A DNA stretch of 50,452 nucleotides from Candidatus Bipolaricaulota bacterium (GTDB lineage Bacteria; Bipolaricaulota; Bipolaricaulia; UBA7950; UBA9294). Of this stretch, positions 1 to 50,452 are shown piece by piece. Numbering within the stretch: the first letter of the stretch is position 1; each line of letters starts with the position of its first letter. Below the pieces are notes generated by a model. That model saw nothing but the letters and a program-made list of their open reading frames with translations. It had not been told where the DNA came from and searched no databases. The position numbers were made by a program, and so were the translations under genes. Location: the NCBI GenBank assembly GCA_028278555.1, contig JANQEA010000059.1, positions 1 to 50,452 on the forward strand, given 5' to 3'.

Positions 1-1
1 T

Positions 2-2863
2 GCGCTGACCGTGCAGTCGATCGGCTTGGCGGCGAACGGCTCCATCACCAACAACGGCGACGATGTGACCTACACCCCCGACCCGGGCTTCCATGGCTCT
101 GACTCCTTCACCTACACGATCTCCGACGGCAACGGAGGCACAGACACCGCCACCGTCGCCGTCACGATCCTTCCAGTGAACGACGAGCCGATTGCCCAGG
201 ACGACAGCGCCGCGACCGACGAGGATACGTCCGTCACCATCGACGTCCTCGCCAACGACAGTGACCCGGACGGTGACGCTCTGTTCGTCGACGCGGTGAC
301 CCAGCCATCGAACGGCTCCGCCACCAGCAACGGCGACGATGTGACCTACACCCCCGACCCGGACTTCCATGGCTCCGATTCCTTCACCTACACGATCTCA
401 GACGGCCACGGCGGCACCGATACTGCAACGGTGACCGTCGCCGTGGCGCTTGTGAACGAACCACCGATCGCCGAGGACGACAGCGCGACGACGGCGGAGG
501 ATTCGCCGGTCACGATTCCGATCCAAGAGAACGACAGCGATCCGGATGGCGATCCGCTGACCGTGGAGTCCACGACCCAGCCGACGCACGGCGCAGTGGC
601 GCCGAGCGGTGCGAGTGTCATCTACACACCGGACCCTGGCTTCTACGGAACCGATTCCTTTACCTACACGATCTCCGACGGCCACGGCGGCACCGATACT
701 GCAACGGTGACCATCACGATCGAGCCGGTGAACGATCCGCCGGAAGCACAGGACGACAGTTCGACGACAAGCGAAGACACTGCGGTGGACATTCAGGTTC
801 TGGTGAACGACAGCGACCCAGATGGGGACACGCTGAGTGTTCAGGCGATCGCTCAACCGGAGAACGGCTCCGTTGCCAACAACGGCGACAACGTGACCTA
901 CACGCCGAACTCCGGGTTCAGCGGGACCGACACGTTCACCTACACCGTCTCCGACGGGAAGGGAGAAACCGACACCGCCACAGTCATCGTCTCGGTTGCC
1001 GCCCGGAACAATCCTCCGGAAGCGCAGGACGACAGTGCCGTCACCGATGAGGGGACCTTGGTCACGATCTCGGTTCTCGCCAACGACAGCGATCCAGACG
1101 GCGATTTCTTGTTGATCGAATCATTCGCCCAGCCGGCCAACGGGGAAGTCCTGAACGCCAGAACGGGCATCTCGTACATCCCGGACCCCGGCTTCCAGGG
1201 CGTCGACACCTTCACCTACAGCATCTCGGACGGGAACGGCGGAACATCAAGCGCTACCGTAACGGTCGCCGTCGCGAGCGTCAACGATCCCCCGGTGGCA
1301 CAGGACGACAATGCCGTCACCGACGAAGGGCTTCCGGTGACCATCCTCGTGCTGCTGAACGACAGCGACCCTGACGACGATGAGATCGCCATCGAATCGA
1401 TCGCGCAACCGGAGAACGGCACCGTCGCCAGGAGCGGAGTCGATGTGATCTACACCCCTGCTTCCGGATTCAACGGGGTCGACACGTTCACCTACACGAT
1501 CTCCGACGGGCGCGGAGGAACTGACACGGCGACCGTCTTCGTGGCCATCGCTGCGGTCAACAACCCTCCGGTGGCTCAGGACGATAGCTCCACGACAGAG
1601 CAGGGCACGGCCGTCACAATCACCGTGCTGGACAACGACAGCGACCCGGATGCAGATCCGCTCTCCATCGTGTCAACGACACAGCCGGACGATGGCACGG
1701 TGTCGATCGCCGGGGGAGGTGTCTCCTATGTTCCCAACGAAGGATTCGTCGGAACGGACACCTTTTCTTACACCATCGTCGACAGCCGGGGGAACACCGA
1801 TACGGCGATCGTGACCGTCGGCGTCGCCGGAGAAGCCGGTGCCGGCGGAGCAACCGGAGGCTCCGGCTGCGAGGGTCGGATCATCATCAGTGAGATCGCT
1901 TGGGCCGGGACGGCTGCGGATCCACGTGACGAATGGATCGAACTGCAGAACCTCGGAACCACACCCGTCGACCTCGAAGGCTGGGAACTCCGATGGCGGC
2001 GAACTCACCCCTCCACACCCGACGAGCAGACCTGGAAGGTCGTCGAGCTCTCGGGCACCCTGGGCCCCTCCATAGGTCGGGTCTGCGACCAGGGCGCGCT
2101 CGCCGTGCAGCCTACCATTCGCTTCAGTCAAGATCGCCCGGGTGATCTGGCCTGGTTCCTCGCAGGTGAGATCCTTCCAAAGGAACCCGGTTTCTATCTT
2201 CTCGAACGGCGACACGACGAGTCCGTCGGCGATGAAAGGGCCGATCTGTTGTACGACACGGCCAGGACGCTCAACTTGGAACTTTCCGACCTCGGGGAAG
2301 TGATCATGCTCGTCAACGACCACGGGGAGATCGTCGACACGGCGAACGCTTCGAACCTCGGACGGGACGGATGGGTAGCCGGAAGCACGGCCACGTTCGG
2401 CACGATGGAGCGAATCGATCCGCTCGCCGCAGATACCGCCAGCAATTGGCATACGAATGCGGGGATCATCACCCATGGCCGCGACGCCAAGGGGAATCTC
2501 CTCCGCGCCACACCCGCGGGAGCAAACTCGCCGGTCTTCGAGAACCTCAGCGCGTCCGCCGGAATCGAGCCTGCCACCGTTCGGGCTGGCGAGATCCTGA
2601 GCATCGACTTCTCCCTACCGCGGCAGGACCGGCGGACAACCGGATGGCCGTGGATCAGCGTCTCCAGGCCGGGCTTTGTCGGTACCGCCGGTGCTGGCGG
2701 CGCAGCCGACCTCGCCGGGTTCTCGTTCTCCGGTCGGTACGAGAGTGGAGATCGCTACGTCCTCGACATCGGAACACAGAACTTGCCGCCGGGCACCTAT
2801 ATCTTCTGGGTGACGTACGGACAAGGGAAGGCGGTCCTCGTCCCGGTCATCGTGGCGCGGTAG
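2..2863 (+). CDS. Cadherin-like/VCBS-type repeat surface protein with lamin-tail-like domain (5' end missing)
   Basis: The reading frame is open to the left edge (codons in phase from base 2), so the start lies outside the window; the GTG at 11 is not a real start. About 953 residues are visible. First comes the end of one repeat, then six complete units of exactly 92 codons, each of the form DDS..T.EDT.V.I.VL.NDSDPDGD...YTP..GF.G.D.FTYTISDG.GGTDTATV. These are bacterial cadherin-like or VCBS-type Ig folds with acidic DSDPDGD loops that probably bind calcium. A Gly/Ala-rich linker (near 1840) leads to a lamin-tail-like domain (IIISEIAWAGT, DEWIELQN.G, DLEGWEL) at about 1875-2510. A final beta-rich domain of about 100 residues ends the protein. 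No LPXTG, Por-type or hydrophobic anchor is seen at the C-terminus. Probably an exported adhesin or surface protein; export is inferred because the N-terminus is missing. Confidence 0.88.
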   Translation, partial: ALTVQSIGLAANGSITNNGDDVTYTPDPGFHGSDSFTYTISDGNGGTDTATVAVTILPVNDEPIAQDDSAATDEDTSVTIDVLANDSDPDGDALFVDAVTQPSNGSATSNGDDVTYTPDPDFHGSDSFTYTISDGHGGTDTATVTVAVALVNEPPIAEDDSATTAEDSPVTIPIQENDSDPDGDPLTVESTTQPTHGAVAPSGASVIYTPDPGFYGTDSFTYTISDGHGGTDTATVTITIEPVNDPPEAQDDSSTTSEDTAVDIQVLVNDSDPDGDTLSVQAIAQPENGSVANNGDNVTYTPNSGFSGTDTFTYTVSDGKGETDTATVIVSVAARNNPPEAQDDSAVTDEGTLVTISVLANDSDPDGDFLLIESFAQPANGEVLNARTGISYIPDPGFQGVDTFTYSISDGNGGTSSATVTVAVASVNDPPVAQDDNAVTDEGLPVTILVLLNDSDPDDDEIAIESIAQPENGTVARSGVDVIYTPASGFNGVDTFTYTISDGRGGTDTATVFVAIAAVNNPPVAQDDSSTTEQGTAVTITVLDNDSDPDADPLSIVSTTQPDDGTVSIAGGGVSYVPNEGFVGTDTFSYTIVDSRGNTDTAIVTVGVAGEAGAGGATGGSGCEGRIIISEIAWAGTAADPRDEWIELQNLGTTPVDLEGWELRWRRTHPSTPDEQTWKVVELSGTLGPSIGRVCDQGALAVQPTIRFSQDRPGDLAWFLAGEILPKEPGFYLLERRHDESVGDERADLLYDTARTLNLELSDLGEVIMLVNDHGEIVDTANASNLGRDGWVAGSTATFGTMERIDPLAADTASNWHTNAGIITHGRDAKGNLLRATPAGANSPVFENLSASAGIEPATVRAGEILSIDFSLPRQDRRTTGWPWISVSRPGFVGTAGAGGAADLAGFSFSGRYESGDRYVLDIGTQNLPPGTYIFWVTYGQGKAVLVPVIVAR
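191..1846 (+). repeat. Six in-frame 276-bp tandem units (cadherin-like repeats)
   Basis: Units start at 191, 467, 743, 1019, 1295 and 1571, each exactly 276 bp (92 codons), with the end of a seventh unit before base 191. Parts of neighbouring units are nearly identical in DNA, for example about 53-122 against 329-398 and 383-436 against 659-712, so some copies arose or were homogenised recently. The other units have diverged in DNA while keeping the protein pattern. Confidence 0.93.
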
Positions 2864-2973
2864 GACGCCCTCGCCCTCGGGATCACCGGGGGCAAAGAAA
2901 ACGAAGATCGCGTCTGTCGACCTCGCGTTCGGAATTCTTCGTTCCGGGCGAGGAGCGTCGAGTCGAACGTCCT

Positions 2974-4059
2974 TCAGGAGGCCGTTCTCATCGTGAAGCC
3001 GGCAACTTCCTTCGCTCGGTACATCGCGGCGTCTGCTGCCTTTACCAGCGAAGCAGCGTCCCGCGGCTCTTTCGGCGTGGACGCGGCGATCCCGACACTG
3101 CACGCGATGTCCGCTGGACCGACGCCTGTCCGGATCGCTTCCAGCAGCCTGCCGCCGATCTCCTCGGCCTGCTCCATCGTGGTTTCGGGAAGGACGACGC
3201 AGAACTCGTCGCCGCCGTACCTCGCCGCGAGATCCGCTTCGCGAATCGCGCTTCGCACCGCTCCGCTCACCGCTACCAGGACCTCATCGCCGCGCCGGTG
3301 CCCTTCCTTGTCGTTGAGCTCCTTGAACCCGTCGAGATCGAAGTAGATGAGCGCGGTGTAGTGCCCGCGCCGCTGTCCGCGAGACAGCTCCCGCCTCAAC
3401 TCGTCGTAGAAGCTGTGCTGGTTCAGCAAGCCGGTGAGGCCGTCGAGGCGCGCCTGCTCCCGCAGTGACTCCGTGCGTTTGGCGATCTCCTCCTCGAGCG
3501 ACAGGGAATACTCCTCGAGTTCCTCTCGACTTCGCTCGGCTTCCTGCATCAGGCCGCCGATGAACGTATCGAAGACCAGGGTGAGATCGAACATCAGGAT
3601 CTTGTCCACCGCGTTCATCCCGGCGGTGCAACCGGGGCAGTCCTTCTGAGCCGCAGCGGCGACGAAAGCTCGAAGCGTGGCGCTGAGATTGTGCACCGCG
3701 GAGATGTAGTACTTGGGCGAGACGCCGATCCGCTTGTGAACGAGGCCGACGCGGAGTCTGGAGTGGACGTACTCCTCATCGTACTTCCCATCGAACAGGC
3801 TCAACACGTAGTTCCGCTGGTAGAGTCTCAACCGTCGCAGGGATTCGGCATCGCCGATCACCCGGGCCATCTCGTCGACCCCCACGATGTGCCCGTAGAA
3901 GCTCTCGACGATTCCGTCGATGTTCTCGGCGACAACCGGGCGGAGTGCCTCCAGAGCGCCGGCGTCCTCTTCAGAGAAGCCGAAGTACTCCTTCCGGCGC
4001 CGGATCTCGCGCGGAGTAATCCGAAGCTGCTCCATCAGCGTCTGGTCCGTGACTTTCAT
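2974..4059 (-). CDS. Globin-coupled sensor diguanylate cyclase
   Basis: 361 residues. Residues 1 to about 165 match the protoglobin-type sensor globin, with the proximal haem histidine expected at H108 in the stretch HKRIGVSPKYYI; such domains sense O2 or related gases. A short coiled coil (EELEEYSLSLEEEIAKR) leads to a complete GGDEF domain (about 205-361) with DGLTGLLN, the metal-binding FDLDGF, and the active-site GGDEF near residue 283. An inhibitory I-site RxxD (READ) sits five residues before GGDEF, so product inhibition by c-di-GMP is likely. The enzyme should make c-di-GMP from two GTP in the cytosol. The ATG at 4059 has GGGAGG just upstream. It has its own candidate promoter and operator, and lies next to two HD-GYP genes of opposite activity. 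Family assignment is firm; the ligand is inference. Confidence 0.93.
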   Translation of the reverse strand: MKVTDQTLMEQLRITPREIRRRKEYFGFSEEDAGALEALRPVVAENIDGIVESFYGHIVGVDEMARVIGDAESLRRLRLYQRNYVLSLFDGKYDEEYVHSRLRVGLVHKRIGVSPKYYISAVHNLSATLRAFVAAAAQKDCPGCTAGMNAVDKILMFDLTLVFDTFIGGLMQEAERSREELEEYSLSLEEEIAKRTESLREQARLDGLTGLLNQHSFYDELRRELSRGQRRGHYTALIYFDLDGFKELNDKEGHRRGDEVLVAVSGAVRSAIREADLAARYGGDEFCVVLPETTMEQAEEIGGRLLEAIRTGVGPADIACSVGIAASTPKEPRDAASLVKAADAAMYRAKEVAGFTMRTAS

Positions 4060-4109
4060 GGCGCCTCCCGTCTACTCGAGACCTTTCCCAACTGCAAACG
4101 AAGCGGACG

Positions 4110-4148
4110 AAGCATGCTACTCTAGCATGCTTTAGACAGTCCGCTCAA
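4110..4148 (-). promoter_or_regulatory. Promoter with overlapping perfect palindrome upstream of the globin-coupled cyclase
   Basis: A perfect 10-bp inverted repeat, arms AAGCATGCTA (4110-4119) and TAGCATGCTT (4123-4132), is separated by three bases. On the minus strand a sigma70-like pair TTGAGC (4143-4148) and TAGAGT (4119-4124) with an 18-bp spacer puts the -10 box across the dyad centre, giving an untranslated leader of about 50 nt before the ATG at 4059. A dimeric repressor bound here would block the promoter. As a terminator for the upstream 152-aa gene it would lack a U-tract. The rest of 4060-4221 shows nothing recognisable. Confidence 0.55.
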
Positions 4149-4221
4149 CCGCCTGCCGACATTCGGAGTACCTCGAGCCGGCGCTGAGATGTCCCGAGAA
4201 GAGGGTGCACGCGGGGTCGCT

Positions 4222-4680
4222 CTAGACGCCGAACCACCCTCGGAAGACGGTCAACAGCTCGGACGCCTCTGGATCAGACAGGCAGCTCGCGAACGGCGCG
4301 ATGCGAATCGAGATCGTCTGGCCGTTTCCCCATGGCCACCAGGCGCAGAAGAGGAACGCCGGTCCCTCCACGTCCGAAAGCAAGAGCAGCTGGCCCGACA
4401 TCAGCCCACCGAGCGACTTGACGACTTCTTGGACGGCCTCCGGGGCTTCCTTGGCGGTGGAAGCATCCCACGTGCAGACGAGGAACCCCTCGAGAATCCC
4501 GAGAACCTCCGCTTTCCGATCCACGGGAAACTCTGCAAGCGCCGTCTTGAACCGGGCGTCCCACTGCCATTCGACGATCCCTCGAAGGCGGGATGCGAGC
4601 TCCTGAATCTTGTTCTCCAGAACCTTGTTCGTTCCGCTGTCCATGGCCCTCCTCGGTCCAACGATGGATGAACTACTCAT
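4222..4680 (-). CDS. Hypothetical protein, last gene of the minus-strand signalling operon
   Basis: 152 residues, not recognised. The ATG at 4680 overlaps the stop of the HD-GYP gene by 8 bp and has AGAGGA about 8 nt upstream. A second in-frame ATG at 4644 (140 residues) is preceded by GAGGAGG at short spacing and is possible. The N-terminal half looks helical and charged (KVLENKIQELASRLRGIVEWQWD). The C-terminal half is more hydrophobic and Trp/Phe-rich (FLFCAWWPWGNG, VFRGWFGV), like a small alpha/beta domain. No signal peptide or clear membrane helix. Tight coupling to a kinase, a receiver and an HD-GYP protein suggests an accessory role in that pathway, but no function can be read from the sequence. 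Confidence 0.7.
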   Translation of the reverse strand: MSSSSIVGPRRAMDSGTNKVLENKIQELASRLRGIVEWQWDARFKTALAEFPVDRKAEVLGILEGFLVCTWDASTAKEAPEAVQEVVKSLGGLMSGQLLLLSDVEGPAFLFCAWWPWGNGQTISIRIAPFASCLSDPEASELLTVFRGWFGV

Positions 4681-5755
4681 CCGAGTATTCCTCTTTCTTG
4701 ATGAGAATAGCGTCGAGTCGCTTCATGAAGGCGTCGACGACCTCCGGCTGGAAGTGCGCACCTCGCCCCTCTTCGATGATCCCCAGCGATGTCTCTACCG
4801 AGAACGGCTCCTTGTAGGGACGTCTGGATGTCAATGCGTCGAAAACGTCGGCAATCGCCGTGACCCGCCCTTCGATCGGGATCTCGTCTCCCGTCAGCCC
4901 CCTCGGGTAGCCCGAGCCGTCCCATTTCTCGTGGTGCGTCAGGGCGATCACTTCACCGATCCGAAGAAGCTCCGACGACGAGTCGGAGAGGATCCGTCCG
5001 CCGATCGTCGTGTGCGTCTTCATGACCTCCCATTCGTCCGCTTCGAGCTTTCCCGGCTTGAGGAGGATGCCGTCGGGGATTCCGAGCTTGCCGACGTCGT
5101 GCATCGGGCTGGCATGAAGAAGGACCTCACACGCCTTCGGAGGGAGCTGAAGTTCGAGTGCCACGATGTGGCTGTAGTGGCTCATCCTGTGGATGTGGTT
5201 CGCCGTGTCCTCGTCCTTGTACTCCGCCGCGATCGCCAGCCTCTCGATCGTTTCGACATGGGCCGAGTGGGCATCTCGCTGCGCCTCCGTCATCTCCTGC
5301 AGGGCCTCTCGAAGCGCAACGGTCCGTCGCTCCACCGTCTCCTCGAGTTCTTCCTGGTACCGCTTAAGCGCGTCCTGGGCCTCCTTGACCCGCAGGAGTG
5401 CGCGGACGCGGACCTCCACTTCGAATCGGTCGACCGGCTTGGCGATGAAGTCGTTCGCTCCGGCTTCGACCGCACGTAGCCGTTGCTCCTGACCCGACAG
5501 GCTCGTCACCATGCAGATCGGTAGATCCGAGTGGGCTGGATCCTCGCGAATCTTCTCCACCACCTCGAATCCATCCATCCCGGGCATCATCAGGTCGCAA
5601 AGGACAAGATCGATGTCCAACTTCAGCTTGGCCAGCGCTTCGAACCCATCGGCCGCCATTTCGGTCTCGTAGCCGAGACCCGTGAGAATCGCTTCGAGCA
5701 ACTCCCGGTTGATCGCCTCGTCGTCGACGACCAGGATCCTGGTCCCATCAGCCAT
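4673..5755 (-). CDS. Response regulator with HD-GYP c-di-GMP phosphodiesterase output
   Basis: 360 residues from the ATG at 5755, chosen because the receiver begins directly (MADGTRILVVDDE), AAGGAGA lies upstream, and upstream codons have no domain. Receiver about 5-125 with acidic pair DD and phosphoacceptor D54 (VLCDLMMPGMDG). A coiled coil (about 135-185, rich in Glu/Arg) leads to an HD-GYP domain with H219-D220 (MHDVGKLGIPD), later HHEKWDGSGYP and the GYP motif intact. It should hydrolyse c-di-GMP when phosphorylated by the kinase at 6124-10479 or through the small receiver between them. The start overlaps the previous stop by 8 bp, consistent with translational coupling. Confidence 0.92.
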   Translation of the reverse strand: MADGTRILVVDDEAINRELLEAILTGLGYETEMAADGFEALAKLKLDIDLVLCDLMMPGMDGFEVVEKIREDPAHSDLPICMVTSLSGQEQRLRAVEAGANDFIAKPVDRFEVEVRVRALLRVKEAQDALKRYQEELEETVERRTVALREALQEMTEAQRDAHSAHVETIERLAIAAEYKDEDTANHIHRMSHYSHIVALELQLPPKACEVLLHASPMHDVGKLGIPDGILLKPGKLEADEWEVMKTHTTIGGRILSDSSSELLRIGEVIALTHHEKWDGSGYPRGLTGDEIPIEGRVTAIADVFDALTSRRPYKEPFSVETSLGIIEEGRGAHFQPEVVDAFMKRLDAILIKKEEYSDE

Positions 5756-6134
5756 CGATCTCTCCTTCCCCGCAGACGAGTTCTGCAACAGCATCGGCGA
5801 ACGTTCGTGTATCGATCGGCTTGGTGAGATACGCATCGCAGCCCGCCGCGATCGCTCGTTCTCGATCTCCGTCCATGGCGAGCGACGTCGTGATCAGGAT
5901 CGGAGTCGATCGGAGTACGGGATCGCCCTTCAGCGCCCGCGTCGCCTGAAGACCATCCATCCCGGGGAGACCGATATCCATCACGATGACGTCCGGAGCC
6001 GCAGTACGCGCCGTCACCATCGCCGTCTCCGCCGTGGTCGCCTGCAGAACTTCGAACCCGGCCACCTCCAAGAGGGCGACAGCCAGTTGCATGTTCGCTT
6101 CGTTATCCTCGACGACAAGAACCCTACGAGTCAT
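5748..6134 (-). CDS. Stand-alone receiver (DivK/CheY-like)
   Basis: 128 residues, a single receiver domain. Acidic residues E9-D10, phosphoacceptor D53 (IVMDIGLPGMDG), the switch Thr region (ILITTSLAM) and conserved Lys in YLTKPID are all present. With no output domain it probably acts as a phosphate shuttle or as an allosteric partner for the kinase. The ATG overlaps the kinase stop by 11 bp, and its own stop overlaps the HD-GYP gene start by 8 bp. The divergent operon has a counterpart in the same position (16649-17041). Confidence 0.9.
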   Translation of the reverse strand: MTRRVLVVEDNEANMQLAVALLEVAGFEVLQATTAETAMVTARTAAPDVIVMDIGLPGMDGLQATRALKGDPVLRSTPILITTSLAMDGDRERAIAAGCDAYLTKPIDTRTFADAVAELVCGEGEIDG

Positions 6135-9100
6135 CGGTCCGATCCCCTTCTTCCGTTTCCCGCTGCATCAGTGGAATCGTGAACGTGAACGCGCTCCCTT
6201 TCCCTTCTCCTTCGCTCTCCGCCCAGATTCGGCCTCCGTGCAACTCGACCATGCGGCGGGTCAAGGCAAGCCCGAGTCCGGTTCCCTGCTGCGGCTTGGC
6301 GTAGCTCGAATCGATCTGCTCGAACTCATCGAAGACTCGCTGCAAGTGCTCCGGCGCGATGCCAATCCCGCTGTCGGAAACACGTATCCGAAGTTCCTCA
6401 TCCCGCAGCTCGCCGGCAATCTCGACCGTCCCCCCGTCCGCCGTAAACTTCACCGCATTGGAGAGCAGGTTGTATAGAATCTGCTTCAGTTTTCGTTCAT
6501 CCGCACGAACGGTCGACGCGTTCACATCGTCCGAGAGGGTCGTCTGCAGGTGAATCCGATGTCTCTGTGCGGACTCCTGGACGAAGACCAGACTCTCGAA
6601 GAGGGTTCGCGACACATCGACGTCTCCAAGCTGCAGCTCCATCTTCCCCGCCTCCACCTTCGATAGATCGAGGATGTCGTTGATCAACGCCAGGAGATGT
6701 CGCCCGGAGTCCAGGATGTTTCCCACGTACCGCTGTTGCCTGTCGTTCAACTCGCCGAACGTCCCGTCTTGGAGAACCTCGGAGAATCCGATCACCGCGT
6801 TGAGTGGCGTGCGCAGCTCGTGGCTCATGTTCGCCAGGAATTCGGACTTCGCCTGATTCGCGGCTTCTGCATCTCGCGTCGCTTGCTCGAGCTCCCACGC
6901 CGCGTGTTTCCGCTCGGTGATGTCCTCCTTGATCGCGACGAAGTGGGTGATCCCTCCATGCTCGCCGCGAATCGGCGAGATCGACGCCAACTCCCAGTAC
7001 AGCTCGCCGTCCTTCTTCTTGTTGCAGAATTCGCCCCGCCATTCCCCTCCGGAGAGGATCGTCTCCCACAGTCCCCGATAGAACGACTCGGGCTGATCCC
7101 CCGCCTTGAGGAGTCGCGGATTCCTCCCGTAGACCTCCTCTGGGGTGTACCCCGTCGTCTCTGAGAACTTGGGATTGACGTACTCGATCCTCCCGTCGAC
7201 ATCGGTGATCACAACGGAAGCCGGACTCCCTTGAACCGCCTGGGAGAGTTTCCGCAAGCGCGCCTCGGCCGCCTTTTGCTCCGTCAGGTCGGTGATGACA
7301 TCGCAGATGAGGATCGGGTTTCCGGCCTCGTCACGAATCGCAAAGAAGTTGTCTAGCGTCGGGCGTTCCGTTCCGTCCCGTGACACCAGGCGAAGCTCGC
7401 CCTGCCACTGGCCGCGATCGAGCAGGGCGGGGAGGATCTCGTCGCGGATCCTCACCTGCGAGTCCGCGTCGTAGTACTCGCGAAACGCGTGCCGGCTCAC
7501 CGCCTCGACGTCCGGCTCGCCGATGTACGAAAGGAGGGCCGGATTCGCGTAGACCACCTGCCCGTCGGGGCGCGCCATCCCGATTCCGAGACCGGACGCA
7601 TCGGCCAGCAGCCGAAATCGCCGCGCGTCGGCCGCGGCGTCTTCGGCCAACGCCTTCGCCCCCTTCAATTCGCGTTCCGTCTCCTTCCGCTCCGTGATGT
7701 CCATCGACGTGCCGATGGAGGCGATGATCTCATCTCCAACGCGGACCGGTGCCAGCTGCGTCAGGTACGTGCGCATCGTCCCATCGCTCGTTCGAAGCTC
7801 GCTCTCCTGTCGGAGGCTCTCCCCGTTCAGCACGCGGTGCTGCTGTTCGATCCACCGCACGCCAAGCTCTTGGGGAACGTCCACGTCGGCGATGCGCTTC
7901 CCAACCACGTCTCCTAAAGAGGCCCTGCTGGCCGGACTCTGCATCGTGTATCGAAGGTCCCTGTCGATGGAGAAGAGATCGATCGGCATGCTTTCGATCA
8001 GCGTCCGCAGGTAGGCCTCGTTCTCCCGCAGGGCCGCATCGGCCTTCCTCCGTTCGGTGATGTCGATGGTCATCCCAACGGTCGCCGTCGGCTTCCCCGT
8101 CTCGTCGCGCAGAAACCGCGAATGGGACTCGATGTGTCGGACTTCGCCGTCCGGCCGGAGGATTCGATACTCGTGCGTGAGGTCGTTCCGTCGAGAGGCG
8201 AGCGCCTCGGCGATGCGAGCCTCGGCGTCGGGAAGATCGTCCGGGTGCACGAGCCTGCGCCACGCGGCGAAGGTCCCCTCGAACTCCTCCTTCGCGATCC
8301 CGATCATTTCGTACCATCGATCGTCGTGCTCGACCCGATCGGTGCTCAGGTTGCGTCGAAACATCGCGGCGTTCGCCGCCTCGATCGCAGTGTTCATCGC
8401 TTCCGTGCGCTCGGCGACCAGGCGTTCGAGGTTCTCCCGGTGCGCGCGCAGCTCGTCCTCCGCTTGTTTCTGCTCCGTGATGTCGCGGGTAACGCTTCCC
8501 ATCATCGCCCGGTCGGGCAGTTCGATGCGAAAAGCCCCGACCTGGATCGTTCGGCTTTCGCCGTCCGGACGCTCAATCTCCAGCTCCATGAAGCGCCCAT
8601 CCCACGGGGGTGTCCCTCCACCGAGCATCGTCTCCGTCGCTTCACGCAGAACACCGAGCAGATGCGCAGCCCTGTTTTCGGACGGCATCGCCTGGTATTG
8701 GACCTCCCAGAACGGTTTTCCGCGCGCCTCTGCCGCCGGGATCCCGGTAATCCTCTCTTGCCCGCGATTCCACTCCACGACCACGCCCTCCGAATCAACG
8801 AGCACAATCCCGTCGATCGACTGTTCGATGATGCTGCGAAGGCGCTCTTCGGACTCCCGCCGCGCGATCTCCGCGACCCTGGATTCGGTGATATCGGCAA
8901 TCGTCCCCACGCCGCGCAAGACGTGCCCGTCCTCTGCAAGCTCCATCCGGGCCTGCGTGCGAACCCACTTGACGCCGTCTTCGACCAGGACCCGGTGCTC
9001 CAGTCGATACGGTTCGCCTTCTAGCGCGGCCGACCACGCGGCGGCGACGGCCTCCCGATCGTCGGGGTGAACCGCGGCGAGGAACGTCTCGTAGGACGGC

Positions 9101-10479
9101 GCAAACGACAGCGGATCCTTTTCGAAGATCCGGTAGGTCTCCTCCGACCACACGAGGAGGTCGGCTCCTACATCGAGAACCCAGTGGCCGAGGTGCGCGA
9201 TCTCCTGGGCTTCTTTCAGCCGGCGTTCGCTTTCGGCGCGCGCAGCTTCGGCCCGCTTCCGCCCGGTGATCCGCTGACCGTAGACGGACACGTACCCTTC
9301 GTCGCGGATCGGCGCGAAGGTCAGAAGGTAGACCTCGTCCGGCGTGTCAACCTCTGTGGACTCGCGCTGCCCGGTCGAGAGGACCCGCTGGACGAGTTCG
9401 AGACACTCCCCACGCACGCGCCGCTCGTCGCACTCCTCGCGCGCTGCAAGGACCGGGCGCGAGGCGTCGTTCATGTAGAGGACTTCCCCGTCACCGGCGA
9501 TTCGCATCACCGGGCCCGGGTTCTCGTCCGGGAACCGGGCCATGCTTCGGATCTCGGCCTCCGCCCGCCGCCTCGCAGTGAGGTCTCGCGCCACCCCAAG
9601 CAAGAGACGATCGCCGTCAAGCGTCATCGGATTGAGTCGGATTTCCACGGGCCGTCGGCCCCCGTCCTTGCGGCAGAGTTCGTCCTCGACGGTCCGCGCA
9701 CCTCCCGCCGGCATGCTGTTCCATGCCTCGGCAAACTGCGCTTCGGTTGGCCCGACGGCGCTGAGGTCGAACACAGACATCGACAGGAGTTCCTCGCGCG
9801 AAAACCCGGTCAGCAAAGAGGCGGCTCGGTTGACGTCGACCAGTCGGCCGTCGGGTGCAGAGACGAAGATTCCGTCATCGGTCGTCTCGGCCATTGTCCG
9901 GTACCGCGTCTCCGAGTCCTGGAGCGACGCATGCGCCGCGATCCGCTGTTCGACGTCCCCCTCGAGCTCACGTTTCGCCCGTTCGAGCTCAAGGACCTTC
10001 GCCTCGAGCTTCGCGACCAGCCTCTCGGAGTAGGTCTTCAGGACCTCCGCCTCATCCTGCGCCACCCTCTGAGGATCCCGCGATGGCTCGGCGAGCACCT
10101 CCTCGATGATCTTCACGAGTTCGGCCGGCTCCGTCGGCTTGTGAAGGAATCGCACCGCGCCGAGGCTCACGGCGAATTCCGCGTCCTCCGCGTCCGTGTA
10201 CGTCGAGGTGTAGAAGACGAAGGGGATGCTCTTGAGCTTCTCGTCATGAACCCACTCACGGCAGAGCGTGAACCCGTCCATCACCGGCATCAGTCCGTCG
10301 GAGATGACCAGATCCGGCGGGGAGGCCTTCGCCCGCTCAAGCGCTTCCCTACCGTTGCCCGCTTCCTCGACCGACGCGCCGATGGTTGCGAGGATCTCCC
10401 GCAGCAGATAGCGATCCTGGACGTTGTCGTCGACGATCAGAATCCGTGGGGCGCCCCGGCTGCGCTCGTTCGCCATCAT
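6124..10479 (-). CDS. Hybrid sensor histidine kinase: N-terminal receiver, about eight PAS domains, HisKA, HATPase
   Basis: 1,451 residues from the ATG at 10479 (MMANERSRGAPRILIVDDN); longer readings add only Cys/Arg-rich residues with no domain. Receiver about 12-130 with D61 (ISDGLMPVMDG), then a coiled coil, then about eight PAS units recognisable by ESE.RYR, GF..EEL and DITERK boundaries. HisKA has H1220 in MSHELRTPLN. The ATPase domain has an N-box (NLLSNAVKFT), DSGIGI, an F-box and GTGLGLAL. No membrane helices are seen, so it is a cytosolic sensor. The N-terminal receiver and following coiled coil closely match those of the HD-GYP gene at 17028, evidence of domain shuffling. It heads the minus operon. 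Signals are unknown; one PAS unit (NPKFSETTGYTPEEVYG) resembles redox- or light-type PAS cores. Confidence 0.92.
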   Translation of the reverse strand: MMANERSRGAPRILIVDDNVQDRYLLREILATIGASVEEAGNGREALERAKASPPDLVISDGLMPVMDGFTLCREWVHDEKLKSIPFVFYTSTYTDAEDAEFAVSLGAVRFLHKPTEPAELVKIIEEVLAEPSRDPQRVAQDEAEVLKTYSERLVAKLEAKVLELERAKRELEGDVEQRIAAHASLQDSETRYRTMAETTDDGIFVSAPDGRLVDVNRAASLLTGFSREELLSMSVFDLSAVGPTEAQFAEAWNSMPAGGARTVEDELCRKDGGRRPVEIRLNPMTLDGDRLLLGVARDLTARRRAEAEIRSMARFPDENPGPVMRIAGDGEVLYMNDASRPVLAAREECDERRVRGECLELVQRVLSTGQRESTEVDTPDEVYLLTFAPIRDEGYVSVYGQRITGRKRAEAARAESERRLKEAQEIAHLGHWVLDVGADLLVWSEETYRIFEKDPLSFAPSYETFLAAVHPDDREAVAAAWSAALEGEPYRLEHRVLVEDGVKWVRTQARMELAEDGHVLRGVGTIADITESRVAEIARRESEERLRSIIEQSIDGIVLVDSEGVVVEWNRGQERITGIPAAEARGKPFWEVQYQAMPSENRAAHLLGVLREATETMLGGGTPPWDGRFMELEIERPDGESRTIQVGAFRIELPDRAMMGSVTRDITEQKQAEDELRAHRENLERLVAERTEAMNTAIEAANAAMFRRNLSTDRVEHDDRWYEMIGIAKEEFEGTFAAWRRLVHPDDLPDAEARIAEALASRRNDLTHEYRILRPDGEVRHIESHSRFLRDETGKPTATVGMTIDITERRKADAALRENEAYLRTLIESMPIDLFSIDRDLRYTMQSPASRASLGDVVGKRIADVDVPQELGVRWIEQQHRVLNGESLRQESELRTSDGTMRTYLTQLAPVRVGDEIIASIGTSMDITERKETERELKGAKALAEDAAADARRFRLLADASGLGIGMARPDGQVVYANPALLSYIGEPDVEAVSRHAFREYYDADSQVRIRDEILPALLDRGQWQGELRLVSRDGTERPTLDNFFAIRDEAGNPILICDVITDLTEQKAAEARLRKLSQAVQGSPASVVITDVDGRIEYVNPKFSETTGYTPEEVYGRNPRLLKAGDQPESFYRGLWETILSGGEWRGEFCNKKKDGELYWELASISPIRGEHGGITHFVAIKEDITERKHAAWELEQATRDAEAANQAKSEFLANMSHELRTPLNAVIGFSEVLQDGTFGELNDRQQRYVGNILDSGRHLLALINDILDLSKVEAGKMELQLGDVDVSRTLFESLVFVQESAQRHRIHLQTTLSDDVNASTVRADERKLKQILYNLLSNAVKFTADGGTVEIAGELRDEELRIRVSDSGIGIAPEHLQRVFDEFEQIDSSYAKPQQGTGLGLALTRRMVELHGGRIWAESEGEGKGSAFTFTIPLMQRETEEGDRTDDS

Positions 10480-11003
10480 GCCCCCCACGGGTTGCGGCCG
10501 GCAGTCGACACGGCAGGACGACCGCGCACTTTCCTCGAGTTGGGCGAGGCCGTCAACGCCACACCTGGTTGTCCCCCTCGCCGGCGCACATCCATGTTTG
10601 GTCCCTCCGTTCGCTGGTCCTCTCGTGCACCGGAGAAAACAGCAAATCATCCTACAAGCAGTTGGGCACCGAATGCAAGACGACAACGCAAAACGCTCTT
10701 GCTACCGGTTCGTGCTGTTGACAACCCCCACGCCACGAACTACGGTAGATCCGACGTGTTGATAAGTGCGTGGACGCTCAGGTGATCGATCTCATCCTCA
10801 CCTACCGCGTTGTCGAAACGGATGCTCTGTCCTGTGCGTCCGAAGGGAGCGCTGCCCATGGGACAGCCGTTGCACAAGAAGGCGTCCATCCCCTGTGATC
10901 CCGGTGGAGCGGAGAAGTCACGAGCTCCCTCCTTCGCGAAGAGGCGCCCTCCGAATCCTGCAGCGGCAAGATCGTCGTTCGTCTTGGACCGGGACGGAGA
11001 ACA
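10480..11003. other. 524-bp divergent intergenic region between the two kinase operons
   Basis: No convincing gene; open frames here have poor composition and no ribosome-binding site. The plus strand has TTGACA (10718-10723), a 17-bp spacer and TACGGT (10741-10746), a weak sigma70-like pair that would give a leader of about 250 nt for the kinase at 11004. The minus strand has TTGCAT (10673-10678), an 18-bp spacer and TAGGAT (10649-10654), usable for the kinase at 10479. This is the obvious place for shared control of the two operons. Local AT content is higher around 10630-10760 than in the flanking genes. Confidence 0.4.
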
Positions 11004-14000
11004 ATGAGTGCGACACTGCTGTTCGCGCTCCAGATGCTCATCTACTCCGCATGCCCATTCGCGCTGGCGACCCTCCGAAGCAGCGTGCGTGCGACGGCGT
11101 TCTATGTCCTCATTGCCATCTACCTGGTCATCGGAGGGTTCTTGGGTGCGGTCTATTCCTTTCCACTCCTCGGGTCGGTCAACATCTCCGGCGGCAATCT
11201 GGCCTACGGAGCATTCATGATGACGGCCGTTCTGTTCGTGATCGTCGAGAAGAAGATTCGAGTTCTTCGGAACGTGATCTGGCTCGTGATCGGCGTCAAC
11301 CTCTTCAAGCTGGCCTTCTTCTCCACGATCTCGTGGGCACTCCGGAACCAGATCGTGCTCAACCCCAACAACACCTCATTCGCCGTCTTCCGGACTTCAG
11401 TCTTCTTCGTTCTCCTGGGAGGAGCGCTGATCGTGCTGGAGCTTCTCCTGTTCGTGATCGTCTTCGAGCAGCTCAAGAAGCGAATCACCAACGTCGTTGC
11501 GCTGAGCCTTTCCTTTGTGGCCGTCTTTCTCCTTGTGCTTTGCTTCGACGGGATTCTCTTCCCGACGATCGCCTTCGGCTTCTCTCCCCAACTGGTCGAC
11601 ATCGTCATCGGAGGCGTCGGAGGAAAACTCGTCATGGGCTCGGCGTATGCCGTTCCCATACTCCTCTTCCTCGGTCTCTTCAAGCGTAGGCTCGTCGCCT
11701 ACGCCGCGGATCCCGTGCTGCGTCCGCGCTGGTGGCGCGTGCCGGAGTCGGAACTCCAGGCGGAGCTCCGGGCCAAAGAGGAGGCGCTGCGAGAGAGCGA
11801 GCGGGCGCTAACGACGCTAATGAGCAACCTGCCTGGGATGGCGTTCCGATGCCAAATCGACGCGAACTGGACGATGGAGTTCGTCAGCGACGGATGCGAG
11901 GCCCTCACCGGCTATCCGGCCGCCGACCTGGTCGAGGGTCAGCGGATCACCTTCGCGCAGATCGTCCACCCCGACGACCGCGAGCGCGCCAGCGAGGAGG
12001 TCCAAGCGGCACTCCGCGAGGACAAATCGTTCCAACTCAGCTATCGAATCGTCACGGCGTCGGGCGAGGAGAAGACGGTCTGGGAACTGGGGCGAGGCGT
12101 GGTCGCGAACGACAGCTCGGTGATGCTCGAGGGGTTCGTCATGGACGTCACCGAACGCCTTCGCGCGATCGAGGCGCTTCGAGAGAGCGAAGAGCGCCTG
12201 CGGACCGCCCAGGAGGCAGGGCGGATCGGGGCGTGGGAATGGGATCTGTCAGCGAATACCTTCCACGTGTCGGACATGTTCGCTCGGATCCACGGGATGC
12301 GGAAGAACATCTACTCGCGAGATGAGATGCTCAGGCTCCTTCTCCCGGAGGACGTTGCCATGATCGACGAGGCGTTCCGGCGAACGATGGAGGAGGGCCA
12401 ACTCTACGACATGGAACACCGGATCATCCGGGAGAACGACGGAGAGATCCGATGGGTGCACGGGCGCGGCGACCTCAGGCGGAACGAGTCCGGAGAACCG
12501 ATCGCAGTCACCGGCACGTCGATCGACGTGACCGATCGGAAGAAGGCGGAACTCGCGCTCCGCGAGAGCGAGCGAAGCCTGGCCTATGCGCAGCAACTCG
12601 CCCACCTCGGCAATTGGGTCTGGGACGTGAAGAGCGGAGAGGTCTCGTGGTCCGACGAGGTCTACCGGATCTTCGGACTCGATCCGGCCACCTTCCGCCC
12701 GAATGTCGACTCGGTGATGGAGCGGTTCCATCCGGACGATCGGCGTACCCACGAGACGGTGATGGCCGAGGCGATCGCCCATCGCGAACAATACACGTTC
12801 GAGGCACGCATCCTACGCCCGGATGGACACGAACGGATTGTCTTCTCTACGTCGGAAGGGCATCACAACGAGACCGGCGACCTCGTGCGCATCTCGGGGA
12901 CGGTGCAAGACATCACCGAACGGAAGCAGATCGAGGAGCAGCTGCGGTTCACCCAGTTCGTCGTCGACCGAGCCTCCGTCGCCGCCTACTGGTCGACGCC
13001 CGACGGTCGATTCGTCTACGTGAACGACGCCGCCTGTCGATCCCTCGGCTATTCGCGGGAGGAGCTGCTCTCTATGACGGTGCACGACATCGACCCCGCG
13101 TTCCCGCCGGAGATCTGGCCCGACCACTGGCGTAGGATCCGCGAGCGCGGCTCATTCGCGATCGAGTCGCGCCACCTGCGAAAGGACGGATCGACCTTTC
13201 CCGCCGAGATCACCGTGAACCACGTTCGATTCGGGGGAGAGGAGTTCAACTGCGCCTTCGTCGAGGACATCACCGATCGCAAGGAAGCGGAGATCGCGCT
13301 TCGTGAAAGCGAGGCGAAGTACAAAAGGGTCTCGGACAACTCGCCCGCCGTTCTCTACCAGTACTTGATGACTCCGGACAGCCGGTTCTCCTTCCCGTAC
13401 GTGAGCGACATCGTCGAGGACGTCCTTGGTGTCACCGCCGAAGAGGCCATGAAGAATCCCATGAAGCTTCTCGGCACAATCCACCCCGACGACCGGGAGA
13501 TGTTCCAACAGGGCATCGAGAGAGCCGCCACAAGCCTCGAGTCCTTCCCACTCGTCTTCCGATGCATCAAAGACGGAGACGTGATCTGGATCGAGGCGCG
13601 TGGGATGCCGACGCCGCTCGAGGACGGAGGCATCCTGTGGGACGGATTCCTGATTGACATCACCGAACGCAAGCAGGCCGAGCAACAGCTGCGAGCAAGT
13701 GAGGAACTCCTCCGTGAAGCGCAGCAGATCGCCCACATCGCACACTGGACCTTCGATCCGGCAACGGGCATGCCCTGGTGGTCGGAGGAGCTGTACAGGA
13801 TCTACGGGCGCGACCCGGCCGACGGGCCGCTGCCGTACTCCGAGCACCCCAAGCTTGTCCACCCGGACGATTGGGACTGGTTCGACGCCACCGTTCAGGC
13901 CACAGCCAAGAGCGGGGAGCCCTTCGACATCACGCTGCGCATCCTGCGCCCCGACGGGAGTGTTCGCTACATCAACTCCATCTGTCAGCCGATCACAGAC

Positions 14001-16652
14001 GACACGGGGGCCGTGATCGAAATGCGTGGCACGATACAGGACGTCACCGAGCGCGAGCGCGCTGCGAACGCGCTCAAGGCGAGCGAAGGGCAGTTCCGCA
14101 GTCTCTACGAGAACTCACCGTTTGGGATCCTTCTTTGCGAGATCCTTCGGGACAAGGACGGCAGAGCCGTCGATTTCATCCATCTCGAGGCGAACGACGC
14201 GACAGCGCGGCACACCGGCTTCAAGAAGACAGATCTCGTCGGGAAGAAAGCGTCCGAGCTGGTCGATCCGGAGACTCAGGTCGCTCTGACGGAGAAGTAC
14301 GACCTGGTTGTCAGAACCGGCCGGCCGATCGACTACATCCAGTACTTCGACGTCTATGAGAAGACCCTGCAGGTAACCGTCTTCCCCCTCGCGGGCGATC
14401 GCTTCATCATCAACTTCATCGATGTCACCGAGCAGAACCGGGTGGAAGAGGCCCTCAAGACCAGTGAGAGGCAGTATCGCTTGCTCACAGAAAACTCCCG
14501 CGATGTGATCTTCAGGACGAGGATTTCCGACGGCGCATACGAGTACGTCAGCCCATCCACCACAACGGCCTTTGGCTATGATCCTGAGGACTTCTACGAG
14601 AACCCGCAGCTACTGCTGGAAATGCTTCAGGAAGGATGGGAGTCCTACTTCCGGGAGAAGTGGTCCGAGATACGTGCCGGGGAGCGCCCTCCAAGCTACG
14701 AGTTCCCGATCGTCCACAGGAGCACGGGTGAAACACGATGGATGCTCCAAAGCAATGTCTGGATCACCGACGAGCACGGCGAGCTGGTCGCCCTGCAGGG
14801 AAGAGTCTCCGACATCACCCAACGCAAGCACGCCGAATCGACCCTGCAGGACCGGGTCCGGGAACTCGCCGCGCTCCACGACCTTGGGCTGAACATGAGT
14901 CGAAGCTTGGCCCTGAGAGACGTCGGGCAGGCGGCCATCGACGGTGCCGTCGCAGCGGTGGAGCCCGACCTGGCATTGCTCTTCCTGCGGGAAGGGCAGG
15001 ACCTGGTTCTGACAAGCGCCGGCCCGGAGGACTCCGGACTGGAGCACGATGCCCCGCCCGTCCATCGCCTCGGGGAATGCCTCTGCGGATTGGCCGTAGC
15101 CGAGGGCGGCGGCGTCTATTCGCTCGACATCCGAGAGGACCCGCGGTGCACGTGGACAGAGTGCAAAGTCGCCGGCGTACGCTCCTTCGCCGCTCTTCCG
15201 TTGCAGAGCGGCGATGAGGTGATCGGCGTTCTCGGCCTGGCGTCCACAACGAAGCGCGACTTCGAGGCTCAGCGATCGTTCCTCGAGACCCTGGCCAACG
15301 AGACCGCCCGCGGGATCCAGAACGCGTTGCTCTATGAAGAAGTGACAGCCCACGGCGTGGAGCTGGAGCTTCGCGCGGCGGAACGCGAGCTGTTGTACGC
15401 GCTCGCCCAACTCACCGAACAGCGATTGTCCGTGCTCGATCTCATGGAGCGTGTCACGAAGCTCCTGGCCGACGCGCTCCGTCCGGACGCGACGATGCTC
15501 TACGAGGTCGTGGACGATCGTCTCAAGCTCCGAGCATCCACGCCGCAAGACGATCGAACGGCGCGCCTCGGCAGCGAGGTGAAGCAGTGCGGAGAGTGCC
15601 TGTGCGGCCTCGCGGCGAGCGAGGGCAGGGCGCTCTACTCCAGCAACATGGCGGGGGATCCCCGCGTCACGCACGAAGTGTGTGTGGAGGCCGGCATCCG
15701 ATCGTTCGCCGCGCTGCCACTCGTCATCCGTGGCGCGGTCGTCGGCGTGATCTCACTCGCCTCGCGGTCAGAGCGAGACTTCGAGTCGGAAGCGAGCTTT
15801 CTCAAGACGGTGGCCAAGCAGGCGTCGGCCGTGTTGGAGAACACCGAGCTCCGAGAGGCCGCGGAACGGTACACAGAGGAACTCGAAGGGAGGGTGGCCG
15901 AGCGAACCTCGGAACTGGCTGCAGCGAAGGACCGTGCCGAGTCCGCCGATCGGCTCAAGTCGGCATTCTTGTCGACGATGTCGCATGAGCTGCGGACACC
16001 GCTCAACTCGATCCTCGGGTTCACCGGCATCCTCCTCCAGGGCCTTGCCGGCCCGTTGAGCGCGGAGCAGGAGAAGCAGCTCGGGATGGTCCGCACCAGT
16101 GCGGCACACCTTCTGTCGTTGATCAACGACGTACTCGATATCTCGAAGATCGAGGCCGGCGAGATCCGCCCAACCTTCGCGCCCTTTCCGATGTCCGAGG
16201 CCGTCGAGGGCGTGGTCGCCTCGTTGACGCCCCAGGCCGATGAACGGGGGCTCGCCCTCGAAACTCGGATCGCCGCCGACGTCGCGATCGTGCATAGCGA
16301 CCGCCGCCGCGTCGATCAGATCCTCACCAACCTGATCGGGAACGCGATCAAGTTCACGGATGAGGGAGGGATTCGCGTTGAGTGCGAGTCGATCGAAGAC
16401 CGGATCACCGTCCGCGTGCGCGACACCGGCATCGGGATCCACGCCGAGGATCTCGAGCGGCTGTTCGAGCCGTTCGCGCAGCTGAACAGCGGCTTGGACA
16501 GGCCCCACGACGGGACCGGCCTCGGCCTCGCCATCTCGCAGCGATTGGCGAAGCTTCTCGGCGCGACGATCCGAGCCGAGAGCGAGGGCCTGGGAAAAGG
16601 GAGCCTTTTCACGTTCGAACTGCCGATCGAGAGGCCGCAGGAGGACGTATGA
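11004..16652 (+). CDS. Membrane-bound sensor histidine kinase with 7-TM head, about eight PAS and two GAF domains
   Basis: 1,882 residues; ATG with GGAGA upstream. Residues 1-240 form seven hydrophobic segments with short loops, unlike a classical two-helix periplasmic sensor. The last helices (CFDGILFPTIAFGF, IGGVGGKLVMGSAY) faintly recall VUT/queuosine-precursor-transporter-like folds, so the head may bind a small ligand in the membrane. PAS units begin near residues 268, 393, 520, 643, 767, 898, 1026 and 1152. Two GAF domains follow (about 1284-1440 and 1460-1600), both containing GECLCGLA. HisKA has H1661 (MSHELRTPLN), and the ATPase domain has NLIGNAIKFT, DTGIGI and GTGLGLAI. The stop overlaps the next start as ATGA. 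It phosphorylates the small receiver and probably the HD-GYP regulator downstream. Confidence 0.92.
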   Translation: MSATLLFALQMLIYSACPFALATLRSSVRATAFYVLIAIYLVIGGFLGAVYSFPLLGSVNISGGNLAYGAFMMTAVLFVIVEKKIRVLRNVIWLVIGVNLFKLAFFSTISWALRNQIVLNPNNTSFAVFRTSVFFVLLGGALIVLELLLFVIVFEQLKKRITNVVALSLSFVAVFLLVLCFDGILFPTIAFGFSPQLVDIVIGGVGGKLVMGSAYAVPILLFLGLFKRRLVAYAADPVLRPRWWRVPESELQAELRAKEEALRESERALTTLMSNLPGMAFRCQIDANWTMEFVSDGCEALTGYPAADLVEGQRITFAQIVHPDDRERASEEVQAALREDKSFQLSYRIVTASGEEKTVWELGRGVVANDSSVMLEGFVMDVTERLRAIEALRESEERLRTAQEAGRIGAWEWDLSANTFHVSDMFARIHGMRKNIYSRDEMLRLLLPEDVAMIDEAFRRTMEEGQLYDMEHRIIRENDGEIRWVHGRGDLRRNESGEPIAVTGTSIDVTDRKKAELALRESERSLAYAQQLAHLGNWVWDVKSGEVSWSDEVYRIFGLDPATFRPNVDSVMERFHPDDRRTHETVMAEAIAHREQYTFEARILRPDGHERIVFSTSEGHHNETGDLVRISGTVQDITERKQIEEQLRFTQFVVDRASVAAYWSTPDGRFVYVNDAACRSLGYSREELLSMTVHDIDPAFPPEIWPDHWRRIRERGSFAIESRHLRKDGSTFPAEITVNHVRFGGEEFNCAFVEDITDRKEAEIALRESEAKYKRVSDNSPAVLYQYLMTPDSRFSFPYVSDIVEDVLGVTAEEAMKNPMKLLGTIHPDDREMFQQGIERAATSLESFPLVFRCIKDGDVIWIEARGMPTPLEDGGILWDGFLIDITERKQAEQQLRASEELLREAQQIAHIAHWTFDPATGMPWWSEELYRIYGRDPADGPLPYSEHPKLVHPDDWDWFDATVQATAKSGEPFDITLRILRPDGSVRYINSICQPITDDTGAVIEMRGTIQDVTERERAANALKASEGQFRSLYENSPFGILLCEILRDKDGRAVDFIHLEANDATARHTGFKKTDLVGKKASELVDPETQVALTEKYDLVVRTGRPIDYIQYFDVYEKTLQVTVFPLAGDRFIINFIDVTEQNRVEEALKTSERQYRLLTENSRDVIFRTRISDGAYEYVSPSTTTAFGYDPEDFYENPQLLLEMLQEGWESYFREKWSEIRAGERPPSYEFPIVHRSTGETRWMLQSNVWITDEHGELVALQGRVSDITQRKHAESTLQDRVRELAALHDLGLNMSRSLALRDVGQAAIDGAVAAVEPDLALLFLREGQDLVLTSAGPEDSGLEHDAPPVHRLGECLCGLAVAEGGGVYSLDIREDPRCTWTECKVAGVRSFAALPLQSGDEVIGVLGLASTTKRDFEAQRSFLETLANETARGIQNALLYEEVTAHGVELELRAAERELLYALAQLTEQRLSVLDLMERVTKLLADALRPDATMLYEVVDDRLKLRASTPQDDRTARLGSEVKQCGECLCGLAASEGRALYSSNMAGDPRVTHEVCVEAGIRSFAALPLVIRGAVVGVISLASRSERDFESEASFLKTVAKQASAVLENTELREAAERYTEELEGRVAERTSELAAAKDRAESADRLKSAFLSTMSHELRTPLNSILGFTGILLQGLAGPLSAEQEKQLGMVRTSAAHLLSLINDVLDISKIEAGEIRPTFAPFPMSEAVEGVVASLTPQADERGLALETRIAADVAIVHSDRRRVDQILTNLIGNAIKFTDEGGIRVECESIEDRITVRVRDTGIGIHAEDLERLFEPFAQLNSGLDRPHDGTGLGLAISQRLAKLLGATIRAESEGLGKGSLFTFELPIERPQEDV

Positions 16653-17041
16653 AACGCACGATCTTGGTGATCGAGGACAACGAACAGAACCTCTACCTGT
16701 TCACGTACCTGCTGAAGAAGGCCGGCTACGACATCGTCCAGGCACGAGACGGCGCGGCAGGCGTCGAGGCGGCCATCCGGCGGACACCGGACCTGATCCT
16801 CCTCGACATTCAGCTCCCGGAGATGGACGGGTACACCGTCTTCCGAGAACTCCAGGCCCGCCCGGAGTTGCGGGCCGTTCCGGTCGTCGCCGTGACGTCG
16901 TACGCGATGCCCGGTGATCGGGAGCGGATGCTGGAGATGGGCTTCTCCGGATACTTCGCGAAGCCGATCGATCCCAATGCATTCCCAGAAGATCTGAAGC
17001 CGCTCTTCGATGTGCAAAGGGGCACCGATGCCAGCGAGTGA
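16649..17041 (+). CDS. Stand-alone receiver (DivK-like)
   Basis: 130 residues starting at the ATG that overlaps the kinase stop by 4 bp (ATGA), with GGAGGA just upstream. Single receiver: E9-D10, phosphoacceptor D53 (LILLDIQLPEMDG), switch region VAVTSYAM, and Lys in YFAKPID. It is the counterpart of the receiver at 5748-6134 and probably relays phosphate between the 1,882-residue kinase and the HD-GYP regulator, whose start overlaps its 3' end by 14 bp. The same strand is open for another 89 codons upstream, but those lie inside the kinase gene and encode no domain. Confidence 0.92.
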   Translation: MKRTILVIEDNEQNLYLFTYLLKKAGYDIVQARDGAAGVEAAIRRTPDLILLDIQLPEMDGYTVFRELQARPELRAVPVVAVTSYAMPGDRERMLEMGFSGYFAKPIDPNAFPEDLKPLFDVQRGTDASE

Positions 17042-18494
17042 CGCGAGGCAACCGAGGAAGATCCTGATCGCCGACGACAATCCGCAGAATCTCTACCTGT
17101 TGCGCGCCATCCTCGAGAGTGCAGGTGCCGTCGTCGAGGAGGCGGCCAACGGCCGTGAGGCGCTCGACCGCGCGAAGGCCTCTCCGCCGGATCTGGTCAT
17201 CTCCGACGCCCTGATGCCGGAGATGGACGGTTTCACGCTCTGCCACAGCTGGGTGCACGATGAAGGGTTGAAGGGGATTCCGTTCATCTTCTACACGTCG
17301 ACGTACACGGACCTCGAAGACGAGGACCTGGCCAAGAGCCTCGGCGCGCGCCGATTCCTCCGGAAACCGGTCGAGCCAACCGATCTCCTCCGGATCGTCG
17401 AGGACGTGCTGGCCGAGTCGGCGAGCGATGGGCGCGCCGCCACCGGCGCGCCGCCGATGCACGACGAGACGGAGTACCTGAGGGCGTATTCCGAGCGGCT
17501 GGTCGAGAAACTCGAGCACAAGACCGAGGAGCTCGTGGAGTCGAGAGACAGCCTGCAGGCGATTCTCAGTTCATCCCCACTCGGGATCACAGTGACCGAC
17601 CTGGAGGGGCGGATCACCTCGTGCAATCCCGCCACGCTTCGGATCCACGGATTCGACTCGGAAGACGAGATCGTCGGACGTAGCTCGCTGGACTTTATCG
17701 TTCCCGAGCAGCATGAGCTCGCGATGCAGCGAATGCAAAGCACGATCGATCGGGGGACCGTCACAAGCGTTCCGTACACGCTGGTCACTCGGGACGGCCG
17801 GGAGTTTCCCGGCGAGCTCTCCGCCAGCGTCATCCGCGATGCCCCCGGACAACCGATCGGTTTCGTCGCCATCACTCAAGACATCTCCAAACGCCAGCAG
17901 GCGCTCGATCGGCTGAAGAGTGCTCTGCGGGGAGCCGTTGGTGCCTTGGGCGTCATCACCGAGGCGAAGGATCCCTACACCGCCGGGCATCAACGTCGGG
18001 TCACTCAGCTCGCGCTGGCAATCGCCGCCGGGCTCGGTCTCGACGCGCCGCGGAAGGATGCACTGCGGTTGGCCGGTCTGATGCACGACATCGGCAAGGT
18101 GGCGATCCCCGCGGAGATCCTCGTCAAGCCGACCCAGCTCACGGAGACGGAGTACGCGCTGATTCAGACTCATCCTGAGACGGCATGGAACATCCTGTCT
18201 CAGATCGAGTTCGAGGGTTCCGTAGCAACGATCGTCCGCCAGCACCACGAACGAACGGACGGTTCCGGCTACCCCGACGGTCTTCGGGGAGAGGAGATCC
18301 TGCTCGAAGCGCGAATCCTCGCCGTGGCCGACACCGTCGAGGCGATGTCCTCCCACCGGCCGTACCGGGCCGCTCTCGGTATCGAGCAAGCCCTTGCCGA
18401 GATCAAGGAGGGTGCCGGCGCACGCTACGACGAAGTCGTCGCCGAAGCCTGCATCGCGGTCTTCGAGTCCGGGGGCTTCGCGTTCGAAGAGTAG
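17028..18494 (+). CDS. Response regulator: receiver-PAS-HD-GYP c-di-GMP phosphodiesterase
   Basis: 488 residues from the ATG at 17028, chosen because AAAGGGG lies 6-7 nt upstream; an ATG at 17010 would add six residues without a good ribosome-binding site. Receiver about 10-125 with D60 (ISDALMPEMDG), coiled coil to about 175, a PAS domain (about 180-300, ending ITQDISKRQ), and HD-GYP (about 305-488) with H352-D353 (LMHDIGKVAIP), HHERTDGSGYP and GYP. All catalytic motifs are intact. The receiver and coiled coil are strikingly similar to the N-terminus of the divergent kinase (10479), with shared strings such as ASPPDLVISD and IPFIFYTSTYTD. This is the final gene of the plus operon. Confidence 0.92.
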   Translation: MPASDARQPRKILIADDNPQNLYLLRAILESAGAVVEEAANGREALDRAKASPPDLVISDALMPEMDGFTLCHSWVHDEGLKGIPFIFYTSTYTDLEDEDLAKSLGARRFLRKPVEPTDLLRIVEDVLAESASDGRAATGAPPMHDETEYLRAYSERLVEKLEHKTEELVESRDSLQAILSSSPLGITVTDLEGRITSCNPATLRIHGFDSEDEIVGRSSLDFIVPEQHELAMQRMQSTIDRGTVTSVPYTLVTRDGREFPGELSASVIRDAPGQPIGFVAITQDISKRQQALDRLKSALRGAVGALGVITEAKDPYTAGHQRRVTQLALAIAAGLGLDAPRKDALRLAGLMHDIGKVAIPAEILVKPTQLTETEYALIQTHPETAWNILSQIEFEGSVATIVRQHHERTDGSGYPDGLRGEEILLEARILAVADTVEAMSSHRPYRAALGIEQALAEIKEGAGARYDEVVAEACIAVFESGGFAFEE

Positions 18495-18570
18495 GCCGAC
18501 CGCTGCCCGGTGGGAATCTCGGCGAAGACCTCTTCTGTGATCCCCATTACCCATGGAGTTCCGCGTTCTG

Positions 18571-18579
18571 TGCTACGAT
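18571..18579 (+). promoter_or_regulatory. Candidate extended -10 promoter before the surface-protein locus
   Basis: TG-C-TACGAT (18571-18579) is an extended -10 element about 42 bp before the ATG at 18621. No good -35 hexamer is seen at standard spacing. The 126-bp gap after the HD-GYP stop contains no other recognisable feature. Confidence 0.3.
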
Positions 18580-18620
18580 TCGGAGCCGCTGGGCGTGGCG
18601 GCGGATCGGGAGGCGGTGGC

Positions 18621-20510
18621 ATGATCGGGCAGTCTGTTGGGCGTATCTCAGGGGTTTGCGGGTTGATCATTCTCAGCATTTCGTTCCTCTGCGCGGCGGG
18701 CGTCACGCTCCGCGTTTTCGACAACGGCGGCACGTCCGACGACGACCTCGCGAGGGTCTGGATCGACGGACAGAGCCTCGGGGAGATCGCGTACAACCCC
18801 GGAGGAACGAACCAGCGAACATGGGATCTCGGGATCCCTTCGGTCGGGACGCACATCCTGATCATCGAATTCACCGAAGACGCCGACGCCACCGACCTGT
18901 GCGAAGAGCACGTCGGGACGTTCGGGATCGAGTTCGGCGGTGGCGGCCTCGCTGCTTCGGACGACGGTGGATCCGTCGCCCGCGGTTCGTCCGTCGACAT
19001 CGACGTGTTGTCGAACGATGTCTACGTCCAAGCCGGATCGACGGCGACCGACAGCATCCCCTGTCCGAGCGAAAGCCCTGCGCCCAGCGGCGGCTGCTCC
19101 TGCGGCGATCCACGCACAACCTACCAAACAACGTTCAACGTCTCCGGCGGGGCCCTGACGATCGATCGAATCGTCTCCGCTCCGAGCAAGGGGACGGCGC
19201 AGATCGTCGGCGACGTCATTCGCTACACACCGAACCCCGACGGCTGCGGCATCGACACGTTCACCTACGAAGCCGAAGGGCCGAGCGGAAGCTCCGACAC
19301 AGCGACTGTGACCGTCACGATTTCGTCGCTGCCTCCGACGGCGTTCGGCGACTCCGCCGAAACGCCGGAGGAGACATCGATCTCGATCGACGTCCTCGAC
19401 AACGATGTCGATTCCGGCGGCGGTACGCTGTCGATCGACTCCGTCGGGATCCCATCGCACGGAACGGCGACCATCGATGGCGATCGAATCCGCTACACGC
19501 CCCAGCCCCGTTTCGAGGGGACCGATCGGTTCACCTATGCCGTTCGCGACCTCTGCGGTTCGATCGGATCCGCCATGGTCGAGGTGCGGGTCGTTCACGC
19601 CAACCATCCGCCGACGGCCCACGCCGGCGCGTTCTACCGCGGCTTCGCCGGCGAACCGCTCGAGCTGGACGCCAGCTTCAGCCTCGATCCCGACATCGAG
19701 GATTCGCTTCAATATCGATGGGATCTGGATGACGATGGACGATTCGAGACCGACTGGCTGAACACGCCGAGAACGTCCGTCACGTACGACCGCCCATTCA
19801 TCGGCACGCTCCTCGTCGAGGTCCGCGATCTCTACCTCGGGCAACCGACCGGCACGAGCGACCGGGCGACGGCCTCCGTCCGAATCGAGCAGCGCCCACC
19901 GGAGCTCCACGGCATCCTGTTCATCGACCTCGATGCCGACGGAGTGCTCGGACCGGGCGAGCCGCCGCTCTCGAAGATCCAGCTCTCCCTCGACGGAGAG
20001 ATCGTCGCGACGACCGACGAGGAGGGACGTGTGACGTTCGCGAATCTCGATCCGGGCGAGCACACGATCGCGATCACGACGGAGGGCAAAGCTCTCCTTG
20101 CTCTGCAGGGATTCGGGGTCGACGCATCGGCGCGGACTCTCGACGTCCAGCCGGGCGATCCGGCCATCGCTCCGTTCCCGGTCCGCCCGGTCGTCGGATC
20201 GCTCGTCGGTTTCGTCTTCGTCGACACCGACGGGTCGGGCGAGCAAGAGCAGGGAGAGCCTGCCGTTCCCGGTCTGACCGTCTCCCTCGGTGAGGGGCTC
20301 GAACGGGTGACGAACGACGACGGCCAGTTCCTGTTCATGAACGTCCCCGCCGGAGAGTACCTGCTGAGCATCGAAGGGGAGCGACACCGTTGGGAAGGGA
20401 CGATCCGAATCGTTCCTGGCGAGGCAACCGAGCTAATCGTCATCTGGCCGGCGCCGGACTCCGGCTTCCTCGACGTCAAGATCCAGCTGAGCGATCCGGG
20501 GGGTGAGTGA
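18621..20510 (+). CDS. Exported cadherin-like / PKD / SdrD B-like repeat protein
   Basis: 629 residues from the ATG at 18621, which has GGGAGG at good spacing and begins a signal peptide (basic start, then GLIILSISFLCAAG). In order: an N-terminal beta domain (VTLRVFDNGGTSDDDLARVWIDG) with a possible metal or sugar site, two cadherin-like units (about 110-240 with an inserted Cys-rich loop, and about 240-330 with DVLDNDVDSGGG), a PKD-like unit (HAGAFYRGFAGEPLELDAS, RWDLDDDGRFE), and two SdrD B/prealbumin-like units (FIDLDADGVLGPGEPPL and FVDTDGSGEQEQGEPAVPG), which carry Ca-binding-type Asp loops. No anchor is visible. The next gene starts at, or one base after, its stop, so the two products are likely made together and may assemble at the surface. 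Confidence 0.85.
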   Translation: MIGQSVGRISGVCGLIILSISFLCAAGVTLRVFDNGGTSDDDLARVWIDGQSLGEIAYNPGGTNQRTWDLGIPSVGTHILIIEFTEDADATDLCEEHVGTFGIEFGGGGLAASDDGGSVARGSSVDIDVLSNDVYVQAGSTATDSIPCPSESPAPSGGCSCGDPRTTYQTTFNVSGGALTIDRIVSAPSKGTAQIVGDVIRYTPNPDGCGIDTFTYEAEGPSGSSDTATVTVTISSLPPTAFGDSAETPEETSISIDVLDNDVDSGGGTLSIDSVGIPSHGTATIDGDRIRYTPQPRFEGTDRFTYAVRDLCGSIGSAMVEVRVVHANHPPTAHAGAFYRGFAGEPLELDASFSLDPDIEDSLQYRWDLDDDGRFETDWLNTPRTSVTYDRPFIGTLLVEVRDLYLGQPTGTSDRATASVRIEQRPPELHGILFIDLDADGVLGPGEPPLSKIQLSLDGEIVATTDEEGRVTFANLDPGEHTIAITTEGKALLALQGFGVDASARTLDVQPGDPAIAPFPVRPVVGSLVGFVFVDTDGSGEQEQGEPAVPGLTVSLGEGLERVTNDDGQFLFMNVPAGEYLLSIEGERHRWEGTIRIVPGEATELIVIWPAPDSGFLDVKIQLSDPGGE

Positions 20511-20511
20511 C

Positions 20512-23500
20512 GTGTCCCTGCGCAAGTGCCTACCGATCGTCGTCGCTCTGTTCGCGATTCTCTGTGCTACGGCGTCCGGCCAAGTTGCCGGCCCGTCGCA
20601 GATGGATCAGTGCGCCCAGGACACGGTGACGATCACCGTCGCCAACACCAGCGAGACCGAGTCGGCATGCGATATTGTCGTCACCGCAACGCTCCCCGAG
20701 CCCGGATTCACGTTCGTCGACGACGAAGCGTTCGTCACCCTTCACTCCTCGCCGGACCCGATCGCCGCCGATCCGGTTGACAGCGCGTGGGACATCGATG
20801 CGATCGTCGGAAGCGATTACGAGCTTCCGCCGGGCGAAGAGCTGACCGTGACGTTTGTCATCGCAACCGACTGCACCGCCGAGTCGGGGAACATCGAAAT
20901 CCAGATCGATTACGCCGATTGTGGAACCGCGCAGCCGTACCAGGAGTTCGACTCGCTCTCGATCGAAATCCGCCCCGGGGCGCTGATCGTCAGCAAGACG
21001 CCATCGGTGCAGGACGCGCGTGTCGGCGATGAGGTGACCTGGACGATCACCGTCGAGTCGACCGGCCTTGGGACCGTATCGAACGTCGTGCTGAGCGACG
21101 TCCTCGGGCCGGGCCTCGCCTACATCTCCGACACCGGCGGCGGATCGAACGTCGGCCAGACGACGACGTGGGACCTCGGCGACATCGCCGAAGGGGCTTC
21201 AGTCTCCGTCGACCTAACCGCCGAGGTAATCTCCTGCTCCGGTCTCTATAATGACGCCGATGCGTCGTGGGGCTGCGCCAGCCCGCAAAGCACCTGCTTC
21301 GACACGGCGGTGAACGCAGGGACGGCAACCGCGTCGCTCAACCTGATCGTCGACGATCCGGATCTGGTCTTCATCGCCCCCGAGATCGTCGTTCCCTATT
21401 GCTCCAGCAGCACCCAGGTCGTCATCCCGATCACGAATGAAGGCGATGGAGCCGCGAGGAACGTCGAGCTTTGTGTCGATCTCCCGAACCTGAGCGTCAC
21501 GAACGTGCAGGGAGGCGCGTCGTTCGACGGGGGCTGTTTTCAGATCCCGGATATCCCGCCGGTCTCCGAGGAACCAGCGAACGTCTTCAACTTGACGTTC
21601 GACGTCGTCTATGCCGGAGACTGGTGCACCGGCGGACCGAGCGGCACGGATATCTTCGAGCTAACGTATACGAACGACTGCGACATCCCCTTCGTCGCCT
21701 ATCCGCAGTTCTCGACGATCTCGTCGGGAGCCGGTCCCGCACTCGCCGTCACCAAGACCGGACCCGACGCTCTTCGCCTCGGCGAGACCGGTGACTACAA
21801 CATCACCGTCGACTACGCCGGCGACCTCTCCTGCTACGGGGGCGCGCCGGATCCGGTTGACATCGTCGATACCTATCCCGAAGGCTTCACGGTCATCGAA
21901 CCGGCGGGCGGAACGGTCGACGGAGGGGCACGAACGATCACGTGGTCGAATACCACCCTGCCGTTCGACGAGACGATCCAGCTCCAGGCTCCGACCGACT
22001 GCGGCTATTGCGCCCAACCCGGCGGAGGGAGCCACGAGAACGAAGTCAGCGTCACCACAACCGACTGCTGTGGGTGCACACTCACCGGGGAGGCCTCCGC
22101 TGTGACGGCCATCCACTGCGAAGGATTCGGAGGGACCGAGTACTTCAGCTCGAGCATGAGTGTCGACCGCACGACGACGGTTCGCTGCTCCGAGGACTAT
22201 GCCGCAACGGTCACGCACACCTACACTTTCATCGACGATCCGGCGCTCGACGACTTCCTCCTGAACGAGTTCACCTATTTCGTCGACCTGGGAGCCGAGT
22301 GGGCCTACAGCCCCGGGACCGCCTCGGTAACCGGCGCGACGATCGACACGGTGACCACGCCGGGATCGCGCTTGGAAATCCGGCTGGCGGATGCCACGAC
22401 AGTCCGTGGTCCGAAGACAATCGTGTACGAATACACGCTCATCGCCCAAGACCTCGGTTTCGCGAGCTGCCAGGCGACGGTCTACTCGATCGATGCCGGC
22501 GTCGAGATCGATCCGGGCGCGACAGCCATCGGCTTCTGCGGCACGATGTACGCAGACCCACCGTCGGAGACCGTCACCGCAGAACCTCCGTCGATGAGCG
22601 TCACGATCGGCGACATTCCGACGATTCAGGAGTACTGCGCGACATACGATGTGACGATCACGCTCAGACGGACATCGGAACTCGCCAAGCCCTACGACGC
22701 CCGGGTGGTGCTTACGAACAACGGCGGGTCGATTCTCGACATGAGCCAGGCGACCTGTGGCGGAACGGTCAGCCCGACAGATGGGACGACCTGCACTGCG
22801 CCGATCGAGGGAGCGAACTCGTATGAGTGGCGGTTCGCCGACCTCTTCGATGCGGACACCGACGTCGCCACGATCACCTTCCCGATCACCGTCCCCTGCA
22901 GTGGGCCTTTGGCCGATCTCTCGGTTGTGGCGACATTCGACGACCTCTGCCATGACGATACCTCGTACGATGACACCTGCTCGACGTCCGGCTCGGACGA
23001 GGCGTCCCTCTCCCTGTCGTCCGACGTGTACACGCGGAAATCACCCGAGATCCTCTATGCGACCACGAAGTACGTCGAATGGTCGATCGTCGTCCAGAAC
23101 ACCGGGAACGGAACGGCGTACAACGTCTGGGTCGATGACGTTCTCGGCAGCGGGCTGATCTTCGATGAGGGCAACACCGATCCGGTCGGCGCAACCGTGT
23201 CAGCGAATCTTGACCACACCGGCACGTCGATCAACGGCGCCAGCTTCCTGTTCGACGAAGTGGCGTCGGGCGAGCTGAAGACGATCACCTTTGCCGCGGA
23301 ACTCGTCGATTGTGACAACCTGACGAACGATATCGCCGTCTCGTGGGGCTGTGGTGGTTCCGACTGCCAGCCGCCCCGGACCGATAGCTCCTCGGTCGTC
23401 ATCCCGCCGGTGAACCTGGTCGCCACGTCGTACGCACCGACACCGCTCGACGTCTGTACGACCTCCTGGGCTGAGCTCACCGTCAAGAATGCGGGCGTCG

Positions 23501-26500
23501 GAACGGTCTACAACGTCACCGCCAACGTGACGCTCCCGGCCGGCCTCGAGTACACCGGGAACCCGGAGTATCGAACCTACGTCTTCGGCGAGACCCCCGG
23601 CAGTTTCCTTCCGACGGTCGACCCGACCGGTGTCCCTGGCCCAAGCCTCGTTTGGACGTCGGAGCAGATCGGCGACCTTGCATCGGTCGACCCCAATGTC
23701 GTCGTCGAAATCCGGTTCGACGTGGCCGTCGGATGCGACTTCCCTGGCGGAGACCTCCTCTTCCAGTCCGGCTACGAAAGCCCCTGTGGAGAGCCGTACG
23801 ACTCGAACGTCGGGTCGTTCTCGATAGCGGCACGGGTCCCGGACGTCTCCGTCGAGATGGTTCAGGCCCCCGATGACGCAATCCCGTGTGGAGCGAGTGC
23901 CACATGGACGATCACCGTCAGGAACGACGGCCCGGTCTCCGCCCCCTACATCCGCATCGTCAGTACGCTCGATGCCGGGTGGGCCTACGTGTCGTCGACC
24001 GGCGGCGGAAGCAACGTCGGCCAGATCACGACGTGGGAGATCGTCGACCTTGGGCCGAGCGCTTCGACCGCGTTCACGATCACCGCCGACTCGGCGGCGG
24101 CCGGCGCCGGCACGTGCGACGACTTGAACCACCAAATGGAGGCCTTCTGGGCCTGCGATGAGACCGACACGCAGTGCCTCTCGTCGGCGACCGACACGGC
24201 TTTCGTCGCCGCCGCGCGAACGCCGCCGGTCACCGTTGGGACGACCCTCGCTCCGGATTCGGTCGAGGTCTGCACCGACAGCACCACGTTCACCCTGACC
24301 ATCGCCAATGGGAGCGCGACCGCCCCCGCGAGCTACATCGACGCCCGCGTCACCCTCCCGGCCGGTCTGTCGTACGTTCTGGGGACAACGGAGATCGACT
24401 GCGGATCCGGCTACGTCCCGAGCCCCGACCCTGCGATCGACGGCCAGCAGCTGACCTGGTACGACACCGCGGTCGACGGGGGAGCGGACGACGCCTGTGC
24501 GACGATCGCCGCCGGCGGACAAATCCAGATCCGGTTCGACGTTGCGTCGTCGTGCTACTTCACCGCCGGGAGCGCCAACTCGCGGATCTTCTACTACGAC
24601 TGTTGCGGCGTGACCCAAGCACAGCAGAGCCGGAACGACACGATCGGGAGCGATCAGCCAAACCTGACGATCACGAAGACGACCGTCGACGAACCGACGT
24701 GCAGTGAAACCGCAACTTGGACGATCGAGGTGATGAACACGAGCGCCGACGGGATCGCCGAGGTCATCCGGATCGAGGACTTCCTCGGCGCGAACCTGAG
24801 CTTCGTCTCGGCGACCGGCGGCGCCATCGCGCTGAGCGGCGGCCAGATCCTCTACCCGACGCCCCCGGCGTACGGCGCTGCGTACGGCTGGGAGCTCGGA
24901 CCGCTCGGTCCCGGCGCGTCGACGTCGGTCACCCTCACCGCGGAGCTCGCCGCGCCGGCCGACTGCACCGACGCTCTGCGGACGAACACGGCCGTCGTCA
25001 CCTGGGCGTGCGGCACGCCCGACGGGGATCCGACGACCGCCGACTACGACTGCGAGAGCAACGAATGGGACGACGCGTCGGATCGCGTCGCGATGCCGAA
25101 TCTGGAGGTCGATCCGTCCGACATCACGCCGGTCTTCGGCTGCTCTGGAGATGGGATCGATCCGGGTGCGCAAATCGAGATCGTCGTGCGGAACACTGGC
25201 GACCGTCAGATCGTCAACGACTTCACGATCTCCGTGACCGAGACGACGACCGGGTACTCCGTGACCGATACGTTCACGAACCTCGGCGGATCGCTCCCGC
25301 TCGCCGCCGGTGGGTCTGACATGCTCACCTTCCCCTGGGCGGTCGCCTGCTCAAGTTGTAGCTACACGATCAACGTCACGCTCGACACGCTCGATGACGT
25401 CTGCGAGTGCGACGAAACCGACAATGCCGCGATCCTCAGCGAGACGATCACGCTCCCCGACCTGACCGTCGATTCCGCCGATCTCGCCGTCATCTGCGCC
25501 GGCGACGGGCAGATTCGGGTCCAGGGACCCGTCACGCTGCGGAACGACGGCTGCGGCGATCCGGTCACCGACGACCTTCGGCTTCGCGTCAGCCTCTACG
25601 ACGACGCCGTCTGCGGGGGAACGGAACTCGACGCCTTCACCCTGACGTGGACTGGCGTCGATCTTGCCTCCGGCGGGGGAACCCTGGAACGCACGATCGA
25701 TGAGCTGCGGCCGCTCGACGTCTGCGCCGTCACGCAGGTATCGGTCCTGATCGTGGTCGACGACAACGACCAGATCTGCGAATGCAGCGGCGACAACAAC
25801 GATCTCTGTGTTGGGCCGTTCGCGCTTGCCCTTCCAGATCTCGCGATCACCGATACGACCGTGAACGTACCAAACGCCTGCGACGTGGGATCGATCGACG
25901 TCACGATCGAGAACACCGGCTCCGGAGCCGCTCCGGCAGGGATCGTCGTTCGGATCACAGGGGACGCCACGGGAGAGGCGACGACGCCGGGCCTCAGTGC
26001 CGGCGCGAGCACCGTGGTCACGGTCCCGTTCGATGCGCCGATTGACTGCGGCCCACAGTCGATCACCGTGACCGTCGATCCGGACGATGTGCTCTGCGAG
26101 TGCAGCGACGGATCGAACACGACCGACGTCGGCTTCACCGTCTCCGATCCCGACCTCGTGATCGGCGACCTCGTGGCCGCCTGTCAGCCGGACGGGACGA
26201 TCCGCGTCACCGCGACCGTATCCAACGACGGAGATGAGATTTCCGGGAACGTGACGCTTCGCGTTCTCCTCGACGGCAGTCCGATCGACACGTCGGTGAT
26301 CAGTCTCGATCCGACGGAGAGCCTGCCGATCGACCTGACCACCGACCCGGTGGAGTGCGGCGTCGAGCACACCATTCGGGTCGACGTCGATGCCGACGAC
26401 GAGGTCTGCGAGTGCGACGAGACGAACAACAGTCAGGAGGCGGCCGCGACCTGCCCCTGCCCCGCGTTGTCGGTCGACAAGATCATCACCGACATCCTGC

Positions 26501-29500
26501 GCGACGGGTCGAGTATCGGGACAACCGGGCCGATCGAGCCGGGGGATGTCGTCTTCTACCGCTACACGATCACCAATGTCGCGGCGGGCACGGCGTTCAA
26601 CGTGGACTTCACCGACGTGCTCCCGACGGGACTGGTCACTGAAACCGACGCTCCCGGAGATGCCGGCAGCTATGTTGTCAGTGACCCCGTTGCATCCGGG
26701 AGCTTGAGCCTTGCGGACGGCGTCGGGACGTTCACTACATCGATCGGCGTCACCATCGCCGGCGGTGAAACACTGGTCGCGGACTACACCGTCATCGCCA
26801 CTTCGGACATCGAACAGGGAACCGACCTGATCAACGTCGCCGCGACCACGGGAGAGACCGCCGATGGAACACCGATCCCTGGCGAGAATCCGGGACTCGG
26901 GGATACGTCCGACGGCGACAGCGAGGATCCCGACGCGGACGACACCGGGATCACGGTGCTCGGAACGGCTGTGCCGGCACTGTCGGTCGACAAGACGATC
27001 ACCGACATCGTCCGGCCGGGCGTCGGAAGCCTCGGGATCGCCGGCCCGGTCGAGCCGGGCGACATCGTCTTCTACCGATTCGTGATCACCAATGTGGGCG
27101 ACGGGACGGCCTACGGTGTCGAGTTCACCGACACCCTGCCAACAGGCCTTGTGGTCGAAACGGATGCGCCGGGCGACTCCGGAAGCTTCAGCGTCAGCGA
27201 TCCCGCCGCGTCCGGAAGCTTGAACCTCACCGATGGCGCCGGCGCGTTCACGACGTCGATCGATGCAACGATCGATGGAGGAGAGACGCTGACCGCGGAC
27301 TTCGCTGCGCTCGTGACCAGCGGGATCATCCAGGGTGTCGACCTCGTCAACACCGCCGAGGCGACGGGCGTCGACGGCTTCGGAACCGAGATCCCTGACG
27401 AGAACCCCGCGGCCGGTGACACGTCCGACGGAGACGCCGAGGACCCGGACGCCGACGACACGGGGATCGCCGTCATCCCGACCGAGGAGCCGGCGCTCTC
27501 GGTCGACAAGATCATCACCGACATCCAGCGCCGGGGATCGAGCATCGGCCCTGACGGTCCAGTCGAGCCGGGGGACGTCGTCTTCTATCGGTACACGATC
27601 CGAAACGTCGGCCTCGGCACTGCCTATGGAGTCAACTTCACCGACATGCTGCCGACCGGCCTCGTCACGGAGGCGGATGCGCCGGGAGACGCGGGCAGCT
27701 GGACTGTCGATGACCCGACGGCAAGTGGAAGTCTCGGAGTCCCGGACAACGTCGGAGTCTTCACCACATCCATCAGTGCGACCATCGCAGGGGGAGGCGA
27801 GCTCATCGCCGACTACAGTGTGCACGTCACCAGCGACATCGAGCAAGGCACAGACCTGATCAACATCGCCGCGGCGACCGGCGTCGATGGCGCCGGGAAT
27901 CCAATCCCCGAGGAGAACGCCGACGTTGGCGATACGTCGGATGATGACGAAGAGGATCCGGATGCTGACGATACGGGCATCACCGTCGTCGCCCCGGTCG
28001 TCCCAGCGCTGACGATCGACAAGCGAGTGATCGACGTCCTCCGCAACGGTACGTCGATCGGCGTGGTCGACCCGGTCCTTTACGGCGACGTCATCGTCTA
28101 TCGGACGACGATCCGAAACGTCGGACTCGGAACCGCCTATGACGTCGAGTTCAACGACACACTCCCGACCGGTCTCGCCATCGAGACCGGCGAGGCCCCC
28201 GGCGCCGGGAGCTACGAGGTGACGAGCCCTTCAGCCTCCGGGAGCCTCGCGCTGAGCGACGGCGCCTCCACCTTCACGACATCGATCGACGCGACGATCG
28301 ACGGCGGGGAGACGCTGACAGCGACGTACGCGGCGATCGTCACGCCCGCCGCGCCACCAGCTTTCGATCTGGTCAACACGGCCGAGACGGCCGGAGAGGA
28401 CGGAGCGGGAACGGAGATCCCTGACGAGAACGCCGATGTCGGAGATACATCGGACGACGACGAGGAAGATCCTGATGCAGACGATACGGGGATTGCCTCC
28501 GTCCGCGTCGGTGCTCCGGCACTCGTCACCCGAAAGACAGTCGCGTCGATCCGACGCCAAGGAATCGCGGTGGACGGGGATGTCGTCGAACCGGGGGATA
28601 TCGTCACCTACGAGGTCGGCGTGACCAATGTCGGTGACGGACCCGCGTTCCGTATCGACCTGTTCGACGAACTCCCCGCCGGCTTTCTCTACGACGGCGG
28701 CACCGAGGCGACCTGGCCATCGGGAGCCTCGACTGCAGACCCGCTCGGCGCTCCGGGCCCACTCCTGACGTGGCTTCTCGAAGCGAACCTCAAGGCGGAC
28801 GAGGAGCTGGTCCTCCGATTCGAGGCGCTCGTGACCAGCGATATCGTGCAAGGGACGACGTACACGAACACCGTCACCGCAACCGGCGAAGATGGGGCCG
28901 GTGAAGAGATTCCGCCGGACAACAGCGAGGCCGTGCCAGACGACAACGATCCAGACGACACGAGCGACGTCAGTCTGATCGGGGCCGTCCCGGCCCTCGT
29001 CACCGACAAGAGCATCCTGAGCATCTCCCGAGACGGCCGCTCGCTCGGCGCCGTCGAGACGATCGAAGCGGGCGACGTCATCACGTATGCGCTTCGGATC
29101 ACCAACGTCGGACTCGGTACGGCCTACGATGTCGATGTCCGCGACTTCCTTCCGACGGCATTCGAGTACGTCGACGGGACGACCGAGGCCGATTGGCCGT
29201 TCAGGCTCGGGACCTACTCGAACGACCCGACCGGTACGCCGGGGCCGTCTCTCACCTGGGATACGGATGCGATCCTCGAGACCGACGACTCGATCGTCCT
29301 CACGTTCGATGCGCTCGTCGCGGAGGCGGTCGCCGCCGGAGAACGGTACACGAACGAGCTCTACGCCACGGGGCGTGACGGTGCCAACGAGGAGATCCCA
29401 GCAAACAACGCGGACGACGTCATCGAAGACGATGATCCGGACGACCGCGACACGGTGACCGTGATCGCCATCGTCGAAGCGCCAGCGCTTGTGACATCGA

Positions 29501-32500
29501 AGCGGGTCACCGACCTTCTCCGCGACGGGGCCTCGACGTCCGACCGGGTGATCGAAGAGGGAGACGTCGTCCGATTCGAGTTGACCGTTCGGAACGTCGG
29601 TCCGGCGACGGCCTACCACGTTGGGATCGACGATCGACTCCCGGTCGAGTTCGAGTATGTCTCCGGTTCGACACGGGCCGCCTGGCCGCGCGGATCGGCG
29701 TCGAGTGACCCATCACCGGGAGGCGAGGGTCTTGTCTGGAGGCTCGACGCGACGCTGACCTCCGGCGATCTGCTGGTCCTCAGCTTCGATGCCCGGGCCA
29801 GCGGTCCGCTCTACGACGGGACCCTCTACACCAATCGGATGCATGCCTTCGGGGAGGACGCCGCCGGCGAGCCGATCCCGGAGGATCAACGCGAGATCGT
29901 CCCGAGCGACACCGACCCGGATGACGCAAGTGATGTCAGCCTGACCGCCCGCTCTGCGTTCATCGAGGGGGAAGGCGGCCTGATCGCCGTCCCGATCCTC
30001 AGGAAACGCGCCGAGGTCCTCGGCGAAGCGACCTGCACCGGGTGGATCGCGTCGGTCGATCGGATCTGGTATCAGACGGACATCGCGATGTTCGCTGCCA
30101 CCGAGCTCGAATCGCTCGAAGACGCCCCCAGCGATTGGGCGCTCCTCTCGGAGACGCTCCTCCCCTCCTGGCTCCGAACGGTTCAGGCACAGGGCGCGTT
30201 CTACGCTCGAGACAACCTCCTCCAAGCCGATGTCCTGTCGTCGATCGGCGTCCGACTCACCGATGGTCCGCGAATCGAACGACGCGCGGCGGAGCGGGGA
30301 ATCACCCGAGAAGACGCGTTGACGGAGCGGCTCGACATGCTCGCCGAGTGGGCCGGCCTCGAGCCGGAGGACCGCCCGAGCAACGAGCGGTGGATCTTCC
30401 TCGAGTTCGCCGAGGGGGAGCCCCGCTATGTGACCTCGAACGACACGATCCTCGGTCCGGCCGGCGACTGGACGATCGTCGACGAGCGGATCGTCGGCAG
30501 CGCCCTCGGGATGGGGCTGTTGAAGCAAGCGACCGCGGCCGAGGATCTCCTCGCGAGCGAGTCGGCCATCGATCGCTACCTCGGCTCGGTCCTCGTCGAA
30601 GCGATGGCGAATAAGGTCCTCGCCCTCGACGATTCGCTCACCGTCCGTGAGGCGGGCGTGGCCCCGTTCATCCCGCACGTCCACCGCTGGATCGATGGAC
30701 AGGCGAGTCTCGAGACCGAGGATGCCGAGACCGATCTGTTCGATCAGTTTTCGCTCCTCTGGGGGCTCTCGCAGTCCCTCGAGTTCGCCGAAGGGCTCCC
30801 GCCGGCTTGGAGTGAAGACGAATCGGAGATCCAGACCGTTCTGCTTGAGACGGGTCTTAGGCTCCTCGGCGAGGTCCTCGCCGCTGTCGAAGACCGACAC
30901 GTTGCTCCGACCGGCGAGCTGATCGACCGTTCGGACGAGACAGGCCGACCGGCATCGACGGTCGACCTCGGGCTCCTGCTCGTCGCACTCGACGCGGCGC
31001 GCGGGGTTGCCAGCGACCACCAGAGCGCCATCGATCGCCTGTTCGCCGTCGCAGTCGATCAGCTCGTGGGCAGGCAGGCGGACGAAGGACGCTTCGCAAC
31101 GTCGACGGACGGACCACTCGGCCACCAGGACCTAGCAACGCAGCTCGCCGGGATCCGCGGCCTCCTGATTGCCCATGGATGGACAGACGATGAGCGGCAC
31201 GCCGATCGGGCGCATGACGTATTCGATGGTCTGGACGAGTCCCTTTGGGAGGAGCGCGGCGGGATCGGCCTCTACGCAAGCGCGCGGTTCGGCGATGCAC
31301 GCTCCTACTGCTACACGCCCCTCGAGATCGGCCTCGCCGTCGGCGCCCTCCGCGAGTTGGCGAACATCTCTTCACCCGACCGACGCACACGGATCCTCGA
31401 TCGACTGAGCCGGTTCGTCCGAGCCATCGTCGACGAGGCTGCTCTTCAGCTCTCCAACACCCATCCGATCGACGCGCGATTCACCACAGCCCACGAAGGG
31501 ATCGCGCCCATCGACGGAGGCGTGGAACGGCTCGCCCCTGTCCTCCAGCAACGACTCTGCCTTGAGGACGCGATGTCCGACGAGCCATGCGCCGGCTGGC
31601 ACGCGCTACCGCACGATCCGTGGTACCAGACGGACATCGCGATGTACGCGGCCTACACGATCCAGGATCGGATCCCCGCGCTTGAGGACTACGCCGATGC
31701 CAATCTGGTCGCGGTCGACATCCATTCGCGGCTCGGCGTGCCGTTCCGTGCGATCCCCTCGCTCCAGGCGTCACTCGACAATCTTCCCAATCTCGAACCG
31801 ATCGCACTCCCCTATGCGTCGGGAAGCCCGCGCCTCCCGAACGCTCCGGAACTCGCCTGGGACGAAGCGACGTTCGATGATCGGATCGTCGCCTCGGCCC
31901 TCGGAATGACCCTCCTCCGCGAAGCACAAGAGGTCCTCCAGTCCCTCGACGCTCCCAACGACGATCCGGATCGCGAGGTGGAAATCTCGATCCTCGCCGC
32001 GTCGATCCTCGAGAAGCTCCGTGCGCTCAGCGACATCCGGATCGAGAAATCGGACGGAGCCTACATCCCGCACGCTTCGCGCTGGGTCGGGACAGATGAC
32101 CGCCTGACAGTCATCGACGAGACTTGCTCGCTCTTCGATCAGGCCGCACTCCTCTGGGGCCTGAACGAGGCGCATGGGCTCTTGGCCGACTCGAGAGCCG
32201 CTTCACTGATCGGTCCGTCCCCCGGAGATCAGCTGGCGTACGACCTCCTCGTCACGGTCCTGTCGACACTCGAAACAGCTCTCCTTGATTCGGACGCTCG
32301 GACCCTCGTCGATTCGGCGGCCCCGACCGACGAGGCTTGGACTCGCAGTCGGACCGTCTCGACAGTGAATCTCGGCCTGACCGCCTCCGCACTCGGACAT
32401 GTCATCGAGGCCTTCGGCACCACGTCGCCGATCGGCGAGCGGGCGTACGCGCTGCTCGATCGGATCGTCGGGTTCGTCGAGACCGATCTCTGGCGGAGCG

Positions 32501-34644
32501 TCGGCGAGTACATCGAGGCCGTCGACCTCGACGAGGATCCGGGAATCGCCGCATGCGAAACGGAGACGCTCGCCGGACAGCTCGGGGCGCTTCGCGTCCT
32601 CGTCGCCGCCGAACGCCATCTCGGAGGATCTGCAGCGTGCGTCGCCGACGCAGTCCGCTCGATCGATGCCCGCTTCTGGGATCCGGATCTCCGCGTCTAC
32701 TGGAGCGAGCCGGAGCGGATCGAAGGGTGCATCACGCCCCTCGACCTTGGACTGTCGATCGACACCATCGACCGGGCCGCCAACCACCTCACACCGACAG
32801 AGGCCGTCACGATCCGCGACCGCCTCCTCCGCCATGCCGACCGGATCTTGGACGGCGCCGCGATGCAGATCCCGTCCGAACTCAGGGATGACGTGAGATT
32901 CGCGCCGGTCTTCGATCGGCAGATCTGTCTCCGCCCGATCGGGCTCGTCGGGGAGACCGGCTGGGCACAGGCCGGTGACCTCGTCCGATACACGGTGACC
33001 GCTGAGAATGCGACCGATGAAACGTTCATCGATCTCCTCCTCGAGGACACGCTCCCGGAGGGCGTCACGCTGATCTCGACCGACCCGGTCGGCCCGGCTG
33101 AGAACGGGACAGTCGCTTGGGCGTTCGAGTCGCTCGTACCGGAGGAAAAGCGGATCTGGCAGCTCCTCGTCCGCGTCGACGAGACTGCCGCGCTCGGCGA
33201 TGAGCTCCTGAACTGCGCCGTCTTGACCTACTCCGATCTCGAAGGGGAAATCCAACCGCCGCGTGAAGCCTGCGCCGCGGCGGAGATCCGAACGCTCGAC
33301 GACGGGCTCCAGGGTCTTCTTCGTGACGCTCCGGTCTGGTATGTGACAGACGAGGCAATGCATCTCTCTGCCGTGATCGAGAGTCTCGCCTGCCGCGAGG
33401 CGGGCGACTGGGATCGCACGACAGCAGCGCACGGGCTGGCGACGAGCAATCTCGGAACCCTCCTCGGAAGCTCGGCACTCGGCGTACCGCTCGACGCCGC
33501 TCCGCGATTGATGACGACCGGTACTCGCGATGATACGCTCGCCACGATCCTCGAAGCGTTCGCCGCGCGTGCCGGGCTCCCCGGCGTGCCGAGCCTCGGG
33601 ACACCGATCTTCCTCCCCTACGAAGCGGGCGTCCCGCTCTTCGAGGACAGAATGGGATTCACCGATCGGAGCGATCTGATCACACCCGCCGCGCTCGGCT
33701 GGACCCTCGCCGAGGAGACCCGCTTCCTCGCCGCGTGCCCGGGCGAGCCATCCGGCCTCGCCGCGTACCTGAGAAGTCTGACCACCTACGTCGTCGAGAA
33801 CCAAGTCGAATGGCTCTCTACCATCCTCCTCTCGGGAGGCGAAGCCCATCTCCCGCATGGCATACAGGCGACGATCGTCGAGGAGAACGTGGTCTACGGC
33901 GTCAGCGACCCCCGAAGCCTCGTCTACGATCAAGCTTCGCTCCTCCTCGGCCTTCTTCGCGTCGTCGAGGCGGAGGGGCTGGACCGCCGGACACGCCTCC
34001 TCGCCCAGCAACTCGCATCGACCGTCTTCGAACGACTCGCGCTCCACTGGGTCGACGGGTCGGACATCCCGACCGACATCCTCTTCGGTGACGTCGAATC
34101 GGGAACCGCCGATTGGGCAGATCTCGCTGTCGTCGCCCGTGCGCTCGACGCGTCGGTCGACATTCTGTCTCGGCATCGAGGTGAGGTCGAAACGCGACTC
34201 GCCGGTCTCGCCCGTGCTACGCTCGATCGAGGCCGTATCGCGCAGCCGACCGGCGAAGCCGGTCGATTGACTGTCCTTCTGATCGCGTCTCGCTCGCTCG
34301 ACGACGCGGACTTCCGAAGTGCGTTCCTCGAGAGTTGGTCGATCTTCAAGCGAATCGAGTACAGCGACGTGGGCCCCGGCCTCCGATCCCGGCAGGACTG
34401 GTCGCAGACGCCGGGCGAACTGGCAACGCGGTTGGCTCTTCTGAACGAGATCGCCAGGACGATCCCGGAGGAGCGGGTCGCCGCTCTGCGCGCTGCAACG
34501 CTGCACCTCGATCGCGACATCGTTGCCGCGCGCGTTCAGCTCGTCGCCCCGCAGGGCGTCTGGTCGGTCCACTCGCGAGCTGCGTGCTTCGGGTTCGCCC
34601 CGGTCTTCGTGCACTTGAGAGGAGCGCTCCCCGAACTCCCGTAG
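20512..34644 (+). CDS. Giant exported DUF11/CARDB repeat protein with three C-terminal helical modules
   Basis: About 4,710 residues. The GTG at 20512 is preferred: it lies one base after the previous stop and has GGGGGGTGA upstream. The GTG at 20503 would overlap its own ribosome-binding site. The signal peptide is KCLPIVVALFAILCATASG. Residues about 25-1525 hold DUF11-type beta units of two alternating kinds with conserved Cys, including a recurring W.C....C motif (ASWGC, VSWGC, AFWAC, VTWAC). About 1528-1983 are four CARDB-like units ending in CEC..D.N loops. About 1984-3148 are seven long DUF11 repeats, most with Asp-rich linkers such as EDPDADDTGI. About 3150-4710 are three alpha-helical modules with shared motifs (WYQTDIAM, SALGM.LL, LFDQ..LLWGL) and a further DUF11 unit inserted near 4140-4260. 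No sorting signal is seen at the end (GALPELP). Probably a long, Ca-stiffened surface fibre with a helical, possibly carbohydrate-binding or enzymatic, tip. Function is not established. Confidence 0.87.
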   Translation: MSLRKCLPIVVALFAILCATASGQVAGPSQMDQCAQDTVTITVANTSETESACDIVVTATLPEPGFTFVDDEAFVTLHSSPDPIAADPVDSAWDIDAIVGSDYELPPGEELTVTFVIATDCTAESGNIEIQIDYADCGTAQPYQEFDSLSIEIRPGALIVSKTPSVQDARVGDEVTWTITVESTGLGTVSNVVLSDVLGPGLAYISDTGGGSNVGQTTTWDLGDIAEGASVSVDLTAEVISCSGLYNDADASWGCASPQSTCFDTAVNAGTATASLNLIVDDPDLVFIAPEIVVPYCSSSTQVVIPITNEGDGAARNVELCVDLPNLSVTNVQGGASFDGGCFQIPDIPPVSEEPANVFNLTFDVVYAGDWCTGGPSGTDIFELTYTNDCDIPFVAYPQFSTISSGAGPALAVTKTGPDALRLGETGDYNITVDYAGDLSCYGGAPDPVDIVDTYPEGFTVIEPAGGTVDGGARTITWSNTTLPFDETIQLQAPTDCGYCAQPGGGSHENEVSVTTTDCCGCTLTGEASAVTAIHCEGFGGTEYFSSSMSVDRTTTVRCSEDYAATVTHTYTFIDDPALDDFLLNEFTYFVDLGAEWAYSPGTASVTGATIDTVTTPGSRLEIRLADATTVRGPKTIVYEYTLIAQDLGFASCQATVYSIDAGVEIDPGATAIGFCGTMYADPPSETVTAEPPSMSVTIGDIPTIQEYCATYDVTITLRRTSELAKPYDARVVLTNNGGSILDMSQATCGGTVSPTDGTTCTAPIEGANSYEWRFADLFDADTDVATITFPITVPCSGPLADLSVVATFDDLCHDDTSYDDTCSTSGSDEASLSLSSDVYTRKSPEILYATTKYVEWSIVVQNTGNGTAYNVWVDDVLGSGLIFDEGNTDPVGATVSANLDHTGTSINGASFLFDEVASGELKTITFAAELVDCDNLTNDIAVSWGCGGSDCQPPRTDSSSVVIPPVNLVATSYAPTPLDVCTTSWAELTVKNAGVGTVYNVTANVTLPAGLEYTGNPEYRTYVFGETPGSFLPTVDPTGVPGPSLVWTSEQIGDLASVDPNVVVEIRFDVAVGCDFPGGDLLFQSGYESPCGEPYDSNVGSFSIAARVPDVSVEMVQAPDDAIPCGASATWTITVRNDGPVSAPYIRIVSTLDAGWAYVSSTGGGSNVGQITTWEIVDLGPSASTAFTITADSAAAGAGTCDDLNHQMEAFWACDETDTQCLSSATDTAFVAAARTPPVTVGTTLAPDSVEVCTDSTTFTLTIANGSATAPASYIDARVTLPAGLSYVLGTTEIDCGSGYVPSPDPAIDGQQLTWYDTAVDGGADDACATIAAGGQIQIRFDVASSCYFTAGSANSRIFYYDCCGVTQAQQSRNDTIGSDQPNLTITKTTVDEPTCSETATWTIEVMNTSADGIAEVIRIEDFLGANLSFVSATGGAIALSGGQILYPTPPAYGAAYGWELGPLGPGASTSVTLTAELAAPADCTDALRTNTAVVTWACGTPDGDPTTADYDCESNEWDDASDRVAMPNLEVDPSDITPVFGCSGDGIDPGAQIEIVVRNTGDRQIVNDFTISVTETTTGYSVTDTFTNLGGSLPLAAGGSDMLTFPWAVACSSCSYTINVTLDTLDDVCECDETDNAAILSETITLPDLTVDSADLAVICAGDGQIRVQGPVTLRNDGCGDPVTDDLRLRVSLYDDAVCGGTELDAFTLTWTGVDLASGGGTLERTIDELRPLDVCAVTQVSVLIVVDDNDQICECSGDNNDLCVGPFALALPDLAITDTTVNVPNACDVGSIDVTIENTGSGAAPAGIVVRITGDATGEATTPGLSAGASTVVTVPFDAPIDCGPQSITVTVDPDDVLCECSDGSNTTDVGFTVSDPDLVIGDLVAACQPDGTIRVTATVSNDGDEISGNVTLRVLLDGSPIDTSVISLDPTESLPIDLTTDPVECGVEHTIRVDVDADDEVCECDETNNSQEAAATCPCPALSVDKIITDILRDGSSIGTTGPIEPGDVVFYRYTITNVAAGTAFNVDFTDVLPTGLVTETDAPGDAGSYVVSDPVASGSLSLADGVGTFTTSIGVTIAGGETLVADYTVIATSDIEQGTDLINVAATTGETADGTPIPGENPGLGDTSDGDSEDPDADDTGITVLGTAVPALSVDKTITDIVRPGVGSLGIAGPVEPGDIVFYRFVITNVGDGTAYGVEFTDTLPTGLVVETDAPGDSGSFSVSDPAASGSLNLTDGAGAFTTSIDATIDGGETLTADFAALVTSGIIQGVDLVNTAEATGVDGFGTEIPDENPAAGDTSDGDAEDPDADDTGIAVIPTEEPALSVDKIITDIQRRGSSIGPDGPVEPGDVVFYRYTIRNVGLGTAYGVNFTDMLPTGLVTEADAPGDAGSWTVDDPTASGSLGVPDNVGVFTTSISATIAGGGELIADYSVHVTSDIEQGTDLINIAAATGVDGAGNPIPEENADVGDTSDDDEEDPDADDTGITVVAPVVPALTIDKRVIDVLRNGTSIGVVDPVLYGDVIVYRTTIRNVGLGTAYDVEFNDTLPTGLAIETGEAPGAGSYEVTSPSASGSLALSDGASTFTTSIDATIDGGETLTATYAAIVTPAAPPAFDLVNTAETAGEDGAGTEIPDENADVGDTSDDDEEDPDADDTGIASVRVGAPALVTRKTVASIRRQGIAVDGDVVEPGDIVTYEVGVTNVGDGPAFRIDLFDELPAGFLYDGGTEATWPSGASTADPLGAPGPLLTWLLEANLKADEELVLRFEALVTSDIVQGTTYTNTVTATGEDGAGEEIPPDNSEAVPDDNDPDDTSDVSLIGAVPALVTDKSILSISRDGRSLGAVETIEAGDVITYALRITNVGLGTAYDVDVRDFLPTAFEYVDGTTEADWPFRLGTYSNDPTGTPGPSLTWDTDAILETDDSIVLTFDALVAEAVAAGERYTNELYATGRDGANEEIPANNADDVIEDDDPDDRDTVTVIAIVEAPALVTSKRVTDLLRDGASTSDRVIEEGDVVRFELTVRNVGPATAYHVGIDDRLPVEFEYVSGSTRAAWPRGSASSDPSPGGEGLVWRLDATLTSGDLLVLSFDARASGPLYDGTLYTNRMHAFGEDAAGEPIPEDQREIVPSDTDPDDASDVSLTARSAFIEGEGGLIAVPILRKRAEVLGEATCTGWIASVDRIWYQTDIAMFAATELESLEDAPSDWALLSETLLPSWLRTVQAQGAFYARDNLLQADVLSSIGVRLTDGPRIERRAAERGITREDALTERLDMLAEWAGLEPEDRPSNERWIFLEFAEGEPRYVTSNDTILGPAGDWTIVDERIVGSALGMGLLKQATAAEDLLASESAIDRYLGSVLVEAMANKVLALDDSLTVREAGVAPFIPHVHRWIDGQASLETEDAETDLFDQFSLLWGLSQSLEFAEGLPPAWSEDESEIQTVLLETGLRLLGEVLAAVEDRHVAPTGELIDRSDETGRPASTVDLGLLLVALDAARGVASDHQSAIDRLFAVAVDQLVGRQADEGRFATSTDGPLGHQDLATQLAGIRGLLIAHGWTDDERHADRAHDVFDGLDESLWEERGGIGLYASARFGDARSYCYTPLEIGLAVGALRELANISSPDRRTRILDRLSRFVRAIVDEAALQLSNTHPIDARFTTAHEGIAPIDGGVERLAPVLQQRLCLEDAMSDEPCAGWHALPHDPWYQTDIAMYAAYTIQDRIPALEDYADANLVAVDIHSRLGVPFRAIPSLQASLDNLPNLEPIALPYASGSPRLPNAPELAWDEATFDDRIVASALGMTLLREAQEVLQSLDAPNDDPDREVEISILAASILEKLRALSDIRIEKSDGAYIPHASRWVGTDDRLTVIDETCSLFDQAALLWGLNEAHGLLADSRAASLIGPSPGDQLAYDLLVTVLSTLETALLDSDARTLVDSAAPTDEAWTRSRTVSTVNLGLTASALGHVIEAFGTTSPIGERAYALLDRIVGFVETDLWRSVGEYIEAVDLDEDPGIAACETETLAGQLGALRVLVAAERHLGGSAACVADAVRSIDARFWDPDLRVYWSEPERIEGCITPLDLGLSIDTIDRAANHLTPTEAVTIRDRLLRHADRILDGAAMQIPSELRDDVRFAPVFDRQICLRPIGLVGETGWAQAGDLVRYTVTAENATDETFIDLLLEDTLPEGVTLISTDPVGPAENGTVAWAFESLVPEEKRIWQLLVRVDETAALGDELLNCAVLTYSDLEGEIQPPREACAAAEIRTLDDGLQGLLRDAPVWYVTDEAMHLSAVIESLACREAGDWDRTTAAHGLATSNLGTLLGSSALGVPLDAAPRLMTTGTRDDTLATILEAFAARAGLPGVPSLGTPIFLPYEAGVPLFEDRMGFTDRSDLITPAALGWTLAEETRFLAACPGEPSGLAAYLRSLTTYVVENQVEWLSTILLSGGEAHLPHGIQATIVEENVVYGVSDPRSLVYDQASLLLGLLRVVEAEGLDRRTRLLAQQLASTVFERLALHWVDGSDIPTDILFGDVESGTADWADLAVVARALDASVDILSRHRGEVETRLAGLARATLDRGRIAQPTGEAGRLTVLLIASRSLDDADFRSAFLESWSIFKRIEYSDVGPGLRSRQDWSQTPGELATRLALLNEIARTIPEERVAALRAATLHLDRDIVAARVQLVAPQGVWSVHSRAACFGFAPVFVHLRGALPELP
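26461..29955 (+). repeat. Seven in-frame DUF11 repeats of 158-172 codons
   Basis: Units begin at 26461, 26974, 27490, 28003, 28516, 28990 and 29482. Spacings are 171, 172, 171, 171, 158 and 164 codons, and the last unit runs to about 29955. Each starts with PAL(S/T/V)..K, carries VEPGD(I/V)V.Y and GTAY.V.F.D.LPTGL, and most end in an acidic linker with repeated Asp (DTSDGD, PDADDTGI). The first four are the most alike in protein and DNA, pointing to more recent expansion at that end. Confidence 0.9.
29956..34641 (+). repeat. Three copies of a helical module of about 500 residues at the C-terminus of the giant protein
   Basis: Anchor motifs recur in order in each copy: WYQTDIAM (codons at 30067 and 31621; VWYVTDEAM in the third, Trp at 33337), then D.RI(V)..ALGM.LL, then PH...(W)....LFDQ..LLWGL. 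The third copy is the most diverged. Spacing of the first motif is 518 and then 572 codons. A DUF11-like unit (about 32915-33290) sits between copies two and three. The pattern suggests alpha/alpha toroid domains; no catalytic residues can be assigned by eye. Confidence 0.72.
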
Positions 34645-34709
34645 CGCGGCGTAATCCGTATCACAGACCAACGTCCCTTCGCTGCGAGGATCGCTTCCGC
34701 TGTTCCACC

Positions 34710-34738
34710 GGCTCGATCCGTCAGAATCCGATCGAGCC
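34710..34738 (+). promoter_or_regulatory. Perfect 9-bp inverted repeat directly before the barrel-protein start
   Basis: Arms GGCTCGATC (34710-34718) and GATCGAGCC (34730-34738) enclose an 11-base loop and end three bases before the ATG at 34742. No separate Shine-Dalgarno sequence is visible, so in RNA the stem would cover the ribosome landing site. It could be an attenuating hairpin, a protein operator, or a U-tract-free terminator of the giant gene, which ends at 34644. The remaining bases of 34645-34741 show nothing clear. Confidence 0.5.
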
Positions 34739-34741
34739 CCT

Positions 34742-35878
34742 ATGAAACGAATCGGACACTACGCCGCGATCGCGACGCTCTGTGCCCTATGTCTCCTCTG
34801 CCGAGCCGCGACAGCACAGGAATCCCTGCTCTCGTTCAGCGGTTGCCTCGAGACGACGATCCTTTGGACACAGACATCATCCGTGACGGTCGAGACGATC
34901 TCGCTCAACTCCGCGGTCGGTCTCGGGGATTGGCTCGCCTCGGTCGACGCGCGGTTCACCGACTCGGAGTTCGACACGCTCAGCTTCTTCGCCGCCGGCC
35001 TGCTCGGGAACATCCAGCTGAACACATCGGTCGCGTTCAATCCTTCGACCCTCGCATTCGTTTCCTGGCAATCCGGCGCCTCCTTCAGTCTGCTCGACGT
35101 CGCGATCTCCGATGTCCTCTACATCACGTCTCCCGAGACGTCGTCCTACAACCTCCTCTCCCTCTCGGGGACGGTGGAAGACATCGCGCTCCAAGGGACA
35201 TTCAAGGCCGGCATCTGCCCGTTGAGCTTCCTCGAAGCCCGGGTCTGCGTCAGCTGGCTTCGTGCTTGGTGCGACACCGTCCTGCAGGCGTGCGTCCAGG
35301 TGAGCGACGCCGGGTTCAACTCCTTCACGATAACGATGACGGGGTTCTCCCTGTTCAGCGACTTCCTCGGCGTCGAAGGGATCTTTGATGCAGCCTTCTC
35401 GTACACCACCGAGGGGAAGACGTTCTCTCCGACCCTGCGCCTCCAGCCCGACTGGGAGGTCTGCATCGATGTCGAGGTTCTCGGAGAGATCACCTTCTCC
35501 AGCTCGCTCTTCCGGCTCGATTCGGCGATGGTCTACGGGCTCGTCATCGAGTGCGAATGGGATGACGGAACGTTCTTCACGTTCGGCCAGTCTTTCACCG
35601 AAGAGAAGAACAGCACCATCACCGGCAAGGCGGACTACGGAGGCATCTTCCTCGTTCGGGGTCCGCTCCGCGCCTGCTGCGACGACAACAGTTCGTTCGA
35701 GATCGCGGCCTACTTCCGTGATGCGTCTCCGTCACCCGGTGCGCCATTCGGCTTTGGACTCCTCGTCGCGTCGATCGATTTCCGTCTGATCCGCTCGTTC
35801 GGCTTCACGATCGACGCCGAGTATCCGACCGACGGCGAAGGTTGGATGATCGCCACGACCCTTCGCGTCTTCTGGTAG
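34742..35878 (+). CDS. Outer-membrane beta-barrel-like exported protein
   Basis: 378 residues with a signal peptide (MKRIGHYAAIATLCALCLLCRAATAQE). The mature part is made of alternating short amphipathic strands (for example SVTVETISLNSAV, FTIDAEYPT) and turns, with few charged stretches and several Cys. The final residues WMIATTLRVFW end in aromatic residues in the pattern of BAM-inserted outer-membrane strands. This is the main evidence in the window for a diderm envelope. It directly follows the giant surface protein on the same strand and could be its anchor or export partner, which is inference from position only. No specific porin family is recognised. Confidence 0.7.
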   Translation: MKRIGHYAAIATLCALCLLCRAATAQESLLSFSGCLETTILWTQTSSVTVETISLNSAVGLGDWLASVDARFTDSEFDTLSFFAAGLLGNIQLNTSVAFNPSTLAFVSWQSGASFSLLDVAISDVLYITSPETSSYNLLSLSGTVEDIALQGTFKAGICPLSFLEARVCVSWLRAWCDTVLQACVQVSDAGFNSFTITMTGFSLFSDFLGVEGIFDAAFSYTTEGKTFSPTLRLQPDWEVCIDVEVLGEITFSSSLFRLDSAMVYGLVIECEWDDGTFFTFGQSFTEEKNSTITGKADYGGIFLVRGPLRACCDDNSSFEIAAYFRDASPSPGAPFGFGLLVASIDFRLIRSFGFTIDAEYPTDGEGWMIATTLRVFW

Positions 35879-35892
35879 GCGAGTCGTCTCCG

Positions 35893-37326
35893 CTAGGGAA
35901 TCAACCCCCAGCCGGTCTGCACATCGTGCCCGGGCGCTCCGAGATCGATCGCTTCGGCTGTGAGTGTCGCGATCAGCGCGGCAACGCTTAGGCTCGGGTC
36001 GGAAGCGATGTGAAACGCCGCCACGCCGGCGACGTGGGGAGCGGCAAACGACGTCCCGGATCCGGTCCTCAGCGTCCCTCCGGGAATCAACGAGAGCACA
36101 TCGACGCCGCGGCTGACCAAGTCGAGCTCCTCCCCGACGTTCGAGAACCCCGCCGGGTTCCCTTCGCGATCGACCGCACCGACAGTCAGGACCTCACTCC
36201 AGCGGGCGATCGGACCGAGTTCCTCGGCGCCGTTCCCGGCAATCGCGACCACGAGGACGTCGCGCGCGACGGCGCGCCGGATCGCCTCCCGAACCTCGAT
36301 GGGCGGCACGCGCGTCGCGTAGAGCGACAGGTTGATGATCCGAGCTCCTTGATCGACCGCGTAGTCGATCGCCGCCGCGAGACGCGGCCAGTCGGAGGTG
36401 TAGAAGACGCCCTCTGCATCGAGGAGTCGGAGATCCATCACGCGGACGCTGCACGGTACACCGGTCGGCAGACGACTCTCCACCGCGTCGACGAGTACGC
36501 CGGCGACGAAGGTCCCGTGCCAGTGGATCGGCGACCCGGACAGGCTGTCCGGATCGTCGTCGCGAAAATCCCACCCGAAGACGTCATCGACGTAGCCGTT
36601 TCCGTCGTCGTCGATCCGGTTGTCCGGGATCTCCAGCGGATTTCGCCAGACGCGGCAAGCGATCGCCGGGATCGTCCGATCGATCCCCGAATCGATCACA
36701 GCCACAACGACGTCGACCGGTTGAGCAGCGAGCGGCTCGATCTCACGGGACACGTAGCTGCTCCGCGAACAGGTGAGGAAGACATCCTCCAGATGCGGCG
36801 CCCCGGCCGACTCGATGATCCGGGATTCTCCATCGAGGAGGTGCGCGTTCGTGCACGAGACCGACAGATGACGGTAGAACTCGCCGAGGGCGATCGCGCC
36901 GCCGTACCCGGCGACGAGGTTGCAGGCTCGAATCGCGATGTCCGAGGCAAAGCAGGCCTTGCTCCCGTCGATGTAGATCGCCGAACGCGGACTGATCACC
37001 GTCAATCCTTCGAGGGTGAGCCGGAAACAGGAGAGAATCTGGATCGATCCGAGGATGACGCACGCGTTCGAGTCGGCGACCGGGTCCCAGCACGGAATCT
37101 CGGGATCGAACGCCGGAGGGAGATCGCCGAGGATCGTCACCTCGGCCTTGTGGTCGATGACGAGATCCTCTCGATAGACGCCGTTGGCGATTCGGATGAC
37201 GTCTCCGGATCGCGCCGCATCGATCGCCGCTTGGATCGTCCGGTACTCGAGCGGCACGTGGCGCTCGACCGACAGCGCGACGAGCGACAGGCCGATGACG
37301 ATGCTCAGCGTGATCGACAGCCGCAT
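35893..37326 (-). CDS. Exported subtilisin-like (S8) serine protease with N-terminal beta-helix
   Basis: 477 residues from the ATG at 37326 (AGGAGG upstream; signal peptide MRLSITLSIVIGLSLVALS). The S8 catalytic triad is complete: D212 in VIDSGID, H270 in HWHGTFVAG and S426 in GTSFAAPHVAG, with the family loop DDDGNGYVDDVFGWDF. Instead of an I9-type propeptide, residues about 30-200 resemble a right-handed beta-helix (TIQAAIDAARSGDVIRIANGVY, then ILSCFRLTLEGLTVI), as in pectate-lyase-like domains. It probably works outside the cytoplasm, perhaps maturing neighbouring surface proteins. It lies 62 bp after the last ECF-operon gene on the same strand, and 14 bp from the convergent barrel gene. 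Confidence 0.9.
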   Translation of the reverse strand: MRLSITLSIVIGLSLVALSVERHVPLEYRTIQAAIDAARSGDVIRIANGVYREDLVIDHKAEVTILGDLPPAFDPEIPCWDPVADSNACVILGSIQILSCFRLTLEGLTVISPRSAIYIDGSKACFASDIAIRACNLVAGYGGAIALGEFYRHLSVSCTNAHLLDGESRIIESAGAPHLEDVFLTCSRSSYVSREIEPLAAQPVDVVVAVIDSGIDRTIPAIACRVWRNPLEIPDNRIDDDGNGYVDDVFGWDFRDDDPDSLSGSPIHWHGTFVAGVLVDAVESRLPTGVPCSVRVMDLRLLDAEGVFYTSDWPRLAAAIDYAVDQGARIINLSLYATRVPPIEVREAIRRAVARDVLVVAIAGNGAEELGPIARWSEVLTVGAVDREGNPAGFSNVGEELDLVSRGVDVLSLIPGGTLRTGSGTSFAAPHVAGVAAFHIASDPSLSVAALIATLTAEAIDLGAPGHDVQTGWGLIP

Positions 37327-37388
37327 GGGCGAACGCCTCCTCTCCCACCGGACAGTACTCCACCGACCCTCGCTCGACAATCGACTGC

Positions 37389-37916
37389 TCAATCGAACCG
37401 CAAGACGATGCGTGCAACGTTCTTCACCCAATAGCTCCCGGCCGATTCGGCCCCGTAGTCGGCGTTGCTCACCCCGCCGTCGGCCGGGAGGACAGCAATC
37501 CGGTAGCCGTCCGGCCAATCGGGGACGGTCCGACCGTTGAAAGAGAACGCCAAGACGAGAGGCTGCTCCGAATCCTCGACCCGCCGTCGTTCGATTTCGA
37601 CACGGTAGCCGTCCTCCGCGATGACGACGACGGACGTGTAGTCGGCATCGACCCCGAGCAGGTCGATCAGACGAACCCCACAGTACTCGCCCTCATCGCG
37701 CCAATTGCCGAACTGATTCTCGTACGATCCGCGCCGACAGAACCGCGGAAGGCGCTCGATCGTTTTCAAGCCGATCGTCCGCTCCGTCCCGGCAAGATCG
37801 ATGATCGCAATCGTCGGTCCGGCCGGCGCGGACGTCCAACGAACGACAATCGGAGTGACGACTGCGACGATCAACGCGAGGAAGCCTAGGAGATAGGCCG
37901 GTCGAATCCCGCGCAT
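37389..37916 (-). CDS. Membrane-anchored sulfite-oxidase-fold (Oxidoreductase_molyb-like) binding protein of the ECF operon
   Basis: 175 residues from the ATG at 37916, which shares a base with the EcfT stop (TGATG). One N-terminal helix (YLLGFLALIVAVVTPIVV) serves as signal anchor, followed by a single domain with the PF00174-type pattern: IERLP, CGVRLIDLLG, VIAEDGYRVEI, LAFSFNG, GYRIAVLP and SYWVKNVARIVL. The canonical Mo-ligating Cys context is not evident, so ligand binding rather than catalysis is likely. The same domain occurs fused to the S-component and in three copies in the exported protein of this operon. Confidence 0.75.
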   Translation of the reverse strand: MRGIRPAYLLGFLALIVAVVTPIVVRWTSAPAGPTIAIIDLAGTERTIGLKTIERLPRFCRRGSYENQFGNWRDEGEYCGVRLIDLLGVDADYTSVVVIAEDGYRVEIERRRVEDSEQPLVLAFSFNGRTVPDWPDGYRIAVLPADGGVSNADYGAESAGSYWVKNVARIVLRFD

Positions 37917-38683
37917 CAGATCCACCCCCCACGCGTCGCCACGACCGTCAAGACGACCAGCAGGCCGGTAGCAGCGAGCGCGATCCCGTCGGCCGCCTCG
38001 AACCGTTCGGGGTTTGGATAGGTTCGGCGTGGATGAAGGCCGAAGCACCGTCCCTTCATCGAGAGGGCGATGCTGTCGACCCGCATCAGCCCGGAGACGA
38101 GGACCGGCACGAACGTATATCGGATGGCGCGACGGATCCCTGTGACGCTTCGGACCGATGCTTGCAGACCTCGGACCCGCTGCGCCTCACGGACGATCCT
38201 CAGCTCTCGCTGGAAGAACGGTACGAACCGCATCGCGAGGATCAGCAGATAGCCGTACCGATACGGGATGCCGAACCGGATCAGCATCCCCGCCAGACGG
38301 TCCGGATCGACGACGTGGACGAACAGGAGGCTTGAGGCGAGGACGACGAGGAATCTGAGGGCCATCCCGGCGCCGGCGAGGAGGCCGGCGTCGGTGATGC
38401 GGGAGAACCCCTCGATCACGGGCATCCCCTCCCGGACCGAAAGGACCTGAGCGATGAACAGTATCGCAGCGAAGACGAGCACGAATCGGAGACTCCGGAG
38501 GAACGCGCCGACCGAGAGCCCCGACCAACCGGCGAGGATCATAACGATCCCGAGCGTCCCGAGGCGGACAATGACGCTCGGCGAGGCGAGAACGACGCCG
38601 ACGAGCCCGATCAGCAACACGAGGTTCGCGATCGGAGTCGCTGTTCGGAGCCCTCGATCTCCCTGCATCGCCCGATCGCTCAA
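37916..38683 (-). CDS. ECF transporter transmembrane component EcfT (CbiQ family)
   Basis: 255 residues with about five to six membrane helices. The cytoplasmic coupling helices that bind the ATPases carry variants of the usual Ala-Arg-Gly motifs: REAQRVRG near the middle and SMKGRCFG near residue 215. EcfT links the S-component to the two ATPase domains and converts ATP hydrolysis into substrate release. The start overlaps the ATPase gene stop as ATGA, and the stop shares a base with the next start, so it is tightly coupled within the operon. Confidence 0.9.
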   Translation of the reverse strand: MSDRAMQGDRGLRTATPIANLVLLIGLVGVVLASPSVIVRLGTLGIVMILAGWSGLSVGAFLRSLRFVLVFAAILFIAQVLSVREGMPVIEGFSRITDAGLLAGAGMALRFLVVLASSLLFVHVVDPDRLAGMLIRFGIPYRYGYLLILAMRFVPFFQRELRIVREAQRVRGLQASVRSVTGIRRAIRYTFVPVLVSGLMRVDSIALSMKGRCFGLHPRRTYPNPERFEAADGIALAATGLLVVLTVVATRGGWI

Positions 38684-40122
38684 CCGTCCGCCTCCCAGAA
38701 GCCGGGGAGGAAAGCCGTTCGCCCCCTGGAACGAAGCTGCACGAAGACCTCCGATGGCGCACCGAGGATCGGCTCCTCGTCGAGGTAGAGGATCCGATCG
38801 GCAAGCGCCTCGATCAGGGGCACGTCATGGGACACGAGGACGGCTGCGCCGCCACGTCCGCAGTGGGATCGGATCTGCGCAACGATCCACGCGACGTTCC
38901 GGCGGTCTTGCCCGATGAACGGCTCGTCGAGGAGGAGAAGATCCGGCTCGCGTCGGAGCGCCGTCAGCAAGGTTAGCCGCCGTTGCTCGCCGAGGCTGAG
39001 CGAGAGGGGCGGGACGTCCGCGAGCCCGTCGAGCCGCCCTTCCGCGAGCCACTGCACGAGCTCGTCCGGGCGGCGGTCGGGGGCGTCGATCCGCAGCTCA
39101 CCGATGACCGTCCGCTCGAAGATCTGATGATGCGGATGCTGGAAGACGAACCCCACCGCGGTACCTGCGGATGTTTCGATTCGACCGGCGGTCGGCTCCG
39201 CGAGGCCGGCGACCAGCCGAAGGAGGCTCGTCTTCCCGCTTCCGTTCGGCCCTATGATGCCGAGGAGCTCGCCGCTGCGGACGTCGAGCGACAGCCTTTC
39301 GAAGAGCGGCTCGCCGTAGCCGAACGCAAGCCGGTCGATCGACAGGAGACGCTCCGCCGTCGGCGAGATCGCCGGCTTCCCCTCTCCGTTCTGAACACCG
39401 AGGCTCCGCGAGGGGATCCGCTCCCGCGGATGTCGAGAGACGAGGCGTCCGCGATCGAGCACCAGAACGCGAGGCTCCATGCTCATCAGAGGGCGAACGC
39501 GATGCTCGACGACGATCAGCCGCATTCCCCGTTCGTCTCGAAGCTTCGCGAGTAGGTCGAACAGCCGCTTCGCGCCGTCCGGGTCGAGATTGGCCGTCGG
39601 TTCGTCGAGGAGGAGGATCTCCGGGCGCATCGCGAGGATCGACGCGATCGCCAGCCGCTGCTTCTCGCCGCCGGAGAGGTCGGTCGTCTCCCGGTGCCGG
39701 AGATGCTCGATGCCGACCGCTGCCAGCGATTCATCGACCCGGGCGAGCACCTCTTCGCGCTCGAGACAGAGATTCTCCGGACCGAAGGCAATCTCACGCT
39801 CCACGCGGAGCGTGCAGATCTGTGCGTCCGGATCCTGCTGGATGTACCCGACACGCTGAGCGATCCGCGCCGAATCGGTCTCCCAGACCGGGATCCCGTC
39901 GATGCTGATCTCGCCGCCGACGGCCGCAGGGATGATCTCGGGGATGAATCCGCCGATCGCGCGGCAGAGGGTCGACTTGCCGCATCCGGACGGGCCGGTG
40001 ACGACGACCGTCTCGTTCGCAGCGATCGACTCGGTCAGTCCATCGATCGCTGGGTGATCCCGGTCCGGGTACGCAATCCGCAGATTCCGAATGTCGATTC
40101 CTCGAGACTCATTCAACGACAA
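38680..40122 (-). CDS. ECF transporter ATPase, two nucleotide-binding domains fused (EcfA-EcfA')
   Basis: 480 residues. Domain 1 (about 8-235): Walker A GPSGCGKS, signature LSGGEKQR, Walker B ILLLDEP, switch His in VVEHR. Domain 2 (about 265-470): Walker A GPNGSGKT, Q-loop in FVFQHPHHQIF, degenerate signature LSLGEQRR, Walker B LLLLDEP, switch His in VSHD. ECF ATPases are usually two subunits or homodimers; a fused pair is less common but known. No ATG is in frame near the start. TTG at 40122 is taken, with GGGTGA upstream and a 14-bp overlap with the S-component gene; TTG at 40116 is the alternative. Confidence 0.9.
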   Translation of the reverse strand: MSLNESRGIDIRNLRIAYPDRDHPAIDGLTESIAANETVVVTGPSGCGKSTLCRAIGGFIPEIIPAAVGGEISIDGIPVWETDSARIAQRVGYIQQDPDAQICTLRVEREIAFGPENLCLEREEVLARVDESLAAVGIEHLRHRETTDLSGGEKQRLAIASILAMRPEILLLDEPTANLDPDGAKRLFDLLAKLRDERGMRLIVVEHRVRPLMSMEPRVLVLDRGRLVSRHPRERIPSRSLGVQNGEGKPAISPTAERLLSIDRLAFGYGEPLFERLSLDVRSGELLGIIGPNGSGKTSLLRLVAGLAEPTAGRIETSAGTAVGFVFQHPHHQIFERTVIGELRIDAPDRRPDELVQWLAEGRLDGLADVPPLSLSLGEQRRLTLLTALRREPDLLLLDEPFIGQDRRNVAWIVAQIRSHCGRGGAAVLVSHDVPLIEALADRILYLDEEPILGAPSEVFVQLRSRGRTAFLPGFWEADG

Positions 40123-41146
40123 GACGCGTCACCCGCCGAACCCAGAACGCACCGTCGTAGCCCGCCGCCATCAACCTCAATCGACCCTCCTCGATCGTCA
40201 AGAGGACATCCGAGTCCGAATGGATCGCCTCCCACGCGAACGCGGCTTCGTACCCGTCCTCGGCGATCACACGGACCCTCGACGCCGTCTCCCGAGGACG
40301 AGCCCGTTCGAGGACGAGATGCACCGGTACGCCGACGTAGTCGCGGGGAGCCTCGGATGTAACGGCTCCGCGAAGCTCGGTTCGAACGCTCCGTTCGTCT
40401 CCCTCCCACTCTCCGTAGCGAAAGGTGAACGGCGCATCGACGGCCCCCTCGATCGACGCCTCGTCCGGCGCGGCGAACGGATCGTAGACGTTCAGGTAGT
40501 AGTGGATCCCCCCTCCGAGAAGGCCGAGGATCACGACAAGCGTCGCGACGTGGCGTGCCCACCGGCGCGGCTTTGCCGCTTCCGGATGCGGTGCACGGCG
40601 GACGATCCGAGAGGCGACCAGCAGCCTCTCCACGTCCCACGCGAGGTACCCGCCGAGGGCCGCCCCCGAGACGAACGACAGCCCGACCATGACGAGGATG
40701 AACTGCAACGAGACGCCGGAGAAGTAGATCGCTTGGAAGACGAAGACGTTCGACGCCGACGCGATGGCGCCGGTGATCAGCGTCAATACGAGCGAGCGCC
40801 GTGGAAGGATCCCCATTCCGACATCGATCAGCAGTCCCTCGACGAGCGAGACGAGGAGAACGATCACCCCGTGCGTCCCACCGGAGAGGAACTCGACCGC
40901 CCCCTTGAGGAGTCCGGTCAACGTTCCCGAACCGAACCGGCCGATCAAGAGCCGGGCGAGGAGTGACCAGACGACGTGCAGGCCGGCAATCAGCTGCCCG
41001 GCGCCGAACGGGACCCCGAACATCCGGTTGATCAGGTTGCCAAGGTAGCCGATGTAGGTCGACAGGACACCACCCGCCGCGGCGAGCAGAGCAACAAGGA
41101 CGAGATCGCGAACGCCGAATCGCTCCCTCGTTCTCTCATCGCCCAT
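40109..41146 (-). CDS. ECF substrate-specific (S) component fused to a sulfite-oxidase-fold domain
   Basis: 345 residues. Residues 1 to about 190 form six membrane helices typical of ECF S-components, with family-like stretches (GVPFGAGQLIAGLHVVWSLLARLLIG, LLKGAVEFLSGG, GLLIDVGMGI) that recall YkoE-type permeases. A further helix (ATLVVILGLLGGGIHYYLN) then presents an extracytoplasmic domain (about 230-345) with the same pattern as the neighbouring genes: YVGVPVHLVLERA, VIAEDGYEAAFAW and FWVRRVTRLVV. The ligand is not identified; operon context (TOBE regulator, Moco-fold domains) points to a Mo/W-related or pterin compound. The ATG at 41146 has no clear Shine-Dalgarno and lies 11 bp after the previous stop. 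Confidence 0.82.
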   Translation of the reverse strand: MGDERTRERFGVRDLVLVALLAAAGGVLSTYIGYLGNLINRMFGVPFGAGQLIAGLHVVWSLLARLLIGRFGSGTLTGLLKGAVEFLSGGTHGVIVLLVSLVEGLLIDVGMGILPRRSLVLTLITGAIASASNVFVFQAIYFSGVSLQFILVMVGLSFVSGAALGGYLAWDVERLLVASRIVRRAPHPEAAKPRRWARHVATLVVILGLLGGGIHYYLNVYDPFAAPDEASIEGAVDAPFTFRYGEWEGDERSVRTELRGAVTSEAPRDYVGVPVHLVLERARPRETASRVRVIAEDGYEAAFAWEAIHSDSDVLLTIEEGRLRLMAAGYDGAFWVRRVTRLVVE

Positions 41147-41157
41147 GATCGGTCGGT

Positions 41158-42654
41158 CTACAGGCTGAGCGTGATCTCCACGAGGAACTTCACCGGCTTG
41201 AGCCGCATCCCTTCAGGGAGTTCGACCGAATCGTCGTAGACAAACCGCATGTATCCGCTCGACGTCGGATCGAGGAAGACGCCATTCATCTTGAACGCGA
41301 CGATGAATCGATCGTCCCGCGCGATCAGATCCGATGTCACCGTCTGGGTGTACCCGTCGGACGCGACAAGCGTGATCGAGTACCCGGTGGCCGCTAGGGC
41401 GTCGTTGAAATCGCCGTCGTTGTAGAAGATCCCCTCCTCCGTCGCGGGGAAGAGTTCGTCGTCGACGTAGGCGATCAAGCGCCAGAGCGGAAGACCGGTG
41501 TACGTATGCGTCTCGCCTTTGCTCGTCGCGGTCACCGTCGCGGTGTGACACGGACATCCGATCCCCGCCTCGAGCTCGGCCCGTAAGAAGAAACGTTCGA
41601 CGGCTCCTGTCAACAGGAGGCTGTATTCCTCGTAGGTTCCGAGGACTTCGATCCCTGTCACCATCCTCGCGGAAAGCGAGCTGGTGAAGTGCGGGTCGTC
41701 CTCTCCGATCTGCACGATCCGCAGGGGACCGGGATCCTCGGGCATGTACGCGCCGTTCTCCTTGTACGCGAGGACCCAGACCCCTTCCGCCGTGTCGGAC
41801 AGTGTGCCGACCGCGTAGTTCATCGAGTAGCCGTCGGAGGCCGTCACACGGATCGTCGCGTCCGACGGGACGTTCCCGATAAGGGTCGTCAGCGGGACCC
41901 CGGTGTAGGTCGCGGTGTAATCGACGCCGGCCGAGTTGGTGAATGTCCCGGGCGCGGTGATCAGTTCCAGCGCTTCCAGTTCGGCGAGGGTGTACTCGAG
42001 CAGCGAACCACCCTTGGCGAGCGTGAGAACCACGCCCTCCGCGGCAGCGATCTCGGTCGGCGGCTCCTCCGTCGGGAGCGGCAGAGGCGATCCGTCGTAG
42101 TCGACGACGAGGTACGTGACCCCCTTGACCATCATCCCGGTCGTCGACGGCGCATCCCCGAAGTAGTGCGCCAGCTCGGTGCCGAATGCCCCGAGCATAT
42201 CGTCGTTCGAGAACCGCTCGTCCTCCGGGAGGAAGACAAGCATCGGCGCGTCCTCCCAGTCGGGCGTTCCGTCGATCGACGTCGCGAGGACCGCCGGTCC
42301 GGCGGCCGTCTCTCCGTAGACGACGGCACGCGGGAGGGTTTTGTACCAGCCATCAAGCGCGACGACGCTGAGCGTCTCCCCCTCGGCCAGACCGCCGAGT
42401 GCCTCGACGATGCTCAGGAGCGGGACGCCGGTGTAGGCATGAATCCCTTTCCAGTTCTCCGCGCCATCGGTCATCGCCGGCCCCTCGTAGGCGACGCGCC
42501 CCGAGATCTCGCCGACAACGGCAAGATCGACCGGGATCGTCTCGTCGCCTCGGACGAAGTAGACCGTCCATCCTGCCTGTTGCGACCACCCGGCGACTCC
42601 GGCCGCGCAGACCATCGCCGCCAGGACAACGAACACCCGTACGCTCCTTCGCAT
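41158..42654 (-). CDS. Secreted protein with three tandem sulfite-oxidase-fold (Oxidoreductase_molyb-like) units
   Basis: 498 residues, signal peptide RVFVVLAAMVCAAGVAGWSQ, strong AAAGGAG before the ATG. Three similar domains: unit 1 (about 25-200) with YTGVPLLSIVEAL and VVALDGWYKTL; unit 2 (about 205-345) with YTGVPLTTLI, VTASDGYSMNY, LAYKENG and GPLRIVQIG; unit 3 (about 350-498) with YTGLPLWRLI, LVASDGYTQTV, VAFKMNG and YMRFVY. The GV.L..L..DGY..MNG..RIV pattern is that of PF00174 domains. A CPCH motif occurs only before unit 3. Probably a periplasmic or surface binding protein delivering substrate to the ECF complex. Confidence 0.8.
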   Translation of the reverse strand: MRRSVRVFVVLAAMVCAAGVAGWSQQAGWTVYFVRGDETIPVDLAVVGEISGRVAYEGPAMTDGAENWKGIHAYTGVPLLSIVEALGGLAEGETLSVVALDGWYKTLPRAVVYGETAAGPAVLATSIDGTPDWEDAPMLVFLPEDERFSNDDMLGAFGTELAHYFGDAPSTTGMMVKGVTYLVVDYDGSPLPLPTEEPPTEIAAAEGVVLTLAKGGSLLEYTLAELEALELITAPGTFTNSAGVDYTATYTGVPLTTLIGNVPSDATIRVTASDGYSMNYAVGTLSDTAEGVWVLAYKENGAYMPEDPGPLRIVQIGEDDPHFTSSLSARMVTGIEVLGTYEEYSLLLTGAVERFFLRAELEAGIGCPCHTATVTATSKGETHTYTGLPLWRLIAYVDDELFPATEEGIFYNDGDFNDALAATGYSITLVASDGYTQTVTSDLIARDDRFIVAFKMNGVFLDPTSSGYMRFVYDDSVELPEGMRLKPVKFLVEITLSL

Positions 42655-42672
42655 TGTCTCTCCTTTGATCGA

Positions 42673-43350
42673 TCAGGTATGGATTGCGGTGATGGGGATC
42701 GCTATGTAGACCGGATCCCCCTCCGCCAGGCCGAGCCGTTCGACGCTCCGTTCCGCGTGAAGCGCATTCAGCTCGAACCCGGCGCCGACAAGGACGAGGT
42801 TGGTCACCCCACCGAGACGGCGGATCTTCTTGACGCGAACCGAGAGGATGTTCTCCGCGGTCGATGCTGCCGGATCCGGGCGATCTCGCGAAACGAGGAC
42901 GACCTCGGGTGGAATGGTGATTGTCAGCTCCCGCCCGCGACCGAAATGGAAGACGTCGATCGCTTCCTCTCCGAGCCGGATCGCGCAGAGAGCCCCCTCT
43001 CGCTGCATAACCCGCGCTCGGTAGGTGTTCTTCTCGAAGAGGAGAGACCATTCGGGGAGCCGCGTCTTCGGGCGATTCCGCCGGTCCTGGGCGGCGAGCC
43101 GCTCAGACCAAAGGAGCCGTTCCATCACCTCTCGCGGGGTTCCAGACGAGACGAGAAGCTCCGACATGTCGACATCGAGAGAATCGGCGAGCCGCCGGAT
43201 CTCAGGCAGACCGGGTGCCGGTCGCGTCCCATGCTCGATCCTCGACAGCCGGCTGTAGTTCATCCCTGTTCTCTCCGCCAGATCGCGTAGGCTGTATCCC
43301 TTCCTCTGACGCGCGGTGTGGAGCAGATCCCCGAATTGACGCTTTCGCAT
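42673..43350 (-). CDS. XRE-family regulator with C-terminal TOBE (molybdate/tungstate-type) domain
   Basis: 225 residues. Residues 5-65 are a helix-turn-helix of the XRE/Cro type (GYSLRDLAERTGMNYSRLSRIEHG). The middle part is unassigned. Residues about 160-222 match a TOBE/Mop-like ligand domain (SAENILSVRVKKI then LNALHAERSVERLGL.EGDPVYIAI), as in ModE and ModC, which bind molybdate or tungstate. It is the first gene of the ECF operon, 18 bp before the secreted protein, and likely controls it in response to an oxyanion. The promoter appears leaderless. The XRE head is unlike ModE, which has a winged-helix LysR-like head. Confidence 0.83.
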   Translation of the reverse strand: MRKRQFGDLLHTARQRKGYSLRDLAERTGMNYSRLSRIEHGTRPAPGLPEIRRLADSLDVDMSELLVSSGTPREVMERLLWSERLAAQDRRNRPKTRLPEWSLLFEKNTYRARVMQREGALCAIRLGEEAIDVFHFGRGRELTITIPPEVVLVSRDRPDPAASTAENILSVRVKKIRRLGGVTNLVLVGAGFELNALHAERSVERLGLAEGDPVYIAIPITAIHT

Positions 43351-43356
43351 GGGAGG

Positions 43357-43387
43357 AGTCTATCCCTGCTGTTGCCAACTGTCAACA
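43357..43387 (-). promoter_or_regulatory. Leaderless sigma70-type promoter and dyad of the XRE-TOBE/ECF operon
   Basis: On the minus strand TTGACA (43380-43385), a 17-bp spacer and TAGACT (43357-43362) lie six bases before the ATG at 43350, so transcription should begin at or next to the start codon. No Shine-Dalgarno is present, in agreement. A dyad TGTTG...CAACA (43370-43387) covers the -35 box and is a plausible autoregulatory operator. Confidence 0.62.
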
Positions 43388-43431
43388 GACGCAGATCCTG
43401 AGTTGAGACGGACGCGCCACGCTCAATGACA

Positions 43432-43444
43432 TACAATCCGCGCC
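43432..43444 (+). promoter_or_regulatory. Candidate leaderless -10 element for the MATE gene
   Basis: TACAAT (43432-43437) lies seven bases before the ATG at 43445, and no Shine-Dalgarno is visible. No -35 hexamer is found at 16-19 bp; TTGAGA (43403-43408) is 23 bp away. Together with the opposite promoter it fills the 94-bp divergent gap. Confidence 0.4.
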
Positions 43445-44839
43445 ATGCTCCGAAGGCGTACCGAACCGAGATCCCTTCCCCTGACGGACGGCCCGATCGT
43501 CCAATCGCTCCTCCGTTTGGCGTGGCCGGTAATGCTCTCCAACCTGTTCCAGACGCTCTACAACTTCGTCGACCGATTCTGGGTCGCTCGCCTCGGGAGC
43601 GTCGAGATCGCAGCGCTCGCCCTCTCCTGGCCGCTCGTCTTCCTCGTCCTTTCGATCGGGGCTGGAATCACCGTCGCCGGGACCGCCCTCGTTGCGCAGT
43701 ACACCGGCGCGCGGCGCCCCGAGGAGGCGAACCTTGCCGCCGGCCAGGTCATCGCTTTTACCACCGTTTTGGCAGCGGTTCTCGCCGTGATCGGCCTCTT
43801 CGCTGCCCGGCCGATCCTGACGGTGATGGGCGCAGAGAGCGATCTGATTGCGGCCGCGATGAGCTACCTGCGGATCATCTATGCCGGTATTCCTCTCATG
43901 TTCGGGACCTTCGTCGTCACCGCGCTCCTCAACGGCGTCGGAGACACCGTCACCCCGATGATCCTGATGGCAATCTCCGTCGGTCTCAATCTTCTCCTCG
44001 ATCCGTTCTTCATCTTCGGGTGGGGGCCGTTCCCTGAATGGGGGATCGCTGGAGCCGCGGTGGCGACCGTTCTCTCCCGCGGACTCCTCGCCCTCGGCGG
44101 CATCCTCTGGCTCTTCTCCGGTCGCCTCGGGATCCATCTCCGCCCCCATCACCTCAAGCCCCGATGGGGACTGATCCGGCGAATCGTGTCGATTGGCGGA
44201 CTCGCCTCGATCGGTCAGACCGGCACCGCCCTCGGCTTCTCGATCATGAACGGGGCCCTCGCCCGGATCGGCACGGTCGTCCTCAGTGCCTTCGCGATCG
44301 GCAACGCGTTCATCTCGATCGTTCTGATGCCAGCCATGGGGATCGGTCAGGCAACGGCAACGATGGTCGGCCAGAATCTCGGCGCCGACCGCCCGGATCG
44401 CGCGACCCGTTCCGTCTGGGCCGGTATCGGGATCTCCAGCGCCATTCTCTTCACAGCGGCCGTCGTCGTCCTCTTCCTCCGTGAGCATCTAATCGGCTTC
44501 TTCCTCCCGGATCCGGAGGTGATCGCAGTCGGGAGCGAAATGTTCTTCTTCGTTTCGCTGGCGTTTCCGTTCATGGGTGTCATCCAAGTGGTGATGGGCG
44601 CGTACCAGGGGGCCGGACACACGTTCTATTCGATGTTCTTCGGTCTGTTCCGGCTCTGGGCGCTTCGCGTTCCGCTCGTCTACGTGCTCGGATTCGTCGT
44701 CGGGATGGGAGCGAGCGGCGTCTGGTGGGCGATGCTCGGATCGAACCTCGCAACCGCCGTCGTCTCGATCGGCGTGTTCCTGACCGGCAACTGGAAGCGT
44801 CGGGTGATCAAGGGGGCACCGGAAGCCGCCGACGCCTAG
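43445..44839 (+). CDS. MATE-family multidrug/metabolite exporter
   Basis: 464 residues, twelve predicted membrane helices in two similar halves. Family motifs: ..LAWPVMLSNLFQTLYNFVDRFWVARLG at the N-terminus, ALLNGVGDTVTPM in the first half, and GIGQATATMVGQNLGADRPDRA with GAYQGAGHTF in the second half. It would export cationic drugs or metabolites using a Na+ or H+ gradient. It is divergent from the XRE-TOBE operon and probably monocistronic. The substrate cannot be read from the sequence. Confidence 0.93.
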   Translation: MLRRRTEPRSLPLTDGPIVQSLLRLAWPVMLSNLFQTLYNFVDRFWVARLGSVEIAALALSWPLVFLVLSIGAGITVAGTALVAQYTGARRPEEANLAAGQVIAFTTVLAAVLAVIGLFAARPILTVMGAESDLIAAAMSYLRIIYAGIPLMFGTFVVTALLNGVGDTVTPMILMAISVGLNLLLDPFFIFGWGPFPEWGIAGAAVATVLSRGLLALGGILWLFSGRLGIHLRPHHLKPRWGLIRRIVSIGGLASIGQTGTALGFSIMNGALARIGTVVLSAFAIGNAFISIVLMPAMGIGQATATMVGQNLGADRPDRATRSVWAGIGISSAILFTAAVVVLFLREHLIGFFLPDPEVIAVGSEMFFFVSLAFPFMGVIQVVMGAYQGAGHTFYSMFFGLFRLWALRVPLVYVLGFVVGMGASGVWWAMLGSNLATAVVSIGVFLTGNWKRRVIKGAPEAADA

Positions 44840-44841
44840 CC

Positions 44842-44870
44842 TTGCGTGAGACTCCGACCGGCTCTACTCT
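44842..44870 (+). promoter_or_regulatory. Weak candidate promoter for asnS
   Basis: TTGCGT, a 17-bp spacer and TACTCT lie in the 57-bp gap after the MATE stop, roughly 25 bp before the asnS ATG. The match is weak, and cotranscription with the MATE gene is possible. Confidence 0.25.
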
Positions 44871-44896
44871 CTCTCCAATCTCTGGGGTGAGTGTGT

Positions 44897-46192
44897 ATGC
44901 CAGTAATCACCATCGCTGAAGCGAAGGCCCACGTAGGCGAAGACGTCACGTTCCAGGGCTGGCTCTACAACAAGCGTTCGAGCGGAAAGATCCTCTTCTT
45001 GCAGGTCCGTGACGGGACCGGTGTGATCCAGGCCGTCCTCTCCGAATCCGACTCCAGCGAATTGTTCGCCGTCGCCGATCGGCTCCCCCGCGAGGCATCG
45101 ATCGTCGTCACAGGCGCCCTGCGGGAGGATCGCCGCGCGCCAACGGGATGCGAGCTTCAGCTCTCCGACCTCCAGGTTGTTCACGAGCCGACGAAGCCGT
45201 TTCCGATCGAGCTGACCGAGCACACCCCGAGCTTCCTGATGGACCATCGACACCTCTGGATTCGCACCGGACGACAAGTCCCGCTTCTCCGGATCCGAGA
45301 CTCGGTCTTCCGCGCGTTTCGTGAGTTTTTTCACCAGCGTGGGTTCGTCTCCACCGAGGCCCCGGTCCTGACCGGCACGTCGGTCGAAGGGACCACAACG
45401 CTCTTCGAGCTTGACTACTTCGGCGACAAGGCCTACCTTGCTCAGAGCGGGCAGCTCTACCTCGAGGCAACGGCGATGGCCCTCGGGAAGGTCTACTGGA
45501 TCGGACCGGCGTTCCGAGCCGAGAAGTCGAAGACGCGAAAACACGTCACCGAGTTCTGGATCGCCGAGGCGGAGATGGCCTACGTCGATCACGAGGCGAA
45601 TCTCACACTACAAGAAGATCTGGTCCGGTTCATCGTCGAGGCGGTCGTTGAGGAGCGAAAGCCGGAGCTTGAACAGCTCGAGCGGGACACCGACCTGCTT
45701 CTCGGTGAGGTTCGCACGCCGTTTGCACGCGTCGACTACGGCGAAGTCGTGACGATCCTTCAGGAGAAGGGGCACGAGGTCTCGTTCGGAGATGATTTCG
45801 GGGCTCCGGAGGAGGCCACGCTCGGCGAGCACTTCGGCGGCCCTGTCTTCGTCGAACGGTTCCCGTTCCGAATGAAGCCGTTCTACATGAAGCGCGATCC
45901 TCTCGATCCGGAACGGGTCCTCGCCGCCGATCTGATCGCGCCGGAAGGCTACGGTGAGATCATCGGCGGAAGTCAGCGCGTCGACACCGAAGACGAGCTG
46001 ATCGCGCAGCTTGAGGAGTTCGGTCTCCCGAGTGATCCATACCAGTGGTACATCGACTTGCGAAGCTACGGCTCGGTCCCGCACTCCGGGTTCGGCATGG
46101 GACTGGCGCGGGTGATCGCCTGGATCTCCGGCGTTCCGCACATCCGCGAGGTCATCCCGTTCGCGCGGCAGATCAACCGACTCTACCCGTAA
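44897..46192 (+). CDS. asnS: Asparagine-tRNA ligase
   Basis: 431 residues from the ATG at 44897 (GGGGTGA upstream); the GTG at 44891 adds two residues and is less likely. N-terminal OB-fold anticodon-binding domain (VTFQGWLYNKRSSGKILFLQVRDGTG), then the class II core: motif 2 FRAEKSKTRKHVTEFW, acidic EAEMAY, YMKRDP, LIAPEGYGEIIGGSQR and motif 3 GFGMGLARVIAWISG. The YMKRDP and IREVIPFAR stretches separate it from aspartyl-tRNA synthetases. It charges tRNA-Asn directly. The compact length resembles archaeal-type enzymes. Confidence 0.9.
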   Translation: MPVITIAEAKAHVGEDVTFQGWLYNKRSSGKILFLQVRDGTGVIQAVLSESDSSELFAVADRLPREASIVVTGALREDRRAPTGCELQLSDLQVVHEPTKPFPIELTEHTPSFLMDHRHLWIRTGRQVPLLRIRDSVFRAFREFFHQRGFVSTEAPVLTGTSVEGTTTLFELDYFGDKAYLAQSGQLYLEATAMALGKVYWIGPAFRAEKSKTRKHVTEFWIAEAEMAYVDHEANLTLQEDLVRFIVEAVVEERKPELEQLERDTDLLLGEVRTPFARVDYGEVVTILQEKGHEVSFGDDFGAPEEATLGEHFGGPVFVERFPFRMKPFYMKRDPLDPERVLAADLIAPEGYGEIIGGSQRVDTEDELIAQLEEFGLPSDPYQWYIDLRSYGSVPHSGFGMGLARVIAWISGVPHIREVIPFARQINRLYP

Positions 46193-46202
46193 ACCCGCGG
46201 GC

Positions 46203-46217
46203 GCGGGCTGGGCCCGC
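46203..46217. terminator. Possible bidirectional hairpin between asnS and the acetate-CoA ligase gene
   Basis: Arms GCGGGC (46203-46208) and GCCCGC (46212-46217) with a three-base loop lie in the 25-bp gap between convergent genes. There is no U-tract on either strand, so intrinsic termination would rely on stem strength or Rho. Confidence 0.35.
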
Positions 46218-48314
46218 TCATTCCTCCGACAGCCGAATCAGAAGATCGACCGCAACGGCGCCGTGCTCATCCGCGATCACTGGGTTCAAATCGATCTCGG
46301 CAATCTCCGGGAAGTCGAGGCCCATCCGCCCCAGGGCAACGACGATTCGGACAAGCGGAGGGATCGCAACGGCCGGCTGCCCTCGGAACGCCTCGAGGAG
46401 CGGGAAGGCTCGGATTGAGCGGAGCATCCGCTCGGCCTGCCGTTCGGAGATCGGTGCCACACCGAACGATACGTCCTTCAAGGCCTCGACCAGCGTCCCT
46501 CCAACCCCGAACATCACCGCCGGACCGAACGTCGGATCCTGTTCGAGCCCGAAGATCAGCTCCCGTCCGGCAATCATCTTCTGGATGAGGAGGCGCGGTC
46601 CGTCGAGATTGAGCGAGTTCATCACACCCTGGAGCCGGTTGAAGGCGTCCCCCAATTCGGTCTCCGTGCCGATGCCGGTGATCACCGCATCCCACTCGAA
46701 TCGATGCGCCAGATCGGGCGCATCGATCTTCAGCGCCAACGGCGAACCGACGTTCGCCAGGAATGCCGCGCCCTCATCGATGTTCGACAGGTACGCGTAC
46801 GGGCAGACGGGAATCCCGTAGGCAGCGAGAACCTCAGCCCCTTCGTCGAAGAAGAGCCCGGTGCGTCCCTCTCGCCGAACCCGATCGAGGACCGCCGCGG
46901 CCGCAGCGCGATCGCTCGCCTCCGCGGCAGCCTCCGATCGGTCTGGATGGCGAAGCTCCCGTGCCCGGCGAAGGATCGAAAGGGCTGCGACGGCCGTCTC
47001 GGGCATCGCGTAGGTCGGGACCTCCGCCTCGCGGAGCTTCGCAACCAGCGGCTCGACCGTCGCCGCATGGCTGAGCGTGCAGACGAGAACCGGTTTCCCC
47101 GGCTGCGCTTCCGCAACCCGGGCGATCCCGGCACCGACCGCCTCGACCGGCTCGTGAAAGACGAGCGGCGGCCGGAAGATGACGATCGCCGCATCGGCTT
47201 CCTCTAAGAGAAGCTCCAGTCCTCGCTCGTAGTGCTCGCTGCTCGCCGTCGCGATCATGTCGACCGGGTTGCCGAGTCCGGCTTCCGGCGGAAGAAACGC
47301 AGCGAGGCCGTCGCGCAACCGATCCGAGAGCGGCGGAACCTCCAGACCGCTCTGAACACATGCATCGGCCGCGATGATCCCCGCGCCGCCGGCGTTCGTG
47401 AGAATCGCAACGCGATCACCCGCGGGCAGGACGCCCCGTTCGAGTGCCCGAAGGGCAGTCAGTGTTTCTTCGATCGTCGACACACGAAGGACGCCGGACT
47501 GATGGAGGAACGCATCGACGATCGCGTCCGGGCTCGCCAACGACCCGGTGTGCGACGCGACAGCGGCGGCACCCGCCACGGTCCTTCCTGCCTTCAAGAC
47601 GACGACCGGCTTTCCGATCGACGTCACGAGTCGACGGAACTCGCACGGATCGGCGAAGCTCTCGAGATAGAGGAAGACCGCACGGCACGCGTCGTCCCCG
47701 GCGAGATGCGCGAGGAAGTCGTTCTCCGTCAGCCCGGCCCGATTCCCGAGGTTGACGAACCTCGAGACACCGAGTCCCGCGTCCTCGAAGCACTCGAGGA
47801 GCGTCTCGCCGAGGGACCCGCTCTGCGAGACGAACGCGATCTCGCCGCCGGGAGGGAACCAACGCGAGAACGAGGCGTTCAACCTCATCCGTTCGGAGCT
47901 GTTGATGATTCCCATGCAGTTCGGGCCGACGACATTCAGTCCGTAGCGATCGATGAGGGTTCGGAGCTCCTCTTCGAGCTTCGCTCCTTCTTCTCCGCTC
48001 TCTTTGAAGCCGGCGGTGATGATGACAAGATTGGCGATTCCTTTCTTTCCACATTCCTCGACGGCGCGGAGGACGATGTTTCGGTTGATCGCGAGGATTG
48101 CCAGGTCGACCTCCGGCGGGAGGTCGCTGATCGCGGGAACACAAGGAACACCCAGAACTTCCTCGTACTTCGGGTTGACCGGGTGGAGACTTCCGCTGAA
48201 CCCGCAGGCTCGGAGGTTGTCGAGAATCGTCCCTCCGACCGACCCGGCCTTCGGACTCGCGCCGACAACGGCGACGGAGCGCGGCTCGAGAAGCCGATTC
48301 AGGTCTCTAGCCAT
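46218..48314 (-). CDS. Acetate-CoA ligase (ADP-forming), fused alpha-beta
   Basis: 698 residues. CoA-binding Rossmann domain (SVAVVGASPKAGSVGGTILDNL), succinyl-CoA-ligase-like domains with VGPNCMG and the active-site His255 in SHTGSL, then an ATP-grasp beta part (about 480-698) with KIDAPDLAH, QKMIAGRELIFG and AEIDLNPVI. It converts acetyl-CoA, ADP and Pi to acetate, CoA and ATP, the energy-yielding step in many anaerobes and archaea; other acyl-CoAs are possible. The usual HKSDxGGV motif of the beta part reads HRFEWDAV, keeping the His. The start overlaps the DUF5317 stop by 8 bp. Confidence 0.9.
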   Translation of the reverse strand: MARDLNRLLEPRSVAVVGASPKAGSVGGTILDNLRACGFSGSLHPVNPKYEEVLGVPCVPAISDLPPEVDLAILAINRNIVLRAVEECGKKGIANLVIITAGFKESGEEGAKLEEELRTLIDRYGLNVVGPNCMGIINSSERMRLNASFSRWFPPGGEIAFVSQSGSLGETLLECFEDAGLGVSRFVNLGNRAGLTENDFLAHLAGDDACRAVFLYLESFADPCEFRRLVTSIGKPVVVLKAGRTVAGAAAVASHTGSLASPDAIVDAFLHQSGVLRVSTIEETLTALRALERGVLPAGDRVAILTNAGGAGIIAADACVQSGLEVPPLSDRLRDGLAAFLPPEAGLGNPVDMIATASSEHYERGLELLLEEADAAIVIFRPPLVFHEPVEAVGAGIARVAEAQPGKPVLVCTLSHAATVEPLVAKLREAEVPTYAMPETAVAALSILRRARELRHPDRSEAAAEASDRAAAAAVLDRVRREGRTGLFFDEGAEVLAAYGIPVCPYAYLSNIDEGAAFLANVGSPLALKIDAPDLAHRFEWDAVITGIGTETELGDAFNRLQGVMNSLNLDGPRLLIQKMIAGRELIFGLEQDPTFGPAVMFGVGGTLVEALKDVSFGVAPISERQAERMLRSIRAFPLLEAFRGQPAVAIPPLVRIVVALGRMGLDFPEIAEIDLNPVIADEHGAVAVDLLIRLSEE

Positions 48315-48858
48315 TTGCCACCATCCCCCGTGCGATCAGCCAGGCGAGCCCCACCATGATCAGGACGTCTCCGAGGCTGAACGCCGTCGCGAACGGGATC
48401 GTATCGGGCAGGTAGAGCCAATCCCCGAGGACGTTGACCCGGGTCGTTGGCGTCATCAGCACCACGTTGGCGACGGCCTCTCCATCGAGCAGTCGGTCGA
48501 CCAGTCCGCCCAAGCCCGCCTGTCGGAGGGCCGTCTCCGAAGCCGGCATATACCCGCCGTTCGACGCGACCGCGATCAGATTTCCGGTCGCACCGAGGAA
48601 GAGAACCCCCATCGGGAGGACACACAGATTCAGCGCCAACCAGATCATCAACAACGAGTAACTGATCAGGTGCAGCGGCGCGGTGGCGACCAAGAGGAGC
48701 GGTCGACCACCGAAGAGGGGAAAGATCAGCAGCTGGATCACGAGCGCAATCGGGATGAGCCAGAGCCAGCGGAGGCGGAGGCGCGCCAAGTGAGCCAGAC
48801 GGCCACCTCGCGCGAAACCGACGATGACGCCGATCAGAAGCGCGATGATGTAGAGCAT
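48307..48858 (-). CDS. DUF5317 family membrane protein
   Basis: 183 residues from the ATG at 48858 (GAAGGCGG upstream); earlier codons are Arg-rich and overlap the HD-GYP gene. About five membrane helices (MLYIIALLIGVIVGFARGG; LWLIPIALVIQLLIF; an S..L...WLALN segment; a central loop with SNGGYMP; a last helix FSLGDVLIMVGLAWLIARG). GGYMP and SLGDVL are typical of this family. Function is unknown. It is sandwiched between the membrane HD-GYP protein and the acetate-CoA ligase with close spacing on both sides, so it is probably in one transcript. Confidence 0.82.
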   Translation of the reverse strand: MLYIIALLIGVIVGFARGGRLAHLARLRLRWLWLIPIALVIQLLIFPLFGGRPLLLVATAPLHLISYSLLMIWLALNLCVLPMGVLFLGATGNLIAVASNGGYMPASETALRQAGLGGLVDRLLDGEAVANVVLMTPTTRVNVLGDWLYLPDTIPFATAFSLGDVLIMVGLAWLIARGMVANG

Positions 48859-48868
48859 CTTGCCGCCT

Positions 48869-50182
48869 TCACACGTCCGAAGCCGTCGCCGGAATCTCCT
48901 CGAAGGCCGGCGCATCGGAGGTCGAAGCTCCGATCACGCGGAGGAGCGCATCGGCGACCTCGGGATCGAGATCGGTCCCGCGCATCTCCGCCAAGATCCC
49001 GACCGTCTGCTCCGCGCTGAACGCCTTCCGATACGGCCGGTCCGTGGTCAGGGCGTTATGAATGTCGGCCGCGGCGATGATCCGGGCGATCAGCGGGATC
49101 TGCTCGGCGCGTAGGCCATCAGGATAACCGCTGCCATCCCACCGCTCATGTTCATGACGTACGGCATCGACGACGAGACCGTAGATCTCCAGCCCCTCGA
49201 TCAGCTCCGCGCTGATCACCGGGTGGCGCTTCATCATCTCCCATTCCTCGTCGCTCAACGGGCCAGGTTTGAGGAGGATCGAATCCGGGACCGCGACCTT
49301 GCCAATGTCGTGAACACGAGCCGCGATGTCGACGTTCTCGATCTCGTTCTGAGGAAGGCCCATCTCCATCGCGATCTGCACCGCCAGCTCAGCGACCTCC
49401 TGCGAGTGAACAGCCGTGTAGTGATCCCGCTCGTCGAGGAGCCGCGAGATCTGTTCGAACGTCTTCCGCGCCTCCGTCTGCAGCTTGACGTAGCCGCTAA
49501 ACGAAACGTGGACCAACGTCAATGGGAAGAGCGCCAAGAGAACATGCCAAACGGAGATGGTCCGGAGAACCGCAAGAAGCAACGCCGATACGCAGAGAAC
49601 CAGGTACTGGACGAAGAACTGCGAGATGCTCCTCCATAGGTAGTTGAAGAACTGTTTGCCTTCGGTCAGCTTCACGATGCCCGTTACAAACGAGAGATTC
49701 ACGAGAACATAGATCCCGAATGCTCCGATGGCGATCAGGTAGTCCTCCGCCGCGCGAAACTGCAGCGTCGGATGGCCAAGCAGCTGCATGAAGAAACCAG
49801 CAGCGCTCACCGTGACGACCAATTGACCAACGTTGAACAGAATCGGGATGACGCTCGCTTTCCGCTCGGATGGACGCGCATTCCATCGAAGCATCAGCTC
49901 CGACAGGAGAGAGGCAATCAGAACCAAGAGCACAGCAAGATGAGGCCCGAGGATGAAAAGGCCCGCCAAGTAGATCGCGATCGAGCTTGAGATCTCCCAC
50001 TTGTAAGAAGGAACCCACGTCGCATAGAGCTCTGCCAGCAGCGCAAGGATGACGAAGATCGTGAAGAGAACTGACTCCTCGATCCCCACGAACGAGGCTT
50101 GTGCTATGGCGATCCCGAGGGATGCAACAGCAAGAACCCCAAGAAGGAAAACGAAAAGAACGGCTCGGTTTGGAAGTCTCAT
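48869..50182 (-). CDS. Membrane-bound HD-GYP c-di-GMP phosphodiesterase
   Basis: 437 residues. About eight membrane helices cover residues 1-225, resembling MASE-like sensor heads (ELYATW..YKWEISSSIAIYLAGL). A short linker (LQTEARKTFEQISRLLDERD) joins the HD-GYP domain (about 240-415) with H291-D292 (VHDIGKVAVPD), HEHERWDGSGYP and GYP intact, followed by a short acidic tail. It should degrade c-di-GMP at the inner membrane. The ATG at 50182 has AGGGG about 9 nt upstream. It is the fourth c-di-GMP enzyme in the window. Confidence 0.9.
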   Translation of the reverse strand: MRLPNRAVLFVFLLGVLAVASLGIAIAQASFVGIEESVLFTIFVILALLAELYATWVPSYKWEISSSIAIYLAGLFILGPHLAVLLVLIASLLSELMLRWNARPSERKASVIPILFNVGQLVVTVSAAGFFMQLLGHPTLQFRAAEDYLIAIGAFGIYVLVNLSFVTGIVKLTEGKQFFNYLWRSISQFFVQYLVLCVSALLLAVLRTISVWHVLLALFPLTLVHVSFSGYVKLQTEARKTFEQISRLLDERDHYTAVHSQEVAELAVQIAMEMGLPQNEIENVDIAARVHDIGKVAVPDSILLKPGPLSDEEWEMMKRHPVISAELIEGLEIYGLVVDAVRHEHERWDGSGYPDGLRAEQIPLIARIIAAADIHNALTTDRPYRKAFSAEQTVGILAEMRGTDLDPEVADALLRVIGASTSDAPAFEEIPATASDV

Positions 50183-50220
50183 AGTCCGTACCCCTGCTAT
50201 CCGAAGAGTACGTCATTCAC

Positions 50221-50248
50221 AGTATATCGACCAATCCCCGAGCGATAA
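50221..50248 (-). promoter_or_regulatory. Candidate promoter of the membrane HD-GYP / DUF5317 / acetate-CoA ligase operon
   Basis: On the minus strand TATACT (50221-50226), a good -10 box, is preceded at 16 bp by TTATCG (50243-50248), a weak -35. This would give a leader of about 30 nt before the ATG at 50182. The remaining 50183-50349 gap shows nothing else. Confidence 0.45.
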
Positions 50249-50349
50249 TGCATTCAGATCCGGCGTTGAACACCAGTGCTCGTCCTATCTGAGCCCTCGA
50301 TCCACCACCCCCTCTCCTACAGGTCCGAGTTTGCGATCTCTGCTTTAGC

Positions 50350-50452
50350 CTAGCCGCGACCTTCGGGTCGCCACTTCACGCTCTCCGCCAGCAGCAGTGC
50401 CAGCGTCGCAAACGTCAGCAGGTAGTACGCCACCTTCCCACTGAACAGCTTC
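50350..50452 (-). CDS. C-terminal end of a membrane protein (runs off the right edge)
   Basis: The last 33 codons and TAG stop of a minus-strand frame: K-L-F-S-G-K-V-A-Y-Y, then a hydrophobic stretch LLTFATLALLLAE, then a polar tail VKWRPEGRG. It reads as a final membrane helix with a short basic cytoplasmic tail. Too short to name. The stop lies 167 bp upstream of the HD-GYP start on the same strand. Confidence 0.5.
   Translation of the reverse strand, partial: KLFSGKVAYYLLTFATLALLLAESVKWRPEGRG

Follow-up and report, generated by a model that had tools for sequence, protein, structure and literature searches.

A candidate ECF-type importer of a molybdopterin-type cofactor, with repeated SUOX/PruR-fold domains, in Candidatus Bipolaricaulota

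We propose, with a probability of about 0.5, that a six-gene operon of Candidatus Bipolaricaulota encodes an ECF-type importer of a molybdopterin-type cofactor (a pterin with bound tungsten or molybdenum, or the pterin alone) that serves tungstopterin enzymes. The enzymes concerned are the aldehyde ferredoxin oxidoreductases (AORs). What speaks for cofactor import is that nearly all relatives checked outside the Bacillota keep AORs, yet lack the tested synthesis genes. Hosts that have tungstopterin enzymes and lack the three tested synthesis steps probably obtain the cofactor from outside, and an ECF importer with pterin-fold capture domains is the best candidate found for that supply. No uptake system for a Mo or W cofactor was found in the open-licence literature searched.

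The window, that is the whole stretch of DNA analyzed (50,452 nucleotides), is C45:1-50452 of a 2.9-Mb genome in 88 contigs, in which the S component is present once. The six genes were found where they had originally been placed, on the minus strand throughout, running from 43350 to 37389:

43371..43386, strand not assigned: predicted operator GTTGNCNNNTGNCAAC, a conserved exact match overlapping a TTGACA -35-like box upstream of the regulator
42673..43350, minus strand: XRE-family regulator with a C-terminal TOBE domain, 225 aa (Pfam; C-terminal half similar to 3d31)
41158..42654, minus strand: secreted protein, 498 aa, with three SUOX/PruR-fold domains and a single N-terminal hydrophobic segment (Pfam, structure model)
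40109..41146, minus strand: S component, 345 aa, with a YkoE-like core and a C-terminal SUOX/PruR-fold domain (Pfam, model)
38680..40122, minus strand: double ATPase, two ABC domains, 480 aa (Pfam, NCBIfam)
37916..38683, minus strand: EcfT (CbiQ family), 255 aa (Pfam, NCBIfam)
37389..37916, minus strand: membrane-anchored protein, 175 aa, with one SUOX/PruR-like domain (family profile against a PruR structure)

Gaps of 18 and 11 bp are followed by overlaps of 14 and 4 bp, from which the six genes look like one transcription unit. The ATG of the anchored-protein gene at 37916 shares 1 bp with the EcfT stop, and this is most likely the true start, in place of the one first put at 38048. The tight operon with ECF parts that the original prediction described was confirmed by these short gaps and overlaps and by Pfam, which identified S, the double ATPase (two ABC_tran stretches, 8.4e-55) and EcfT (EcfT/CbiQ, 2e-20). 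The presence of S, T and two ATPase domains within one operon places the system among the group I ECF transporters, and the order S-ATPase-EcfT is retained in every locus long enough to show it. Beside the operon (window 43445-46192) lie genes for a MatE transporter and for a tRNA synthetase of the Asp/Asn type; the family of this synthetase recurs in 10/49 loci and the MatE family in 7/49. A subtilase-family protease lies downstream on the same strand (window 35893-37311).

We surveyed 79 genomes of the phylum, each at least 80% complete, for S, cofactor synthesis enzymes and AORs. S was present in 20 genomes, MoaA in 25, MoeA in 27, MoaE in 15, AFOR_C in 65 and ThiC in 2, and PF09819 was confined to the 20 S-bearing genomes. 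All of these 20 matched AFOR_C (2 to 11 matches each); 19 lacked both MoaA and MoeA and all 20 lacked MoaE, most of the surveyed genomes being in many contigs, where clustered moa/moe genes may drop out together. The exclusion between S and MoaA gave p values, carrying no full-tree correction, of 0.002 overall, 0.014 among AOR-bearing genomes, 0.0016 in family f1, 0.004 at the genus level and 0.046 under a within-family genus shuffle. Family f3 showed no such exclusion (1 genome with both, 5 with S only, 7 with MoaA only and 23 with neither; p 1.0). Neither S nor MoaA was found in 30/65 AOR-bearing genomes (G003-G014, G016-G023 and ten others; 19 belong to genera g14 and g17, and two are single-contig genomes), which means that another cofactor route exists or that AOR presence is a weak guide. 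The set outside the phylum consisted exclusively of S-bearing genomes, 26 in number (19 archaea and 7 Bacillota) and of unstated completeness, and AFOR_C was present in 26/26. MoaA and MoeA were each found in 1/19 archaea, the other 18 lacking both and all carrying AORs; among the Bacillota, MoaA was present in 5/7 and MoeA in 6/7. In the window's genome, the six AORs examined contain CX2CX3C, and one AOR, with AFOR_N and AFOR_C, is similar to 1aor over its full length.

The original prediction had proposed import of either a Mo/W oxyanion or a pterin cofactor. The pterin half is favored by the AORs found in the absence of MoaA, MoeA and MoaE; the same missing enzymes count against the bare oxyanion. 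Uptake of molybdate or tungstate, sensed as the oxyanion by the TOBE regulator, would agree with the TOBE domain itself, with the AORs in every S-bearing genome and with the window's genome having no PF13531 protein among the matches listed. We nevertheless consider it highly improbable, because in most hosts MoaA and MoeA are missing (19/20 S-bearing phylum genomes and 18/19 archaea) and a free oxyanion could not be converted to the cofactor by the known path, and because the S pocket retains a YkoE-type acid residue. No oxyanion-binding SBP or BPD-type permease was found in the operon by Pfam. A PF13531 protein lies within ~8 kb of moaA in at least 13/25 MoaA-bearing genomes (counted by eye); among the matches listed, it is absent from the window's genome, 4 other S-bearing genomes and 2/59 S-less genomes. 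As to the form of a pterin ligand, the absence of MoaE argues against cPMP, and that of MoeA would favor a metal-loaded compound.

The S component is a member of the YkoE family (PF09819, 3.3e-17). It comprises a YkoE-like membrane core (~9-187), a positive linker, an extra membrane helix (~200-218) and a SUOX/PruR-fold domain (226-345). A firm grouping with a known vitamin family, with conserved ligand residues, had been named in advance as one finding that would overturn the proposal. The core indeed falls with YkoE, the S component for thiamine, but three of the thiamine contacts are replaced. Thiamine is contacted in YkoE by Tyr46, Trp49, Glu77, Gln95 and Asp131, and the exchange of Trp49 for Ala abolishes the thiamine response of fluorescence (PMC5037267). 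We mapped these contacts onto S via alignments to YkoE and scored 22 rows. Trp49 corresponds to His, Asp131 to Gln and Tyr46 to Ala or Ser (22/22 each), Glu77 is kept in 22 rows, and the Gln95 position holds Gln (17) or Glu (5); His57, Glu85, Glu/Gln103 and Gln138 of S are candidate pocket residues. Import of thiamine or hydroxymethylpyrimidine as in YkoE, with an archaeal phosphatase and APH-like kinase (described below) acting in thiamine-phosphate salvage, is thus unlikely. The distribution of ThiC also argues against it, since ThiC is absent from 77/79 genomes irrespective of S (present in 0/20 S-bearing and 2/59 other genomes), as does the lack of any TPP riboswitch at the Rfam threshold in the window and the 39 loci scanned. 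ThiC is so rare in the 79 genomes that almost no member of the phylum seems to make thiamine de novo; the match is strong in one genome only, and in the second it spans 34 positions.

The five copies of one domain in three proteins, which had been noticed at the outset, were confirmed: three in the secreted protein (~28-190, 204-340 and 341-498), one fused to S (225-345) and one in the anchored protein. Their presumed likeness to SUOX was borne out as a SUOX fold of small size, by structure models for the secreted protein and S and by profile alone for the anchored protein, whose family profile matched the PruR structure 7kom (E 0.0022) and which had no Pfam match. PF00174 was detected in the secreted protein (5.7e-10) and, below threshold, in the C-terminal part of S (0.054). 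The D-G-Y/W core has an Asp that is invariant in all five domains (20/20 rows in each of the three secreted domains, 25/25 in S and 12/12 in the anchored protein), and the core Tyr is invariant in four, domain 1 having Trp (16) or Tyr (4). The N-D-Y core of PruR aligns with D-G-Y, the identity of Asn/Asp102 and of the conserved Tyr being taken from our own residue count. A Trp aligned with the PruR Trp that takes the place of the Mo-ligand Cys is present in domain 1 (20/20) and in the anchored protein (12/12, with invariant NW and DGY motifs), and was not seen in the alignments of domains 2, 3 or the S domain. Domain 3 contains invariant Cys367, Cys369 and His370; Cys367 is kept in 15/15 domain 3 rows, and the PDB alignments stop short of it. 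Six archaeal SUOX proteins from the methanogen side were aligned, and by our reading their N-termini are lipoprotein-like. Judging from the hydrophobic segments and from the positively charged linker that precedes the extra helix of S, all five domains would sit outside the cell, and they may hold the pterin. A second SUOX-like domain was observed in genome G000 (C30:19227-19595), within a 341-residue open frame; an AOR gene (C30:5002-6144) lies ~13 kb away, and other genomes contain lone matches akin to this domain.

Structure comparison matches the secreted protein best to PruR, which binds reduced monapterin in a small site. Both facts would suit import of another small pterin, of the reduced-pterin or folate type, rather than molybdopterin. 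We regard this as rather unlikely, since it leaves the loss of MoaA, MoeA and MoaE alongside retained AORs unexplained.

To assess the spread of the system, we fetched 48 further loci encoding S, of which 22 are Bipolaricaulota-type and 26 come from Bacillota, Thermoplasmata, Methanofastidiosia, Theionarchaea and other archaea; recurrence of S in so many loci and in four phylum-level groups indicates that the operon is not a chance arrangement. In the S tree, sequences cluster according to phylum and the archaea stand apart from the bacteria (94/91); the close homologs that carry names are mostly Candidatus Bipolaricaulota. The order regulator, secreted protein, S, ATPase, EcfT, anchored protein is whole in 12/22 Bipolaricaulota-type loci (counted by eye), most of the other 10 being cut by contig ends. 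No secreted protein was seen in L014, and the long stretch L016 has only S, ATPase and EcfT of the operon genes. An AOR gene lies ~4 kb beyond these three (L016:17171-18619, chromosome-level contig CP070725.1); two AOR queries detected no other AOR across the 48 S loci, of which many are short. A metallophosphatase adjoins S in 19/26 non-Bipolaricaulota loci and 0/22 Bipolaricaulota loci. An APH-like or THEP1-like gene follows EcfT in 14/15 loci reaching that far, L030 being without one and the APH match of L026 falling below the Pfam cut-off; no kinase-like gene was found in the 22 Bipolaricaulota loci. The archaeal phosphatase and kinase-like genes fit a ligand imported without its phosphate, and thiamine phosphate fits too. 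At E up to 1e-20, the wider family takes in 1071 of the 7999 cluster representatives scored. Some of those listed go under the names thiamin/HMP permease or molybdopterin-dependent oxidoreductase, and one carries the name Thermovorax subterraneus, a cultured bacterium and so a possible test case.

The XRE-TOBE identity first given to the regulator agrees with its Pfam matches (HTH_31 2.6e-13, TOBE 4.9e-6) and with the similarity of its C-terminal half to the ATPase subunit 3d31 (1.2e-7). In the window, GTTGNCNNNTGNCAAC overlaps the TTGACA box and occupies bases 21-36 ahead of the regulator start. It was found as an exact match upstream of the regulator in 15/15 Bipolaricaulota loci holding that DNA, two further loci being cut before the operator region and standing outside the 15. 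Away from these positions, no exact match occurred on either strand of the window or of 828,630 fetched bases (68 loci), and none near the AOR genes looked at. Since this predicted operator is conserved and confined to these positions in the searched DNA, the regulator likely controls its own operon through it.

Under the proposed import of a molybdopterin-type cofactor, the SUOX/PruR-like domains would capture the cofactor outside the cell, the secreted protein and the anchored domain delivering it to the S-tethered domain. From there it would pass to the S pocket (His57, Glu85, Glu/Gln103, Gln138), and the double ATPase and EcfT would drive its inward release. In the archaeal versions, the metallophosphatase may remove a phosphate outside and the kinase-like enzyme restore it inside. 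Control would come from the TOBE regulator, acting at the operator that precedes its gene and sensing the cofactor or the metal. A bolder and only tentative possibility is that this is the first transporter of a finished, metal-loaded tungsten cofactor, whose hosts gave up the known synthesis steps, including metal insertion, and gather the tungstopterin of their neighbors with SUOX-fold carrier domains that were once enzymes. Against import of a molybdopterin-type cofactor count family f3, the p of only 0.046 in the within-family shuffle, the AOR-bearing genomes with neither S nor MoaA, MoaA and MoeA in most Bacillota hosts, the many-contig state of most surveyed genomes, the lack of an exact operator match near the AOR genes looked at, the lack of phosphatase and kinase-like genes in the 22 Bipolaricaulota loci, and the PruR site, which according to the PruR review is likely unable to take full Moco. 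If cofactor import is true, organisms share the Mo/W cofactor as a common good, and a large number of uncultured AOR-bearing anaerobes are auxotrophic for it, which may help explain their resistance to cultivation. A large family would also be re-labelled, including the members now called thiamin/HMP permease or molybdopterin-dependent oxidoreductase.

Among known systems, ModABC, WtpABC and TupABC share with the operon the TOBE domain and the link to Mo/W enzymes, whereas here TOBE stands in a separate regulator and no SBP or BPD permease was found. The sulfite oxidase family enzymes (SUOX, YedY/MsrP) share the fold of the repeated domain; in contrast, the operon's domains are shorter and tandem or transporter-fused, the Mo-ligand Cys is not placed, and Pfam found no second enzyme domain. 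The periplasmic pterin-binding protein PruR (7kos, 7kom, 7kp2, 7rkb) shares the SUOX fold, the N/D-x-Y core (in its Asp form in all five domains) and the Trp at the aligned place in domain 1, whose core ends in Trp/Tyr, and in the anchored protein. However, PruR is tied to a c-di-GMP enzyme and the five copies here to a transporter, and domain 3 has its invariant Cys-x-Cys-His. YkoEDC, the group I ECF thiamine transporter (YkoE, 5edl), shares the S fold, PF09819 and its own S, T and ATPase genes; the operon differs by the SUOX-fold domain and extra helix fused to S and by the replaced thiamine contacts, and it adds secreted and anchored SUOX-fold partners and a TOBE regulator.
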